Position numbers and translations under genes: made by a program
The notes under the pieces: model-generated
Seen by the model: only the letters and a program-made list of their open reading frames with translations
Told to the model about the DNA's origin: nothing
Database searches by the model: none
In this document: piece by piece, positions 1 through 64,000 of the stretch
How the letters are laid out: each line of letters begins with the position of its first letter
Numbering within the stretch: the first letter of the stretch is position 1
DNA from: Cohnella sp. SGD-V74
Lineage (GTDB): Bacteria; Bacillota; Bacilli; Paenibacillales; Paenibacillaceae
Length of the DNA stretch: 64,000 bases
NCBI RefSeq assembly: GCF_003001675.1
Contig: NZ_PVYW01000001.1
Coordinates: forward strand, 434,001-498,000
Direction: 5' to 3'

Positions 1-331
1 TATCCTGAGTATTGAAATCGGTATAAATCGAGAAGCTTTGGCAGCTCCCAACGATCGACCGTTCCAATTCCGCTCTGCATCTCTTTTTTATTTCTCGATC
101 CAATGTCCCGTATTTATCCGGCTCCGAACGCTTTATGGAAACATAATCGGCATAGTTCGCTCCATCCAATATGAAATAAAGATGCGCAAATAAATCTGTA
201 AGTTCTCCGAAACGAAGGCTAATATCACATGCACAATTATCGCTGCGACATTTTTTGACCAGATCACGAATATTTACCGATTGAATCTCGCTGCAAAATA
301 TTTCTTTTCCAGTAATCATTTTCTGTTCCAT
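1..331 (-). CDS. Hypothetical protein, N-terminal part only (runs off the left edge)
   Basis: An open frame of 110 codons runs on the minus strand from an ATG at 331-329 to the window edge with no stop. The translation starts MEQKMITGKEIF and contains a Cys-rich stretch (KKCRSDNCACDIS) at about residues 31-43. A second in-frame ATG at 319 is an alternative start; the upstream one has a weak GGTGA five bases before it. The stretch is visibly richer in A+T than the genes to its right, and a roughly 190-base A+T-rich gap separates it from the next gene, so it may have a different origin. I do not recognise a family. Confidence 0.55.
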   Translation of the reverse strand, partial: MEQKMITGKEIFCSEIQSVNIRDLVKKCRSDNCACDISLRFGELTDLFAHLYFILDGANYADYVSIKRSEPDKYGTLDREIKKRCRAELERSIVGSCQSFSIYTDFNTQD

Positions 332-527
332 GAGTTCACCATCTCAAGAAGAGTTAGGCATCTTAAATATAAAAGTATTTTACCATGGAAAATATTACAA
401 TGATATTGTGATCCATTTATGTAAATTCCCAACCTCTTTCGGGACTTATCTCCCGACTGCAATATTTGTCCCGCTTACCGCAGCAAAGCCGCCGCGACCC
501 AGCGCGACGGCTTCCTGACTCGTATGA
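332..527. other. Intergenic region, no gene seen
   Basis: A+T-rich spacer between the minus-strand partial gene and the glycosidase-like gene. A small plus-strand open frame here lacks a ribosome binding site and resembles nothing, so it is not called. The right end carries the hairpin listed separately. Confidence 0.5.
486..513 (-). terminator. Hairpin downstream of the glycosidase-like gene
   Basis: Arms AAGCCGCCGCG (486-496) and CGCGACGGCTT (503-513) pair with one mismatch around a six-base loop, about 15 bases after the stop at 528. There is no long U-run on the minus strand, so it is a weak terminator or an mRNA-end stabiliser. Confidence 0.45.
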
Positions 528-3257
528 TCAATAAGCTTCGAATTCGGAAATTTGCGCCGCAGGCCAGCCCGTGTTGTCCGTGATCGTCAGCCTCACGAAC
601 TTCGCCTTCGTTCCGTCCAGCGCGATCTCTACCGCGTTGGCAGACGCCGGATCGAACGTATACGCCGCCTTGGCCAGCACGGACGCATACGATTGGCCGT
701 CAGAGCTTACAAGCACCTCGATCTCCTGCTGCCTCGTCTCCCAGGCGTCCTGCGGAGGCAGCCGCACGATCAGCTTCGTCAACTCCCGCTCCTCGCCCAG
801 ATCAAGCGTCAGCGATTGCGGGAACTGCTTGGCCGTGCTCTCCCAGTACGTGTACGGATCTCCGTCCACCGTCAGCTCCGGCGGGAACGCGTCGGCCGTC
901 AGCGATGTCGCCAGCGCCTTCTTCCCAAGCGCCACGTTCGTCATCGCCTTGACCTTCTCGAACGTCTCCGTCGCCTTGCTCGCCTCTGCCGAGCTTGCCA
1001 ACTCGACGTAAGCGACCTTGCGCTCCTTAACGACGCCCACGTAGTCGAATTGAACGTAGTCTCCTTCTTCCCGGACGACCAGGTCGGCGACCTTCGTCCC
1101 GTTCGCCTCGTATGCGCTTGCGACCGCATGCTTCCAGCCGTCGCCCTTCTTGATCTTCAGCGTCGTATCGGAGCCGATCGGCTGGTACACCCGGATCGCG
1201 TCCTTCTCCCGCACTTCGACCAAGTGATGCTCGCCCGCGTCGAGTTCAAGCCCGTTCAGCCTCACATAGCTCCCGGCCCGTCGGCTTCCGTCGGCCGCGG
1301 CGGCCTCATATCCGCCAGGAGCCAGCTCCGTTTCCGCGTTTATCGCGTATCCGGCTTCTTTGCTCCAGTTCGCCCTCACCGCATAAGCGCCGAAGTCCGT
1401 GAGAGTCACGCCCGGAGCAACTTCCCCGAAGCTTTTCACCAGCGAATCCCCGTACTGCGACAAAATATTTTTCTGAAGAACGGCTACCGCGTCCACCCAC
1501 GGGTTCGCCACCCCGTTGAAGAAGTCCGCCGCCAGATTGTAGCCCATCGCCAAGTTCCAACGCAGCATATCCGGATCGTCCGTCATCGTCTCCGCAGCCA
1601 GGTCGTGATGGTATTGCAGCACTTTGTCCCGCAGCAGCATGCCGGACATCGGATAATAGTCCGCGTAGCTGGCCGTGTTTTTGCGATAGCCGAGCAGGTC
1701 CCACAGATAGGTCGAGCCCATGAAGCCGACGGCCCCGTCCGCCAGCACGTCGGTTCCGTCCTCCATGTACAGCTTGTGGCCGACCGAGCCGACGTAATCG
1801 CGCAGCCCCTTGAAGTAGGCTGTCGACGGGTCCGTCCCTTCGGGAATCGTCGCGTTGAAAGCGTAAGGGGAATTGCGAATGCCCCATTGGTCCTCGAAAA
1901 TGCCGTCGAACCCGCCCTCCAGCAGCTTCTTGTGCTCCTCCGCGATGCGGTGCCTGAAGAACGGATGGGCCGGATTGGCCACGTAGCCGCTGTGCGCTCC
2001 GTAATCTTCCTTCATAATCTGCTTGTTGTCCTTCATGATGATCAAGTCTTCCATCGTCGTTCCTTCGGGAAGCTTCGCCAGCGTCGGCGAATTGACGCCC
2101 CACCAGCTCATGTTCGTGTACGGAATGACGAGATTGCCTTTGTCCTTCGCCGCCTGCATGAACGCCGCGAACGCTTTCTGGCCGCCCCATTGCGGATCGG
2201 GCGGCATGAAATCCGGGTAGTTCTCGTCATGCCCGCCCTTCTGGAAGCCGACGAGATGGATGACGCCGTTATAGTTCATCTTGTCGATGAAATTCGTCGT
2301 CAAGTGGCTCCAGCCGCTGTCCTTGATCGCGGAAACGTCCGTCTTGTAGAACGGAAGCTCGAAGTACTTCGTCTTGTCGGCGCCCAGCTTGTCGGACAGC
2401 GACTTGTACTCCGCGATGCCGTTCAGCTCGCGGTAGCTGGCGATCGTCTTCTCGTAATCGCCGAATTCCAGCACAACCGTCGGACTGCTCCATTTCGTCC
2501 CGGCCCCGATCCATGTTTTGTAGTTATGGACGATGCCCGACTTGCCTTTGTCGTCTACCTGGTTTTTGAACCCCAGCTCCGTCATCGGCGCGATATCGCG
2601 GCTCAGGTCGTATACGGCCAGCTCCCCGCCTCCCGTGCGCAGAGCCAAATAAGAAGCGAACAGAACGCCCGGGTACTGATCCTGGAACGAATTGCTTTCC
2701 TTGAAAAAGGCGTCCCGCAGCTTAACTCCCGGCAGCATCGGCAGCAGCGCGTCCTTCACTTCGGCGGAATCGACTTTCAGCTCGTACGGGAACCGGAACG
2801 ACTTGATCGCCTTCTCCGTTCGGTTGTCGACCTCCGCCCGCAGACGGATGCGGTCGTCCACGTCGAACGTCGCCGCGATCTCGACTTGAATCTGGCCGCC
2901 GTAGCTCAGCGTAAGCTCGCCCTTGCGCGAATTCCAGTCGTACGAGAAGCTGTCCGCCTTCTGACCGTTCACGGACGAGTCGTCTTCGAAGAAAGCCCAC
3001 CACAGCGCGTTCTCCCGGTTGCCCATCGTCAAGACGCCGGCCGCTTCCTTGTTCTTGATATGAGCGATCGCCCCGTTGTCGGCCCGGAACGCAATCTCCG
3101 CGCCGGCGCGGCTGACGATCAGCAGTCCGTCCTTGTCCTTAAAGCCGGCCTTGGCGCCGAGCGGCGAGTACAGCAGCACGTAGGCCGCGGCCGCCAGCAG
3201 CGCGGCAAGCGCGCCGACCGATATCCATATCGTTTTCGATAGCCGAATTCGCTTCAC
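528..3257 (-). CDS. Membrane-anchored glycoside hydrolase-like protein (DUF6259-type) with C-terminal F5/8 type C domain
   Basis: The protein of 909 residues begins with a short basic tail and one hydrophobic segment (WISVGALAALLAAAAYVLLY, about residues 9-28), so it is tethered to or exported across the membrane. The middle, about residues 300-650, looks like an alpha-galactosidase-type TIM barrel (motifs NLVIPYTNMSWWG, GFDGIFEDQWG, YMEDGTD) and matches what I know as DUF6259 proteins. The last roughly 140 residues (from NVALGKKALATS) resemble a discoidin / CBM32 carbohydrate-binding domain. I chose the GTG at 3257 because GGGAGG lies 9 bases before it; an upstream in-frame start at 3353 would add 32 unlikely residues. 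It is the last gene of the sugar ABC operon, so it probably acts on the imported glycan. Substrate unknown. Confidence 0.75.
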   Translation of the reverse strand: MKRIRLSKTIWISVGALAALLAAAAYVLLYSPLGAKAGFKDKDGLLIVSRAGAEIAFRADNGAIAHIKNKEAAGVLTMGNRENALWWAFFEDDSSVNGQKADSFSYDWNSRKGELTLSYGGQIQVEIAATFDVDDRIRLRAEVDNRTEKAIKSFRFPYELKVDSAEVKDALLPMLPGVKLRDAFFKESNSFQDQYPGVLFASYLALRTGGGELAVYDLSRDIAPMTELGFKNQVDDKGKSGIVHNYKTWIGAGTKWSSPTVVLEFGDYEKTIASYRELNGIAEYKSLSDKLGADKTKYFELPFYKTDVSAIKDSGWSHLTTNFIDKMNYNGVIHLVGFQKGGHDENYPDFMPPDPQWGGQKAFAAFMQAAKDKGNLVIPYTNMSWWGVNSPTLAKLPEGTTMEDLIIMKDNKQIMKEDYGAHSGYVANPAHPFFRHRIAEEHKKLLEGGFDGIFEDQWGIRNSPYAFNATIPEGTDPSTAYFKGLRDYVGSVGHKLYMEDGTDVLADGAVGFMGSTYLWDLLGYRKNTASYADYYPMSGMLLRDKVLQYHHDLAAETMTDDPDMLRWNLAMGYNLAADFFNGVANPWVDAVAVLQKNILSQYGDSLVKSFGEVAPGVTLTDFGAYAVRANWSKEAGYAINAETELAPGGYEAAAADGSRRAGSYVRLNGLELDAGEHHLVEVREKDAIRVYQPIGSDTTLKIKKGDGWKHAVASAYEANGTKVADLVVREEGDYVQFDYVGVVKERKVAYVELASSAEASKATETFEKVKAMTNVALGKKALATSLTADAFPPELTVDGDPYTYWESTAKQFPQSLTLDLGEERELTKLIVRLPPQDAWETRQQEIEVLVSSDGQSYASVLAKAAYTFDPASANAVEIALDGTKAKFVRLTITDNTGWPAAQISEFEAY

Positions 3258-3366
3258 CGAACCTGCCCTCCCGTTATGCGGATTGGCCGAGGAGCTCGTT
3301 CCTCGGATACTGTAGAGGGTTGCCCCTCGCAAACTTTCGTTCGCCCAAGGCAACCCTCTTCTCTTT

Positions 3367-4836
3367 CTATTCCACTTTAATGTTATCGAAGAATTGCTCT
3401 TGCACCGTCTTCGCCGCGGCGTCCAGCTGCGCTTTCAGATCCACGCCCTTCTTGGAGAACACTTCTTGAATGACGTTCGTCATCGCCGCGTAGTATTCTT
3501 GCGTGTTGAACTGCGCTTCCGGCTTGCCGTCGAGCAGCGACATCAGCTCGTCGCTGTATTGATAGACGTTGTCGTACTTCGCGTAGATGTCCTTCAGCTT
3601 CTGGCCGTATTCGGAATCTTGGCTGAAGTACTGGATGACCGGCGGCACGAAGTATTTGTTTTCCGCTTTACGGGATTGGATGTTCGCTTCCAGCGACTCC
3701 AGGCCTTTGTCCGTGAAGTAGTCGAACACGGCGTAGTGGAATGCCGCATATTGCTCTTCCGGCGTCGCGTTCGGGTTGATGACGAGGAAGTCGCCGCCGA
3801 GAACGCCCGTGTGCTTGCCGCCCGCCGTTGCCGCAGGCATCGGGTACACGACGATGTCTTCCGGTCTCAAGCCGCCTTGGTTCAAGCCTTGGTCGACCGG
3901 ACCGTCCGGACCCGCGATGACCATCGCCGTTCTGCCTTGAGCGAACGCGCCTACCGCATCGCCCCATCCGAGCGCCCAGTCCGCCGGGATGACGTTCGCT
4001 TCCTTCAGCTTGCTATAGAATTCCAGCGCTTTCAGACCGGCTTCGGAATTGAATTTCGCCACGACCTTGCCGCCTTCGACCGCCTGGATCTCTCCGCCGG
4101 CTTCGAACAGGAAGTTCGTCCAGTTCCATCCGGCTTCGTTGCCTTTGCCCATCGGGGCGATGCCGGAGATGCCTTTGCCCGGATCCGCGACCCCTTGCGC
4201 CGTGCTCAGCACGTCGTCCCAAGTCCAGTTCAGCGGAGGAACAGCAACGCCTTTGTCCTCCAGCATCTTCTTGTTCACGACCGTTCCGACGACGTAGCCT
4301 TGCTGCGGAATGCCGAAGATTTTGCCGTTGATGTTGAATTGATTCAACAGAATCGGGTTCAGCTGGTCTTTCTTGTCGTACGCGTTGAACAGCTCGGTAA
4401 TGTCGGCCGCCCAGCCTTTTTCCGCGAGGAATTTGCCCTCGGTCGCGTAAGTGTTGAACAGCGTCGGCGCTTCGTTCGCGCCCATCTTGATGCCGATTTC
4501 GTTCGGGTTGTATTGCCAGTCGCTCTTCACGACTTCGACGTTCGGGAACACTTCGTTAAAGCGCTTGATTCTGTCGTCTTCCAACGCGCGCTTCTCCACT
4601 TGGTCCGGAGTCGGATAGTAGATGCTGATCGTCGCTTTCAGCGTGGCGGGATCGAAGCCGCCGGAGCCGCTGCCGCTGTCCGACGGCGTGTCCGAAGGAC
4701 TCGACGATTGGCTGGCCGAAGGCGATGCCGAGGAAGCGGACGGAGACGACGTATTGTTCTTGTCGTTGCCGCCGCACGCGGCCAGTACCAGACTGAACAC
4801 GAGAAGACAAGCGATTACCGTTGAAATCTTGCGCAT
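3367..4836 (-). CDS. Sugar ABC transporter substrate-binding lipoprotein
   Basis: The 489-residue protein has a type II signal peptide with lipobox LAAC (lipidated Cys21), followed by a Ser/Pro-rich linker and a family 1 extracellular solute-binding fold (motifs GIPQQGYVVGTVVNKKML, TAMVIAGPDGPV). It should capture an oligosaccharide outside the cell and deliver it to the two permeases encoded just upstream in the operon (4960-6756). The start ATG is preceded by AAAAGGGGATT. No ATPase gene is present; such importers usually share a general MsmX-type ATPase encoded elsewhere. Ligand not predictable from sequence. Confidence 0.92.
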   Translation of the reverse strand: MRKISTVIACLLVFSLVLAACGGNDKNNTSSPSASSASPSASQSSSPSDTPSDSGSGSGGFDPATLKATISIYYPTPDQVEKRALEDDRIKRFNEVFPNVEVVKSDWQYNPNEIGIKMGANEAPTLFNTYATEGKFLAEKGWAADITELFNAYDKKDQLNPILLNQFNINGKIFGIPQQGYVVGTVVNKKMLEDKGVAVPPLNWTWDDVLSTAQGVADPGKGISGIAPMGKGNEAGWNWTNFLFEAGGEIQAVEGGKVVAKFNSEAGLKALEFYSKLKEANVIPADWALGWGDAVGAFAQGRTAMVIAGPDGPVDQGLNQGGLRPEDIVVYPMPAATAGGKHTGVLGGDFLVINPNATPEEQYAAFHYAVFDYFTDKGLESLEANIQSRKAENKYFVPPVIQYFSQDSEYGQKLKDIYAKYDNVYQYSDELMSLLDGKPEAQFNTQEYYAAMTNVIQEVFSKKGVDLKAQLDAAAKTVQEQFFDNIKVE

Positions 4837-4959
4837 TGTGTTAATCCCCTTTTCGTTTTGGTTTTGCTTACACGCTCATCATAATGGAGGCGCAATTCTT
4901 AAAGCGATGTGTATTCCTATTTCGATCATGTGCAGATTTACGCATGCTGGAAATCGGGA

Positions 4960-5832
4960 TTATCCTTTTACGCCCCCCATATGAAGACCTCTGACGATGT
5001 ATTTCTGGAAAATCAGGAACACGATGACCGGCGGGAAAGTTATCATCGACAGGATGGCGAACCTGAGGTTCAAGTCCAGCCGTCTGACGTTGATGACGTA
5101 CTTGTATATGGCCGTCGCCAGCGGGTATCGTTCATCGCTCGACAGAATGAGCGACGGCCAATACCAATCGTTCCAGGCCGACGAGAACACGAAGATCGCC
5201 AGCGTCGCGAAGATCGGAATCGACAGCGGGAACGCGATTTGGAAGTACAGGCGAGGCTCGGAAGCCCCGTCGATGCGTCCCGATTCGAACATTTCCATGT
5301 TGATGCCGTCGAAGAACGTCTTGAGCAGCAGCAGGAAGAACGCGTTGGCCCCCGCGGGCAGCCACAGCGCCCAGAACGTATTCATCAGCCCGAGATCGCG
5401 CAAGTTGACGAAGTTCGGAATGATGTACGTCGTCGGCGGAATGAACAGCGTCAGCAGGAAGAAATACTGGATGACTCTCTTGTAGGGTACGTCCATCCGC
5501 GAGAGACTGAACGCTGCGAACCCGACGACGATTACGGTCATTGCCATGTTGCCGGCGAAAATATACAGCGTATTTCTCGCAAATTGCGGCAGATTGATAT
5601 AACCCCATGCCTTCTTGTAGTTCTCGAAATGCCACTCGCTGGGCAGGAACGTCGGAGGGAACGAATTGACCTCCGTATTGAGCTTGACGCCGTTGAAGAA
5701 GATGACGAGCATCGGGTACAGCATCGTGCACACCATGACGAGCACGACGAACATCATCAAGTAATAGAGCGCGCGCTTGCCCGGACTCTTCAAGTCGTAA
5801 TCCGATATAATGCCTCTCTCGACCGCTTTCAT
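4960..5832 (-). CDS. Carbohydrate ABC transporter permease (MalG type)
   Basis: A 290-residue integral membrane protein with about six hydrophobic segments. It carries the EAA-loop signature of binding-protein-dependent permeases (ESGRIDGASEPRLYFQIAFP, about residues 182-201) and ends in the typical QKYIVRGLHMGGVKG tail. An AAGGAGG site precedes the ATG. Only three bases separate it from the stop of the upstream permease gene, so the two are co-translated and form the membrane channel for the lipoprotein at 3367-4836. Confidence 0.94.
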   Translation of the reverse strand: MKAVERGIISDYDLKSPGKRALYYLMMFVVLVMVCTMLYPMLVIFFNGVKLNTEVNSFPPTFLPSEWHFENYKKAWGYINLPQFARNTLYIFAGNMAMTVIVVGFAAFSLSRMDVPYKRVIQYFFLLTLFIPPTTYIIPNFVNLRDLGLMNTFWALWLPAGANAFFLLLLKTFFDGINMEMFESGRIDGASEPRLYFQIAFPLSIPIFATLAIFVFSSAWNDWYWPSLILSSDERYPLATAIYKYVINVRRLDLNLRFAILSMITFPPVIVFLIFQKYIVRGLHMGGVKG

Positions 5833-5835
5833 GCG

Positions 5836-6756
5836 CTAGGCCTCCTTCCTGTTGGACATCCGGTATTGAAGTATGGCCAGCACGCTGAGCACGATGAACA
5901 TCAGCACGCCGAGCGCCGAGGCCGAGCCGTAATCCTGCCTCGTGAACGCATATCGGATAACCAGCAAGGCGTAGGTCAGCGTCGCGTTGTTCGGCCCGCC
6001 GTCCAGAACCGCGTAATGCGTCTGGAAGTTCTGCGAAGTCGCGATCAACTGCAGCAGGAGCAGCAGCACGATTTGGTTTTTGATCGCCGGAAGCGTAATG
6101 TAGCGGATTCTCTGCCAGACGCCGGCGCCGTCGATCTCGGCCGCCTCGTACCAATCGCGCGGAATGCTTAGAATGGCGGCGATGTAGATGAGCAGCGCCG
6201 AGCCGAAGCTCTGCCACGTCTCCATGATGACGATGGAGATCATCGACCAGGCCTTGTCCGTCAAGAAGAGGACGGAATCGAAGCCGACTCTCGTCAGCAC
6301 GGCGTTGATCGGACCTACCGGATCGTACAGCCATCTCCACAGGCCGTACAGCACGACGACCGGCACGACGTAGGGCAAATAGGCCGCGATCCGGGCGAAG
6401 CCCTGGAACTTCCTCATCTCGGAGATGGCGATGGCGAACAGGATCGGAACCCAGAAGCCGATGACCAGTCCGAGGAACATGTAGTACAGCGTATTTTTTA
6501 CCGATACGAGCACGTCCGGGTCCTTCAGCACTTTGGCGTAATTGTCCCAGCCTACGAACGTATCCCCTTTGACGAAATCGATGTGGTAAAAGCTGAAGAC
6601 GATTCCTTTGCCGATAGGCAGCCACAAGAACGTGAAGAAAATGCCGATCGCGGGAAGCAGGAACAGGTAGCCCCACAAATGCTTTTTCCACTTGGCGGGA
6701 GGTCGCTTGGGCGGAGCGTCCAAGGGACGGATCGGGACTGCGGTCGTTTGATTCAT
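5836..6756 (-). CDS. Carbohydrate ABC transporter permease (MalF/UgpA type)
   Basis: A 306-residue membrane protein with a proline-rich cytoplasmic N-terminus and about six transmembrane segments (the first is LWGYLFLLPAIGIFFTFLW). The EAA loop reads EAAEIDGAGVWQRIRYITLP at about residues 207-226. The ATG follows GAGGGAGACCTA. It is the first structural gene of the importer and lies 146 bases downstream of the response-regulator gene, so it may share that transcript or have its own regulated promoter in the gap. Confidence 0.94.
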   Translation of the reverse strand: MNQTTAVPIRPLDAPPKRPPAKWKKHLWGYLFLLPAIGIFFTFLWLPIGKGIVFSFYHIDFVKGDTFVGWDNYAKVLKDPDVLVSVKNTLYYMFLGLVIGFWVPILFAIAISEMRKFQGFARIAAYLPYVVPVVVLYGLWRWLYDPVGPINAVLTRVGFDSVLFLTDKAWSMISIVIMETWQSFGSALLIYIAAILSIPRDWYEAAEIDGAGVWQRIRYITLPAIKNQIVLLLLLQLIATSQNFQTHYAVLDGGPNNATLTYALLVIRYAFTRQDYGSASALGVLMFIVLSVLAILQYRMSNRKEA

Positions 6757-6902
6757 TAGGTCTCCCTCATTCCTTAAGCGATCGCCGCCGGAGCCTGACC
6801 AGGCTTCGGGGCTCGCGCTTAGAATATCTTATCGATAAACTTTATTGTAGGAAAAGGAACGAGGCGTGAACATGTGCGTATCTATGCGGATCATGGGCAT
6901 TC
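6757..6902 (-). promoter_or_regulatory. Gap between the regulator gene and the importer operon
   Basis: This 146-base stretch is the obvious place for a promoter controlled by the AraC-type regulator encoded next door. A TACAAT hexamer on the minus strand near 6846-6851 is a possible -10 element, without a clear -35, as expected for an activator-dependent promoter. The assignment is inference from position. Confidence 0.35.
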
Positions 6903-8222
6903 TTACTTCTTCATTTCGCTGGGGCTCATTCCGAAATATTTTTTGAAAATTTTGCTGAAATGCTCGGGAGATTCGTACCCGACCCGCTCTGAAATTTCGT
7001 ATCGGCGCAAGTCCGTCGTCAGAATGAGCCGCTTGCTCTCCTCCATGCGCAGCTTGATGACGTATTCCCACAGATTGGTGCCCGTATATTTCTTGAACAG
7101 GTAACTGAGATAGTTCGGGCTGACGTGGTTTCTCTGCGCCACCTCATTCAGCGTCAGTCCCTTCTGCGCGTAGTTGGCGAGCACGTACTCCTGCGCCTTC
7201 TCGACGATCAGGTTGTTCTGCGCGGCCAAGTCCTCTTCCGTCGGATCCTCGGACGGGAGCCCCCATTTGAAATCGCCGAAGAAGAACACGTGATGGTCCC
7301 GATGCTGGCGGTTCCAGACGATCGCCTTGCCTACCTGATCGTTCAGCTCGGGCAGAAATTCGTGCCCTTTCAGAATTTGACTGATGCCGACGACGCACTC
7401 GAAGCCCAAATATTTGCGAATGTTGAAGTGCAGGCTGCGCCCGATCATCTCGAGCTGATTGACTTTGTCCGAGCTGATATTGCCGTAGGCCGCCTCGTCC
7501 CATTGCACGATGATGCTGACGTCCCGGTTGGCGGAATAGAAAGAATGATGGCTCCAATCCTTGTCCAGAAGCTCGTTCACGATATTGAGCACAGCGTATT
7601 GCAGCAGCAGGACGTCCTTGTCGGCGATCGTCTTGCCTCCGCTCTCGAAATCGAGCCGGACTTTGAGCATGGCGAAGTAAGGGCCCCGAAGATCGACGCC
7701 CTGCTCCCTCGCCTGCCTCAGCAGCTCCCCCGAGGAGCCGGACTCGCTCACGAGACGGCTCAGAATGTCCATGCGCTGCGGCTGCGGCTGTTCCATGCGA
7801 AAATGCTCGCGCAAATCCGAGATCAGCTCCGCCTGATTCTGTTCGGGCCGGTCCATGTGCAGCAGCACGTGCCGGACGGAATTGAGCAGCTGCTCGCTGT
7901 TGATCGGCTTGATGAGATAGTCCCGGGCTCCGAGTCTCATCGCGAGCTGCGCATACTGGAACGTCTCGTGGGCGGAGATGACGATGACCTGCACCCAGGG
8001 CTTGACGATTTTCGCCTGCTGCATCAGCTCGATGCCGCTCATCGCGCCCATCTGGATGTCGGTCACGAGCAGGTCGATCGACTCCATTTTCAAATAATCC
8101 AAAGCTTCGTAGCCGTTGTGCGCGGTATAGATGTTCTCGATGTTCAGGCCGGAAGATTCCAGCAAATTCGCCAGCCCCCTGCAAATAAGCGGCTCGTCGT
8201 CTGCGATCAGAATGTTATACAT
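6903..8222 (-). CDS. AraC-type two-component response regulator (YesN family)
   Basis: The 439-residue protein has an N-terminal receiver domain (about 1-120; phospho-acceptor Asp in LLVTDIQM; conserved Lys in YLIKPINS), a variable middle region, and two C-terminal AraC helix-turn-helix motifs (LTLNEVAQRNHVSPNYLSYL and YEISERVGYESPEHFSKIF). It overlaps the histidine kinase gene by 8 bases, so the two form a cognate pair. By family knowledge it should activate the adjacent importer operon (528-6756) when its sugar is sensed. Confidence 0.93.
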   Translation of the reverse strand: MYNILIADDEPLICRGLANLLESSGLNIENIYTAHNGYEALDYLKMESIDLLVTDIQMGAMSGIELMQQAKIVKPWVQVIVISAHETFQYAQLAMRLGARDYLIKPINSEQLLNSVRHVLLHMDRPEQNQAELISDLREHFRMEQPQPQRMDILSRLVSESGSSGELLRQAREQGVDLRGPYFAMLKVRLDFESGGKTIADKDVLLLQYAVLNIVNELLDKDWSHHSFYSANRDVSIIVQWDEAAYGNISSDKVNQLEMIGRSLHFNIRKYLGFECVVGISQILKGHEFLPELNDQVGKAIVWNRQHRDHHVFFFGDFKWGLPSEDPTEEDLAAQNNLIVEKAQEYVLANYAQKGLTLNEVAQRNHVSPNYLSYLFKKYTGTNLWEYVIKLRMEESKRLILTTDLRRYEISERVGYESPEHFSKIFKKYFGMSPSEMKK

Positions 8223-10056
8223 TGGCGTTGCCTCCTCTGCCCTGATGTCGTTCTGCGGATTCGTCCTGCCGTTTCGGAATAACGGCTTCCACCTTCGTGC
8301 CTTCCGGTTGTCTCTCCTCGTAGCGCAGCCCGAACTCGCTGCCGAAATGCAGTTGAATTCTCTTATTGACGTTCTTGATTCCGTAGCCCGCTCCCGACTC
8401 CTCGTCGGAGATCAGCCGATTGATCGACGCGACGTCTACAGGCTTGTAGCCGTTGTCCTCGACAGTCAGTCGGATCAGATCGTCGTCCGAGCGGACGGAG
8501 ACGACAATTTCTCCGTCCTCCCCCATATTGATCACGCCATGGATGATGGCGTTCTCGATCAGCGGCTGCAGAGTGATCTTCGGAATCAGGTAAGGCAGGG
8601 CGTCTTCCTCGACGTCCCAGCGGATCGAGAAACCGTATTCGTATCGCTTCTGCTGAAGACTCGTATAGGCCCGGGCGTGCTCCAGCTCCTCCTCGATCGA
8701 GATCAACTCCCTGCCCCGGCTTAAGCTGATCCGCATCAGCTTGGACAGTTCCTTGATCATCTCGGCGGAGTCGGCGTTGCCTTCCAGCGAGCTCTTCCAA
8801 TAAATGCTTTCCAGCGTATTGTACAACAGATGCGGATTGATCTGCTGATAGAGAAGCTGCAGCTGCGATTCCTTCTGCTTGATCTCCATCGAATAATACT
8901 CGTGGATCATATCGTTGATCCGATTCGCCATATTGTGAACGGAATGAATGAGCACCCCGACCTCGTCGTTGCGCTCCCTCGACGGAGCGGACGAGAGCGG
9001 CTTGCCCGGCTCGTGGGACCTTGCGAACATCGCCAGCTTGCGCAGCGGATTCATGAGCGATCGCCAGAAATACATCATGACGATGATCGCGAACACGGAA
9101 TAGACGATGGAGATCGTCTGAATGACCCGCTTCAGCGCGCTCTGCTGCTGCAGCAGCGATTGCGTCGGAATCGTATAGACGAGCTTCTGCTTCAGCGAGT
9201 ATTTCGTATGGACGACGTAGATCGAATCGTCGGTCACTTCGCTGAGCGTCTCTTCCATCGCCTGGCCGGTTACCAGGCCGTCCGGAAACCGGAACGTCTC
9301 TCCCATCGTCGGGGTCGTGGCGGCCAGAATGCGGTCGGACCAGTCGGTCAAATAAAGCTCGCCGCCTTCGGGCAAGGATACGGTGCGGAACGCTTCTTCG
9401 ATTTTCTTGTCCATCTTCGTCGCGACGAGCACGCCAACGACGCTTCTGCCGTTCGTGATGCTGTTGACCGCGCGAAGATACGCCAGCGTCCTCTGGTCTC
9501 CCCTCGGTCCGAAGTCGTCGATCAGCGCCAGCACGCCTTTGCCTTTCACCTCCAGCGCCGCCTCGATCCATGGCGTCTTCGTCTCGTCGGAATAGAAGAA
9601 GACCGAAGAACCGTTGTTTCTGCGGTTGATGTCCGGAATGGCCGGAGCGAACGGATAGCTGTTATTCGGATCGTAGACGAACAGGAAATAATAGATCGCT
9701 TCCCCGCCGAACAGGCCGACGGAATTGTTGCCGAGCAGCGTGTTCATGTCGCCGTACTTCACGACGCGATCGAACTCCGTATCCGTGTCTTTGCTGATCA
9801 TGCTCTGCGTCACCGGGTTTTGGATGATCGTCGTCATGATGCGGCTGATCGTGTCGATATCCCGGTTGATCAGGAAGTGGTTCTGCTTGTTCAGCTCCTC
9901 GTAAGCGCTCGTGACATGCTCCTTCAAGATGTCCTCGGCTTTCGAGTTCGCGTACCAGTTCAACAAAATAACCGGACTGACCAGGATCAGGAACAGTAAA
10001 ATGAGCTGCTGTCTGACGTTCATCCTCGTCAGAGGATTCGTTAACTTTAAGCGCAC
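8215..10056 (-). CDS. Sensor histidine kinase (YesM family, HPK7 type)
   Basis: A 613-residue kinase: transmembrane segment about 15-35 (ILLFLILVSPVILLNWY), a large extracellular dCache-like sensor region, a second transmembrane segment (VYSVFAIIVMMYF), HAMP, a His_kinase domain with the motif QQINPHLLYNTLES (His is the phospho-site), and a HATPase_c domain (LQPLIENAIIHG; GYGIKNVNKR). I chose the GTG at 10056 because GGAGG stands 7 bases before it; the open frame extends upstream to 10467 but into the divergent promoter and the neighbouring chemoreceptor gene. The partner regulator overlaps its end. The signal is probably a sugar or a sugar-loaded binding protein. Confidence 0.92.
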   Translation of the reverse strand: MRLKLTNPLTRMNVRQQLILLFLILVSPVILLNWYANSKAEDILKEHVTSAYEELNKQNHFLINRDIDTISRIMTTIIQNPVTQSMISKDTDTEFDRVVKYGDMNTLLGNNSVGLFGGEAIYYFLFVYDPNNSYPFAPAIPDINRRNNGSSVFFYSDETKTPWIEAALEVKGKGVLALIDDFGPRGDQRTLAYLRAVNSITNGRSVVGVLVATKMDKKIEEAFRTVSLPEGGELYLTDWSDRILAATTPTMGETFRFPDGLVTGQAMEETLSEVTDDSIYVVHTKYSLKQKLVYTIPTQSLLQQQSALKRVIQTISIVYSVFAIIVMMYFWRSLMNPLRKLAMFARSHEPGKPLSSAPSRERNDEVGVLIHSVHNMANRINDMIHEYYSMEIKQKESQLQLLYQQINPHLLYNTLESIYWKSSLEGNADSAEMIKELSKLMRISLSRGRELISIEEELEHARAYTSLQQKRYEYGFSIRWDVEEDALPYLIPKITLQPLIENAIIHGVINMGEDGEIVVSVRSDDDLIRLTVEDNGYKPVDVASINRLISDEESGAGYGIKNVNKRIQLHFGSEFGLRYEERQPEGTKVEAVIPKRQDESAERHQGRGGNANV

Positions 10057-10282
10057 GGCTATCCCTCCAACGACTCTCGACAATATTATCGCACGCGATC
10101 CGTCGGTCGCGGCAGTGCAACTTCCCAACGTCGTACAAGCGCACCTAGTTTCCGTAGAATAACACATTATCAGGCTGGCGTAAGCCTTTACAATTAAGAT
10201 TATGCATTCGAGTATTTCGTTTGCGGACTTAGGGCGTGTATGCAAATCCGCCCAGGCTGTCAACCCCGGAGGAGGCGTCTTC
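10057..10282. promoter_or_regulatory. Divergent promoter region between kinase and chemoreceptor genes
   Basis: The two genes are transcribed away from each other and this 226-base region must hold both promoters. The right part carries AGGGCGTGTATGCA (10230-10243), also found as one arm of the 28-bp palindrome at 46139-46166. No operator could be fixed from sequence alone. Confidence 0.5.
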
Positions 10283-12247
10283 ATGCGTATGCTGCGTTCG
10301 GTAGGAGCGAAATTGTTCATCCTGTTTTTTGTTTCGACGTTCCTATCCGTTCTCCTTGTCGGAATGATCTCGTATAACAAGTCCCAAGCCATTATCGAGG
10401 ACAAAATGAAAACCCTCTCCCAGACGACCGTAAAAGAAGCGGGAGAGAAAATCGGCCTGATGCTCAAGCAGTTCGAGGATATGTCCCTGCAGTTTTCGAC
10501 GAGCCGCGATCTGCAGCAGCAGCTGGAGGCCGTCTTCGACGAAGCCGCGGATCCCGCCGACCAGATGAGAGCGAAGATGTCGATTCAGGACACGCTCAAT
10601 CAGATCGCCCGGACGAATTCGCATATCAAAGCCATCTCTTTGTTTAACTCCGCAGACGAGAACAAGACGATCTCGTCCGTCTCCACCGGTCTGATCCGGA
10701 TAGACCGAAGTTCGGAATGGTACGGCAAGGTGACGGGCATGAAAGGAACGGCGCTCTGGCTGCCGATGACCGACGGCGGCTATACGGGCATGGCCAAAGG
10801 CAATCTGTTCGGGTTGTCCCGCATGATCGGCGGCTACCTCATTCTGTTCGAGATCGATGCCGCGCTGCTCTCGCAGACGCTGGAAGCGATCCGCTTCAGC
10901 GACAGCTCCAGCATGATGCTGACGGACGACGGCGGGACGATCCTGCTCTCCTCGCTGCCCGGGGAAGCCGGACAAATGTTCAATCCGGCCGCCGCGGAAG
11001 GCGATCTGCTCGTCGTCTCCGAACCGCTGAAGAGGAGCGGCTGGACGTTAACCGGCATCGCGCCGCTCAGCGAACTGGTCTCGGAGACGAAGTCGATCCG
11101 GGATCTGACGCTGCTGATGTGCGCCGCGGCCGGCGTCGCGGCGGTCGCGATCGGTTATCTGATGCTGCTGCATATCGGCAAGCCTCTGCTGCGGGTGCGA
11201 AGCATGTTAAACGAAGCCGCGGGCGGCAACCTGAGCGCAAGGCTCGGGCTGCGAAGAAGCGACGAGATTGGGGAAGTCGCGGCCAGCTTCGATACGATGA
11301 TGGAGCGCATGAATCGACTGATCGACCAGACCCGGCAGTCCGCCGATCGGGTGCTGGGCACCGCGTCCGGGCTGCTGCAAGCGTCGCGCGACACGGCGAC
11401 GGCTTCCGGCGAAATCTCCGCCTCCACGGAAGAGATCGCGCAGGGCTCCGCCCAGCTTGCCGCCGAAGCGGACCAATCCCATCGCATCGTCGCCTCGATG
11501 CAAGAGGACCTCGCCAGCGTCGTCGGCGCGACGAACGAGATCGGATTCGCTTCCGCGGAAGTGAAGATCGCCTGCTCCGAAGGCAACGTCTTCATGCGGG
11601 ACATCGTGAGCTCCACGATGGAGTCGGAAGCTTCCATCGACAGACTCGTCAAGCGGGTTTCCAGCCTGGAAGCGAACGCGGGGGAAATGCGCAAATTCGT
11701 CGACCTCATGAACGAGATGGCCAAAAACACGAAAATCCTATCTTTGAACGCCGGCATCGAAGCGGCAAGAAGCGCCCAAGGGAGCGGCGGATTCAAAGTG
11801 ATCGCCGGGGAGATGGGACGTCTGTCCGACCAGTCGCGGCTTTCCTTGACCCAGGTCGGGGAGATGGCGGAGGCGATTCGCGGCGAGATCGGACAGGCCG
11901 TCGAAGCGCTTAAGCTCGCCCTGCCGCTGCTGCAGCACCAGATTCGCTCGGTCAAGACGGCCGACGGCCTCTTCGCCAAGGTGCACGAGAAGTCGGAAGC
12001 GTTCATCGAGCGAGCCGAACGGATCAAGCAGGATGTCGCGCTGCTGGAACGCAAGCAGACGGAGCTGAGCGGCTCGATCTCGAACGTCGGCAGCTTCTCG
12101 CAGCAGGCTTCCGCCTCCTCCGAGCAGGTCGCGGCCCTTAGCGCCGGCCAGCTCGAATCGAGCCGCGAAGTCGTCGACGTCGCCAAGGAGCTGGAGACGC
12201 TGTCCGCGTCATTGCAGCATATGCTTCGCGAGTTCCGGACGAGCTGA
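10283..12247 (+). CDS. Methyl-accepting chemotaxis protein
   Basis: A 654-residue transducer with an N-terminal transmembrane helix (LFILFFVSTFLSVLLVGMIS), an extracellular sensor region of about 240 residues, a second transmembrane helix near 275-300, a HAMP linker (residues about 300-355), and a coiled-coil signalling domain whose hairpin tip reads AKNTKILSLNAGIEAARS. The start at 10283 is set by GGAGGAGG 7 bases upstream; the frame opens earlier at 10202. Divergence from the sugar-sensing kinase suggests, but does not prove, that it directs the cell towards a related carbohydrate. Confidence 0.92.
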   Translation: MRMLRSVGAKLFILFFVSTFLSVLLVGMISYNKSQAIIEDKMKTLSQTTVKEAGEKIGLMLKQFEDMSLQFSTSRDLQQQLEAVFDEAADPADQMRAKMSIQDTLNQIARTNSHIKAISLFNSADENKTISSVSTGLIRIDRSSEWYGKVTGMKGTALWLPMTDGGYTGMAKGNLFGLSRMIGGYLILFEIDAALLSQTLEAIRFSDSSSMMLTDDGGTILLSSLPGEAGQMFNPAAAEGDLLVVSEPLKRSGWTLTGIAPLSELVSETKSIRDLTLLMCAAAGVAAVAIGYLMLLHIGKPLLRVRSMLNEAAGGNLSARLGLRRSDEIGEVAASFDTMMERMNRLIDQTRQSADRVLGTASGLLQASRDTATASGEISASTEEIAQGSAQLAAEADQSHRIVASMQEDLASVVGATNEIGFASAEVKIACSEGNVFMRDIVSSTMESEASIDRLVKRVSSLEANAGEMRKFVDLMNEMAKNTKILSLNAGIEAARSAQGSGGFKVIAGEMGRLSDQSRLSLTQVGEMAEAIRGEIGQAVEALKLALPLLQHQIRSVKTADGLFAKVHEKSEAFIERAERIKQDVALLERKQTELSGSISNVGSFSQQASASSEQVAALSAGQLESSREVVDVAKELETLSASLQHMLREFRTS

Positions 12248-12318
12248 CGCTCGGCGGGAAACGGCGGAGCGGACAAGCTTTACGGAGGCTCTATCCCCTC
12301 GCACCTCATGCGGCCATT

Positions 12319-12363
12319 AAAAAACGCAAGCTTGAGGGAATCTCCCTCAAGCTTGCGTTTTTT
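12319..12363. terminator. Strong bidirectional intrinsic terminator
   Basis: Arms 12319-12339 and 12343-12363 are perfectly complementary (GCAAGCTTGAGGGA core) around a three-base loop and are flanked by A6 on the left and T6 on the right. It serves both the chemoreceptor gene and the convergent aldose epimerase gene. Confidence 0.95.
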
Positions 12364-12383
12364 CGTGCCTGCAGTCCGTTCCC

Positions 12384-13376
12384 TTACTCCGAATACATAC
12401 GGCTGACCGCGCTCCAGCTCTGGCCCGGCTCCAGCCGGATCAATCCGGTCTGCTCCGCCGGCAAGTCGACGTTCGGCGCGTTCACCATGCCGGTCTGCGG
12501 TTCCGGACAGAAGAAGCTGCCGCTCGCCTCACCGTTATATACCATCCAATGCTTGTAGGCGTCGCCCGCCTCGTAGACGAAGCGCGCGCCCGCGCGGCGG
12601 TCATACAGCGTCATTGCGTTCATTCCATTCACATTCGCCGCTGTATAGTGATTGTCCATCGCCGCGAAGTACGGATTGCCCTTCCCGTCGCGAAGCTGCT
12701 GTTCGCCCTCGTTCAAAGGAAGCAGCTTCCCGGTCGGAAGCATCCGTTCGTTCAATTCCCAGCGTTCGCCGAAGGAGAAGCCGCACTCCAGATCTTCTGC
12801 CCGGCTTCCCGGCGCGAACGGCGCATTCACCGTCGTATGGAAGCCGAGCATGAACGGAATCGCCTTGTCGTCGTCGTTCGTCGCGTCGAACCGGAGCGAC
12901 AGCCCGGCATCCGTCAGCGTAAACGTCTGCGACAGAGTGACCCGAAGCGGAAAATGCGCAAAGCCCGGTTCCTTCTCGTCGAACCGCAGCCGAACGGTCG
13001 CGAAGCTCTTCTCTTCCGAGCTGCCGTACTCGACAAGCTCCCACTTCGAGCTATAGACGAAGCCGTGAAGATGGTTGCCGGTCGACGGCTCGTTCACCGG
13101 AAACCGGTATGTACGTCCGTCAAATTCGAACGTTCCGGCATCGTAGCGGTTCGGCGGGTACAGAACCGGAATGCCGTGCACCCACGGACGTTCCACGAAT
13201 CCCGCCCAAGCGTCTCCCTCGGGCTCGCGAACGAACTGGAATCCCCGGTCGTCGTCCCGGAAAGAAATCAAATTGCCGCCGATGCCCGGCAGCGCGATGG
13301 CTGAATATTTTCCGTATTTCAAAAAGACCGCTTGCTCGCTCTCGTATTGCCCCAGCTTTGCCTCATGCTGCGTCAT
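12384..13376 (-). CDS. Aldose 1-epimerase family protein
   Basis: The 330-residue protein resembles the galactose mutarotase-like family of soluble beta-sandwich enzymes that interconvert alpha and beta anomers of aldoses. Recognisable elements include GNHLHGFVYSSKWEL (active-site His region) and LGFHTTVNAPF. The ATG at 13376 follows GGAGGGATAAGCGCC; an upstream in-frame start at 13427 lacks such a site. As the third gene after a GH65 phosphorylase and beta-phosphoglucomutase, it probably handles the anomers of the glucose released by phosphorolysis. Exact substrate uncertain. Confidence 0.85.
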   Translation of the reverse strand: MTQHEAKLGQYESEQAVFLKYGKYSAIALPGIGGNLISFRDDDRGFQFVREPEGDAWAGFVERPWVHGIPVLYPPNRYDAGTFEFDGRTYRFPVNEPSTGNHLHGFVYSSKWELVEYGSSEEKSFATVRLRFDEKEPGFAHFPLRVTLSQTFTLTDAGLSLRFDATNDDDKAIPFMLGFHTTVNAPFAPGSRAEDLECGFSFGERWELNERMLPTGKLLPLNEGEQQLRDGKGNPYFAAMDNHYTAANVNGMNAMTLYDRRAGARFVYEAGDAYKHWMVYNGEASGSFFCPEPQTGMVNAPNVDLPAEQTGLIRLEPGQSWSAVSRMYSE

Positions 13377-13440
13377 GGCGCTTATCCCTCCGATATTGTC
13401 GTGCTGTAACGAGTATATAAGCGCCAAGCTTAAGCGTCAA

Positions 13441-14085
13441 CTAACCGACCAGCTCATCCAATCCGCGCACAACCCGGTCCGCCGCGCCGAGAATGTCGGC
13501 GTGGCCGATTCCGACGACGCGCATCCCCGCGGCGAGCGCCGCTTGAACGCCCGCTTCGGCATCCTCGAACACGACGCAATCGGCCGGCTCCAGCCCAAGC
13601 TCCTTGCAGCCGACGACGAACACCTCCGGGTCGGGCTTGGCGCGGGACACCTTGGTCCCGTCGACGACCGCGTCGAACAGCCCCGCGATGCCTACCTTAT
13701 CCAGAATAAACGCGGCGTTTTTGCTTGCCGAGCCGAGCGCGATCCGCACCCCCTGCGCCCTGAGCGCCTGCAAATATTCCTTCGCCCCCGGAAGCAGCTC
13801 GGATTCGTCCATCCGCCGAATGTACTGCAGGTATCTCTCGTTTTTCTCCTCCGCCAGCCTTAGCTTCTCTTCGTCCGTCAGCTCGACGCCTCCGACCTCC
13901 AGCACGATCTCCAGCGATCTCATCCGGCTGACGCCCTTCAGCCGCTCGTTGTCGGCTTCCGTGAATTCGAAGCCGAGCTGCTCGGCAAGCTGCTTCCAAG
14001 CGAGATAATGATACTTCGCCGTATCGACCAGCACCCCGTCCAAGTCGAACAATGCTCCTTTGAAATTATCCAGCAAGTCCGTCAC
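13441..14085 (-). CDS. pgmB: Beta-phosphoglucomutase
   Basis: A 214-residue HAD-superfamily phosphatase-fold enzyme. The N-terminal motif FDLDGVLVDTAKYHYLAW carries the catalytic Asp pair and the cap residues typical of beta-PGM; LGSASKNA and KPDPEVF, then VFEDAEAGVQAA, supply motifs II to IV. It converts beta-glucose 1-phosphate to glucose 6-phosphate. The gene overlaps the upstream GH65 phosphorylase gene by 20 bases, which is the expected partner because inverting GH65 phosphorylases release beta-glucose 1-phosphate. Confidence 0.93.
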   Translation of the reverse strand: MTDLLDNFKGALFDLDGVLVDTAKYHYLAWKQLAEQLGFEFTEADNERLKGVSRMRSLEIVLEVGGVELTDEEKLRLAEEKNERYLQYIRRMDESELLPGAKEYLQALRAQGVRIALGSASKNAAFILDKVGIAGLFDAVVDGTKVSRAKPDPEVFVVGCKELGLEPADCVVFEDAEAGVQAALAAGMRVVGIGHADILGAADRVVRGLDELVG

Positions 14086-16375
14086 CCCTCTCGGAATTCT
14101 CGCAGCGAAAAGTCAGCACGCTTCCCGGCAGCGCCGCGCGCTCTTCCTTTCCGACGCGAACATGCTGCGACGAACGGTTCGCGGCGTCGGAGCGGACGAC
14201 GACTTCCGACGGCGTCACCGTAATGAGCAGACGCTGTCCCTTGACGTGCATCGGGAACGAGATCGACTCCCACCCTTGCGGAAGGGATGGCTTCACGACG
14301 ATCGCGCCGCGGTGCAGCCGTACGCCGGCAAAGCCGAGCACGGCCGCCATCCAGGCGCCCCCGTTCGCGGCCGGATGCGTTCCGCCGATGTACAGCGTGC
14401 CGACGTACTGCTTCGATTCCCCGGTCAGGTCGATCGTCGCCGTCTTCATGAAGTAGCGGTACGCCCAATCCGGGGAACCGATGTCCGACGCGACGAGAGC
14501 GTAGATGCACGAGCTGAGGCTGGAGCCGTGCTCCGTCCTCGGCTCGTAATACTCCCAGTTCGCCCGCTTCACGTCCTGCGAATAGTCGTCCTTCAGCAGA
14601 TGGAGCATGAGCACGACGTCCGCCTGCTTCAAAATTCGCGTCGTCGTCGCCAGCCCGCTGCCGCCGCCCAAATATTCGTTTTTGTTCAGTACTCGCGACT
14701 TTAACGTCGGCAAGTCGACATCCTCCAGCTTCGAATAGCCGTCGAACTGCTCGATCACTCCCGTCCGCGGGTCGGGGCTGGGCACGTACAGTTCGCTGTG
14801 CATTTTGCTCAGGTTGGCCAAATCCTCGGAATAGTTCAGCTTGCCGACCAACGCGCGGCAGGCTTCGGGATACTTCGATTCCAGCAGCTCCATCGTCGCC
14901 AGCGCGATTCCGATCGTCAGCTTGGCCATCGCGTTCGTGAACGCGTTGTTGCCGACCCGCTCGTGATATTCATCCGGTCCGGTAACGTCGAGCAGCTCGT
15001 AGCGTTTCTTGTCCTCTTTATAGTAGGAATACGAATAGAAGAATCGCGCGCATTCGAGAATCGCCTCCGCGCCGCCGTCCAGCAGCACGCTCTCGTCTCC
15101 GGTGTATTCGTAATACTGCCAGATGCCGTAGGCCGCGTCGGCGCTGATGTGGATTTGCTTGTCGCGGAAATACGTCCGCATCGGACGGTTCGTGAACACG
15201 TCGGTCACGTTAAACAGCGTGCAGGCGTCGTCTCCCGTCTCCTGGCTCTCCCAAGCGTAGAACGCGCCCCGATAGCCGTACTCGGCCGCTTTCCTGCGAG
15301 CGCCTTCCAGCGTATGCACGCGGTACATGACCAGATTTCTGGCGACGTCAGGCTGGCTGTACAGGAAAAACGGCAGCATAAACATCTCCGTATCCCAGAA
15401 TACGGCCCCTTTATACACCTGACCGGACAGTCCGCGGGCGGGAATGGATACTTTCTCGGAATGCGTCGGCGCAATGATATGCAGTTGGTAGAGGCTGTAA
15501 CGCAGCGCGAACTGGGCTTCCTCGTCCCCTTCGATCGCGACGTCCGATTCCTCCCACTTTTTCTCCCATTCCGCTTCGTGCTCCCGCAGATGGTCTTCGT
15601 AAGCCGATTCGGCCGCGCTCCGGGCCCGGCTTATCGCCTGCTCCAGAACGGATTGCCGCCCCTCCCCGTTAACCACCGCCGCGTATTTCGTGAAGGAATA
15701 CGTCTCCCCCGCCTTGCACGTGAACGTCGCCCTTCTGTAGACCGACGAGCCCTCCCGTTCGATCGATTCGGCCGCCGGAGCGCTCCCCCAGCGGATGGCC
15801 TCGGCCACGCTTACCGTCTTGCGCAATTCATGCGTGATCGCCGATACGGCGACGATGCCGTCCGCCGCGAACGTTTCCCGCTCTTCCAAATGCGGTCCGT
15901 TAATGTCCCACACGTCGCCGTCGATGCCCGTAAGCACCGTGAACTCGCAATCCTCCGAGACGCGGAACTCCGCGTTCATCAGCAGCAGGTCGAGCCGCTT
16001 CATGCTGACGAAACGTCGGGAACGAATCTCGATTCGGTTGCTTGCCGGACCGGAAAACACGGTCTCCCGATGAAACGTCGCATTGCGAATATTCAGCGAT
16101 TGTCGGTGCGACTCATAACTCGACGACAACAAGCCGAGCGGCTCGCCTCCGCAGCAATACCGCGTAGACAACCCGTTCGGCGCGTTCACCGGCTCCCTCC
16201 AACGGTCGCCGACTTTGTCGTACAGACCTGCCAGCGTGCAGGCCGTCAATTGCTCCTTCCCGAACTCCTCCAACGTCCCCCTGTATCCCATGGCTCCGTT
16301 GCCGAGCATGTACTTGTTTCCATTGATCGCAATCCGGTCCGGATCGAACCCGGTTTCCTCCACGATCCAACTCAT
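14066..16375 (-). CDS. GH65 family disaccharide phosphorylase
   Basis: A 769-residue cytoplasmic enzyme with the three-part GH65 layout: beta-sandwich, (alpha/alpha)6 barrel and small C-terminal beta domain. The substrate-binding motif VFWDTEMFMLPFF lies at about 325-337, and the catalytic acid region TGPDEYHERVGNNAFTN puts the general acid at Glu469. These enzymes phosphorolyse alpha-glucosyl disaccharides (maltose, kojibiose, nigerose, trehalose) to beta-glucose 1-phosphate, which the overlapping pgmB product uses. The Gly in RVGNNAF, where maltose phosphorylases have Asp, makes the substrate uncertain. The ATG at 16375 follows GAGGGAG; an in-frame ATG at 16414 is less likely. Confidence 0.9.
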   Translation of the reverse strand: MSWIVEETGFDPDRIAINGNKYMLGNGAMGYRGTLEEFGKEQLTACTLAGLYDKVGDRWREPVNAPNGLSTRYCCGGEPLGLLSSSYESHRQSLNIRNATFHRETVFSGPASNRIEIRSRRFVSMKRLDLLLMNAEFRVSEDCEFTVLTGIDGDVWDINGPHLEERETFAADGIVAVSAITHELRKTVSVAEAIRWGSAPAAESIEREGSSVYRRATFTCKAGETYSFTKYAAVVNGEGRQSVLEQAISRARSAAESAYEDHLREHEAEWEKKWEESDVAIEGDEEAQFALRYSLYQLHIIAPTHSEKVSIPARGLSGQVYKGAVFWDTEMFMLPFFLYSQPDVARNLVMYRVHTLEGARRKAAEYGYRGAFYAWESQETGDDACTLFNVTDVFTNRPMRTYFRDKQIHISADAAYGIWQYYEYTGDESVLLDGGAEAILECARFFYSYSYYKEDKKRYELLDVTGPDEYHERVGNNAFTNAMAKLTIGIALATMELLESKYPEACRALVGKLNYSEDLANLSKMHSELYVPSPDPRTGVIEQFDGYSKLEDVDLPTLKSRVLNKNEYLGGGSGLATTTRILKQADVVLMLHLLKDDYSQDVKRANWEYYEPRTEHGSSLSSCIYALVASDIGSPDWAYRYFMKTATIDLTGESKQYVGTLYIGGTHPAANGGAWMAAVLGFAGVRLHRGAIVVKPSLPQGWESISFPMHVKGQRLLITVTPSEVVVRSDAANRSSQHVRVGKEERAALPGSVLTFRCENSERGDGLAG

Positions 16376-16465
16376 AGCTGCTCCCTCGCCTTCGGCTTCG
16401 AATGTACCTTCCATTATGAAGCCGGAGGAGCGGAGCCAAAATGCGCGATCTTACCGAAATGATGT

Positions 16466-17224
16466 TTATTTCCATGCAGTTAGCCAGGCGACGATCGCAT
16501 CGACGATCAGATCCAGGTTCGATTTCCCTTCCGCATTCAAGTAAGGAGCCCGGTCGCGAAAATAGTCCGCGTGCTTCCCGACGATCGGCACAGCGGACCG
16601 GGTTCCCGGAGCGTGCATGCTCTTCTGCCAGACGGGCAACGCCCTGCTCCTGCCCCAGCCTCCGTAGGAGCCGATGCGGGATACGAAGTCCGGCGACCTT
16701 CCGACGGCGTCCCCCCTCTTTCGTCCTTCCGCATGGATCGAGAGCACGCGATGTCTCATTCGCTCAGGAATGCGGCAGCGCGGCGAACCGACCTTGACGG
16801 CGAAGCAGGACGGACTTTCCCCGGCCGCCATCAGCATCGCCGCGGCATGGACGGCGGCGATGCCGCCTCCGCTGTGGCCGACGAGCAGCGTCGTTCCGAC
16901 CTTTTCCGAATCGTCATTTTCTCCCCGTGCGCGCTTAATCGCTTCGAAGGTGCGACTGCCTCCGATCGATTTCTCCAATCCTCCGTCCTTCCTTCTCATG
17001 TCCGCGCGAATTTCCCAGATCTGGGCGAGCACGTTCCGGCTCCAATCGCCGTAAGGGTACAGAAGGCTTGACCGGATCACGACTCCAGCGTACATATCCG
17101 CTTGCCCGAGCCTCCGCTCCAGCGCCAGCCGTAAATTATCCATGAAGAGGGGAGCCGTCGCCAGCCCCGCCAGAAAATACAGTTCGATTTTATTGTCCGC
17201 GCGTCCGTTCGTAATTGTCCGCAT
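16466..17224 (-). CDS. Alpha/beta hydrolase-fold protein (putative esterase/lipase)
   Basis: The 252-residue protein contains the nucleophile elbow LLVGHSGGGIAAVHAAAML (Gly-His-Ser-Gly-Gly, about residues 113-131) and a plausible late catalytic His in GKHADYF. It opens with hydrophobic strands (ELYFLAGLATAPLFM) typical of the fold, has no signal peptide and should be cytoplasmic. Its start overlaps the end of the M48 protease gene by 35 bases, so translation is coupled. The substrate is unknown; a role in lipid or ester turnover at the membrane would fit but is inference. Confidence 0.7.
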   Translation of the reverse strand: MRTITNGRADNKIELYFLAGLATAPLFMDNLRLALERRLGQADMYAGVVIRSSLLYPYGDWSRNVLAQIWEIRADMRRKDGGLEKSIGGSRTFEAIKRARGENDDSEKVGTTLLVGHSGGGIAAVHAAAMLMAAGESPSCFAVKVGSPRCRIPERMRHRVLSIHAEGRKRGDAVGRSPDFVSRIGSYGGWGRSRALPVWQKSMHAPGTRSAVPIVGKHADYFRDRAPYLNAEGKSNLDLIVDAIVAWLTAWK

Positions 17225-18464
17225 ATAAAATCCTTTCCATATCGGAAGGGTGGGTGTCCCTGAACCACTTGACGAGCAGCGGCGGATTGACGTCGCTCAG
17301 CGCGGCTACGGCCATCTTCTGATTCATCGTCACCGAGCCCTGCGCGCTTCCGATCAATTCGACCGCATACCGGTCGGCCGCCGTCTCCGCCTGCCTCGAC
17401 ACGTAGTTGGACAGCGGCAGCGCGGCGAAGGAGATCATCGAGACAATCATGAGCGCCAGCGGCAGCGCGTTCATGTCCGACAGCGACCGAATGCCCCAGC
17501 GAGTGCCTCGGTTGCGGATCGCCACCCGGTAAATCCAGCCCCCGACGGCAAGCAGCACGAATGAGGAACCGACCGCGCCCACCGCGCTCCATTCCAGATG
17601 ATGCATGACGTAGTGTCCCATTTCGTGCGCCATGATCAGCAAAATTTCCGGCTCGTCCAGCCGCTGCAGCGTCGTATCCCACAGCACGATTCGCAGCGAG
17701 GAGCCGATGCCGTTGACGTACGCGTTCAAAGCATTCGTTTTCTCCGACATATCGACCTCGTATACGCGATGCGCGGGAATGTCCGCCTTCTCGGCAAGCT
17801 CCAAAATGGCCGCCTCCAGCTTAGGATCGGACAGCCGGGTAAAATCGCTGTACAGCGGATCGATCACAACCGGCTGCACGTACATCATGAATAAGGTGAA
17901 CGGGACGGACAACAGCCACAGCTTCAGCCACCATCTCCCTCCCCTGGAGACGATCCAGAACGCCACGGCGGATACGACCAGCATCGTCGCGCAGCCGATC
18001 CCGAACGCGATCAGCTTGTCTCTGAGCCACCCCGACACCGGCTGCGTCGAGATGCCGTAAGCCTTCGACAGATTGTAGCCGATGACCCTCAGTGGAAAAT
18101 AAAGCAGGTAAGCCGTCGCCTGAATCATCAGCACATAGAGGGGAAAGCGTATGTATATCGGAAGTCCGCGATCTTCAAGCTTGACTCTCCAACGGCGCGC
18201 AAGTCCGCTGGCCAGCATCATGAAATAGATCAGCCATTCCCACGGGCCGCTCATGAAGAAAATCCAGTTGCGGGCCGCATTCAGCCATTCGCTGTTCCGA
18301 AGCTGGTTCGAAGTAAAAAAAGTCGCAGGATCGGCGGCCGTGGCCCGATACGCTTCCGGCACCTGATTCGGCATCGTATACCAGGCGTAGAGAGCGACCG
18401 CTATCGCGTAACCGATAAAGAGCAGCGAGTACTTCAAAAACGTGGAATGTCTGCGAAAGCTCAT
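17190..18464 (-). CDS. M48 family membrane zinc metallopeptidase (Ste24-like)
   Basis: The 424-residue protein has about six hydrophobic segments and the zinc motif HEMGHYVMHH (HExxH), with the third ligand probably Glu in RQAETAADRYAVE. This is the CAAX-protease / Ste24 arrangement, with extended N-terminal membrane helices. ATG 18464 follows GGAGGGATACG; an in-frame start at 18479 is weaker. Bacterial homologues are generally membrane proteases for quality control or stress; no specific target is implied by the neighbours. Confidence 0.88.
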   Translation of the reverse strand: MSFRRHSTFLKYSLLFIGYAIAVALYAWYTMPNQVPEAYRATAADPATFFTSNQLRNSEWLNAARNWIFFMSGPWEWLIYFMMLASGLARRWRVKLEDRGLPIYIRFPLYVLMIQATAYLLYFPLRVIGYNLSKAYGISTQPVSGWLRDKLIAFGIGCATMLVVSAVAFWIVSRGGRWWLKLWLLSVPFTLFMMYVQPVVIDPLYSDFTRLSDPKLEAAILELAEKADIPAHRVYEVDMSEKTNALNAYVNGIGSSLRIVLWDTTLQRLDEPEILLIMAHEMGHYVMHHLEWSAVGAVGSSFVLLAVGGWIYRVAIRNRGTRWGIRSLSDMNALPLALMIVSMISFAALPLSNYVSRQAETAADRYAVELIGSAQGSVTMNQKMAVAALSDVNPPLLVKWFRDTHPSDMERILYADNYERTRGQ

Positions 18465-18564
18465 CGTATCCCTCCTCATCCAACCGCTTATCGCTCCGAT
18501 TACGATTGTCTTTCCATAATTATAACATTTCCAGCGGCTGGATAACCGCTCCCACGGGCAGATC

Positions 18565-18591
18565 CGAGACGGCCGCGGTCCGACCGTCTCG
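18565..18591 (-). terminator. GC-rich hairpin after the glycosyltransferase gene
   Basis: CGAGACGG (18565-18572) pairs with CCGTCTCG (18584-18591), about 10 bases past the glycosyltransferase stop. No U-run follows on the minus strand, so termination strength is doubtful. Confidence 0.4.
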
Positions 18592-18601
18592 CGCTCGATG
18601 C

Positions 18602-19675
18602 TTATTTGGCGTGCTTGGAATCCAGCAGCTTCTTGTTATGCAGCACGTGAGGGTCCTGCGGCCGGTACTTTCGCGCTTCTTCGTTATGGCGGTAGGAAGA
18701 ATCCATGTCCCCCATATAATAGTAACAAACGCACAGTTGCAGATGAGGATACCACGTGCGATAGGCCGGATAGCTGAAGCTCCACTGATCGTTGTTTTCC
18801 GGAACGGCTAGAGCCAGTTCGTACCAATAGGCTGCCGTCTTGTACGCTTTGCGGCGCTTGAAATGATCCCCGACCCGGCTTAGCGCCTCCGCCCTGGGAG
18901 CGTCGAACGCGAACGATTTGAACAGAGCCGCGAGCTCGTTGTCCTGATCGTTCAAATTGCGGTAACAGTCGGCCATATTGATGCAAGCGTAAATTTTGTC
19001 CTCGACCCAACCCGTTTTCAGCGCGATGTTTTTTTTGTAGCTCTCGATCGCTTCTTCATAATGGCGATTATCTCTCAACTCGTTCCCGTAGTAAAAATAA
19101 TCCCTCGCGGTAAACGCGTCTCCCCGCTCCAGCTTCATTTTGTAGATGTTCAGGTTTCTGCTTACGGAATGTTTGATTTTGCGATGAGTGACCGCGATGT
19201 CGGAATTGACGATCCGTCCCGCGACCTCCAGGTAATTGTGGCAGTCTCCCCTCCATTGGAAGTTGCGGGACCGCTTGATCAGCCGATTGCGGCGGTACCT
19301 GAGCGTAACGTTGCCGAAGCTGTCCTCTCCCGCGTTGTAGAACATGGACACGGAATCGACCGCCGGGTCCAGCTCTGCTTTCAACTGCTTGAATTTGGCG
19401 CGGTCTTCGTCGAGAATCACGTCGTCGGCGTCCAGGTAGAGGATGTAATCCTTGGTCGCATGCGAGAATGAGGCGCCGCGGGCTTCCGCGAAGTTGCCGG
19501 TCCATTGGTGGAAAAAGACCCGATCCGTGTATCGGCGCGCAATGGCAACCGTCTGATCGGTCGACCCGGTATCCACGATGTTGATCTCGTCAACCAAGTC
19601 ACTCACGGAATCGAGGCAGCGCGCCAGTACAGCTTCCTCGTTCTTGACAATCATGCACAAGCTGATGGATACCAT
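18602..19675 (-). CDS. Family 2 glycosyltransferase with C-terminal TPR region
   Basis: A 357-residue enzyme: GT-A domain at about 1-200 with LCMIVKNEEAVLARCLDS, the nucleotide-sugar site VDTGSTDQT, and the metal-binding motif YLDADD, followed by helical repeats resembling tetratricopeptides (AAYWYELALAVPENNDQ and neighbours). This SunS-like architecture is known to glycosylate proteins. The gene lies 97 bases after the collagen-like gene, on the same strand, and has a close paralogue at 31950-33053 behind a second protein with the same head domain. I infer that it decorates the neighbouring surface protein, most likely on Thr. ATG 19675 follows AAAGGAGAG; 19720 is an alternative start. Confidence 0.85.
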   Translation of the reverse strand: MVSISLCMIVKNEEAVLARCLDSVSDLVDEINIVDTGSTDQTVAIARRYTDRVFFHQWTGNFAEARGASFSHATKDYILYLDADDVILDEDRAKFKQLKAELDPAVDSVSMFYNAGEDSFGNVTLRYRRNRLIKRSRNFQWRGDCHNYLEVAGRIVNSDIAVTHRKIKHSVSRNLNIYKMKLERGDAFTARDYFYYGNELRDNRHYEEAIESYKKNIALKTGWVEDKIYACINMADCYRNLNDQDNELAALFKSFAFDAPRAEALSRVGDHFKRRKAYKTAAYWYELALAVPENNDQWSFSYPAYRTWYPHLQLCVCYYYMGDMDSSYRHNEEARKYRPQDPHVLHNKKLLDSKHAK

Positions 19676-19718
19676 GGATCGAATCTCTCCTTTGTTGTTC
19701 CCGTAAAGGTGTATCTGC

Positions 19719-19756
19719 AAAAAAGAGCAGAAGCGTCCATCCTTACGGATGAACGC
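19719..19756 (-). terminator. Hairpin with U-rich tail after the collagen-like gene
   Basis: On the minus strand GCGTTCATCC pairs with GGATGGACGC (19747-19756 with 19733-19742) around a four-base loop, followed by a pyrimidine-rich tail ending in six T. It may attenuate read-through from the collagen-like gene into the glycosyltransferase gene. Confidence 0.55.
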
Positions 19757-19772
19757 CCGGCTCGTGGTGCCG

Positions 19773-23481
<3,709 letters not shown>

Positions 23482-24816
23482 TTATTGGAGCGGATTTTTG
23501 CGGCCAAGCCCGATATTTCCGCCTCCGACACGATAAATGTGCGCTCCGTCCATTCCCGCCGTCGCATTCCTCGTGTCTACGACGCTACGCGAGACCGATA
23601 CGATTCTCTCTATCGGCAGACCGGTATGATCCGCCATCACGACGACGCAATCCGCCTCCCGAAGCAATTGATCCGACAGTTCCGAACTGTCGAGCCGTCG
23701 TTCTCTAATCCGAATAGAGGCCACATGCGGATCGTGATAAACGACGGGAACCCCCTCTTCCAGTAACCGTCGGATCAGCTTGATCGCCGAGGATTCGCGA
23801 ACATCGCCTACATCTTTTTTATAGGACACCCCGTAGATCACGACCAGAGACGGCCTACCTCCCGCTGCGTCAAGGATTCTGTCCAACAAGTAATCGACCA
23901 TGGCGTGATTCAGCTTTTCCGCCAATTCGATGAACCCGCTCTTCACTCCGAATCCGCGAGCCCTCCATTGCAAATACAGCGGATCTACCGGAATACAGTG
24001 GCCGCCCGCACCGGGACCGGGATAAAACGCCGCATAACCGAACGATTTCGTCTTCGCCGCCTCGATAGCTTCCCACAGATCGATCCCCATCGCATCGCAC
24101 AGCATGGCCATTTCGTTCATGAATGAAATATTGATCAAGCGATACGTGTTTTCGAGCAGTTTGGTCATCTCGGCAACTTCGGGCGAAGACACCTTCACGA
24201 TTTGGCCGAACACTTGAGCGTACAGCGCCTCCGTCTTCCCCAGGCACGCCGGGGTCAAACCGCTGACGACCTTCGGTATGTCCCTCACCTTAAACGTTTG
24301 GTTTCCAGGGTCGATTCTCTCGGGAGAATACCCGACATGGAAGTCGTACCCGGCTCTAAGTCCGCTTTCCCGCTCCAGAGTCGGGACCATCTCCTCGGCC
24401 GTCGTTCCCGGATAGGTCGAGCTTTCCAGAACGACCAGTTGCCCCGGACGAAGCCGCTTTCCCGTCTCCTCGACAGCCGCGCGAAGATAGCTCATATCCG
24501 GTGTCTGCCGATCCGATAAGGGCGTAGGTACGCATAAAATGATCGCGTCGGCTTCTGCAGTGGCTCCGTAATCGGGAACCGCCCGAAACCGACCTGTCGC
24601 CGTTACCGCGATCAGTTCGTCGTCCGTCAAATCCTTTACGTAACTTCTTCCTTCCTTTAAATTGGATATTTTGCTTTCGTCCAAATCCACTCCCGTAACC
24701 GAAAAGCCCTGCTCTGCGAACAAAACGGCCAGCGGCAATCCGACGTATCCTAGACCGATAATTTGCACGTTGCGTTGTTCAGGTCCGAAACAGGGACGCT
24801 TCCGTACATTCGTCAT
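23482..24816 (-). CDS. Nucleotide sugar dehydrogenase (UDP-GlcNAc/UDP-ManNAc 6-dehydrogenase type)
   Basis: A 444-residue three-domain dehydrogenase: NAD-binding motif [20 protein letters not shown] at about 22-41, the catalytic Cys in [18 protein letters not shown], the conserved [16 protein letters not shown] helix, and a C-terminal UDP-binding domain ([18 protein letters not shown]). It oxidises C6 of a UDP-sugar to the uronic acid with two NAD. The match is to WbpA/WecC-like enzymes rather than UDP-glucose dehydrogenases. It overlaps the acetyltransferase gene by ATGA. With the aminotransferase, oxidoreductase and acetyltransferase around it, it completes the enzyme set for UDP-2,3-diacetamido-2,3-dideoxyglucuronate. 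Confidence 0.88.
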
Positions 24817-25526
24817 CCGTTCTCCCTCCTTCCCGCGATCGGCCTTCCCGGGTTTCCGACGAACGTACAGCCCGGGGGGACATCGCGCGTAATGACCGCC
24901 CCCGCCCCGACGACGGCTTTCTCCCCGATCCGGACGCCCGGAAGCAGAGTTGCATTGTTGCCGATTTTAGCCCTGCGCCCGACTATCGGCCCTTGATGGA
25001 CGAAGCTTCCGCTTCCCATATATTTGTCGTTGGAAGTCGAGCAGCAGGGGCCGATGAACGCCTCGTCCTCGATGAGCATATTGCTTGTAATATAGGAAGA
25101 AGTCTGAATCGTGACGAATCGGCCGATGATCGTATGCGGCTCGACGATGACGTTCCTTCCGACAATGCTGCTCTCTCCGACTTCGACAAGTTCGCGGATG
25201 CCAGCCAAGTCTCCCACCAGCACGTCCGCGCCCAAGGTAACCCCGAGATAGATCACGCAGTTGCTGCCGATTGACGACCCGTCCCCGATAATGAGCGGAG
25301 GCAGCCGTTCCGGCGGCTTAAGCACCTTTTTCTTATTGCCCGACGGCCTCTTGCCGAGTACCGTCAAATCTCCAATCACAACTCCGTTTCCGATCGACGT
25401 TCCGCTTCGAACGATCGTTCCGTATCCTATCGTGACGTGATCTCCGATCGTTACGCCGGACTCTATCACGGCATTCCGACCGACGACGACATTGCTGCCC
25501 AATCTAGCGGACGGATCTATCTCCAT
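24813..25526 (-). CDS. Left-handed beta-helix (hexapeptide) acyltransferase, WbpD-like
   Basis: The 237-residue protein is built almost entirely of hexapeptide repeats ([LIV]-G-x4), for example [20 protein letters not shown] and [20 protein letters not shown], ending in the [13 protein letters not shown] loop typical of sugar O/N-acetyltransferases. AGGAGG lies 9 bases before ATG 25526. It overlaps the nucleotide-sugar dehydrogenase gene by four bases. By context it would acetylate the 3-amino group of a UDP-amino-uronic acid. It is longer than the classical WbpD (about 190 residues), so the acceptor remains uncertain. Confidence 0.82.
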
Positions 25527-25691
25527 TCTCTCATCCTCCTGCTCTACCGTCGTACAAAGCGCTGCTGCGCGGATCGTCACTTTACATGATTTATGCAAGT
25601 CCAATCCGAATTGCTAGTGTGGTCGCGGAAGCAGGATGAATCCGTGATGCATAACTTGTACGATAAATCCAGAAGCAGGGAGCGCATGCGC
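25527..25691. promoter_or_regulatory. Divergent intergenic region at the centre of the sugar cassette
   Basis: The 165 bases lie between the leftward acetyltransferase and rightward aminotransferase genes and must hold both promoters. AGGGAG at 25677-25682 is the ribosome binding site for the ATG at 25692. No clear operator was found. Confidence 0.45.
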
Positions 25692-26798
25692 ATGATCGAA
25701 TTAATGCCGGTAGCCCGGCAGTTTCGCTTGCTCAAAAGCGAGATTCTCGCAAAAATCTCCAACACGATAGAAGAAGGCAAATACATTCTAGGTCCCCAAG
25801 TCAAACAACTCGAAAGCCGGATCGCCGAATGGACCGGCGCCAGACATGCGGTCGCCGTGGCGAACGGAACGGACGCCCTCGTCCTGACCCTTGACGCTTG
25901 CGGAATCGGACCCGGCGACGAGGTCATTACGACCCCCTATACCTTCTTCGCCACCTCCGAAGCGATCTCGAGAGTCGGCGCGATTCCGGTATTCGTCGAC
26001 ATCGACCGCTTCTGGAACCTCGATGCGGAGCAAGTCGAACAGGCGATCACGTCCCGGACCAAAGCGATACTGCCCGTCCATCTGTTCGGCCAACCCGCCC
26101 GCATGGATGCCATCCGGGAGATTGCCGACCGCCGCGGGCTTCTCGTTATCGAGGATGCTTGCCAGGCTTTCGGAGCCAGATTCGTCGGCAAGCCTGTCGG
26201 TACGCTGGGCAAAGCGGGATGCTTCTCCTTTTTTCCAACCAAAAATCTCGGCACCCTCGGGGATGGAGGGCTTATTGTCACATCCGACGCCGCGCTGGCT
26301 GATAGGGTGCGCGAATTGCGGCAACACGGCAGTTCCAAGCGTTATTATCATGACGCGATCGGCTACAACAGCCGGTTGGATGAGCTTCATGCCGCCGTTC
26401 TGCTGGTCATGCTCGAAAAAATCGACGAGTGGAACGAAAAGAGACGAAAGATCGCGCAAATCTACGAGGAACGGCTCGCTCCGCTCAGACCGTTCATCGA
26501 GCTTCCGGTAACGGAGGACGGGAGACTGCACGCCTACAATGTCTACTGCGTGACCAGTCCGCATCGGGACTTCCTTCGAGAAGAACTTCTGGCGAGAAAT
26601 ATACAGACCGGGATCTACTATCCTCGCCCTTTGCATCTGCAACGCGCTTACCATTCTCTCGGATACAAGCCCGGGGACTTCCCCGTTGCAGAGCGGCTAT
26701 CCGCGGAAGCGCTGGCGCTTCCGATAGGCCCTCTGCTTACAGAACAAGAGCAAAATCAGATTGTCTCCGCGCTGCGCGACGTGGCGGAAAGGATGTGA
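25692..26798 (+). CDS. DegT/DnrJ/EryC1/StrS family sugar aminotransferase, WbpE-like
   Basis: A 368-residue PLP enzyme with the family signatures GKYILGPQVKQLESRIAEW, VANGTDALVLTLDACGIG and PVHLFGQPARMD, and the Schiff-base lysine in FFPTKNLGTLGDGG. It transfers an amino group, usually from glutamate, to a keto-sugar nucleotide. Next to a Gfo/Idh/MocA oxidoreductase that could make the 3-keto substrate, a WbpE-like role at C3 is the natural reading. I chose the ATG at 25692 (AGGGAG at 9 bases) over the earlier in-frame starts at 25593 and 25686. Its stop overlaps the next gene (GTGA). Confidence 0.9.
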   Translation: MIELMPVARQFRLLKSEILAKISNTIEEGKYILGPQVKQLESRIAEWTGARHAVAVANGTDALVLTLDACGIGPGDEVITTPYTFFATSEAISRVGAIPVFVDIDRFWNLDAEQVEQAITSRTKAILPVHLFGQPARMDAIREIADRRGLLVIEDACQAFGARFVGKPVGTLGKAGCFSFFPTKNLGTLGDGGLIVTSDAALADRVRELRQHGSSKRYYHDAIGYNSRLDELHAAVLLVMLEKIDEWNEKRRKIAQIYEERLAPLRPFIELPVTEDGRLHAYNVYCVTSPHRDFLREELLARNIQTGIYYPRPLHLQRAYHSLGYKPGDFPVAERLSAEALALPIGPLLTEQEQNQIVSALRDVAERM

Positions 26799-27898
26799 CG
26801 GCATTGGTTCGCTTTGGTCTGATCGGTTGCGGAAGCATCGCGGCCAAACACATCGATTCGATCTCCGCCTGCGGGCAGGCGGAGCTGGTCGCGCTGGCCG
26901 ATCCCGCAACAGACAGAATGGATCTGCTCGCCGGGCAATACGCTCAAGCCCGCTCCGTTCCGCCCTCTTCTGTCGCCCTGTATGCGAACCCGCGCGTGCT
27001 GCTTCAAGACGCTCGGGTAGATGCGGTCGTCATCGCCGTCCCTTCGTTCATGCACGCGCCCTGGACGATGTCCTCGCTTCGCGCCGGCAAGCATGTTCTG
27101 CTCGAGAAGCCGATCGCCCTGAACCTGCGCGATGCCGACGCCATTGCCGATCTGTCCGTTCGATACGGACTGCGCGTGCAGGTATGCCATCAACTTCGGT
27201 ACCGTCCGCTGCTGCGGCTCGCAAAAAGCTGGATCGATCAAGGAGCGCTCGGGAAATTGCGGTCTGGATCGGTCTCGATCCTGTTGAACCGTTCGCGCGA
27301 TTATTTCGCCGCGTCCGGCTGGAGAGGAACGTGGGAGAAAGACGGGGGAATGCTGCTTAACCAAGGCGTTCATCTTATCGATCTACTGCTCTGGCTAATG
27401 AACGAACGGGTCGAATCGGTGTACGGCGCGATCGGCTGGGGATCGTCCGCCGTGGAGACGGAGGAGACCGCGGCCGCCGTCATCCGGTTCGCAGGAGGCG
27501 CTATTGGGTCGGTCGAAGTGACGACGCTGTGCAAGCCGAACAACCTCGAGCAGTCGCTCACCTTGGTCGGAGACCGGGGAACGATCCGTATCGGGGGCGC
27601 CAAACTAACGGATGTTTATCGCTGGCATTCCGACGATCTCCCCGACCCCATGCTCCCGACCGCCGACATTAATGAGCATGCCTTGATGTATGAGCATTTT
27701 ATCGCCGCTCTTCTCGGCGCGTCGCCGGATTCCGATGCCGACGTTTTGCCGCTCGAGGCCAGAACGTCGCTGGAAGTCGCCTTTGCGGTGTACGAATCGG
27801 CCCGGACAAACGAGCCTTTGCGCTTGCCGCTCGCTTCATTCGATACGAGCCGGATGGCCGGGACGAAGCCGAACGCGCAAGGAGAGCGATATCGATGA
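26795..27898 (+). CDS. Gfo/Idh/MocA family oxidoreductase, WbpB-like
   Basis: The 367-residue protein opens with a Rossmann motif (FGLIGCGSIAAKHID) and contains the family motif HVLLEKPIALN with the catalytic lysine, then a C-terminal alpha/beta domain (GWRGTWEKDGGMLLNQGVHL carries the conserved His). In the diacetamido-uronate pathway the family member WbpB oxidises C3 of the UDP-uronic acid before transamination; the position between aminotransferase and epimerase genes fits. The start is GTG 26795, overlapping the previous stop by four bases, with GGAAAGG upstream. The frame is open far upstream but inside the previous gene. Confidence 0.87.
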   Translation: MTALVRFGLIGCGSIAAKHIDSISACGQAELVALADPATDRMDLLAGQYAQARSVPPSSVALYANPRVLLQDARVDAVVIAVPSFMHAPWTMSSLRAGKHVLLEKPIALNLRDADAIADLSVRYGLRVQVCHQLRYRPLLRLAKSWIDQGALGKLRSGSVSILLNRSRDYFAASGWRGTWEKDGGMLLNQGVHLIDLLLWLMNERVESVYGAIGWGSSAVETEETAAAVIRFAGGAIGSVEVTTLCKPNNLEQSLTLVGDRGTIRIGGAKLTDVYRWHSDDLPDPMLPTADINEHALMYEHFIAALLGASPDSDADVLPLEARTSLEVAFAVYESARTNEPLRLPLASFDTSRMAGTKPNAQGERYR

Positions 27899-28812
27899 AC
27901 GCATACCGACAAGTGTGGATGACCGGTTACTCTGGATTTCTCGGAAGCAATTTGTGGAACAAGCGGCTGCGGGAAGCCGCGGACAACCGAGCTTCGCTGC
28001 TCATAGGCCGCTCGCCTGCGCCCGATCGCAGCTGGCCGCAGATCCCTATGGACTTATCGCTTTCCGTGCCGTGCCGTTTTCCGTCCGCGCCTCGATCCGG
28101 CCGCATCCTGCTCGTTCACTTCGCTGCCCGGCTGCCGGGTGCCGATGAGCCGGATTTCGCGCGAATCGAGCGAAACGAGAAACGTTTTCTGGAAGATTGC
28201 GCGGCCCAAGGCGTGACGGATATCGTCTATGCTTCCACGGGAGCCGTGTACGGCTATCGGGAGCATAGCGTCTCGGAACACGATTCTCTCGACCCCGGAG
28301 AGGGGTATGCGGCTTATAAGCGCAGCATCGAGAGCTTTATTATGCGGCTGTGGCCTGAACGCTGTCTGATTCTGCGCTACTTTTTCCCTTACGGCCCTGG
28401 ACAGATAACGCCTCGCCTCCTCCCGGACCTGATCAAGAAAATCGCGGCCCGACAACCGGTCTCCGTGTCGGGGACCGCGGCCGGCCTTCTCTTTAATCCC
28501 GTCTACCTCGATGACGCGACCGAAGCCGCCTGGTGGCTTATCCGCAACGAGGCGAAAGGCGTATTCAACGTTGCTGGACGTCAGGCTTTGACCTTCAAGG
28601 AAATGGCTTGTGCCGTGTCGAAGCGTCTATCCGTTCAGCCCCTGCTCTCATTCACGAACGACAAGGATCGCAAGCTGGTCGCCTCGACCGGCAAGCTGCT
28701 GAGTATGAACCGGCATCTTCTCGTTTCGTCGCTCGAACAGTCGCTGGATCTTACCGTCTCTGCCTATCTACACGCCGGCCTCCAACGGCGGCCCGGAGGA
28801 GGAAACGAATGA
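27895..28812 (+). CDS. NAD-dependent epimerase/dehydratase family protein
   Basis: A 305-residue short-chain dehydrogenase-like protein with the dinucleotide motif MTGYSGFLGSNLW and a candidate YxxxK pair in GYAAYKRSIESF, then RYFFPYGPGQ as in extended SDR sugar epimerases. It overlaps its neighbours by ATGA at both ends, so it belongs to the same operon. It would modify a nucleotide sugar (epimerase, dehydratase or reductase); the exact reaction cannot be read from sequence. It is rather divergent from the next gene, so the two are not simple duplicates. Confidence 0.8.
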   Translation: MNAYRQVWMTGYSGFLGSNLWNKRLREAADNRASLLIGRSPAPDRSWPQIPMDLSLSVPCRFPSAPRSGRILLVHFAARLPGADEPDFARIERNEKRFLEDCAAQGVTDIVYASTGAVYGYREHSVSEHDSLDPGEGYAAYKRSIESFIMRLWPERCLILRYFFPYGPGQITPRLLPDLIKKIAARQPVSVSGTAAGLLFNPVYLDDATEAAWWLIRNEAKGVFNVAGRQALTFKEMACAVSKRLSVQPLLSFTNDKDRKLVASTGKLLSMNRHLLVSSLEQSLDLTVSAYLHAGLQRRPGGGNE

Positions 28813-29789
28813 TGAACACGACCAACGCCTTGACCGGCCGGCATCTATTCATTACCGGAGGGGCCGGCTTTATCGGATCTGCCGTCATCGGCAGGCTGAT
28901 CGAGCATAACCAAGTGACGGTGTTCGATAATTTCGCCAGAGACTCGCTTAGCCGCAAGGCGTTCAGCCGGCATCCGAACTTGCGCATCGTGCACGGGGAC
29001 GTGCTCGACGCCGCCGCGGTGAAGAAGGCTATCCGGGATGCCGATTATGTCGTTCATGCCGCCGGAATCGCGGGCATCGACACCGTCACTCGCAATCCGG
29101 TTCGGACAATGCGAGTGAATATGATCGGGTCGGCCAACGTGCTCGAAGCTGCCGCCTCGCTTGGGAAATGCCGCCGGATCGTCTGCTTCAGCTCGAGCGA
29201 AGTGTTCGGCCCGCGCGCTTTTCGCTCCGGCGAAACGGCAAGCGCCGTTCTCGGCGCCGTAGGCGAGCCCCGATGGACCTACGCGGTCAGCAAGCTGGCC
29301 GAAGAGCATCTTGCCTTCGCCTACTTCAAGGAATTCGGCCTGCCTACAGTGACGGTACGCCCGTTTAACGTATACGGCCCCGGACAAGTCGGCGAGGGCG
29401 CCGTCAAAACGATCGTGCAGCAGGCGCTTGCCAACCGGCCGATCGACATCCACGGAAACGGAACGCAAATTCGCGCTTGGTGTTACGTCGACGACATGGT
29501 GGACGCCGTCCTGCTCTGCCTGACCCGAGACGAAGCGATCGGAGAGTCGTTCAACATCGGCAACGAACGGGCCGTCGCGACCATTCGCGGATTGGCCGAA
29601 ACCGTCGTTCGCCTCCTCGACTCCGGTTCGGTCATTCGATTCGCGGAAAGGAAAACGTCGGACATCGACCTCCGCATTCCGAAAGTCGACAAAGCGCGCT
29701 CCCTGCTCGGCTTCGAAGCGCGCATCGATCTGGAGGAAGGCATTCGCCGGACCGCCGAGGGCTACGCGGCGGAAGCACCCGGCATCTGA
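28809..29789 (+). CDS. NAD-dependent nucleotide-sugar epimerase (GalE/WbpP-like)
   Basis: A 326-residue extended SDR enzyme with FITGGAGFIGSAVIGRLIE at the N-terminus, Ser-Ser motif CFSSSEVFG, catalytic WTYAVSKLAEEH (Tyr/Lys pair), and RPFNVYGPGQVGEGAV. It resembles UDP-glucose / UDP-GlcNAc 4-epimerases. GGAGGAGG precedes ATG 28809, which overlaps the previous stop; ATG 28812 is an equally placed alternative. As the last gene of the operon 25692-29789 it may provide the epimer of the amino sugar that is attached to the surface protein. Confidence 0.86.
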   Translation: MMNTTNALTGRHLFITGGAGFIGSAVIGRLIEHNQVTVFDNFARDSLSRKAFSRHPNLRIVHGDVLDAAAVKKAIRDADYVVHAAGIAGIDTVTRNPVRTMRVNMIGSANVLEAAASLGKCRRIVCFSSSEVFGPRAFRSGETASAVLGAVGEPRWTYAVSKLAEEHLAFAYFKEFGLPTVTVRPFNVYGPGQVGEGAVKTIVQQALANRPIDIHGNGTQIRAWCYVDDMVDAVLLCLTRDEAIGESFNIGNERAVATIRGLAETVVRLLDSGSVIRFAERKTSDIDLRIPKVDKARSLLGFEARIDLEEGIRRTAEGYAAEAPGI

Positions 29790-29806
29790 CCATCCGAGCA
29801 CCGCAA

Positions 29807-29840
29807 AGGAGCCGTTCCGCAGCTTGCCGGGACGGCTCCT
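29807..29840. terminator. Hairpin between convergent genes
   Basis: AGGAGCCGTTCC and GGGACGGCTCCT pair nearly perfectly between the ends of the epimerase gene (plus) and the two-domain glycosyltransferase gene (minus). There is no strong U-run on either strand. Confidence 0.55.
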
Positions 29841-29848
29841 CGTCATGA

Positions 29849-31813
29849 TCAACCTATTAACCGTTCGATGTCCGCGTTGATTTCTTCTATTGCGGGATGA
29901 TAGTCTCCCGCGTCCTCCGATGCCCGGCACAGCCTGAAATAATGGCGCATTCTCTCGGCGAGCGGCCGAAGGCAATCCGCCTTCTCCCGGTGGCCTAGAT
30001 GACGCGTAAACCCGTTCGAATAGTATGAGCGGACCATAGCCCCGTATGTCCGGCCGATCTCGAAGTTCTTGAACGCTTCCTGCCCGTTCCGCTCGATTCG
30101 CTCTCTTGGCGCGCCAGGCAGATACGTTGCTGCGGGAAAATGATGAACGAGATATTCCATCACGACGATTAAAGATGAGATTCGCTTGCGGATATCGAAG
30201 GTGATGCTGCCCCGATGTCTGCGATAGCAAAGAACCGGCTTATCGACCAACTGGACGTTCCAGCCTCTCTTGAGGTTGATCAGGCAATTGAGCGTATCTC
30301 CCGCGTTCGGATTGTCCGGGTCGCTGACCCATTCCGCTTGCCCGTCGCGATAGTAAGACCGCTTGAACAGCCCGACCATCGGAATGACGCCGGAGCCCAT
30401 TCTCCGGTAGATGCTCCTCACCGCTTCATCCGGAGCATACGCCCGGTAAGTCCATTGCCCGGTACGGTTCCCTTGCTCGTCGACGATCAGAAAGTGACCG
30501 TACGCGTAATCCAGGTCGTCCCGTTGGCGAAAGCACGCCATGTAATCCTCCAGCACCCCGTCATGGGGCAAATAATCGTCCGCGCTCAGAAGGAGGACGT
30601 ATTGTCCCGAAGCTTCCCGGAAAATATCGCGGATCGCCGCATCGGACAAGCCGACGTTGCGTTCCCGGCGAATCACTCGAGTCGAAGGATCCAGCGTCCG
30701 GTATTGCTCGAGAATAGACACGGAATCGTCCGTAGAATGATCGTCGACGACAAGAATCTCTTTGTTCGGATAGTTTTGACAGATGACGGACTGCAGGCAT
30801 TCGCCAAGAAAGCGGCCATAGTTGTAGTTAATGATGCCGATCGTGATCTTCGGCGCAGCCGCATCGACTTGCGGATAAGCCGGTCGCAGCAGCCCGCTAA
30901 TCAACTCCCCGATCTTGCGAACGTTCCCCGCAAATGAATAACGGCTCTCCACGAACGAGCGATATTGCTCCGAATCGTACTCGTCCTCCGTCACCTTGTC
31001 GACCAACTCGCCGATCGTGTTCCATATCCACGCATCCGCATATACTTTTTTCGCCCCGTAGAACTGATGAACAAGCGGCTTGACTCCCGCGGCCATCGCT
31101 TCCATGATCGACATATGCTGACTCTCCAGCGGGCTCGTGGAAATAATGTAATGTTTGTCGCGCAAATAGGTGTTCAGATCCATCTGCCAGCCGTCGAATC
31201 GGACGCTCCCCGTCAACCCCATCTCCTCGATCATCTGATCGAAATAAAGCTTGTAACGCATATCCTGATACTTGCCGGCAATGAACAGCCTGTATCTGGA
31301 ATCGCGGTCGTAAACCGCTTTGAAGGCATGCAGAAGCAGCATCGGACCTTTCTTGTAATTGATGTATCCGACGTACGCGATATTGAACCCTTTGGCGCGC
31401 TGCACGAGCGGGTATCGTTCCATCATGACCCCGTTCGGAATGACGGCGGTCTTCTCCTTCGGCAAAGCCGGCAGTTGACCCAGCACGTATTCTCGTATCG
31501 GTTCCCCGACGAAGACGAGCCGATCGACCGTTTTCCAGTTTACCTGATGGATATAGCTCGTGAACATTTCGTAGCTGTGCAGTCGGCACACGACGCGGCG
31601 ATAGGATGCGACCGGCAATCGACTGGCGTGCGCGATCAGATCGTCGCACCACTCGAACCAGCAGACGTCCGCCCACTCCATGGCTTGCCCGATATCGTCG
31701 GTGCGTCGAATGACGAACTTACGGGTCTCGTACTCTCGTGAGAAATGGTCGATAATCGGCTGCAGGAAAGCGTCCAGACCGGGTTTTACGAAAAAGGCGA
31801 TTTTAGCGCGAAT
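29849..31813 (-). CDS. Two-domain glycosyltransferase (GT4-like + GT2), apparently with an ATT start
   Basis: The N-terminal half is a GT-B enzyme (KGFNIAYVGYINYKKGPMLL and STSPLESQHMSIMEAMAAG, the donor-binding glutamate region). From about residue 325 a GT-A family 2 domain follows (ITIGIINYNYGRFLGECLQS, VVDDHSTDDS, LLSADDY). The first ATG is at 31681, but the frame upstream encodes KIAFFVKPGLDAFLQPII and further sensible sequence back to a stop at 31826-31828, with no ATG, GTG or TTG. GGGGG at 31822-31826 stands 8 bases before ATT at 31813, which I take as the start (654 residues). A cytoplasmic enzyme that probably builds the glycan of this locus. Confidence 0.75.
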   Translation of the reverse strand: MRAKIAFFVKPGLDAFLQPIIDHFSREYETRKFVIRRTDDIGQAMEWADVCWFEWCDDLIAHASRLPVASYRRVVCRLHSYEMFTSYIHQVNWKTVDRLVFVGEPIREYVLGQLPALPKEKTAVIPNGVMMERYPLVQRAKGFNIAYVGYINYKKGPMLLLHAFKAVYDRDSRYRLFIAGKYQDMRYKLYFDQMIEEMGLTGSVRFDGWQMDLNTYLRDKHYIISTSPLESQHMSIMEAMAAGVKPLVHQFYGAKKVYADAWIWNTIGELVDKVTEDEYDSEQYRSFVESRYSFAGNVRKIGELISGLLRPAYPQVDAAAPKITIGIINYNYGRFLGECLQSVICQNYPNKEILVVDDHSTDDSVSILEQYRTLDPSTRVIRRERNVGLSDAAIRDIFREASGQYVLLLSADDYLPHDGVLEDYMACFRQRDDLDYAYGHFLIVDEQGNRTGQWTYRAYAPDEAVRSIYRRMGSGVIPMVGLFKRSYYRDGQAEWVSDPDNPNAGDTLNCLINLKRGWNVQLVDKPVLCYRRHRGSITFDIRKRISSLIVVMEYLVHHFPAATYLPGAPRERIERNGQEAFKNFEIGRTYGAMVRSYYSNGFTRHLGHREKADCLRPLAERMRHYFRLCRASEDAGDYHPAIEEINADIERLIG

Positions 31814-31855
31814 GGGAATAACCCCCTATCTATCGGCTGTAGGCTGACAAGCTTC

Positions 31856-31895
31856 CGATAGTATATGAGACTATTCCCATTCCCGATTGTGTCGC
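31856..31895 (-). promoter_or_regulatory. Sporulation-type promoter before the two-domain glycosyltransferase
   Basis: CATATACTATCG on the minus strand (31867-31856) matches the sigma-K/sigma-E -10 form CATANNNTA. The same 12 bases, followed in both cases by an AAGCTTGTCAG block one base further on, recur before the gene at 34593. An AC-containing -35 region lies about 17-21 bases upstream in both. The sigma factor assignment is inference. Confidence 0.55.
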
Positions 31896-31949
31896 AGCGG
31901 AAGGCTTACGCCAAATCCTGATCCGAAACGTCTGGCAGATAGCTTCGAC

Positions 31950-33053
31950 TTAGGAAGAAGCAGAACGAGCGCTTTGCTGACGCACAAGGCGTGCGGTTTC
32001 CTCCACCCGCTCCTCCAGATAAGCATTTCCCGGACAAGCCGCGCTGGCTTTGAAATAATGTTCGAATGCGGTGTCGTACTCCATCAACTGCGCATAACAG
32101 TTGCCTAGATGCATGTGCGGCAGCCACGTCCGCGACACCTCGTTGCGGATCGCCCAGCGATTTTCCGGAATCGGCGCGTCCAGCGCTTCCTTGTACCAGT
32201 AAATCGCCTGAGCGTAACGTCCCTGCTCCATAAAATAATAACCGAGACGACAGCACGACTCCGGACGAGGGGTATCGTATTGAAAAGCCTGGAACGTCGC
32301 CAGCAGCTCCTTGTCGCGGTCGCCCAGATGGTAGTAGCAGTCGGCCTGCCTGATGCAGACGAAGATGTGCTCTTCCCCTTTCGTCGAGGGCAAGCTCCGG
32401 AATTTTGAGTAGATTTCGTGAGCCTCCGCATACCGGCGATGCTGATGCAATTCCATCCCGTAGTGCAACAGGTCGCGGGCGCCCATCGTCCCCCCGCTTT
32501 CCAATAACTTGGCGTAAATACGAAGATTGCGGCCCGAATCGGATCCTTCCTTCAGCTTGCCGTGCGTCACGACAATGTCGCCGTCTATACAAGCGCCGCT
32601 TATGATCAGATCCTCATGGACAACGCCTTCCCAACGGATATCCCGTGACCGCTTGACGAGGCGTGCTCGACGAACCGCCAGCGTTACATTTCCGGCACTG
32701 TCGAAATCGCAATGATACAGCATGGATACGGCATCCACGTTCGGATCGAGCGACTTCTTAAGCTGCAGCAGCGCTAGCCGGTCCTTCTCTAGCAGTCGAT
32801 CGTCGGCATCCAACCAGAGAATGTGGGATTGCGTCGCATAAGCGAAGGATGCGTTCCTGGCCGCCGCGAAATCCTCGATCCAATCGAAATGATACACCGC
32901 ATCTGTCCAACGTCTGGCAATCTCCACCGTCCGGTCCGTCGACCCCGTATCGACAATGACAATCTCATCGACCGCATCTCGAACCGATTCCAGGCAACGC
33001 TCCAGCACAGCTTCCTCGTTTTTTACAATCATGCACAGGCTGATCGTGATCAA
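31950..33053 (-). CDS. Family 2 glycosyltransferase with C-terminal TPR region (paralogue of 18602-19675)
   Basis: A 367-residue protein with the same plan as its paralogue: GT-A core (ISLCMIVKNEEAVLERCLES, VDTGSTDRTVEIARRW, LWLDADDRLLEKDRL) and helical TPR-like repeats in the second half (EQGRYAQAIYWYKEALDAPI). It starts 37 bases after the stop of the beta-propeller surface protein gene, so the two are co-transcribed. The repeated pairing of a head-domain protein with this enzyme class in one locus is the main reason to think the enzyme glycosylates its neighbour. ATG 33053 lies behind a GAGAGGAG-type site. Confidence 0.86.
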   Translation of the reverse strand: MITISLCMIVKNEEAVLERCLESVRDAVDEIVIVDTGSTDRTVEIARRWTDAVYHFDWIEDFAAARNASFAYATQSHILWLDADDRLLEKDRLALLQLKKSLDPNVDAVSMLYHCDFDSAGNVTLAVRRARLVKRSRDIRWEGVVHEDLIISGACIDGDIVVTHGKLKEGSDSGRNLRIYAKLLESGGTMGARDLLHYGMELHQHRRYAEAHEIYSKFRSLPSTKGEEHIFVCIRQADCYYHLGDRDKELLATFQAFQYDTPRPESCCRLGYYFMEQGRYAQAIYWYKEALDAPIPENRWAIRNEVSRTWLPHMHLGNCYAQLMEYDTAFEHYFKASAACPGNAYLEERVEETARLVRQQSARSASS

Positions 33054-33090
33054 GGCGGCTCTCCTCTCAGTGGGCTATCGCCCTCTTCGT

Positions 33091-34593
33091 TTACGGATTT
33101 ATCGTAATTGCTCTCGGAGTTGCTCCTACAGTAATTGTTGCGATGACGGTGTCGGTATATCCGTCAATGACGGATACATTATTCGAGACCCTGTTATTGA
33201 CGTACACTCTGCCCGTGGCAGGACTGACCGCTGCACCGGATGGACCGTCTCCCACAGTTATAGTTGCGATGACATTATTCGTAGTGCCGTCAATGACGCT
33301 GACATTATCCATAAAATCATTGGCGACGTATACGCGATTCAGCAACGGATTCACGGCAACTCCCAGAGGTCCGCTCCCTACTGTTACGGTCGCGATAACG
33401 GCGTTCGATACACCATCGATGACAGATACATTTGCAGACACATAGTTCGTTACATAAATTAAATTGAAGACCGGATGGACTGCAGCGGAAACGGGAGTCG
33501 AACCTACTGATACGGTTGCGGTAATCGTATCGGTAAACCCATCAAGAATGGAAACATTGTTAACTGTGGCATTCGCGACATACACGCGGCCTGTCGCCGC
33601 ATTAACCGCCACCCCCATAGGATTCGTCCCAACCGTTACCGTCGCGATCACCGTGTTGCTCAAGGCGTCAATAACGGAAACGTCGTGAATACCGCCTCTT
33701 ACAACATAGACCCGATTCAGCAAGGGGTTGACAGCCACACCTCCCGGGATATTGCCGACAATAATCGTTGTCGCCACTGAGTCGGTGTTTCCCGATATAA
33801 GCGACACACTGGCATCAAATTCATTGCTTACGTAGATGCCGTTCGTAGACGGATTAACGGCAATTCCTTCGGGAAAGCCCCCGATCGTAACCGTAGCCGC
33901 TACCGTATTCGTATCTCCGTCAATCACAGATACACTTCCGCCAATCCGATTCGCCACATAAATCCGATTTACAAGAGACGGGATAACCGGCCCAGCCGAT
34001 CCTGTTGGTCCCGTCGGCCCGGCCGGGCCTGTTGCACCGGTTGCCCCCGTTGGACCCAGCGCTCCAGTCGGGCCTGTTGCACCGGTTGCTCCTGTCGGTC
34101 CAGTTGGACCGAAGACAGAACACTCCACAATCGCGACCATCGCAACGTCATCCACGAACAAATCCGCAGTCCCTGCAATCGGAAAAGTTTGAATAGCTAC
34201 CAACGCCTGCGTCCCTCCGGCAGGAACAGGAGCAGTCGTCTGATAGATTTCCACCCAATCGCTGCCTTCAAGGCTGGTAATGCTGTGCGGGACGTACGAG
34301 AATAACCCGGTTCCCAGGAAATTCAACGAATCATCGTAATAGTTCAACCCGATCACCGCAATAACACCGATCGGCCCCGCCGTTCTGGAAAACGCTGCTT
34401 GAATCTCAAAACTCTCGCCTTCGGAAACCGGAACAAACTGATAGATTTGCGACAAAGCATCTCCACCAGTTAATCTCGCCGTGTAGAAGTCTAGATGACT
34501 TCTTTCATCCGTTACCGTCGCCCCTGTCCCGAGCCAAGGTCCCAACGAACCCGTTTCAAATCCGCCGTTTATAATTCGATTTTCAATAGACAA
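33091..34593 (-). CDS. NTTRR-F1 head - collagen stalk - seven-repeat YVTN beta-propeller protein
   Basis: The 500-residue protein shares its first roughly 155 residues with the collagen-like protein ([19 protein letters not shown] ... [12 protein letters not shown]). A stalk of about 14 Gly-X-Y triplets follows (161-203), then exactly seven 42-residue repeats of the YVTN type ([36 protein letters not shown]), which should close into one seven-bladed propeller. No signal peptide is visible. The TTG start at 34593 follows AGGACGGTGAG. A sporulation-type promoter stands 58-69 bases upstream. I infer a spore-surface protein displaying a propeller instead of a long collagen filament. Confidence 0.88.
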
Positions 34594-34650
34594 TGGTGTC
34601 TCACCGTCCTTTAGTCACAACATCCGCTGCATCTGATTCTGACAAGCTTA

Positions 34651-34690
34651 CGATAGTATATGGAAACTCCCCCTTCCCGGGTTGTATCAT
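34651..34690 (-). promoter_or_regulatory. Sporulation-type promoter before the beta-propeller protein gene
   Basis: CATATACTATCG on the minus strand (34662-34651) is identical to the element at 31867-31856, including the downstream AAGCTTGTCAG block. CATATACTA fits the CATANNNTA -10 of mother-cell sigma factors. An ACCC block lies about 17 bases upstream as a possible sigma-K -35. Confidence 0.55.
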
Positions 34691-34708
34691 TGCGGATCGT
34701 GCCCACGC

Positions 34709-34750
34709 AAAAAAACCGGACCGCCCTTCATTTCTGAAGGAAGATCCGGC
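34709..34750 (-). terminator. Intrinsic terminator of the MFS/RarD operon
   Basis: On the minus strand GCCGGATC ... GGTCCGG pair, with an inner CCTTCA/TGAAGG stem, followed by seven T. It lies about 70 bases past the MFS stop and insulates the next transcript. Confidence 0.85.
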
Positions 34751-34819
34751 TCGACATAGGAGAACCGTTTCATATTCATTTGACTGTCAAAAAAACAACT
34801 TAAATTGCGCTGTCTCTCG

Positions 34820-36061
34820 TTACACCAACTCGTTCCTTCTGCGCAGATAGACGTACAGAACGATGCAGCTTGCGGAGCACAGCAGCGCCAGCAGGGCGAT
34901 GAAGCCGTAGCCGGCTTGCAGTCCGAGAGTTAAGCTTTCCTTGGCCTCCATGCCGGCTCCGAACAGCTTCCGGGCTCCGTCGATAATGACGCCGATCAGC
35001 AGATTGCCGATGACGCACGCGATTCCCATCAGCGTCACGGTGAACGTAATCGCCGTTTCGGTGCCGCGGGGATAACGCTTGGCGAGAATGGCCATCACCG
35101 TCGGGTAGATCGGCGCGATGCCGATGCCGGCGACCGCGAACAGAATCGCGCCCGGCTCGCCGATCACAATAGCCGCGAGACTGCAAAGTCCGGAGAATGC
35201 CGACATGAGAATAATGGACAGCGTATACCCGATTTTGTCCGTTATTGGCCCGAGGAACAACCTCGCTCCCATGAAGAAGACGAAAAAGATCGACAGCATC
35301 CGGGAGGCGGCCCCGGTAGACCAATCGTACGCCTTCTCCAAGTAATTGACCAGCCAGCCGCCGACCGCCAGCTCGGAGACGACTCCCAGCGACAAGACGA
35401 GCACGATCAGCCAAGCGACCGGATCTTTGCTGACGTTCTTAAGCGTCAGGCGTTCGCCCGGCTCCTCCCCGTCGTCGCCGGGAAACTTGGCCATCAGCGA
35501 AGGAAGGATCGGCAGCAGCGACAGGGACAGCATGATCAGGTACATCCCCCGCCAGCCCAACTCGCCCCCGAACACATTCCATCCCATCATGGAAGCGGCA
35601 ACGATCGGAGCGACCGCCGAGCTAAGCCCGTAGAAGAAGTGGGAGAGGTTCATCATTGCTCCCGTGTTTTTGGTGAAAATGCGGGCCGCCATGATCGCCA
35701 GACCGATCTCCAGCATGCCGTTGCCGATGTACATGAGAAAATAAGACGCCGACAGATGAACGTAGTTCGCGGACACATACATGAGTACGCCGGATACAGC
35801 CATCGAGGCGAATGCGATGATTCCCGTCCGCTTGATGCCGATTCTGCCCGACAGCGCGCCCGTGAACGAGCAGGCGACCAAGTAGCCGAGCGAATTGAAG
35901 GCCAGCAGCATGCCAAGCTGCGTTTCGTTTAAGCTGAAGTCGACTTGCATCCTCGGGATGGCCGGGCCTTTCACGTTCTCGGAAAAGCCGAAGACGAGAA
36001 AGCCTCCGAACACAACGAGCAGCAGCATCCAATAATTTCTTTTCATGTTGTTCGTCTTCAA
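34820..36061 (-). CDS. MFS transporter (sugar/FucP-like group)
   Basis: A 413-residue protein with twelve predicted membrane helices; it opens WMLLLVVFGGFLVFGFSENVKGPAIP and has the loop TGALSGRIGIKRTG, a version of the MFS motif between helices 2 and 3. Similar proteins import sugars or export small molecules. GGAGGAACTTCGAC points to the TTG at 36061 as start, overlapping the stop of the RarD-type gene (TTGA); ATG 36046 is an alternative. Its substrate is unknown, and it lies not far downstream of the peptide-modification genes. Confidence 0.88.
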   Translation of the reverse strand: MKTNNMKRNYWMLLLVVFGGFLVFGFSENVKGPAIPRMQVDFSLNETQLGMLLAFNSLGYLVACSFTGALSGRIGIKRTGIIAFASMAVSGVLMYVSANYVHLSASYFLMYIGNGMLEIGLAIMAARIFTKNTGAMMNLSHFFYGLSSAVAPIVAASMMGWNVFGGELGWRGMYLIMLSLSLLPILPSLMAKFPGDDGEEPGERLTLKNVSKDPVAWLIVLVLSLGVVSELAVGGWLVNYLEKAYDWSTGAASRMLSIFFVFFMGARLFLGPITDKIGYTLSIILMSAFSGLCSLAAIVIGEPGAILFAVAGIGIAPIYPTVMAILAKRYPRGTETAITFTVTLMGIACVIGNLLIGVIIDGARKLFGAGMEAKESLTLGLQAGYGFIALLALLCSASCIVLYVYLRRRNELV

Positions 36062-36963
36062 GTCGAAGTTCCTCCGCGGGCCTCAAGTGCAGTCGAATGC
36101 GCCTTGGCATCCCGAATCGTAGCCGCCGCGTACACGATCAGCGCCGCCCAGATCAAGGTGAAGCTGATCAGCGTCACATGGCTGACCGTCTCTTCGAAGA
36201 CGGTCACGCTCAGAATCAACGTCAGCGTAGGACCGATATATTGAATGAAGCCGAGCAGCGACAGCGGCAGCTTCTTGGCCGCCTTGGCGAACAGCAGCAA
36301 CGGCAGCGCCGTGGCGGCTCCGGCAAGCAGCAACAGCACGAGCGAGGACGCGGGAAGCGTCCAGGCGGTGGCCGTATGCGACGCGCCGAGATAGCTCCAG
36401 TAGATGAGCGCCGCGGGAACGACGACCGCGGTTTCCGTCATCAGGCCGAGCGAAGAGTCGATCGTCACCCTCTTCTTGACGAGACCGTAGAGGCCGAAGC
36501 TGAGCGCCAAGGTGAGGGAGACCCAAGGCACGCTGCCGTAGTCGATCGTAACGAGGACGACGCCGGCTCCCGCCAGCGCGATCGCCAGCCATTGCCCTCC
36601 CGTCGGCTTCTCCCGCAGAAATCCGATCGCCAGAGCTACGTTGATCAGCGGCGTCAAATAATACCCGAGACTCGTCTCGACGACATGGCCGTTGTTGACC
36701 GCCCAGATGAAGACGAGCCAGTTGACCGTAATCAGCAAGCTGCTCGCGATAAGAGGCAGCAGCGTCGCGCGGTTTCTCAGCAGTCCGGCCAGTTCTCTCC
36801 AGCGCCGCTGCAGCGAGATCAATCCGGCCACGAAAATAAACGACCAGATGATTCTGTGCGACAAAATCTCTCCGGCCGGCATCGTTTCGAATTCCTTCCA
36901 ATAAAGGGGCAGCAGTCCCCAAATCATATAAGCGAATATCGCGTTAAACAGTCCGCTTCTCAT
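36058..36963 (-). CDS. rarD: EamA family transporter RarD
   Basis: The 301-residue protein has ten hydrophobic segments (two EamA repeats) and the RarD hallmark near the start, YMIWGLLPLYWKEFETMPAGE followed by ILSHRIIWSF. RarD proteins are inner-membrane transporters of unclear substrate, named from chloramphenicol sensitivity. I chose ATG 36963 (GGAG 9 bases upstream) over 36987. The gene overlaps the MFS gene by four bases, so the two are translationally coupled. Confidence 0.88.
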   Translation of the reverse strand: MRSGLFNAIFAYMIWGLLPLYWKEFETMPAGEILSHRIIWSFIFVAGLISLQRRWRELAGLLRNRATLLPLIASSLLITVNWLVFIWAVNNGHVVETSLGYYLTPLINVALAIGFLREKPTGGQWLAIALAGAGVVLVTIDYGSVPWVSLTLALSFGLYGLVKKRVTIDSSLGLMTETAVVVPAALIYWSYLGASHTATAWTLPASSLVLLLLAGAATALPLLLFAKAAKKLPLSLLGFIQYIGPTLTLILSVTVFEETVSHVTLISFTLIWAALIVYAAATIRDAKAHSTALEARGGTST

Positions 36964-37067
36964 GATGCCTCGCTCCATTCCGTTCATTAAAACATGAAGG
37001 GAATTATATCACTAATCGGGCGGACTGAATATGAAAAAATCAGGCAAAACCAAGAGGCGGCGAGGTC

Positions 37068-37691
37068 TTATTCCGACCCGACCGCCTGTCTCTTTTTCCG
37101 ACCGTTCAGAACGGCCCTTCTGACGCCCCAGACGACCCCGGCGACGACCGCAGCCGCAATCGCGAGCTTCCACGAATGATGCTCGATCGCGTGCAGCACG
37201 CCCTCCCATTGCGGACCGAAGACGTGACCCATGCCGACGAATAAGGCGCACCAGAACAGCGCCCCGCCGTAAGCGTACGCCGCGAACGTCCGAAACGACG
37301 AACCGATAATTCCGGCGAAATAGCCGGTCACATGTCTGACCCCAGGAATGAAATAGCCGATAAAGACGAGCAGGTTGCCGTACTTTTGATACCATTTCTT
37401 CGTCTTCTCCAGCTTGGACGGGCTGAGCAGCACCCACTTGCCATACTTCTCGACGAACGGCATTCCCGCCTTCAAGCCGATAAAATACGTGATCGTCATG
37501 CCGATCGTCGTACCGGCGAAAGCCCACGCGAACGCCTTCCACCCGTTCAAAATGCCCGCATAAGACAGATAGCCGGCATACAGCATCGTCGTCTCCCCGG
37601 GAAAAGGCAACGCGATGAATTCCAGCAGCAATCCCAGGAACAGCACCTCGTACCCGTACTGGTCGAACAGTTTCTCGATATTAAAGCTCAT
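37068..37691 (-). CDS. DedA family membrane protein
   Basis: A 207-residue protein with the DedA signatures FIALPFPGETTMLYAGYLSY and GRHFxPxxR-like FIGYFIPGVRHVTGYFAGI, several membrane helices and a basic C-terminal tail. DedA proteins are inner-membrane proteins of the VTT/SNARE-associated group, linked to undecaprenyl-phosphate or phospholipid flipping. It is separated from the peptide-modification genes upstream by a strong terminator, so it is probably an independent gene. ATG 37691 follows AAAGGACGAG. Confidence 0.9.
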   Translation of the reverse strand: MSFNIEKLFDQYGYEVLFLGLLLEFIALPFPGETTMLYAGYLSYAGILNGWKAFAWAFAGTTIGMTITYFIGLKAGMPFVEKYGKWVLLSPSKLEKTKKWYQKYGNLLVFIGYFIPGVRHVTGYFAGIIGSSFRTFAAYAYGGALFWCALFVGMGHVFGPQWEGVLHAIEHHSWKLAIAAAVVAGVVWGVRRAVLNGRKKRQAVGSE

Positions 37692-37749
37692 CGTTTCTCT
37701 CGTCCTTTTCTCTTTAGCGCTGCCCTCCTATTATACCTAATTTTAATAG

Positions 37750-37784
37750 AAAAGACGCCCATCCCGAGTCGGGGGCGTCTTAAG
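37750..37784 (-). terminator. Intrinsic terminator of the peptide-modification operon
   Basis: On the minus strand AAGACGCCC pairs with GGGCGTCTT, followed by TTCT and an A/T-rich tail. The stem begins within the stop codon of the M50-like gene, so the operon ends here. Confidence 0.88.
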
Positions 37785-38976
37785 CCTGCCGAAAGGCGCG
37801 TTTCCTGTTTCTTCTGTCCTTTAGAGCCGTACCGGCGCCTATGACGTACAGCGCAAGCCGGAGTGCCGCCAGCGACAGCAGAACGGCCCCGTCCCAGAAC
37901 GGGCCGTCCAGGGAACCTCTCGTCACTTGGCCGATGGCCTGCGTGATCGCGTAGTATCCCGCTGGAATGCTGTAGACGATGAACAGGCACGCCACCGTTC
38001 CGATTCCGGCGAAATACGCGGCGGCGAACCACCGGCCTGCCGTCCGTTCGCTGCGGGGCAAGCTCGCCCATCCGGCGCGCGCCGCTTCGTCCCTCTTCCA
38101 CAGCTTGCGGAGAAACAGCCTGCCGCTTCCGGCGAGATCCGCGGAATGAGCGGCGTTGCCGATTACGTAATACACGTCCGTGCGAAGAAAGACCATGAAC
38201 TGGGAGAGCAGCCCGAGCAGGAGCAGCAGCGCGACCAATCTCGCCATCGCATGGGCGAAGCCGCCCTCCGGCAAAACGTTCTGAGCCAGCATGGCCGCCA
38301 GCAGCACCGCGCTATCCCAAGCCATTCCCGCCAGATACGGGAAATACCGCGCGTTCTTCTCCTTTCCCCACAGCCCGGTCATATCGGTCTCCGCCACGAC
38401 GAACACGAACCGGATATTCAACCTCATCCGGGCGCTGACTCCCGCGCCGTAGGCGGCCAGCAAGTGGGCGCATTCGTGAAGGAAGATCAGCAGGCAGGCC
38501 GTCGCCGAGACGAGCAGCGAATTTGTGCCGATCACGGGCAGAACGAACATATCCCGGTAGCTGGGAAACAGATCCGGATCGTTCAGCACCATTCCGATCA
38601 ATGCCGCAAGCGCGAGCAGATACGCCCATTTCGCATGGGAGCGGAACAGCGCCGCGCCGATTCTGGTCGCCAGAAGCTCCCTCTTCCTGGGCCGCGGACG
38701 ATCCGCATCGTGACTGCTCCGTCCCAGCAAGCCGAGCTCCGCCAGGTCGGACGCGAAATCCGCCACGTCCAGATCGAGGCCCTTCTCCTCCGCGATTCGC
38801 CGCTTGATCTCCGCGACTGTCCTCGTTCCGTCGGCCAGCTCGACGACGAATACAGCCGGCCCGGGCACCCGGATAAACCTGGGAATGCCCGGGTCGCCTA
38901 TCGTATAATGCTCTCCGTCCCGCTGGACGGTCAGATGAGACAGATCGATCACTTCGTTCTCGTCCGCCTTCGGCAT
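37780..38976 (-). CDS. PqqD-like domain fused to an M50-type membrane zinc metalloprotease
   Basis: The 398-residue protein starts with a PqqD/RRE-like winged-helix region (about 10-88; PGPAVFVVELADGTRTVAEI, FASDLAELGLL) and continues with about seven membrane helices. HECAH at 167-171 is the zinc motif in a membrane helix, and FLRTDVYYVI near 265 resembles the second M50 motif with a metal-binding Asp. Such membrane metalloproteases (YydH-like) act in several RiPP systems. The gene starts 13 bases after the E1-like gene with AAGGAGGG upstream. I infer that it cleaves and/or exports the modified peptide of 40211-40294. Confidence 0.85.
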   Translation of the reverse strand: MPKADENEVIDLSHLTVQRDGEHYTIGDPGIPRFIRVPGPAVFVVELADGTRTVAEIKRRIAEEKGLDLDVADFASDLAELGLLGRSSHDADRPRPRKRELLATRIGAALFRSHAKWAYLLALAALIGMVLNDPDLFPSYRDMFVLPVIGTNSLLVSATACLLIFLHECAHLLAAYGAGVSARMRLNIRFVFVVAETDMTGLWGKEKNARYFPYLAGMAWDSAVLLAAMLAQNVLPEGGFAHAMARLVALLLLLGLLSQFMVFLRTDVYYVIGNAAHSADLAGSGRLFLRKLWKRDEAARAGWASLPRSERTAGRWFAAAYFAGIGTVACLFIVYSIPAGYYAITQAIGQVTRGSLDGPFWDGAVLLSLAALRLALYVIGAGTALKDRRNRKRAFRQA

Positions 38977-38989
38977 CCCTTATCCCTCC

Positions 38990-40141
38990 TTATCCGGCCG
39001 GAACGCCGGATTCTGCCAAGGCGAACAGCTTCTCCATCGGTACGGGCTCCGGGCCTTCCGGCGGCCTTCCCCGTCCGCAGCTCGGACAATCGTCCGCCTT
39101 CGGAATGTTCCGATGGGAGACGCTCATCCCTTGAAAATCGATCAGTCCGAACGGCATCGGGAACGGCTCCCCATAGCCCGTCAGCCGCTTGGCGATCTCG
39201 GAAGCGATCAGCGACGTAATGACGGCGACGTTCGGAGCGAAGCCGGGATTGCCGAAATCGGCGTCCGGCTCCGCCCGGTTCCACTTGCGCTTCGTCGTCT
39301 CCAGCAGCTCCGGCTCCGTGCGCATGATGTGCAGCAACCGGCAGTCGGTGCAGCCGCTCTCTGTCGGATCAACTCGATAATAGAAGCCGAGCTTGTTGCC
39401 GATCGACACGTAATAAGCGGGAATATTCAAATGCAGGCAAGCGGAATTGACGTATCGCGATCCGAGCAAGGGAGGCGTATCGATCGCTCCGACCACGAAA
39501 TCCGCTCCGGATATCGCCTGCAGCAGCGAGGCCGCGCTGTCGACCTTGAGCTGCACGGCTTCCACACGGATATCCCCGTTAAGCTCCTCCAGACGGCGCT
39601 TCAGCGCGACCGTCTTATACTCTCCGACGTCCTTCTCCGTATAGAAAAATTGCCGGTTCAAATTGTTCAGTTCGACCCGGTCGCAGTCGACGCCGACAAT
39701 CGTGCCGACGCCCATCGCCGCCAGCCATGCCGCGATGACGCTGCCTCCGCCGAGCCCGACGACCGCAACCTTGGCGTTCTTCAGCTTGACCTGACAGTCG
39801 TATCGGCTGTTCGTCAAGCTCTCGTGCAGAGAGAAGTAGGTCAAATTGTTTTTGTACCGGACCAACTCCCGCTCCGTAAGGGCCGACGGCTCGGTCGACT
39901 CGGCTTCGAGCAGCCGGTGCCTGTCGAGCAGTGCGACCGCGTCCTCCGTGTCCCCGAGCGTCAGGCCCGCCTCTTGGGACAGCTCGGCGATCGTCCGGGT
40001 TCCGTCGAGCAGCCGGACGAAGGCATGAACGGTCCCTTCGGGATCGGGAATTTCCAGCGACGCCCGTTCCATCTTGAACCGAATGACTCCGTCCCCGAGG
40101 CTCATCACGTGCCGGCAATACGGTTTCAATTTTGGCTTCAT
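38990..40141 (-). CDS. E1/ThiF-like adenylating enzyme with PqqD/RRE-like N-terminal domain
   Basis: A 383-residue protein. Residues 1-82 look like a PqqD-type peptide-binding winged helix (GTVHAFVRLLDGTRTIAELS, VALLDRHRLLEAE). Residues 115-360 form a ThiF/MoeB fold: ATP loop VVGLGGG (127-133), DCDRVELNNLNRQ (152-164) with the ATP-contacting Arg and Asn residues, candidate Mg-binding Asp221 (GAIDTPP), and a complete four-Cys zinc site (C264, C267, C352, C355). RRE plus adenylation domain is the layout of MccB of microcin C. It should activate the C-terminus or a side-chain carboxylate of the neighbouring 27-residue peptide. ATG 40141 has GGAG 10 bases upstream; an ATG at 40207 would put the hairpin inside the gene. 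Confidence 0.87.
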   Translation of the reverse strand: MKPKLKPYCRHVMSLGDGVIRFKMERASLEIPDPEGTVHAFVRLLDGTRTIAELSQEAGLTLGDTEDAVALLDRHRLLEAESTEPSALTERELVRYKNNLTYFSLHESLTNSRYDCQVKLKNAKVAVVGLGGGSVIAAWLAAMGVGTIVGVDCDRVELNNLNRQFFYTEKDVGEYKTVALKRRLEELNGDIRVEAVQLKVDSAASLLQAISGADFVVGAIDTPPLLGSRYVNSACLHLNIPAYYVSIGNKLGFYYRVDPTESGCTDCRLLHIMRTEPELLETTKRKWNRAEPDADFGNPGFAPNVAVITSLIASEIAKRLTGYGEPFPMPFGLIDFQGMSVSHRNIPKADDCPSCGRGRPPEGPEPVPMEKLFALAESGVPAG

Positions 40142-40174
40142 ACTCGGTATGCTCCGCCTCCTGGTTAAGGGAAA

Positions 40175-40196
40175 GGCCGTACGCATGCGTACGGCC
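40175..40196 (-). promoter_or_regulatory. 22-bp perfect palindrome between peptide and E1-like genes (attenuator candidate)
   Basis: GGCCGTACGCA and TGCGTACGGCC are exact complements with no spacer, starting 14 bases after the peptide stop. On the minus strand the stem is followed by TTTCCCTT. A leaky terminator or RNA-stability hairpin here would give more peptide than enzyme mRNA, as is common in RiPP operons. Confidence 0.65.
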
Positions 40197-40210
40197 CCGC
40201 CGTTCATCGA

Positions 40211-40294
40211 TTAAGCTCTGAAGTCGAGCAGTTCCGGGTCCGCATGGATCGCGGTCGGCGTCAGGTTTTCCACTTCGCGGATGACGATTTTCAT
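40211..40294 (-). CDS. 27-residue peptide, probable RiPP precursor
   Basis: This gene is too short for routine calling but well supported. AGGAGGTGAATGCA leads into ATG 40294, and the 28 codons end in TAA at 40211. The peptide begins MKIVIREVENL and ends PELLDFRA; the middle is TPTAIHAD. It is acidic, has no Cys, and has only two Thr and no Ser, so lanthionine, sactipeptide or thiazole chemistry is unlikely. A -10-like TATAAT lies 28 bases upstream of the ATG. An E1-like enzyme with a peptide-binding domain and an M50-type protease follow in the same direction. I infer a precursor whose C-terminal carboxyl (…FRA) or an Asp side chain is activated. No family recognised. Confidence 0.75.
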   Translation of the reverse strand: MKIVIREVENLTPTAIHADPELLDFRA

Positions 40295-40321
40295 TGCATT
40301 CACCTCCTCTTCACATCTCGG

Positions 40322-40327
40322 ATTATA
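40322..40327 (-). promoter_or_regulatory. -10-like element of the peptide operon
   Basis: TATAAT on the minus strand, 28 bases before the peptide ATG, in the 69-base gap after the response-regulator gene. No good -35 lies 17 bases upstream, which would suit activation by the neighbouring LuxR-type regulator. Confidence 0.5.
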
Positions 40328-40363
40328 GGTCCGCCGGCGTGATCCGGGGAGGATGAAAATCAA

Positions 40364-40951
40364 TCACCCCCAGGTCGGGAGCTTGTCGCGAATGCTCCTC
40401 ATCTGCGTCTTGATCGTGTTCTCGGACTTGAACAGCCGGTCGGCGATCTGCCTTTTGCTGAAGCCTTTGCATTTCAGCCGGTAGACTTCCCTCTCCATCG
40501 GAGTCAGCGTCATCAGCTGCAATTCCTCGCGCACGATTTCAGCGGCATCCGGATGGATCGCCGATCGATTCGCATACGCATCCCGGATCGCCTTGGCGAT
40601 GTCGCCGGTCTTCGACCGGTCCAGAGCGTTCACCGCACCGTTCAGAAAACCGTTCAAAATCGCCTCCCGGTCGGCGTTCGACACGAGCATGATCGTCTTC
40701 AGCCTGACCCTTCTCCTGATCCCCATCTCGCGCACGGCGCGCGCGCGTTGCTCCTCTCCGGCGGACACTCCCGCGTCCACCAGCACGATGTCCACCGCTT
40801 CGTCATTGACCTCCTTTATTGCTTCTTCCACCGTCGGGGCCGTCCCGATCACCTCGATATCCGACTCTCTCTCCAACTCCTCCGTCAGCTTCCGCCGCCA
40901 TTGCCGATCCTCTTCCGCCAACGCCACCAGCAGAACTCTGATTTTCCGCAA
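40364..40951 (-). CDS. LuxR/NarL-type response regulator
   Basis: A 195-residue regulator: receiver domain 1-125 (IRVLLVALAEEDRQWRRKL; phospho-acceptor Asp in DIVLVDAG) and a C-terminal LuxR helix-turn-helix (LTPMEREVYRLKCKGFSKRQ, then IADRLFKSENTIKTQ). The TTG at 40951 follows GGAGGGAAATGCG at 7 bases and gives the expected RKIRVLLV beginning; the frame opens upstream at 41041. No histidine kinase gene is adjacent, so it is either an orphan or served by a distant kinase. Its position just before the peptide gene, same strand, suggests it controls the peptide-modification operon. GGTCAT inverted repeats stand about 70-105 bases upstream. Confidence 0.85.
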   Translation of the reverse strand: MRKIRVLLVALAEEDRQWRRKLTEELERESDIEVIGTAPTVEEAIKEVNDEAVDIVLVDAGVSAGEEQRARAVREMGIRRRVRLKTIMLVSNADREAILNGFLNGAVNALDRSKTGDIAKAIRDAYANRSAIHPDAAEIVREELQLMTLTPMEREVYRLKCKGFSKRQIADRLFKSENTIKTQMRSIRDKLPTWG

Positions 40952-41455
40952 CGCATTTCCCTCCAATCCGTTGTCGGCTCTATCATAAATCAGTCCAATA
41001 ATTTCCAACAAGTGACAAAAGGTCATCATTTGCTTCGGCAAGTCATATGACCTTTCTGAGGGGCCAGTCCGGTTGAAGCTTCCTTAAAACAAAGGTGTGC
41101 GCTTTATCCGTCCGAAATCCTCCAAAGCGCATACCGTCTCGTGTCGAATAAACTGCAAAAATGTCGAAAATGCCGGCAGACCGACGGAAGGGCGCCAGTG
41201 ACGGTCATATATGACCCGTCAGGCTTGGCGATCAGATGCACGCACGACTTGTGCACGACCGTTTTTCCCCTCTCTCGGACAAAGACCCCAGAACGGCAAA
41301 AGCTCCGAACGGCAACAGACCGCGAATCGTCGCGTCCCTTTGCCATTAGGAGCTTTCTCTCGTCCGTCATTCCAAACGCCGCATCCAGTCTGCCATGTCG
41401 CTGCCGTTTTGACAATTCGGGACATGACGGTTGTGAAACCGGCTTGCAGTCGGAA
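40952..41455. other. Gene-less 504-base region with GGTCAT inverted repeats
   Basis: No open frame here has a ribosome binding site or recognisable product. It contains AAAGGTCAT (41018-41026) facing ATGACCTTT (41047-41055), an internal GTCATATGAC (41042-41051), and a perfect GGTCATATATGACC palindrome at 41203-41216. These look like protein-binding sites upstream of the LuxR-type regulator gene. The part 41220-41455 shows nothing I recognise. Confidence 0.6.
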
Positions 41456-41929
41456 TCACTTGACGGCCGCGACTGTCCCGCCCGTCATCTCCACGAGTTG
41501 GGCCGGCGTCAGTTGGAACACGGCCTTCGGATGTCCCGCGGCGGCCCATAGCGTATCGAATTGCAGCAAGTCCTCGTCGATAATCGTCACGAGCGGCTCC
41601 GCATGCCCGATCGGCGCGACTCCGCCGATGACGAAGCCGGTTCGCCCGCGCACGAAGTCGGCGTCCGCCTTCTCCAGCTTGTCGCCGATCTCGGCTGCGA
41701 GCTTTTTCTCGTTCACGCGGTTGGTACCGCTGGCAACGACGAGCAAAGGCGCATCGGCCCGCTTGCGCCGGAAGACGATCGACTTGGCGATCTGCGCCGT
41801 GTCGCAGCCGATCGCGTCCGCCGCTTCCTGGGCGGTGCGAGTGCTGTCCGGCAGCTCCACTACCCGATTATCGTAACCCGACTCCGCCAACAACTCCTGA
41901 ATGCGCTGCGCGCTTTCTTTTAACGGCAT
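41456..41929 (-). CDS. YbaK/EbsC family aminoacyl-tRNA deacylase-like protein
   Basis: A 157-residue single-domain protein typical of YbaK/ProX proteins, which hydrolyse mischarged aminoacyl-tRNAs in trans. Key elements are KSIVFRRK (conserved Lys of the active site), the GTNRVNEKKLA segment and GFVIGGVAPIGH. The ATG at 41929 follows GGAGGAAACGAT. It lies 32 bases downstream of leuA and may be read from the same T-box-controlled transcript. Confidence 0.9.
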   Translation of the reverse strand: MPLKESAQRIQELLAESGYDNRVVELPDSTRTAQEAADAIGCDTAQIAKSIVFRRKRADAPLLVVASGTNRVNEKKLAAEIGDKLEKADADFVRGRTGFVIGGVAPIGHAEPLVTIIDEDLLQFDTLWAAAGHPKAVFQLTPAQLVEMTGGTVAAVK

Positions 41930-41961
41930 ATCGTTTCCTCCAGTTCCATGCGGGAATGCTT

Positions 41962-43494
41962 CTATTCCTTGGCGTTGTCCAGCAAGATCGCGTTGACGGC
42001 GTTCAGGAACGCGTTGGCGCTCGCCTTCACGATATCGGTGTCCATCGCCCGGCCCGTGTACGTCTTGCCCTCGCAGGAGACGCGAAGGTTCACCCGTCCG
42101 ACCGCCTCCTTGCCTCTGGACAGGCTGCTGATCTTATAATCGTTCAGCTCGACTTCCAAGCCGACGAGCGACTTGATGACGCCGTACAGCGCATCGATCG
42201 GGCCGTCTCCGACCGCGCTGCCCTTGACGATCTCCGCTCCTCGCTTCAATTGCACCGAAGCGGTCGGGAACGTATCGTTGCTGACGACCTGGAACGAATC
42301 GAGCGCGTACAGCTGCATCTCTCCGTTGTCGGCTTCGCGATGATCCGCCACCAGATAGAAGACGTCGTGGTCGTACACTTCCTTCTTCGCGTCGGCGAGC
42401 GCCAGGAACTTCGCGAACAGCGCTTCGAACGCCTCGCCTTCTCCCGGATCGAAGCCCATCTTCTCGACCGCGTTGCGGAACGCGTGGCGGCCGGACCTCG
42501 CGGTCAGAATCATCTCCATCTTCTCCGCGCCCACGTCCTCGGGAGACATAATCTCGTAGACGTTCTTATCCTTGAGCAAGCCGTCCTGGTGAATGCCGGA
42601 GGAATGCGCGAACGCGTTCTCGCCGGTGATCGCCTTGTTGACCTGCACGTCCAATCCCGTCAGATGGCTGACGAGACGGGAAGACTTGAGCAGTTCCTGC
42701 GTCCGGATGTCCGTGTAACCGCCGTAGAAGCTTTCCCGGACTTTAAGCGCCATGACGACCTCCTCCAGGGAAGTGTTGCCCGCGCGTTCGCCCAGGCCGT
42801 TGATCGTTACCTCGATTTTGTCGGCGCCGTTGCGGATCGCGCTCAGCGTGTTCGCCGTCGCCATCCCCAGGTCGTTATGGCAGTGAACGCTCAAGACGAC
42901 GCGGTCGTCCAGGTTTTTGAGCCGATCGTTCAGCTTGCGGATCAACTCGCCGTATTCTTCGGGAACCGCGAAGCCGACCGTGTCGGGCACGTTGATCATC
43001 GTCGCCCCCGCCTTGACGACCGCTTCGATCGTCGACCACAAATACTCGAAGTCGGAGCGCGACGCGTCCTCCGTCGAATACTGCACGTTCGGCAGCAGCG
43101 TCTTCGCGTATTTCACCGCATCGACGCCCATCTGCAGCACCGCGTCCTTCGAGCGGTTGAACTTCTTCTCGACGTGTACGTTCGACGTGCCGAGCACGAT
43201 ATGGATAAGCGGATTTTGCGCCAGCTTGATGCTCTCGTAGACGGCGTCGATATCCTTCTGCACCGCTCGGGCGAGCGCCGTAATCGATACGGAATCGCCC
43301 ACGGCGCGTACGATTTCCTGCACCGCATGAAAATCCCCCTGCGAAGACGCCGGGAACCCGGCCTCGATGATATCGACGTTCAGCCGCTTGAGCTGCTTGG
43401 CGATTTCCAGCTTCTGATATACGTTCAATTTGGCGCCCGGCACCTGTTCTCCGTCGCGCAAAGTCGTGTCCAGTACGATAATTTTTCTGCTCAT
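41962..43494 (-). CDS. leuA: 2-isopropylmalate synthase
   Basis: A 510-residue enzyme of the first committed step of leucine synthesis (acetyl-CoA + 2-oxoisovalerate). The N-terminal TIM barrel carries [18 protein letters not shown] with the metal-binding Asp, and [14 protein letters not shown] with the two metal-binding His; the C-terminal 110 residues form the LeuA regulatory (leucine-binding) domain ([16 protein letters not shown]). GGGAGGAAACGAAT precedes ATG 43494. Upstream lies a T-box with a CTC leucine specifier, so transcription rises when leucyl-tRNA is uncharged; allosteric inhibition by leucine is expected in addition. Confidence 0.97.
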
Positions 43495-43569
43495 ATTCGT
43501 TTCCTCCCGTAAGTCGGTATTCGCGATCTATGTGAAGCGAGGCTGGACGGACCCGGAATCCGACCAACA

Positions 43570-43795
43570 AAAAAAACCCGTCTCTGCTATAGAGACGAGG
43601 TTGAACTCGCGGTACCACTCTAATTCGTTTTCCGCCTGCGGAAAACAATCTTGTTCGATGGCCATCACCATCTATCCCTGTAACGGTGGAATTCCGTCTT
43701 ACCCTACGTTGTCGGGCAAGCTGTTCATAGACGAGTTCGGAATGGACGACGCTGCCGTTTCGCACCAACCAACGGCTCTCTGAAAGGTCATTTCA
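43570..43795 (-). promoter_or_regulatory. T-box leader (leucine, CTC specifier) of leuA
   Basis: Reading the minus strand: Stem I elements AGAGAGC and GGTTGGTGCGAA come first, then GAACTCGTC where CTC (Leu) is the likely specifier codon followed by a purine. The antiterminator bulge AGAGTGGTACCGCGAG (43622-43607) holds TGGT, whose T would pair with A73 of tRNA-Leu. The terminator CGTCTCTATAGCAGAGACG follows, with a run of eight T ending near 43569. The leader ends about 75 bases before leuA. Confidence 0.93.
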
Positions 43796-43897
43796 TTCGT
43801 ACTATTTCTAATCGCAACATTTGAGTATTGAAGTTATTGGCTATTATAGGCTGACAGACCGGAGATGTCAACACCGTTATTCTGCCGAATTTTAAAA

Positions 43898-44944
43898 CTA
43901 AGCCTCTTTCGTCGCCGGCTTCTCGCGTCTTCTTCCGGAATGCGCTCCGGACCGAAACTGCACGGGCGTCACTCCGGCCCACTTCTTGAAGGCGTTCTGG
44001 AACGCGCTCGGCTCTGAATAATGCAGCAGATAGGCGATCTCCGACACCGAATGCTCCGAACGGCTCAAGTAGCCCTTGGCCAGCTCCATCCGTACGCTCG
44101 CGCACAGCCCGTTGAAGGAGGCGTTCTCCTCCTTGAGCTTCGCCTGCAGCGTTCTCGTGCTCATCCCGAAATGCAAGGCGGTCTGCCGCAGCGTCGGGAA
44201 GGCGACGGGCAGTCGCTGCATCAGCCATTGGAAGACGCCGTCCGACAATGTCTTGCCTCGCATCAGCCGCTCCATCGTCTCGACGGCGATCGCTTCGAAC
44301 GACGACCTCAAGCGAGCGTCGGAGTATAAGATCGGGGCGTTCAGCACCTCCCTGTCCATTCGGAAAAACGTTTCCGCGCCGCCGAAGCGCGGCTCGATTC
44401 CGAAGACGGACACATAGGGAGCGACGTCGTACGACGCATCATGCGAAAAATGAAGCTCATGCAGCGGAACCGATCGATTAGCGAATTTGCATATAAGCTG
44501 GTAAAGCGAGCTCGCCATGTCCTCCATGCAGTGCCGGGACATCCGCGTCGCCGGATTCAGGGGGTACAAGCGAATCACAGCGTTCCGCCCTTCGTTCTCC
44601 CACGCGAGATTAAATCCGCTGCACAAAATAACGTTAAATCTCCGATAAGCGTCCAACGCATCCGCAATCGTCTCCGAGTGCATCATCACGTACCCGAGAA
44701 TGCCCATATCGGCCACGTCGGTCATCTGCCCCTGGTTCAGACCGAAATAATCGTCGTCCGTGTACGCCGCGGCGGCGTTCATCAGCCGTTCCAGTTCCCG
44801 AGCGGAAATTCTCGCTTCCGGGTCCCGCAGCAGCGCCCCGTCGAAAGCCGCAGACTCGCAAAACCGCTCCGTATCGAAGCCTTTGCGAACGAGCGTCTTC
44901 ATAATCGGATACACCATCGTCACGGCCATTCCCTGTTCGTTCAC
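43898..44944 (-). CDS. AraC family regulator with arabinose-binding-like N-terminal domain (OruR/ArgR type)
   Basis: The 348-residue protein has the roughly 190-residue N-terminal domain of the 'Arabinose_bd' group (SARELERLMNAAAAYTDDDYFG, MADVADMGILGYVMMHS-like) and a C-terminal AraC helix-turn-helix pair (LRQTALHFGMSTRTLQAKLK; SVSEIAYLLHYSEPSAFQNAF). Such regulators usually control catabolic genes for amino acids or hydroxy acids. It ends just before the T-box, but there is no evidence that it acts on leuA. A divergent oxidoreductase gene at 45111 is the nearest candidate target. Confidence 0.88.
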   Translation of the reverse strand: MNEQGMAVTMVYPIMKTLVRKGFDTERFCESAAFDGALLRDPEARISARELERLMNAAAAYTDDDYFGLNQGQMTDVADMGILGYVMMHSETIADALDAYRRFNVILCSGFNLAWENEGRNAVIRLYPLNPATRMSRHCMEDMASSLYQLICKFANRSVPLHELHFSHDASYDVAPYVSVFGIEPRFGGAETFFRMDREVLNAPILYSDARLRSSFEAIAVETMERLMRGKTLSDGVFQWLMQRLPVAFPTLRQTALHFGMSTRTLQAKLKEENASFNGLCASVRMELAKGYLSRSEHSVSEIAYLLHYSEPSAFQNAFKKWAGVTPVQFRSGAHSGRRREKPATKEA

Positions 44945-45110
44945 GCGCCGACCTCCCTTGCGCGATTCAGCAGATTTCCTGCGCGTCGCATCATAGGCGA
45001 CTCGCGCGGTTCGTCGTATGCTGAATACAGTTCTTACCCGCTATCCTAACACAAATACAGGGAAAAAGAATCCTGCGAAGGTTTCCCTTCCCGATATGGA
45101 GGTCATCGCC

Positions 45111-45692
45111 ATGAGCAAAAAAATTCTCGTCATTACCGGCCACCCGAACCCCGAAAGCTTCTGTTCCGCCCTGTCCCAAGCGTATGCCGAAGGCGCTTCC
45201 GGCTCACGGGCCAGCGTGCGGCTGATCGATCTCGGCCGAATTTCGTTCGATCAGAACCTGAGGCACGGTTATCGCCGAAGAACCGAGCTCGAGCCCGAGC
45301 TCGTCGAAGCCCAGGAAGCGATCCGCTGGGCCGATCACCTCGTCTTCGTCTATCCGACTTGGTGGGGCGCGATGCCGGCCGTCCTGAAGGGCTTCTTCGA
45401 CCGCGTGTTCCTTCCCGGCTTCGCCTTCAAGTACAGGGAAAATTCCCCACTATGGGATAAGCTGCTCACGGGCAAAACGGCGCGCCTCATCGTCACGATG
45501 GACACGCCGTCCTGGTACAACCGTTTTATCTACAGACGGGCCGGACACGGCATCATGAAGCGCAACATCCTGCAGTTTTGCGGCATCAAGCCGGTTCGCG
45601 TGACCGAGATCACCCCGATCAAAGACTCCACCGACGCGCAGCGGGCGAAATGGCTGGAGCAAGCGAGAAAACTCGGCGCGGCCCAGGCCTAG
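45111..45692 (+). CDS. NAD(P)H-dependent oxidoreductase (flavodoxin-like fold)
   Basis: The 193-residue protein matches the NAD(P)H:quinone oxidoreductase family: LVITGHPNPESFCSALSQAY binds FMN/FAD phosphate, and FVYPTWWGAMPAVLKGFFDR is the second flavin-binding signature. It should reduce quinones or similar electrophiles. GGAGG 8 bases before ATG 45111 fixes the start; the frame is open from 45018. It is transcribed divergently from the AraC-type regulator, which may control it. Confidence 0.92.
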   Translation: MSKKILVITGHPNPESFCSALSQAYAEGASGSRASVRLIDLGRISFDQNLRHGYRRRTELEPELVEAQEAIRWADHLVFVYPTWWGAMPAVLKGFFDRVFLPGFAFKYRENSPLWDKLLTGKTARLIVTMDTPSWYNRFIYRRAGHGIMKRNILQFCGIKPVRVTEITPIKDSTDAQRAKWLEQARKLGAAQA

Positions 45693-45806
45693 ACAAAGCG
45701 TTCCAAAAGTAAAATACGATTTCGCTCGAAGCCGGCGCAGTAGATTTACGGTCGAGACATTGGCCACTGTACTGTTCTAACCCGATATTCGGCATGCAGC
45801 CTCGTT

Positions 45807-46086
45807 GTACCATCGTTTGCTGCTGCAGCCCGACTGAGCAAGCTTATAGCACCGATATGCCACCGTTTGCTGCTGTAACCCGACCGAGCAAGCTTATAGC
45901 ACCGATGTACCACAGTTTGCTGCTGCAGCCCGACTGAGCAAGCTTATAGCACCGATGTACCACAGTTTGCTGCTGCAGCCCGACTGAGCAAGCTTATAGC
46001 ACCGATGTACCACAGTTTGCTGCTGCAGCCCGACTAAGCAAGCTTATAGCACCGATGTACCACAGTTTGCTGCTGTAACCCGACTC
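45807..46086. repeat. 50-bp tandem repeat, about 5.6 copies
   Basis: Units start at 45807, 45857, 45907, 45957, 46007 and 46057 (the last one partial). Units 3-5 are almost identical; units 1 and 2 have diverged. Each has TTGCTGCTGCAGCC followed by CGACTGAGCAAGCTTATAG. There is no open frame through the array and no spacer variation. The full gene-less stretch is 45693-46162. Confidence 0.95.
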
Positions 46087-46138
46087 AATCGGCTTAGATT
46101 CTTCGACATCTTGGTTACGTTACTTCGGGATTACCCTG

Positions 46139-46166
46139 CTAGGGCGTGTATGCATACACGCCCTAG
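46139..46166. promoter_or_regulatory. 28-bp perfect palindrome overlapping a stop codon
   Basis: CTAGGGCGTGTATG (46139-46152) is followed directly by its exact complement (46153-46166). The TAG of the membrane-protein gene (46163-46165) lies in one arm. It could form a long hairpin in RNA or bind a dimeric protein; no U-run follows on the minus strand. AGGGCGTGTATGCA also occurs at 10230-10243. Confidence 0.7.
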
Positions 46167-46624
46167 AACGGCTTGGCGATCATAAGCGCCAGAACGGCGA
46201 TCGGCAGCAAGGTCGCGGCTGCTCCGAAGACGGCCCACAACCGCGATGCTCGCCGGTACTCCGCGATTAAGCTTCCTCCGGCGACCGATGCGGCGCTGTG
46301 ACGGATCATCGCCCGCTGCAGCGGGATCAGCACCGCTCCCCAGATGAGGCCGGTCGCTCCGAAGACGGCGAGCGATACCGTCAGCCAATTGCTCTCGTTC
46401 ATCGGAATGCCGGCTTTGTGAGCCATCGCGATGCCGGACACCGTAACGAGGACGATGCCAGGCAGCGTAAAGACGAAGTCGGCCAACATAACGCTCTTCG
46501 CGGCATCATGGACGACGACCGGATTCCCTCCGAGATCGGCCCGCACTTTCCAGAAAGCGGCCGTGACAATGTTGCCGACGAACAGAACGACTCCGACAAT
46601 GTGAAGCGTTAGCCACAAATTCAT
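46163..46624 (-). CDS. DUF2269-like integral membrane protein
   Basis: A 153-residue protein with four hydrophobic segments (LWLTLHIVGVVLFVGNIVTA; MLADFVFTLPGIVLVTVSGI; LAVFGATGLIWGAVLIPL; LWAVFGAAATLLPIAVLAL), resembling DUF2269 membrane proteins of unknown function. It starts 17 bases after the TetR-type regulator gene (GGAGAGG upstream of ATG 46624), so regulator and membrane protein form an operon. Its stop codon lies inside a 28-bp palindrome. Confidence 0.8.
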   Translation of the reverse strand: MNLWLTLHIVGVVLFVGNIVTAAFWKVRADLGGNPVVVHDAAKSVMLADFVFTLPGIVLVTVSGIAMAHKAGIPMNESNWLTVSLAVFGATGLIWGAVLIPLQRAMIRHSAASVAGGSLIAEYRRASRLWAVFGAAATLLPIAVLALMIAKPF

Positions 46625-46640
46625 CGGTTACCCTCTCCTT

Positions 46641-47240
46641 TTAACGTGTATGAGACTGAAGCAGGCTGCGAATGAGCCCGGTAAAATCCGAAGCGGCGAA
46701 GTCGGCGGATACGCCGGGAATGGAAGAGCGCACGCGCAGTCCGAGCGAGATCAGCACGAACAAATCGCCCATTTTTCCCGCGTCCACAGTGTCCGGAATG
46801 ACGCCGTGCCGCTGCCCGGATTCGATCCATTGCCTGGAAAACCATGCAGTCTGCTCATAGTAGCGTCCCAGCGCTTCCCCGACGGCGGGGTCCTCTTCCT
46901 TGCCCAGCAAGTAGGCGAGCACCTTGTTCGTCACGTCCTGTCCGTCCTCCAGCGCGGCGAAGTCTTCGGCGATCTTGCTCAGCGGTCCTTCGAACGTCTT
47001 CACTTCGCGCTCCGTCTCCGCCGTAAACCGCTTGTCGGTCTCCTCCAGCCGTTCGTGCAGCACCCAGGCGAAGATCTCGTCCTTGCTTCTGACATGGTGA
47101 AAAATCGCTCCCTTGGACAGCTTCGACCGGTCCATGATGTCGTTCATCGTAATGGAGGCGCAGCCTTTTTCCCGAATGAGCTCCTTCGTCGCGTCGAGCA
47201 GCCGGCCGATCGTCATCTGCTTGCGTTCCTCTTGCTTCAC
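46641..47240 (-). CDS. TetR/AcrR family transcriptional regulator
   Basis: A 199-residue repressor with the N-terminal TetR helix-turn-helix (LLDATKELIREKGCASITMN, then DIMDRSKLSKGAIFHHVRSK) and a helical ligand-binding part. The start is GTG 47240 after a GAGGGGGAAGAC site. An inverted repeat TTTACAAAC-N9-GTTTGTAAA 32-58 bases upstream has the look of its own operator. It probably represses itself and the downstream membrane-protein gene until an unknown ligand binds. Confidence 0.92.
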   Translation of the reverse strand: MKQEERKQMTIGRLLDATKELIREKGCASITMNDIMDRSKLSKGAIFHHVRSKDEIFAWVLHERLEETDKRFTAETEREVKTFEGPLSKIAEDFAALEDGQDVTNKVLAYLLGKEEDPAVGEALGRYYEQTAWFSRQWIESGQRHGVIPDTVDAGKMGDLFVLISLGLRVRSSIPGVSADFAASDFTGLIRSLLQSHTR

Positions 47241-47271
47241 GGACGTCTTCCCCCTCTCTCTTTGTTTTCAT

Positions 47272-47298
47272 TTTACAAACAGACCATCGGTTTGTAAA
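47272..47298. promoter_or_regulatory. TetR-type operator
   Basis: TTTACAAAC (47272-47280) and GTTTGTAAA (47290-47298) form an inverted repeat with a nine-base spacer, directly upstream of the TetR-type gene. The ACAAACAGACC...GGTTTGT pattern is typical of operators of this family. Confidence 0.75.
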
Positions 47299-47429
47299 TA
47301 GAGAAATCCGACGACGACCCCCATATCGTCTGTCGGATTCGAACTGCTCAGCCGGTTTTTTGTACATAGAGCCCGCCGCCTTCCTGCCTGACGAAATAGG
47401 GCAGTGATTTTATACTTTCTGATATTGCG

Positions 47430-47468
47430 AAAAAACCCATCCCGCGCCTTCCGGAGCGAAGATGGGCT
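47430..47468 (-). terminator. Intrinsic terminator after the solute-binding lipoprotein gene
   Basis: On the minus strand GCCCATC pairs with GATGGG across a GC-rich interior, followed by six T. It ends the transcript of the gene at 47488-49188. Confidence 0.88.
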
Positions 47469-47487
47469 TCTCGATAGAGCTACAGGT

Positions 47488-49188
47488 TTACTGCTGCGAT
47501 ACGGATTTGAACCAATCGTTGACTTCCTGCGTCACCTGATCGCCGCCGTTGGCTTTCCAGCTGGCGACGAAGTCGTCGAAAGCGTCTACCGGAAGCTTGC
47601 CGTAGATGATTTTGTTGAACGTCTCCAGCTCGGATTGACGAAGCAGGTTCCATTTCGAGATCATCGTCGGCGTAGCCGCGCCGGTGAAGTAGTTCTGCTT
47701 GCGGATGTCCATCTGCGACATGACGACCTTCGCGGCGTACCAGTTTTCCGGCTTGCGGAACGTGGCGAGCTGCTTCTCGTAAGGCGTCTCCGGCGCGCCG
47801 CCGTCCGCGAGCTTGACGAGGGATTTCATGTACAGGTCCGGAATGCGCGCCGGTCCCGTAATGTATGGGAACTTGTCGAAGAAATCCTTGATCTTGTCCT
47901 TGTCGTTCGTCGGCTGTCCGTCGACGATATCCCAGTCGTAGCCTTGGGCGAAGCCGTACTCGTACGGGCTGCCGACTTGAGGGTTGGCCAGGTTGTCGAG
48001 CAAATAGTTGTAGTACAAAATAATCGCTTCAGGGTGCTTGGCGTCCTTGTTGATCATGAAGCTGCTGTTGACGCCGGAGTTTTGCCATTTCGTGCCCATA
48101 TGGCCGTCCGGGCCGGCAGGCACCGGATACGCCTTGTATTTCGAGCCCGGAACGTTCTTCAGCAAATCCGGAGCCGGCCAGTCGGGAACCCAGTTCGCGC
48201 CCGGCAGTACGCCCGCGTTGCCCTTCGTCCAGATTTCGGCCGATTTGCCTTCGTCCCACAGCGCCGAGTCCGGATGAATATAGCCTTTGTCCATCCACTC
48301 CTGCAGCTTGGCGAGCGCCTGCTTCGCGCCCGGGTTGACGGAGCCGTATTCAAGATTGCCGCTCGCGTCTTTGTTCCATTGCTCCTGCACGGTGCCGTAA
48401 GCGCCGAACATCCAGTCGAGTCCGCCCATCCACGTGTTCGTGTTGTTCTTCAAGGAGATGGCCAGCGGATAGACGTCCTTCGGAGCCAGTCCGTCCGGAT
48501 TCTCGTTCTTGAACTTGTCCATGATGATCTCCAGATCGGCGATCGTCTTCGGAGCTTCGAGCTGGAGCTTCTCCATCCAGTCTTCGCGGAGCCAGAGAAT
48601 CGTGTCGTCGTTGTCCGTGTACTCCATGATCGGCAGATTCCATTTCTTGCCGTCCTTCGTGAACGGATACCACAGCTCGGGATGCTCCTGGGCATGGCCT
48701 TTCCAGAGGTCGTTCGCATACTTGTCGAACAGCTCGTCGATGGGCATGAACTGTCCGGAGTCGATCAATTGGTTCGTCAGAACGGCGTCCGTAGGCACCA
48801 TGACGAAGTCGGGCAGCTTCTCTCCGGAAGTGAGCGCGAGTTGAAGCTGCTGCTTATACTGATCGCTGCCGGCCGGATACCACGTATCCTTGTGCTTGAT
48901 GCCGAGCGTTTCGAGCATCCATCTGTCGTGGACGTTGTTTTCCTTCGTTTCGCCTTTCGTGTACTCCTTAGGCATAATAATCGTGCTGATCTCGATCGGC
49001 GGATCGTATTTGCCTCTTTCGAACGCGAGATCCGCTTCCGACTTCGATTCGGACGCCGATGCCGAAGCGCTGGGGCTTGCCGATCCGGTCGCGGCCGCGT
49101 TGCCGCCGTTGTCCGCGTTGTTGCTGCAAGCCGATACGACCAGCGTCGCGCCTACGAGCGGCAGCCACAGCTTTCTGAATTGACTCAT
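47488..49188 (-). CDS. Extracellular solute-binding lipoprotein (LplA/YtcQ type)
   Basis: A 566-residue lipoprotein with lipobox VSAC (Cys21) and an Asn/Ser/Ala-rich linker, then a large family 1 binding-protein fold (FVMVPTDAVLTNQLIDSGQF; DDTILWLREDWMEKL; a late GWFKS-like end). The size, well above 450 residues, is typical of the LplA/YtcQ group that serves oligosaccharide importers with YteP/YtcP permeases, which are encoded at 52864-54951. The ligand is unknown. It lies downstream of, and probably under control of, the two-component genes at 49290-52719. Confidence 0.92.
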   Translation of the reverse strand: MSQFRKLWLPLVGATLVVSACSNNADNGGNAAATGSASPSASASASESKSEADLAFERGKYDPPIEISTIIMPKEYTKGETKENNVHDRWMLETLGIKHKDTWYPAGSDQYKQQLQLALTSGEKLPDFVMVPTDAVLTNQLIDSGQFMPIDELFDKYANDLWKGHAQEHPELWYPFTKDGKKWNLPIMEYTDNDDTILWLREDWMEKLQLEAPKTIADLEIIMDKFKNENPDGLAPKDVYPLAISLKNNTNTWMGGLDWMFGAYGTVQEQWNKDASGNLEYGSVNPGAKQALAKLQEWMDKGYIHPDSALWDEGKSAEIWTKGNAGVLPGANWVPDWPAPDLLKNVPGSKYKAYPVPAGPDGHMGTKWQNSGVNSSFMINKDAKHPEAIILYYNYLLDNLANPQVGSPYEYGFAQGYDWDIVDGQPTNDKDKIKDFFDKFPYITGPARIPDLYMKSLVKLADGGAPETPYEKQLATFRKPENWYAAKVVMSQMDIRKQNYFTGAATPTMISKWNLLRQSELETFNKIIYGKLPVDAFDDFVASWKANGGDQVTQEVNDWFKSVSQQ

Positions 49189-49289
49189 GTTTGCTTATCC
49201 CCCTACGTTGTAAGATTGTCACATGAGTAACTGTACCAACGGCGCATGACGGTCATCTATAGGATTTTGTTAGTTTCGATAGGAGTCTG

Positions 49290-50903
49290 TCATGTTGTTG
49301 CTTTGCCGTCCCGATATTCCTGCGGCGTCACTCCGTACTGGCGCTTGAACACTTTGATAAAATAGGCCGGATCGAGGTAACCGATCTCCGAGCTGATCTC
49401 GTAAATCTTTTTGTCGGTCGTCTTCAGCCTGTGGCAGGCCGTTTCCATCCGCAGCCGGGAGACGTAGTCGCTCACGCCTTCCCCGGTCTCTATTTTGTAA
49501 AGTTTCGACAAATGCGTCGGATGAAGGTTGACGTGATCCGCCAGCGCCCGCAGCGAAACGTCCAGGTGCAGATTGCTCTCCACGAACTCCTGGATCTTCT
49601 TCACGTATACGGAGCGAATGTCCTTCACTTCGCTCGACACGCTTTCCTTCAGCTTGCCCAAGGCGCCGAGCGACCAATTGCGCAGCTTGCCGATCGAGGA
49701 GAAAGCTTCCCCGTTTTGCAGCGGCTCGATATCGTCGCCGATCAGCGAGGCGAGCGACTGGCCGTTGCGATGGGCGTAATGGGCGAACGAAGAAGCGACA
49801 ACGTATCCCGCCTCCAGGCAATGCTCCCACGACTCGGAGCCCTTCTCGTCCAGCTCCGCGCAGATGTCGAGCAGCTTACGCTCGGCGGCGTCCCAGCGCC
49901 CGGCCTCCAGCAGGTTGCCGAGACCGGGCGGCGCATGCAGCACGTCCAGCGATTCCTGCGAGACGCCGCGCTGCAGGTCGCCGGCCCGCATGACGAATTC
50001 CCGTTCGTCGCCGACGATCTGCCGGAAGTAGGCCAGCGCGTGGCGATACCGCTCCGCGACCTTATCCGGGAATGCGAACGTCTCCGTCGTGACGATCGAC
50101 AACGACCCCTTCAGAAATTGCTTCACCTTCGCCTGAAGCTGCATGGACAGCTTCTCCAGCAGCATGTCCGTCCCGATCTCGGACCCGTCCCCGAATTGCA
50201 GCAGGAAGGCGAGATAGCCGTGCTCCTCTTTCACTCCCCACACGTTCGCGTATTCGCCGAATATTTCCTCGGCAATGTTGATAATCGCGTACTCCAGCAG
50301 CTGCTGTCCGTTGTTCCACGTTCGGCCGAATTCTTCCTCCAGGCGGACGAGCAGCAGCGCGCATCCCCCCCGGCGAAACGGCAGACCGTAGTTCTCCAGC
50401 TTGCGGCTCCATTCCTCTTCCGACAGACGCTCGCCGCGAAGTGCGCTCAGCAGCAGTTGCCCCCGCAGCAGGGGAAGATTTTCGCGCAGCGTATATTCCG
50501 TGCGCTCGCGGGAGCTGACGCTTTCCCACTCCGCCTTGAGCTGGGAGACGGCGGCGCGCGCCGCCTCCATCAGCTCCGCATCGGTCGGCGGCTTGAGCAA
50601 ATAGTCGACCGCCTGGTTGCGGAGCGCCTCCTGTGCGTATTCGAAGTCGGAATGGCCCGACAGAATAATGCACTTGATCCGCCTGTCGCGCTCGCGAATT
50701 TGCTCGATCAGCTCGATGCCCGTCATCTCGGGCATCAGAATGTCGGAGATGACGAGGTCGATCGGATAAGTCTCTATGATGCGCAGCGCCTCCTGCGCGG
50801 AATACGCCTTGTGCACCTGCTCGATGCCGAGCTCGTGCCACGGCTTGGTCGTCGATAGGTTGTCCACCCAATGGGCTTCGTCGTCAACGATGATCATTTG
50901 CAT
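49290..50903 (-). CDS. AraC-type two-component response regulator (YesN family)
   Basis: A 537-residue regulator: receiver domain at 1-125 (MQMIIVDDEAHWVDNLSTTK; Asp in DLVISDILMPEMTG; Lys in YLLKPPTD), a long middle region and C-terminal AraC motifs (SLRALADHVNLHPTHLSKLY and IYEISSEIGYLDPAYFIKVF). Its start overlaps the end of the kinase gene by 20 bases. It should activate the neighbouring importer genes (lipoprotein on the same strand, permeases divergent). Confidence 0.93.
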   Translation of the reverse strand: MQMIIVDDEAHWVDNLSTTKPWHELGIEQVHKAYSAQEALRIIETYPIDLVISDILMPEMTGIELIEQIRERDRRIKCIILSGHSDFEYAQEALRNQAVDYLLKPPTDAELMEAARAAVSQLKAEWESVSSRERTEYTLRENLPLLRGQLLLSALRGERLSEEEWSRKLENYGLPFRRGGCALLLVRLEEEFGRTWNNGQQLLEYAIINIAEEIFGEYANVWGVKEEHGYLAFLLQFGDGSEIGTDMLLEKLSMQLQAKVKQFLKGSLSIVTTETFAFPDKVAERYRHALAYFRQIVGDEREFVMRAGDLQRGVSQESLDVLHAPPGLGNLLEAGRWDAAERKLLDICAELDEKGSESWEHCLEAGYVVASSFAHYAHRNGQSLASLIGDDIEPLQNGEAFSSIGKLRNWSLGALGKLKESVSSEVKDIRSVYVKKIQEFVESNLHLDVSLRALADHVNLHPTHLSKLYKIETGEGVSDYVSRLRMETACHRLKTTDKKIYEISSEIGYLDPAYFIKVFKRQYGVTPQEYRDGKATT

Positions 50904-52719
50904 CTGTCCGGTCTCCTTCTTTGTGGTCTTTCGGACTTCGTTCCGCCGTCTGAACGGACTCCGGGATTTCCCATACGATTTCCGTCCGGAGCCCTCCCAG
51001 CTCCGACCCGGAAAAACGCAGTCCCGACTTCTCTCCGAATTGCGTCACGAGCCTCTGGCTCGTATTCCAGAATCCGTAGCCCATGTCGTCCTGCAGCGGC
51101 TCTTTCATTTTGCGGTTCAACGCCTCCAACTGCTCTTCGTTTAGTCCCGGTCCGTCGTCGTCCACGCAGATGCGGCACAGTCCGTCCTTCGTCTCCCCGA
51201 CAATACGGATTTCTCCCGACGAATACGACTTACCGACGCCGTGAATGACGGCGTTCTCGACAATCGGCTGAAGCAGCAGTCGCGGCACTTGCTGCCGCTG
51301 CATCTCGTCGGGGATGTCGATCGAATAGTGAATCCGGCCGTTGCGAAGCTTCTGGATGTCCAGATAGTTGACGATCAACCGAATCTCGTCGCCCAGCGAC
51401 GCCGTCGGCCGTTCCATGCGCGTGATATAGCGATAATACGCGCTCAAATTGTGTCCCATGGAGACGACGGCTTCCTCGTCCTTCATCTGGGCCATGTTAA
51501 TCATATAGCCAATGCAGTTGTACAGAAAATGCGGATTGATCTGCGCCTGCAGCTGTTTTAACGTCGCTTCCCGCGCCCTCAGCTTCTCGTTCAGCACGTT
51601 CTCGATCAGGCTCTGGATCTGCCGCGACATGTCGTTGAAGCGATAGAACAGGAACGCGAACTCGTTGTTCGCATTGGCGTCGATGCGCACCGAGAAGTCC
51701 CCCCGCTGCACGCTCTGAAGTCCCCGGATCAGCTTGCGGATCGGACGCTGCACGTTGCGGTAGATAAGCACGGAAGCCGAGATGCCGACGACCGACAGCA
51801 GCACCATCGTCAAATAGAACATGTTGCGGCTGTACGAGATCGGACCGAGAATCTGATCGACCGGCACGGCGTCCACCAGATGCCAACCCAGCTGCGGCGA
51901 CAGCACGGCGCTGATCAGGTAGCTCTTGCCCTGCAGCTTGACGACCTGCTGCATCGTCTCCTTCAGCTCCGTTCCGTCGAGGTAACGGACCAACTCGTCC
52001 GTAAGCTGCGCGGAAGCGCTCCGGTTCGCGATCGGCTTGTCGCCGCGGTGGTAGAAGATCGGATCGCCCCGGCCGCCTGCCTTGTACGAATCCAGCATGT
52101 TCTGAATGTTGTCGTGCTTAAATCGGGCCTCCACGACCAGGTTGCTTCCCATCAGCACGTTCTGCTGGCCGAAAGAATCGGTGTAAAACCAATGAAAAGC
52201 CGGCTGCTGTCCAGGCGCGGGCTCGGTGCCGTCCCCGTAGGACCATTTGCCGGTGACGTTGCGCTTCAAGTAATCCTCGTCGTAGGCCGCCCCGTCCTCG
52301 CTCGCGTTCGAGATCGCTTCCTGGTTAAGCTGCGAGTACACCGTGAACCGCACCGGCCAAATGTTCATGATCCCGGATTGCAGCGCCATTTTCTCCTGGA
52401 TGACGTACCTCGTCTGCATTTTGTCGTAGCGGTCGTCCCAAATGTTCAAGCCGTTGAACTTGCGCACGTTCGGGTCGCGGGAGAACGTGACGACGAAGTC
52501 CATCGTCTGGTTGATGCGCGAATCGATCTGGCCGGACAGGAACGACAGCTGCCGGATGTTCGACGCCTTAAGCTCCTTGTCGACGACGTCCGTCGCCACC
52601 TGATTCGAATACGTATACAGCGCCAATATCGGGATGAACAGCAGCGCGATCAGTCCGTTCATTTTGGCGAACAGGCTTGATTTTTTCGTGACGTAATTCA
52701 TGCTCTTGCCCAGCTTCAT
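50884..52719 (-). CDS. Sensor histidine kinase (YesM family)
   Basis: A 611-residue kinase with transmembrane helices at about 20-40 (LIALLFIPILALYTYS) and about 300-320 (FYLTMVLLSVVGISASVLIY), an extracellular sensor between them, HAMP, the phospho-acceptor motif QAQINPHFLYNCIGYM, and HATPase motifs (LLQPIVENAVIHGVG; VDDDGPGLN; GYGFWNTSQR). A GGGGGG site precedes ATG 52719. It is divergent from the permease gene at 52864, with 144 bases between that hold both promoters. Confidence 0.93.
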   Translation of the reverse strand: MKLGKSMNYVTKKSSLFAKMNGLIALLFIPILALYTYSNQVATDVVDKELKASNIRQLSFLSGQIDSRINQTMDFVVTFSRDPNVRKFNGLNIWDDRYDKMQTRYVIQEKMALQSGIMNIWPVRFTVYSQLNQEAISNASEDGAAYDEDYLKRNVTGKWSYGDGTEPAPGQQPAFHWFYTDSFGQQNVLMGSNLVVEARFKHDNIQNMLDSYKAGGRGDPIFYHRGDKPIANRSASAQLTDELVRYLDGTELKETMQQVVKLQGKSYLISAVLSPQLGWHLVDAVPVDQILGPISYSRNMFYLTMVLLSVVGISASVLIYRNVQRPIRKLIRGLQSVQRGDFSVRIDANANNEFAFLFYRFNDMSRQIQSLIENVLNEKLRAREATLKQLQAQINPHFLYNCIGYMINMAQMKDEEAVVSMGHNLSAYYRYITRMERPTASLGDEIRLIVNYLDIQKLRNGRIHYSIDIPDEMQRQQVPRLLLQPIVENAVIHGVGKSYSSGEIRIVGETKDGLCRICVDDDGPGLNEEQLEALNRKMKEPLQDDMGYGFWNTSQRLVTQFGEKSGLRFSGSELGGLRTEIVWEIPESVQTAERSPKDHKEGDRTDANDHR

Positions 52720-52863
52720 ATCCGATCCCCCCGACTCATGACCCTAACAAAACCCTATCGATCCTAACATTGTCCTATAGTTCGATGCTTACACGCGTTG
52801 TTACTATGATATAGCAGGCCTTCGCCTGAACTACAATGGGATTTTATGGAACGGGAGAGAGCT

Positions 52864-53817
52864 ATGAACGATACGACTATGCCGAATGCGAAACTGACTA
52901 AAGCCCCCGGAACGCGCAAGAGAAAAGGTTATCGTATTCCGTGGACGCTGCACCTGATGGTACTTCCGGCCGTCGTGCTCGTATTCGTTTTTTCCTACCT
53001 GCCGATGTCCGGCATTATTATCGCCTTCCAGGACTACAAAGCGGCGCTCGGCATTACCGGCTCCCCTTGGGTCGGCTTGAAGCACTTCAACTACATGTTC
53101 GAGAACGAGTACTTCGTGAAAATCATCGGCAACACGCTGCTGTTCGCCTGCTCCAAGGTCGTCCTGAACCTGATCATTCCGTTTACCTTCGCGCTGCTGC
53201 TGAACGAGATCCGGCATATGGGCTACAAGCGGGCGATCCAGACTCTCGTCTACTTGCCCCACTTTCTGTCGTGGGTCATTCTCTCCGGCATTCTGATCGA
53301 CTTGCTGTCCCAGACCGGAATCGTGAACCAGTTCCTGATGAACCTGTTCGGCTTGGAAAAGCCGATCTTCTTCCTCGGAGACGGCACTTGGTTCCGGCTT
53401 ACGATTATTTTCAGCGATGTGTGGAAGGAATTCGGCTTTAATACGATCATCTTCCTGGCCGCGCTCGCCGGCATCAATCCGTCGCTCTACGAAGCGGCCG
53501 AGGTGGACGGCGCCGGGCGCTTCAAGCAAACGATGTACGTGACAATTCCGTCGCTCATTCCGATCCTGATCGTCGTAGCGACGCTGGCGCTGGGCAACGT
53601 GCTGAACGCCAACTTCGACCAAGTATTCAACCTGTACAGCCCGATGATCTACCAGCAAGGCGATATCATCGACACGTTCGTGTACCGGGAAGGCCTTCTG
53701 AGCGGCCAATTCAGCTTCGCGACGGCCGTCAGCCTGTTCAAATCGGTGATCAGCTTGATCTTGATCGTCATTTCGTACCGATTGGCCTACAAGCTTGCCG
53801 GATACAGAATATTTTAG
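52864..53817 (+). CDS. Sugar ABC transporter permease (LplB/YteP type)
   Basis: The 317-residue membrane protein has a basic N-terminus, six helices (first: TLHLMVLPAVVLVFVFSYLP) and the EAA loop YEAAEVDGAGRFKQTMYVTI. The pattern SGIIIAFQDYKAALGI after the first helix is typical of the LplB/YteP group. GGGAGAGAGCT points to ATG 52864; ATG 52846 is an alternative. It pairs with the permease at 54079-54951 and the lipoprotein at 47488-49188. Confidence 0.94.
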   Translation: MNDTTMPNAKLTKAPGTRKRKGYRIPWTLHLMVLPAVVLVFVFSYLPMSGIIIAFQDYKAALGITGSPWVGLKHFNYMFENEYFVKIIGNTLLFACSKVVLNLIIPFTFALLLNEIRHMGYKRAIQTLVYLPHFLSWVILSGILIDLLSQTGIVNQFLMNLFGLEKPIFFLGDGTWFRLTIIFSDVWKEFGFNTIIFLAALAGINPSLYEAAEVDGAGRFKQTMYVTIPSLIPILIVVATLALGNVLNANFDQVFNLYSPMIYQQGDIIDTFVYREGLLSGQFSFATAVSLFKSVISLILIVISYRLAYKLAGYRIF

Positions 53818-54078
53818 ACAAGTTCAACGCATCCGGTTTTCAATGCCAGGCGGACTTGTTGAATAACCTTTTCAAAATGAAAGTTCAGCAAGTCCGGTTT
53901 TCAGCACCGAGAATGTTGGATGAAGACCGGCGATGAGGAGCGGAGCGTAGTGAAAGCTACGTGAGCACCGGAAGAACCGGCTGAATTCAAGATTCGACGT
54001 CGAATCCACTTCCTGGTATCACTTCGTGATCAAAATCGGACTTGTTGAACAACCTCTTCATAGGAAGGATGACATCGC
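53818..54078. repeat. Non-coding repeat element between two permease genes
   Basis: CGGACTTGTTGAATAACC (53851-) and CGGACTTGTTGAACAACC (54037-) begin 24-base direct repeats (53851-53874 and 54037-54060, 22 of 24 identical). They flank about 160 bases with internal inverted segments (GCGTAGTGAAAGCTACG near 53945; TCACTTCGTGA near 54020; AAGATTCGACGTCGAATC near 53989). It is not coding. It resembles dispersed intergenic repeats I associate with Paenibacillaceae genomes (from memory, not checked). Confidence 0.75.
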
Positions 54079-54951
54079 TTGTATCATAAAACACTGCCTT
54101 ACCGCATATTCAGCGTCTTCAACTATACCTTGCTCGGCGCGGTTTCTATTCTCTGCTTGCTGCCGATGTATCATTTGCTCATGGTGTCGCTCAGCTCGAC
54201 GGCTCCCGCCAACGCGGGGCTCGTGTCGTTCTGGCCGATCGGCTTCACGCTGGAAGCCTACGCCCGAACGTTCGACAACGTCAACTTCCTGACTTCTCTA
54301 TGGGTGTCCGTCAAAAGAACGGTATTCGGCACCGGGCTGGCTCTGGTCGTCAACGCCATCGCCGCTTACGCGCTGTCCAAGGACGCTCGCGTGTTCCGCG
54401 GACGGAACGTTTACCTGTGGTACTTCGTCGTCACGATGCTGTTCAGCGGCGGCTTGATTCCGAGCTACATTCTCATTCTGAAGCTCGGACTCATGAACAA
54501 GCTGATGGCGCTCATTCTGCCGGGTCTGGTGGCGGTGTACAACATCATTCTGATGCTGAACTTCTTCCGCACCGTCCCTCGCGAGTTGGAGGAAGCGGCG
54601 TTCATGGACGGCGCCGGCCACCTGCGGACGTTCTTCTCGGTGTACTTGCCGATCTCGCTGCCTTCGATCGCGACGATTGCCTTGTTCACGATGGTCGGAC
54701 ACTGGAACGCCTACTTCGACGGCTTGATCTATATGAAGGGAGCCGAAAATCTGCCGCTCGCCAGCTTCATGCAAACCGTCATCGTGCAGGGCAACATGAC
54801 CAGCTTCGATCCCGATATGATCGCCAACATGTCCCAGCGCACGATCCGCGCCTCGCAAATCTTCATCGGCGCGCTGCCGATCCTGCTCGTCTACCCGTTC
54901 CTTCAGCGCTTCTTCGTCAAAGGAATCGTCATCGGCGCGGTCAAGGAATAG
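54079..54951 (+). CDS. Carbohydrate ABC transporter permease (LplC/YtcP type)
   Basis: A 290-residue membrane protein with six helices (FNYTLLGAVSILCLLPMYHL first), the EAA loop LEEAAFMDGAGHLRTFFSVY and the typical LplC ending FLQRFFVKGIVIGAVKE. The start is TTG 54079 behind GGAAGGATGAC. It is the second channel subunit of the importer, unusually separated from the first by a 261-base non-coding element, and it is followed by a strong terminator. Confidence 0.93.
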   Translation: MYHKTLPYRIFSVFNYTLLGAVSILCLLPMYHLLMVSLSSTAPANAGLVSFWPIGFTLEAYARTFDNVNFLTSLWVSVKRTVFGTGLALVVNAIAAYALSKDARVFRGRNVYLWYFVVTMLFSGGLIPSYILILKLGLMNKLMALILPGLVAVYNIILMLNFFRTVPRELEEAAFMDGAGHLRTFFSVYLPISLPSIATIALFTMVGHWNAYFDGLIYMKGAENLPLASFMQTVIVQGNMTSFDPDMIANMSQRTIRASQIFIGALPILLVYPFLQRFFVKGIVIGAVKE

Positions 54952-54966
54952 TTGCGCCGCCGGTCT

Positions 54967-54992
54967 AAGCGCCTCTTTGGGGGCGCTTTTTT
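54967..54992 (+). terminator. Intrinsic terminator of the permease operon
   Basis: AAGCGCC (54967-54973) pairs with GGCGCTT (54982-54988), with further T up to 54992. It lies 16 bases past the second permease stop. Confidence 0.9.
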
Positions 54993-55297
54993 GGCCTCCG
55001 CTCATCACACCCGCCGCCACTCGCCAGACCTCAGGGCACTTTCTTGGCCTTAGCCAATCGAGCACAGTCGCTGCGAAAGAGGGGCTGTCCCATACAGCGT
55101 ATAGAACAGCCCTGACTTCATATTAGTTGGTCGTCTTTGCAGTTTGGCGCCCGAGATAACGGCCCAATTGGTCGTTTCTTCGCCAGACTCCCCGAATTTC
55201 CCTCATCAGCGATCCCTCAGACCGCTATTTCGCCGAACTCCCACGGACTTCCCGTATTAGCGGCCTCTCGGACGTTACCCGACGTTCCCCGGCTGGA
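54993..55297. other. Gene-less region with a hairpin and degenerate short repeats
   Basis: No coding frame is supported. GGGGCTGTCCC (from about 55082) and GAACAGCCCT (to about 55111) form a short stem without a U-run. From 55150 to 55290 related short phrases recur (CGCCAGACTCCCCGAATTTC, CGCCGAACTCCCACGGACTT, GCGGCCTCTCGGACG), suggesting a decayed tandem repeat. Confidence 0.5.
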
Positions 55298-57481
55298 TCA
55301 CTTGATCAGCCGGAAAGGAAGGGCGGAGTTAGTCTGGCTGTTGGGCCCTACGTAGGCGATGAATGCGCCGGCGTCGCTGCTGTGAGTCAGGTCGGAATGG
55401 TAGTAGCGAAGCTGCGGCTCCTCAAGCGCAAACTCGATCTCGCGGCTCTCGCCGGGCTGAAGCACGACTTTGCGGAACGCCTTCAGTTCCTTCACCGGAC
55501 GCACGACTTCTCCAGACAGGTCGCGGACGTACAGTTGGACCGTTTCCTCTCCGGCGACGGCTCCCTTGTTGGTAACCGTAACGGAGATGCGCAGCGGACT
55601 GTCCGGCGTCATCTCATCCGACGATAGCCGCGCGCCGCCATACTCGAAATCCGAGTAGCTCAGACCGAAGCCGAATGGCAGCAGCGGCTCGTTCGGAATG
55701 TCCAAGTATTGAGATACGTACCGGACCTGCGCGTCCGGCGCGCCTTGCGGACGGCCCGTGTTGTAGGCGTTGTAATACACCGGCACTTGGCCGACGCTGT
55801 AAGGGAACGACATCGTCAGACGTCCCGACGGATTGGCGTCCCCGAACAGCAGATCGGCCACCGCATCCCCCGCTTCGGAGCCCGGGAACCACGCTTCCAG
55901 AATCGCGTCCGCTTCGTCGTACACGCCGTGCAAATCCAGCGGGCGGCCGTTGAACAGCACGACGACGGTCGGCTTGCCGAGCGAACGGATGCGGCGAACG
56001 AGCTCAAGCTGAACTTCGGGCAGCCGAATGTCGGCCCGGCAGCCCGCTTCCCCGCTCATGTCCGAATGTTCGCCGAGCGCCAGCACGATCGTGTCGGCTG
56101 CCTGCGCCGCGGTCAAAGCCGCTTGCCATTGCTCCGCCTCGGCCGTCTCGATGCCGCAGCCTTCCGCCACCAGCAGCTCCGTCTCGCCGTCAAGCTTGCT
56201 CCTCATGCCGTCGGCGAGCTTGATCGCGTCCTCCTTCGAGCCCGTCCAAGACCACGGCCCAAGCACGTCTCCACTCGTCGCGAACGGACCGATCAGGGCG
56301 ATTATCCTGTTTTTGTCCAAGGGAAGCACGCCCTCGTTTTTCAGCAGTACGCACGACTTCACGGCCAATTCCCGGGATACGCGGCGATGCTCGTCGCAGA
56401 ACACGACCTCTCGCTCCCGCTGCGGATCGGCCGCGCGGTACGGGTTATTGAACAAGCCGAGCTTCTTCTTGAGCGTCAAAATGCGCAGCACCGCTTCGTC
56501 AATCAGCGACTCTTCGATCTCCTTGCTTCCTACAAGCTCGGAGAGATGCTTCACATAGCAGGAGGTCATCATCTCGATGTCCACTCCCGCCTTCATCGCC
56601 TTCAGCGCCGCTTCCCGTTCGTCCGAGGCGATGCCGTGCGCGATCAACTCCTTCACTGCGCCCCAATCGGATATGAGCACGCCGTCGAAGCCCCACTCTT
56701 CCCGCAGCAGCTTGCGCATCAACTTGGCGTTGCCCGTCGCCGGAATGCCGTCGACCGTGTTGAACGAGGTCATGACCATCTCGCAGCCCTCGTCCAGAGC
56801 AGCTTTATACGCCGGCAAATAGAACTCTCGCATCTGTCGGTCCGACAAGTCGACCGTATTGTAATCGCGACCGGCCTCGGCCGCCCCGTACGCCGCGAAA
56901 TGCTTGACGCAGGCCGCGACCCGATCCGTATCGACGGACAGATCTTCGCCTTGGAAGCCTCGTACGAACACTCGGGCAAATTCCGAATTCAGATAAGGGT
57001 CTTCCCCCGTCGACTCCATCACCCGGCCCCATCTCGGGTCGCGCACGAGATCGACCATCGGAGCGTAGGTGACGTGGACGCCCGAGACGGACGCTTCTTT
57101 GGCCGCAATCTCCGCGCTTCGCTCCGCCAGCTCCAAGTCCCATGAACAACCGATCGCCAGCGGAACCGGAAAAATTGTCTTAAACCCGTGCACGATATCG
57201 GCCATCATCAGCAGCGGAATGCCGTGGCGATTGTTTACCATGTGCGTTCGCTGCACGTTGATCACTTCCTGCGCTCCGGCCATACCGAGCACCGAGCCGG
57301 AATTGCGAACGGTCGTCTCGTCGATGCCGAGCGACGCCATCGGTCCGGTAATCAGCCCCTCATCCTTCGCACCTTCGTAAAAAGGAACCGCTAATTGAAT
57401 CAACTGCGCGATTTTCTCGTCCAACGTCATTTGCCCTGCAAGCGCTTGTAAATCGTGTCTCTTATCGTTCCACTCCGCCAT
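55298..57481 (-). CDS. bglX: GH3 family beta-glucosidase (BglX-like)
   Basis: A 727-residue enzyme with the GH3 layout: an (alpha/beta)8 barrel (ADIVHGFKTIFPVPLAIG; CVKHFAAYG at 192-200), nucleophile Asp272 in GFDGVLISDWGAV, an alpha/beta sandwich domain (VLKNEGVLPLDKN-like; PTVVVLFNGRPLDL), and a C-terminal fibronectin III-like domain (VTNKGAVAGEETVQLYVRDL). It releases terminal beta-glucosyl or related residues. No signal peptide is seen, so it is cytoplasmic and acts on imported oligosaccharides. A LacI-type operator overlaps its upstream region, and the regulator is encoded divergently. Confidence 0.92.
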   Translation of the reverse strand: MAEWNDKRHDLQALAGQMTLDEKIAQLIQLAVPFYEGAKDEGLITGPMASLGIDETTVRNSGSVLGMAGAQEVINVQRTHMVNNRHGIPLLMMADIVHGFKTIFPVPLAIGCSWDLELAERSAEIAAKEASVSGVHVTYAPMVDLVRDPRWGRVMESTGEDPYLNSEFARVFVRGFQGEDLSVDTDRVAACVKHFAAYGAAEAGRDYNTVDLSDRQMREFYLPAYKAALDEGCEMVMTSFNTVDGIPATGNAKLMRKLLREEWGFDGVLISDWGAVKELIAHGIASDEREAALKAMKAGVDIEMMTSCYVKHLSELVGSKEIEESLIDEAVLRILTLKKKLGLFNNPYRAADPQREREVVFCDEHRRVSRELAVKSCVLLKNEGVLPLDKNRIIALIGPFATSGDVLGPWSWTGSKEDAIKLADGMRSKLDGETELLVAEGCGIETAEAEQWQAALTAAQAADTIVLALGEHSDMSGEAGCRADIRLPEVQLELVRRIRSLGKPTVVVLFNGRPLDLHGVYDEADAILEAWFPGSEAGDAVADLLFGDANPSGRLTMSFPYSVGQVPVYYNAYNTGRPQGAPDAQVRYVSQYLDIPNEPLLPFGFGLSYSDFEYGGARLSSDEMTPDSPLRISVTVTNKGAVAGEETVQLYVRDLSGEVVRPVKELKAFRKVVLQPGESREIEFALEEPQLRYYHSDLTHSSDAGAFIAYVGPNSQTNSALPFRLIK

Positions 57482-57504
57482 GTATTCGCAACCTCTCAGA
57501 TGAT

Positions 57505-57520
57505 ATCGAAACGTTTCGAT
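57505..57520. promoter_or_regulatory. LacI-family operator, site 1
   Basis: ATCGAAACGTTTCGAT is a perfect 16-bp palindrome with the central CG expected of LacI-family operators. It lies 24-39 bases upstream of the GH3 gene start. Confidence 0.85.
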
Positions 57521-57614
57521 TCAGTTTCATTTCGATTATAAAACCGCACCAACCGCCCTGTCAAACACTCAATTCGCCCTATTGAATACGATTTCCATAT
57601 CCGGTATAGTTATA

Positions 57615-57629
57615 ATCGAAACGTTTCAC
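57615..57629. promoter_or_regulatory. LacI-family operator, site 2
   Basis: ATCGAAACGTTTCAC repeats site 1 with a weaker right half and lies 25-39 bases before the regulator's TTG start. The two sites, about 110 bp apart, would allow DNA looping or separate control of the two divergent genes. Confidence 0.78.
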
Positions 57630-57653
57630 CCGAAATCGAAGGAGAGAACCTTT

Positions 57654-58634
57654 TTGGCCAGCATTAAGGATATCGCGAAAAAAGCCGGCGTCTCCATCTC
57701 GACCGTCTCGTACGCCCTGAACGGCAGCGACAAGGTCACGAAGGAAACGGCCGCCAAAATATTGAAAATCGCCGAAGAGCTCCATTACGTTCCCCACGCC
57801 GCCGCGCGTTTGCTGAAGAAGCAGCAGTCCAATCTGATCGGCATCTTTCTGACCGATTTCAGCGGCAACTTCTACGGCGATCTGCTGCAAGGAGTCAAAG
57901 AGTATTTGAGCGGCAAAGGGTACGATCTGCTCGTCTGCAGCGGGGAGAAATCGCGACGTCTCATTCCCGAGCGGATGATCGACGGCGCGATTGTGCTTGA
58001 CGTTACGTTCTCCGACAAGGAGCTGCTGCAATATGCGGAAAAAGGGCACAAAACGGTCGTGCTCGACCGCGAGCTGCTTCACCCGAACGTCAGTCAGGTG
58101 CTGCTGGACAACAAAGCCGGCGCGACGCTGGCGATGGAATATTTACTGGAGTTGGGACACGACAAAATCTACGCCGTGACCGGTCCCTCCGGCTCCTATG
58201 ACGCCAACCAGCGCCTCCGCGCCGTCCGCCAGGCCGCCGAACGCGCCCCGCACGCCCAAGTGATCGAGCTTCAGGGCGATTTCGGCAGAGCGTCGGGAGA
58301 GGCGGCCGCCCGCGTGATCGCCGATGAGTACGAGCGGCCTGCCGCCGTATTTTGCCTGAACGACGAGATGGCCGTCGGCGCGTACCGCTGCTTTACGTCG
58401 TACACCGACTTGAAAATCGGCGAGCACATTCACCTGATCGGCTTCGACAATATCGAGCTGGCGCAATTCGCCATCCCCCGTCTGGCCACCATCGATTACT
58501 CGATGCGCAAATGGGGAGCGATCGCCTCCGAGCAACTGCTGAAAATGATCGCCGCCCAGCCCGTCGAAGCCGAAAGAATCTATGTCTCGCTAATCAAAGG
58601 CGAATCCGTCGGTCCCTCTCCCTCCGTCAAATAA
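57654..58634 (+). CDS. LacI family transcriptional regulator
   Basis: A 326-residue repressor: helix-turn-helix and hinge at 1-55 (SIKDIAKKAGVSISTVSYAL, VPHAAARLLKKQQS) and a periplasmic-binding-protein-like effector domain (LIGIFLTDFSGNFYGDLLQG; AVTGPSGSYDANQRLR; LIGFDNIELAQFAIPRLATI). The TTG start at 57654 follows AAGGAGAGAACC; the open frame begins at 57582. It is divergent from the GH3 beta-glucosidase, with two matching operators between, so it should repress both in the absence of a sugar inducer. Confidence 0.94.
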   Translation: MASIKDIAKKAGVSISTVSYALNGSDKVTKETAAKILKIAEELHYVPHAAARLLKKQQSNLIGIFLTDFSGNFYGDLLQGVKEYLSGKGYDLLVCSGEKSRRLIPERMIDGAIVLDVTFSDKELLQYAEKGHKTVVLDRELLHPNVSQVLLDNKAGATLAMEYLLELGHDKIYAVTGPSGSYDANQRLRAVRQAAERAPHAQVIELQGDFGRASGEAAARVIADEYERPAAVFCLNDEMAVGAYRCFTSYTDLKIGEHIHLIGFDNIELAQFAIPRLATIDYSMRKWGAIASEQLLKMIAAQPVEAERIYVSLIKGESVGPSPSVK

Positions 58635-58652
58635 CCTTTCCGAATCGTTCAG

Positions 58653-58685
58653 AAGCGTCGGCCTTGAGCCGGCGTTTCCTTTTTA
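58653..58685 (+). terminator. Intrinsic terminator of the LacI-type gene
   Basis: AAGCGTCGGC pairs with GCCGGCGTTT around a short loop, followed by CCTTTTT. It lies about 19 bases past the stop codon. Confidence 0.82.
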
Positions 58686-58747
58686 TCGGTCAACCGATTT
58701 CCAACCCCATCCAAATTCCTCCTTTACAACGCCGCTTCTCTATGACA

Positions 58748-58773
58748 TGATATGTATCAAGTGATATGTATCA
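58748..58773. promoter_or_regulatory. Paired operator of the TetR-type regulator
   Basis: TGATATGTATCA occurs twice in direct orientation (58748-58759 and 58762-58773), two bases apart, 24-49 bases before the regulator start. Each copy is a near-palindrome (TGATA..TATCA), as expected for cooperative binding of two dimers. Confidence 0.8.
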
Positions 58774-58796
58774 ATCGATTCGCAAGGAGCTGAACC

Positions 58797-59366
58797 ATGC
58801 CTCCGAAAGCCAAGTTTTCCAAGGAAGCGATCGTCGAAGCCGCGCTCGCCATCGCCGACCGCGAAGGGCTGGATGCGATTACGATCCGCAAAATCGCCGA
58901 CGAGCTGGGCAGCTCGATCGCGCCGATCTACGTCAACTTCAAAGATGTCGAAGAGCTGAAGGACGCGGTGCTGGTCCGAATCGTAGATTTGTCGGCAGAG
59001 ATGGCGCGAACGCCGTACAGCCCCGATCCGTTCCTGAACATCGGCATCGCCAGCTTGAAGTTCGCGCGGGAGCATCCCGCATTGTTCCGGGAGCTCGCCG
59101 TCAACAACCATCCCCGCCTGAAGGACGTCCAGACGTCCGTCCAAGACTTGCTCGCGCAGATGAAGCGCAAGCCGGAGCTCGCTCTTTTCTCGGATGAAGA
59201 GTTGATGGGGATCCTGTTCAAAATGCGCGTCTTCCAGCTCGGGCTGTCCGTCATGGACATTAACGGCGCGCTGCCGGGAGCAAGCGAAGAAGCGCTCGCA
59301 GAGCTGCTCCGGCAGACGGGCGAAGATCTGATCGCCGCCGAGCTGGCGCGAAAGCAAGCCAAATGA
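58797..59366 (+). CDS. TetR/AcrR family transcriptional regulator
   Basis: A 189-residue regulator with the N-terminal helix-turn-helix (AIVEAALAIADREGLDAITI, then RKIADELGSSIAPIYVNFKD) and a C-terminal helical part similar to the WHG/TetR_C groups. CAAGGAG precedes ATG 58797 at 9 bases. It is followed at 34 bases by a beta-lactamase-like gene in the same direction, so the pair is probably one transcript controlled by the operator at 58748-58773. Confidence 0.92.
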   Translation: MPPKAKFSKEAIVEAALAIADREGLDAITIRKIADELGSSIAPIYVNFKDVEELKDAVLVRIVDLSAEMARTPYSPDPFLNIGIASLKFAREHPALFRELAVNNHPRLKDVQTSVQDLLAQMKRKPELALFSDEELMGILFKMRVFQLGLSVMDINGALPGASEEALAELLRQTGEDLIAAELARKQAK

Positions 59367-59400
59367 TGAAGCGGCCGCAAAGGCAAAGGGGCGATTATCC

Positions 59401-60489
59401 ATGAATCGTAACGAAGCGCAATCGCATATCGCGGAGCTGTTCGGGCGCACGGTCGACCGTGACCCGCTTATCCGCAACGCTTATTTTCTCGTGGATTCCG
59501 AACGTCTCGGCATTCGGATGAAACTTGCGGGAGGCTCGGTTCCCGCGCACGAAGACCAGCCCTATTACGTCGCCAGCGTCAGCAAGCTGTTCGCTTCGGC
59601 GCTCTGCGGCACGCTCGTCGAGAACGGGATACTCGATTTCGACGATCCGATCTCGGCCCACCTCGACCCCGAGCTGCTCCAGGGGCTCCACCTTTACAAA
59701 GGCCGGGACTACGGGAGCGACATTCGCATCAAACATTTGCTGAACCATGCGTCGGGGTTAAACGACTTTTTCGAGGATAAACCGAAGGGCGAGGCGTCGA
59801 TGCTCGATCTCGTATTCGGGGACGCGCAGCGCGATTGGTCGCCGAGAGCGGTGGTGGAATGGACGAAGACAAGGCTGAAAAACCGCTTTCCGCCGGGCGG
59901 AGGCTTTCACTACTCGGATACGGGCTACCACCTGCTCGGCCTGGCGATGGAGCAAGCGGCGGGCCAGCCGTACCATGAGCTGCTGCGGCAGTATCTGTTC
60001 GAGCCGCTTGGCATGACGCACACCTGGTTCTCGCGTTATTCGGAACCGAGCGAGCCGAGCAGCCATCCGCTCGCGCGACTGTTCCATCGCAACAGGGACG
60101 TGACCGAGCACGGCGGCTTAAGCTTCATGTACGCCGGCGGAGGCGTCGTATCCACGACCGAGGATCAGCTCAAGCTGATGAAGGCGCTGGTTGGACGCAG
60201 TATCTTAAGCGAGAAGACAGTAGAGAAAATGCAAAACGACAGGGGACGGTTTTTTCCCGGCATCGATTACGGTTACGGATTGATGATGATCAAGCCGGCG
60301 TTTCTGCTCATGCCCGGCAGGTACAGCTCGTGGGGCAATATGGGGACGTCCGGCTCGTGGCTGTTCTATCACCCGAAGACGGACGCTTATCTGATCGGCA
60401 GCCTGAACCAGTTCCGCTACAACCGGAAAGGGCTGAGGCTGATGTTCAGGGCGATCGATATTTTGCTTCGCTGCGACGCGCGCGGGTAA
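59401..60489 (+). CDS. Class C beta-lactamase-like serine hydrolase
   Basis: The 362-residue protein carries the SxxK motif SVSK (Ser59, Lys62) and a YxN-like motif YSD (171-173), and shows the family context LLNHASGLNDFF and GMTHTWFSRY. No signal peptide is seen, so it is probably a cytoplasmic esterase or peptidase rather than a secreted antibiotic-resistance enzyme. AAAGGGGCG lies before ATG 59401. Cotranscription with the TetR-type gene suggests induction by a small-molecule ligand. Confidence 0.88.
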   Translation: MNRNEAQSHIAELFGRTVDRDPLIRNAYFLVDSERLGIRMKLAGGSVPAHEDQPYYVASVSKLFASALCGTLVENGILDFDDPISAHLDPELLQGLHLYKGRDYGSDIRIKHLLNHASGLNDFFEDKPKGEASMLDLVFGDAQRDWSPRAVVEWTKTRLKNRFPPGGGFHYSDTGYHLLGLAMEQAAGQPYHELLRQYLFEPLGMTHTWFSRYSEPSEPSSHPLARLFHRNRDVTEHGGLSFMYAGGGVVSTTEDQLKLMKALVGRSILSEKTVEKMQNDRGRFFPGIDYGYGLMMIKPAFLLMPGRYSSWGNMGTSGSWLFYHPKTDAYLIGSLNQFRYNRKGLRLMFRAIDILLRCDARG

Positions 60490-60538
60490 TCCGGCGCCGC
60501 GGATTGCGCCCGGCCGAATCGGCAGGGCGCATCGTCGT

Positions 60539-63361
60539 TTATCGCGTATACTCGAACAAGTAGCTGCCGCTGCCGATCTCGGCGACGATTCCGTCCTCCG
60601 TCTGGCGGGCGGAGATCAGCCCTTCCGCCAGGCGGAGCGCCTTGCCGCCTTCGCGGGCCTCGGACAGATTCGCTCCCGGCAGATGCACGACCGCCGTCGC
60701 GTTCGGCGGCACCGTCACGATCTGCGTCGCCGCCGCGCCGTCCAGACGCCACTCGGATACAATCGTTCCGAGCACCGACTCGTACCGCGCTCCCACCCAG
60801 GTCAGCCCGCAGTCGAAGGCCGGCTTGACGACGATGCGGCCATATCCGGCCTCGCCCTTGTCCAGCCCGGCAATGCGCCGGTACAGCCAGTCGCCGATGC
60901 AGCCGAACGCGTAATGGTTGTACGAGACGTTCGTGACTTTACCGCTGGGCATAATCGCCTGCCACGCTTCCCAGATCGTCGTCGCGCCCTTCTCGACCTC
61001 GTACAGCCAGGAAGGGCACTCCGTCTGATACAGCAGGCGATAGGCGACGTCGCTTCGGCCGTTGTCGCAGAGCACGTCCAGCAGATAAGGCACCGACAGG
61101 AAGCCGGTGTCGAGGCGATTGCCGTTGTCCTCGATCAGGCCGACCAGTTGGTTCAGCACTTTGCCCCTGGCCTCGTCCGGAATCATCTTCATCCGCAGCG
61201 CCAGTACGTAGATGCCCTGGAAATGGGCCTTCAGCCGGCCATCCTCGTTCATATACTCCTCGGCGAACGCCCGCCGCACGTTGCGGTTAAGCTCGGCGTA
61301 CCGGCTCGCGTCCTCCTCCTTGCCCAACAGCTTGGCAATCCGCGACAGCAGCTCGGCCGAATAGGCGAAGAAGCAGGTCGAGACCAGCTCCTTCGTGGCG
61401 AAAGCGCTCTGCATCATATCGACCGTCTGCCCGTCCTTGCTGACGCTCATGCTCGGAATGAGCCAATCCCCGAAGTGGAAGCCGGTATTCCACAAATACT
61501 TTTTCCGCTCGGCGACCGAATCTCTTGAATCTCCTGAACCTGCTAAATGTCCCGCATCTCCCAAAGCCCCCGCACCTTCGGAAGCCGATCTCTCGATATA
61601 ATCGAGCCAGCGAACCATCATCCCGTAATGCTCGGCCAGCACGCCGGTATCCCCGTAATTTTCGTACAAAGTCCACGGCACGATCATGCAGGCGTCGCCC
61701 CAACCGGCGGAAGAGTGAGTCCCCATCGGCGGGAAAATAATGTTCTCGTAGCCTTTCAAATACGGCACGACGATCGGAACTTGGCCGTCCTCCCGCTGCT
61801 CCGCCGCCATGTTGCGCAGCCAGCGGGAGAGGAACGGGTTCACGTCCATATTAAAGCAAGCCGTCGGAGCGAACACCTGAATGTCGCCGGTCCACCCCGC
61901 CCGCTCCCGCTGCGGACAGTCCGTCGGAATCGACAGCAGATTGCCCCGCTGGCTCCAGACGATATTCGCCTGCAGCCGGTTGATCCGCTCGTCCGAGCAG
62001 CTGAAATCCCCAGTTACGCGCAGATCGGAGGACAGGACGACCGCCTCGAAGTCGCCGGCCCGCGGCTCTCCCGGATACCCGGTCACCCTGACGTAACGAA
62101 AGCCGTGGAACGTAAACTTCGGCTCGTACGTCTCTCCCGCCTCGTCTCCGCGCAGCACGTAGACGTCCCTCTGATCCTTGAACCTGCCGCGAATGTTGTT
62201 CAAATAATTGCCCCGCTCGTCCAGCACCTCGCTGTGCTCCAGCACGACCTCCGCTCCGGCCTCTCCCTGCACGCGCATGCGGACTCTTCCGGCGCCGACC
62301 TGGCCGAAATCGACCACCGTCTCGCCCAGCGGCGTGCGAATAATGCGTTCGGCGGCAAGCGTAAGGACGGCCCGCACCGGCTCGCCGTACGCCGCGACCA
62401 GAACGCCGCGATCCCGCTCGACTTCGCGGACGGCGCTCCAATCCCGGTCGTCGTAGCCGGCCGTGCTCCAGCCCGGCTTCTCCAGCCGGGCGTCGTACCT
62501 CTCCCCGATGAACAGGTCGGAGTAGACGTAAGGTCCGAACGAGCTTCTGAAGCCGTCGTCCGACACGACCGTCTGCCGCGAACCGTCCTCGTATTCGATT
62601 TCGAGCTGGAGCAGCAGAGCCAACCGGTTGCCGTATTGGCAGTTGTCGCCCATCAGACCGACGCGTCCCGCGTACCAGCCGTCCGCAAGCGTCGCCCCGA
62701 GCGCATTCGCTCCTTCTTCCACCAACTCCGTCACGTCGTATGTCTGCACCTGCAAATAGCGGTCGTAGGACGTCATCTCCGGAGCCAGCTCCTGATCGCC
62801 GACCCGCCGGCCGTTCAGCTCCAGCTCGTAGATGCCGTGAGCCGTCGCATAGATGCGCGCCCGCCGGACGGCTCCCTTCGCCTCGAACCGCCTGCGCAGC
62901 AGCGGGCAAGGCAGCAGCCGGCCGTAATCGGTCGGCGGCAGCTTCTTCGTCCGGTCGTAGAAGTCGAGCGGCGGCTCCTCGGCCACCGTCGTCTGCTCCG
63001 GCTCGATCCACTTCGCCGACCAATCCTCCGGCCCGAGCAGCCCCATCTCCCACCAGGCCGTCCCGCTCCATTCGGACGCTTCGCCGCGCTCGTCCCACAC
63101 CATGACCTGCCACTCGTATCGGCGCCGCGCGCGCAGCTTGGTCCCTTCGTAAGTATGGCCCGACGAGCTGCCGGACGCCGTCTTCCCCGTATCCCACACG
63201 ACCGTATCGCCGTCCGTCACCCGAATCCGGTACGCGGTCTGGCGCACTCCCCTTCTTGCGGCGCGCAGCTCCCAGCTTAATCTGGGCGCCTCGATGCCAA
63301 GACCGAGCGGATCGACCATGTATTCGCATCTTAAGCCGCTTACGCGAACATTTTCCGGCAT
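60539..63361 (-). CDS. GH78 family alpha-L-rhamnosidase
   Basis: The 940-residue enzyme has the usual Bac_rhamnosid layout: an N-terminal fibronectin-like domain (GLRCEYMVDPLGLGIEAPRL), the beta domains with TSYDRYLQVQTYDVTELVEE, and the (alpha/alpha)6 catalytic barrel with SIPTDCPQRERAGWTGDIQV (general-acid Asp and Glu region) and GTHSSAGWGDACMIVPW, then a C-terminal beta domain. It removes terminal alpha-L-rhamnose from pectin-derived or glycoside substrates. No signal peptide, so it is intracellular. It follows the permease gene at 63374 by 12 bases, in one operon with a sugar importer. Confidence 0.95.
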   Translation of the reverse strand: MPENVRVSGLRCEYMVDPLGLGIEAPRLSWELRAARRGVRQTAYRIRVTDGDTVVWDTGKTASGSSSGHTYEGTKLRARRRYEWQVMVWDERGEASEWSGTAWWEMGLLGPEDWSAKWIEPEQTTVAEEPPLDFYDRTKKLPPTDYGRLLPCPLLRRRFEAKGAVRRARIYATAHGIYELELNGRRVGDQELAPEMTSYDRYLQVQTYDVTELVEEGANALGATLADGWYAGRVGLMGDNCQYGNRLALLLQLEIEYEDGSRQTVVSDDGFRSSFGPYVYSDLFIGERYDARLEKPGWSTAGYDDRDWSAVREVERDRGVLVAAYGEPVRAVLTLAAERIIRTPLGETVVDFGQVGAGRVRMRVQGEAGAEVVLEHSEVLDERGNYLNNIRGRFKDQRDVYVLRGDEAGETYEPKFTFHGFRYVRVTGYPGEPRAGDFEAVVLSSDLRVTGDFSCSDERINRLQANIVWSQRGNLLSIPTDCPQRERAGWTGDIQVFAPTACFNMDVNPFLSRWLRNMAAEQREDGQVPIVVPYLKGYENIIFPPMGTHSSAGWGDACMIVPWTLYENYGDTGVLAEHYGMMVRWLDYIERSASEGAGALGDAGHLAGSGDSRDSVAERKKYLWNTGFHFGDWLIPSMSVSKDGQTVDMMQSAFATKELVSTCFFAYSAELLSRIAKLLGKEEDASRYAELNRNVRRAFAEEYMNEDGRLKAHFQGIYVLALRMKMIPDEARGKVLNQLVGLIEDNGNRLDTGFLSVPYLLDVLCDNGRSDVAYRLLYQTECPSWLYEVEKGATTIWEAWQAIMPSGKVTNVSYNHYAFGCIGDWLYRRIAGLDKGEAGYGRIVVKPAFDCGLTWVGARYESVLGTIVSEWRLDGAAATQIVTVPPNATAVVHLPGANLSEAREGGKALRLAEGLISARQTEDGIVAEIGSGSYLFEYTR

Positions 63362-63373
63362 ATCCGATTCCCC

Positions 63374-64000
63374 CTATCCTTTAACCGCTCCGCTGGCGAT
63401 CCCCTGAATAAAATGCTTCTGCAGCGCCAGGAACAGCGCAATCAGCGGCAGCGATCCGATCACGACGGCGGCGAAAATGAGCACCCAGTTGTTCGTATAC
63501 TCGCTCGTGAACGAGTAGAGCGACAGCGGAATATTGCGCATCGCCTTGCTTTGCAGGAACAGCAGCGGAATGAAGAAGTCGTTCCAAATAAACAGGCTCT
63601 TGATGATGACTACGGTCGACGTGATCGGCTTGACGAGCGGGAACAGAATTTTCCAGAACGTCCGAAACGGACCGCTGCCGTCGATCTGCGCCGACTCCTC
63701 CAGCTCGCGGGGCACCGTCTTGAAGAACGAGACGTACAGGAACACCGCGAACGGAATTCCCGTGGCGATGTACACCGCGATCGCTCCGGGATATTTTCCG
63801 ATCAGATTCAAGCCGTTAAGCAGCTTGTACAGCGGAATCATCGCGAGTTGGAACGGCACCATGATGCCCGCCAGAAAATAGACGTAGAGAGCGCCCGACC
63901 ATCTGTCCGTTCGCCGCGCCAGCGGGTAGGCCGCCATCGAGCTGAAGACGACGATGAGAATAAGAGAAACTCCGGTAATCAAAATGCTGTTCAGAAACGC
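63374..64000 (-). CDS. Carbohydrate ABC transporter permease (MalG type), C-terminal part
   Basis: The frame runs from the right window edge (codon GCG at 64000-63998) to a stop at 63374, giving the last 208 residues. Upstream in-frame sequence FLNSILI joins the recognisable SLILIVVFSSMAAYPLARR segment. The EAA loop is LEESAQIDGSGPFRTFWKIL and the end is QKHFIQGIASGAVKG. The N-terminal 60-80 residues lie outside the window. It should serve an importer for rhamnose-containing sugars, judging from the GH78 gene next to it. Confidence 0.93.
   Translation of the reverse strand, partial: AFLNSILITGVSLILIVVFSSMAAYPLARRTDRWSGALYVYFLAGIMVPFQLAMIPLYKLLNGLNLIGKYPGAIAVYIATGIPFAVFLYVSFFKTVPRELEESAQIDGSGPFRTFWKILFPLVKPITSTVVIIKSLFIWNDFFIPLLFLQSKAMRNIPLSLYSFTSEYTNNWVLIFAAVVIGSLPLIALFLALQKHFIQGIASGAVKG

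Follow-up and report, generated by a model that had tools for sequence, protein, structure and literature searches.

What does a bacterium make with one peptide, one activating enzyme and one cutting enzyme? We analysed a 64,000-nt stretch of Cohnella sp. SGD-V74 (GCF_003001675.1, NZ_PVYW01000001.1, 434,001–498,000 of the forward strand), hereafter the window. On its minus strand it carries a very short parts list of this kind: a gene for a 27-aa peptide, then one for an RRE-ThiF/E1 enzyme and one for an RRE-M50 protease (Table 1). The same cassette was also found in Paenibacillus, Brevibacillus and further genomes. A sequence-only reading had described a compact RiPP-like cluster of peptide, RRE-E1 enzyme and PqqD-M50 protease, and this description held, as the genes are real, recur in relatives and keep their residues. 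Its wider interpretation stood for the conserved short ORF, the RRE-like N-termini and the separation of the E1-like enzyme from ThiF/MoeB proteins, and found no support where it counted a regulator as a member or looked to a conserved C-terminus. The cassette seems to belong to a natural-product family that is already known, as a branch not yet characterised. It is probably a self-contained RiPP cassette, in which leader-guided activation of the peptide by the E1-like enzyme would be followed by M50 cleavage at the membrane.

Table 1 Features of the cassette and its surroundings (coordinates count from the window start)
Feature	Position	Strand	Basis
Possible terminator stem AAGACGCCC/GGGCGTCTT, 9 bp, 12-nt loop	37752..37781	-	by eye, after M50 gene
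RRE-M50 membrane metalloprotease (predicted), 398 aa, HECAH 167-171, TD 266-267	37780..38976	-	residues, profiles, model
RRE-ThiF/E1 adenylating enzyme (predicted), 383 aa, starts MKPKLK	38990..40141	-	Pfam, alignment, structure model
Hairpin GGCCGTAC-GCATGC-GTACGGCC, attenuator-like	40175..40196	-	covariation between peptide and E1 genes
Precursor peptide MKIVIREVENLTPTAIHADPELLDFRA, 27 aa	40211..40294	-	ORF with SD, leader conservation
Ribosome binding site AGGAGGTG	40301..40308	-	6 nt 5' of peptide start
LuxR/NarL-type response regulator, probably outside cassette	40364..40951	-	upstream of peptide

Precursor peptide

The excellent ribosome binding site claimed for the short gene is present upstream of its ORF. 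SD-led short ORFs lay 5' of the E1 gene in 30/45 E1 rows vs 11/311 control genes, and the short ORF is therefore more than a chance occurrence; the short-ORF scan gave none in 15/45 rows. The leader spans about residues 1–17 and the core about residues 18–27, with a boundary that probably lies near this point. Codon differences within the leader (consensus about MKIxIREVExLTPT) are almost all synonymous, with 8 synonymous to 1 non-synonymous between the window and locus L018. The sequence-only reading had looked to a short ORF conserved together with its C-terminus: the SD-led ORF is kept and its leader codons change mostly synonymously, but the C-terminal sequence differs among loci and the last residues of the window peptide, DFRA, are not conserved. 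A constant leader with a variable core, the precursor pattern of an RRE-dependent RiPP, is thus present across loci. At locus L084 (= L079) a single E1-M50 pair is preceded by three SD-led ORFs, whose leaders are related and whose cores differ. An NCBIfam search of eight peptides returned no match.

Cores in the window clade vary between species, and no nucleophilic side chain is conserved in the core. As had been noted, the window peptide contains no Cys and is not Asn-terminal, ending in Ala. The peptides of L026 and L044 have one Trp each and Ile at the C-terminal end.

E1-like enzyme

The window E1 matched Pfam ThiF at 1.5e-44, and its start at 40141 agrees with the aligned relatives; a 405-aa version starting at 40207 was rejected, as its reading would cross the hairpin. 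The aligned relatives (30/30) all keep R163, K176, D221 and Cys 264/267/352/355, which bears out the ThiF/E1 enzyme with intact ATP-binding residues and a four-Cys site. The enzyme had also been expected to stand apart from housekeeping MoeB/ThiF proteins, and the tree agrees. Built on the ThiF domain (five near-duplicate rows dropped; HK_L096, a wrong ORF, ignored), it placed four ThiF/MoeB-type rows on their own branch (support 100/99) and the window E1 outside it in an 11-row clade (100/100), separate branches that speak against a housekeeping identity; the tree does not fix the places of MccB, the other ThiF-type rows L020/L021 or the outer groups.

The E1 sequence matched the PaaA structure 5ff5 over query residues 2–217, N-terminal domain included, and the N-terminal profile from the alignment matched PaaA at E=6.7e-4, while the single window N-terminus found no RRE in the PDB. 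The AF2 model is weak (mean pLDDT 62.4, from an input alignment of three rows); Foldseek with this model gave MccB at ranks 1–24 and PaaA at ranks 25–26 over 288–349 columns, and the modelled fold matches the MccB type best.

This closeness to MccB, together with a strong SD and an intergenic hairpin that resemble mcc, raises a microcin-C-like peptide-nucleotide, for which the E1 would form a P-N bond to AMP or CMP. Distant relatives with the M50 gene before the peptide even have Asn-terminal peptides (mostly KTTGL..N). According to PMC6495379, however, the P-N route requires a C-terminal Asn; the window peptide is Ala-terminal, and 18/19 of the tabulated window-clade and sister-clade peptides end otherwise than in Asn. 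A peptide-nucleotide product is already unlikely for the window peptide, and we give this reading very little credence overall.

In PaaA and GrcB systems the activated group is an acidic side chain (Asp or Glu) in the core. An analogous reaction here would yield an internal lactam, ester or bicycle, and the PaaA match does span the N-terminal domain. Acids occur in all five clade-A cores, with D or E at position -4 in 4/5, but no single acid is common to all clades, and several sister-clade cores (QHSV, PHAS, GPSV) are acid-free. We consider side-chain activation unlikely, though worth keeping in view, and favour activation of the C-terminal carboxylate.

M50 membrane protease

The HExxH motif and distal Asp expected of an M50 membrane protease are present in the window protein, as read from its sequence. 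H167, E168 and H171 are invariant in 27/27 members; D267 is near-invariant and lost in L046. The membrane HExxH protease with a PqqD-like N-terminus that had been proposed was upheld in the motif (27/27), with modest N-terminal scores. The window N-terminus matched Pfam PqqD at E=0.0063, below the Pfam cut-off, and 11/27 family members matched PqqD at E<=0.01; against the PDB it reached PqqD at E 0.59 as a single sequence and 0.1 as an alignment. The AF2 model is weaker than that of the E1 (mean pLDDT 55.6, again from three rows). Foldseek with this model placed ThcOx, TbiB1 and PbtF chains at ranks 1–8, with E-values no better than 0.08; unrelated membrane proteins appeared from rank 11 down. 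The TbiB1 and PbtF structures carry titles of the leader-bound RRE type, and ThcOx bears an RRE as well. Both N-termini thus came out RRE-like, as predicted, at modest scores, with single-sequence searches weak or without a match, and the biosynthetic enzymes of the cassette appear to contain RRE domains.

The window protein is a remote M50 homologue (Pfam E 0.23), whereas 16/27 members match Pfam M50 at E<=0.01. It had no NCBIfam match at E<=0.01, and the 3/27 relatives that matched NCBIfam LiaK do not include it. Such distance would suit a scaffold, or a regulator's protease, unconnected to the peptide. Its RRE-like N-terminus, its position beside the E1 gene in 11/11 window-clade loci (two with damaged M50 genes) and the tight E1-M50 gap (-4 to +31 nt at the 16 loci measured) argue for a maturation protease instead, and we regard the scaffold reading as highly improbable.

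The peptide occurs at 10/11 loci of the window E1 clade. L046 has an M50 protein without the TD segment and keeps the E1 and a hairpin-like sequence; no peptide was found at this locus or anywhere in its genome (G498). At L083 an E1 gene with precursors has no M50 gene nearby.

Hairpin between the peptide and E1 genes

The hairpin stem is preserved in 10/10 aligned loci of clades A–C, which are related to each other, with two-sided changes at 5/12 pairs. The window hairpin alone is not exceptional, as shuffled sequences fold equally well (z -1.07), and the case for it rests on this covariation. It had no Rfam match and was not reported by a terminator scan of the window. PMC6495379 places a terminator between mccA and mccB, and the hairpin similarly separates precursor and enzyme genes. 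Acting as an attenuator, it would allow the peptide to be made in excess.

Comparison with known systems

The ThiF-like enzymes of RiPP pathways form a different bond in nearly every branch tested (P-N, bicycle, thiolactone, imide, indolylamide), as PMC12250964 and PMC12150305 describe. The window peptide is not Asn-terminal, and Cys, Trp and Glu-Glu are all absent from it; it thus lacks what marks the substrates of the microcin C, pantocin, GrcB and IndF/enterofaecin systems. MccB shares the RRE and ThiF/E1 in one chain, the R/K/D ATP site, the paired Cys and a short precursor with a strong SD; the window system differs in its precursor terminus, the M50 gene beside the E1 and the lack of an exporter generally shared by loci. 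PaaA is similar in sequence, including the N-terminal RRE region, but the scanned neighbours held no other pantocin-type enzyme. The GrcB thiolactone system likewise pairs an RRE and ThiF enzyme with a short precursor, which carries a C-terminal Cys, unlike the window peptide; no radical SAM enzyme was among the scanned neighbours.

EnfB (enterofaecin) and IndF act on precursors of about 20–30 residues with a free C-terminal carboxylate, and the IRE of the window leader loosely resembles the (V/I)RKA of EnfA. Their substrates have a Trp near a C-terminal Ile, and their clusters have transporters or an M16 protease where the window cassette has M50. YydH/LiaK (EpeP) of epipeptides and TglG/TmoG of pearlins are M50 membrane proteases that mature ribosomal peptides; the cassette protease differs in having its own RRE-like N-terminus and an E1 partner. 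A system in PMC13381572 was taken as a different family, given that its headings name a signal-peptidase-type enzyme. We found no report of the RRE/ThiF/M50 combination in the open PMC set.

Proposed pathway

The RRE of the E1-like enzyme would bind the peptide leader first. The enzyme would then spend ATP to form an acyl-adenylate, most likely on the C-terminal carboxylate, and a nucleophile inside the peptide would capture it; water would be lost and a ring, imide or lactam formed. EnfB and IndF activate a C-terminal Ile carboxylate and then cyclise, according to PMC12250964 and PMC12150305, the latter of which calls for further NMR on the enterofaecin structure. The RRE of the M50 protease may then bind the same leader and cut close to where leader and core meet, which would release the product at the membrane. 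Peptide conservation relative to controls, the synonymous leader bias, the multi-precursor locus L084 and the findings at L046 count for this cassette explanation; the non-conserved core nucleophile, the weak AF2 models, the lack of a general exporter, L083 and the 15/45 rows count against it.

More tentatively, the cassette may define a distinct RiPP class of Bacilli, in which an adenylating E1 and a membrane M50 protease, each with an RRE, read one leader in turn. The C-terminal linkage made by its E1 would be undescribed in the family, the reactive end of its cores would be free of Asn, Cys and Trp, and near-invariant small peptides among its products may be extracellular signals. The cassette has a short parts list, window-clade substrates that mostly lack the known nucleophiles, and an RRE-like domain on each of its two enzymes. 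This makes it an easy three-part system in which to study the chemistry of E1 enzymes and the handover of a leader between modifying enzyme and protease.

Flanking genes and the role of the product

All-against-all ORF comparisons (25 loci; then loci >9 kb) revealed no third conserved gene, with only the E1 and M50 generally shared, and no exporter or immunity gene generally common to the loci. The EamA and MFS genes downstream in the window are not shared with relatives. Regulator homologues were found by tblastn at L037 (the window), L023, L048 and L044 among 30 loci; in this set L017 and L024 are duplicates, and L019–L022 are not cassette loci. The regulator lies directly upstream only in L037 and L023, and its proposed membership was dropped on this count.

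The product could serve as a secreted signal rather than as an antibiotic; this is a question of role, and a signal is compatible with the cassette explanation. The minimal cassette without general immunity or exporter genes, the response regulator adjacent at two loci and the peptide MKIQAKKVESVRTTAVAA, identical in 9/10 genomes of one genus (those whose E1 loci were read), speak for a signal; but receptor and regulator are not conserved and window-clade cores differ by species, and we hold this role at somewhat below even.

The terminator proposed after the M50 gene is visible by eye as a 9-bp stem and was not reported by the terminator scan, whose permitted loop length its 12-nt loop exceeds. 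The window genome encodes two more proteins of the regulator family, at 30–32% identity. In the set of loci >9 kb, the next shared ORF groups covered 13, 10 and 9 loci at scattered positions; the 13-locus group includes the regulator and the 10-locus group an annotated ABC ATPase of L051.

Cassette layout and distribution

The three-gene cassette joined a 27-residue peptide gene, preceded by a near-perfect ribosome binding site, to genes for a ThiF/E1 protein (E1, 383 residues) and a membrane M50 protein (M50, 398 residues). The gap between E1 and M50 was 13 nt in the window and ranged from -4 to +31 nt across the 16 loci measured. Nothing about the flanking genes is unusual: upstream lie genes for LeuA, for a protein with a tRNA-editing domain and for a regulator of AraC type, and downstream those for a VTT-domain protein, an EamA transporter and an MFS transporter. 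An all-against-all ORF comparison around E1 found no exporter common to the loci in general. The window also contained a collagen-like stretch, listed in the table.

Table. Coordinates of the cassette and of two further observations.
Feature	Position	Strand	Description
Three-gene cassette	37780-40294	minus	same-direction order peptide, E1, M50
Collagen-like stretch	33091-34593	minus	collagen-like stretch joined to YNCE/NHL-type beta-propeller repeats
M50 gene of genome G009	L027:9330-10640		split over three frames

E1 relatives occurred in 13/394 genomes of the same family as the window and in 16/392 of an order sample overlapping that set (both E ≤ 1e-30); the latter already included all six positives from a second family of the order (6/104). 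The class sample had relatives in 28/398 genomes (E ≤ 1e-35) and the phylum sample in 1/398, the window's own (E ≤ 1e-40). Plasmids also carried ThiF-like relatives with <60% identity, in 11 records from Salmonella, Macrococcus, Sporosarcina, Niallia, Nonomuraea and Pantoea, and the Sporosarcina and Macrococcus stretches read had a transporter gene 3' of the ThiF-like gene.

The precursor peptide

The short gene that the sequence-only reading took as a precursor is conserved in homologous loci. ORFs of 15-40 aa with a good Shine-Dalgarno (SD) site, ending 20-260 nt before the start, preceded E1 in 30/45 rows, which are loci we picked from the E1 matches rather than every match and count one locus twice (L063 and L089), vs 11/311 controls in the same scan (neighbouring ORFs of ≥200 aa from those E1 regions). 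L081 was mostly masked, and L029 was excluded for a start too close to the contig end. Four of the 30 matches (L051, L077, L078, L090) lacked the common leader, judged by eye.

Within the window clade of 11 E1 loci, the leader MKIxIREVENLTPTAIH with a variable core was found in the window locus (L037), L023, L017, L025 and L018, MTIEIREVEDLTPTMYK plus core in L026 and L044, and MTIEIREVEELAPTxxK plus core in L027, L028 and L045. Leader codons of the first five differed per pair by 2-8 synonymous vs 0-1 non-synonymous changes. Position 17 was His in 5/5 peptides of subgroup A and Lys in 5/5 of B and C. A search of the window genome gave one copy of the precursor. Genome G827 had three SD-led precursors in tandem, their leaders related but their cores different, 260-550 nt upstream of one E1-M50 pair (L084, identical to L079), and two precursors before a second E1 (L083) with M50 not nearby. 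For the eleventh locus, L046, the peptide was found neither at the locus nor in the whole genome, and its M50 protein was missing the segment carrying the distal Asp (TD) motif; both may have been lost through joint decay.

Ten aligned clade A-C loci shared a stem (~GGYCGTAC...GTACGRCC) between peptide stop and E1 start, with 12 pairs, 98.3% of cells pairing and 5 pairs changed on both sides. Its covariation score was matched in 0/500 shuffles, a control that kinship of the loci can inflate. Folds judged by eye, without shuffle control, showed the interval to hold a strong stem in 23/25 loci (exceptions L034, L049). The microcin C genes mccA and mccB are reportedly separated by a terminator that leaves more peptide than enzyme mRNA (PMC6495379), and by analogy we infer that this hairpin may raise peptide over enzyme transcript. 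Only a short U-run follows the stem in the window.

The E1 enzyme

At the sequence level, E1 matched MccB, ThiF and, over residues 2-217, PaaA. The ATP-binding residues and four-Cys site seen earlier are intact, with R163, K176, D221 and the four Cys invariant in 30/30 aligned relatives; the functions of R163, K176 and D221 were assigned after EnfB as reported in PMC12250964. In the ThiF-domain tree, four ThiF/MoeB-type proteins formed their own branch (support 100/99) apart from the 11-row window clade (100/100). E1 as a housekeeping ThiF/MoeB enzyme was therefore rejected, and the clustering with MoeB/ThiF that the sequence-only reading had named as counterevidence did not appear.

A profile of 19 E1 N-termini reached PaaA at E 6.7e-4, just below unrelated transcription-factor chains in the ranking. 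Pfam assigned a PaaA-like N-terminal domain to 3/30 E1 members, a winged-helix model to 2/30 and PqqD to 1/30. The AF2 model (three input sequences; modest confidence, mean pLDDT 62.4) had a beta-beta-alpha-alpha-alpha N-terminus, and Foldseek ranked MccB 1-24 and PaaA 25-26. An EPxxL-like C-terminal tail was present in E1 of the peptide-E1-M50 clades (E1 alignment columns ~385-395; window residues ~365-377) and absent from the aligned groups that have Asn-ending peptides or belong to genus g75; one possible role is to dock the protease.

The M50 protease

Among 27 M50 members, Pfam (E ≤ 0.01) found M50 in 16, not including the window protein, and PqqD in 11, including it. NCBIfam gave YydH/LiaK for 3/27 and daptide protease for 2/27, with the window protein in neither. 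The weak AF2 model (mean pLDDT 55.6) had N-terminal beta strands followed by helices, and its Foldseek ranks 1-8 were ThcOx, TbiB1 with leader and PbtF with peptide (E 0.08 and above). PqqD/RRE-like N-termini, as first proposed, were supported with modest scores for E1 through PaaA and for M50 through Pfam; a profile of 18 M50 N-termini matched PqqD in the PDB only weakly (E 0.1). RRE domains are likely in both. The split M50 gene of G009 reflects decay or an assembly error.

Class assignment and proposed mechanism

The window peptide failed the substrate test of every known ThiF-type RiPP compared. Of the earlier "new class or clear variant", we retain the variant. Broad SSN mining of RRE-ThiF proteins is already reported (PMC12150305), and that set may well include these proteins unlabelled; we found no paper on the RRE/ThiF/M50 combination in open PMC full text. 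The cassette is therefore uncharacterised within that literature rather than categorically new.

E1 most likely adenylates the C-terminal carboxylate of the peptide; EnfB and IndF are reported to activate this group (PMC12250964, PMC12150305). A nucleophile within the peptide would then attack, forming a ring, and since no side-chain nucleophile is conserved, the reading favoured is a backbone imide like the one that EnfB is reported to form. Side-chain activation, as by PaaA/GrcB, is a less likely alternative to C-terminal activation. Position 17 could be the leader-core border recognised by the protease, or an acceptor candidate in clades B and C. Following the E1 step, M50 would cleave the peptide, for which the epipeptide and pearlin pathways are reported precedents (PMC10885120).

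Distant relatives

L033, L035 and L036 had 20-aa peptides before E1 with ends WG[ILM]R[IV][AL]N, and no M50 match within these loci. In genus g75, the peptide MKIQAKKVESVRTTAVAA was identical in 9/10 genomes read (L063, L067-L072, L074, L075), with E1-M50 behind. Such identity suggests that the peptide has a conserved role, for instance in signalling, but in four of the nine E1 matches (L068, L071, L072, L074) the matched sequence was interrupted by one or two stop codons, which counts against that reading. L031, L034, L047, L048 and L049 had the gene order M50-peptide-E1 and 19-20 aa peptides ending in Asn, mostly KTTGL..N, and may be microcin-C-like peptide-nucleotide producers with an M50 protease.
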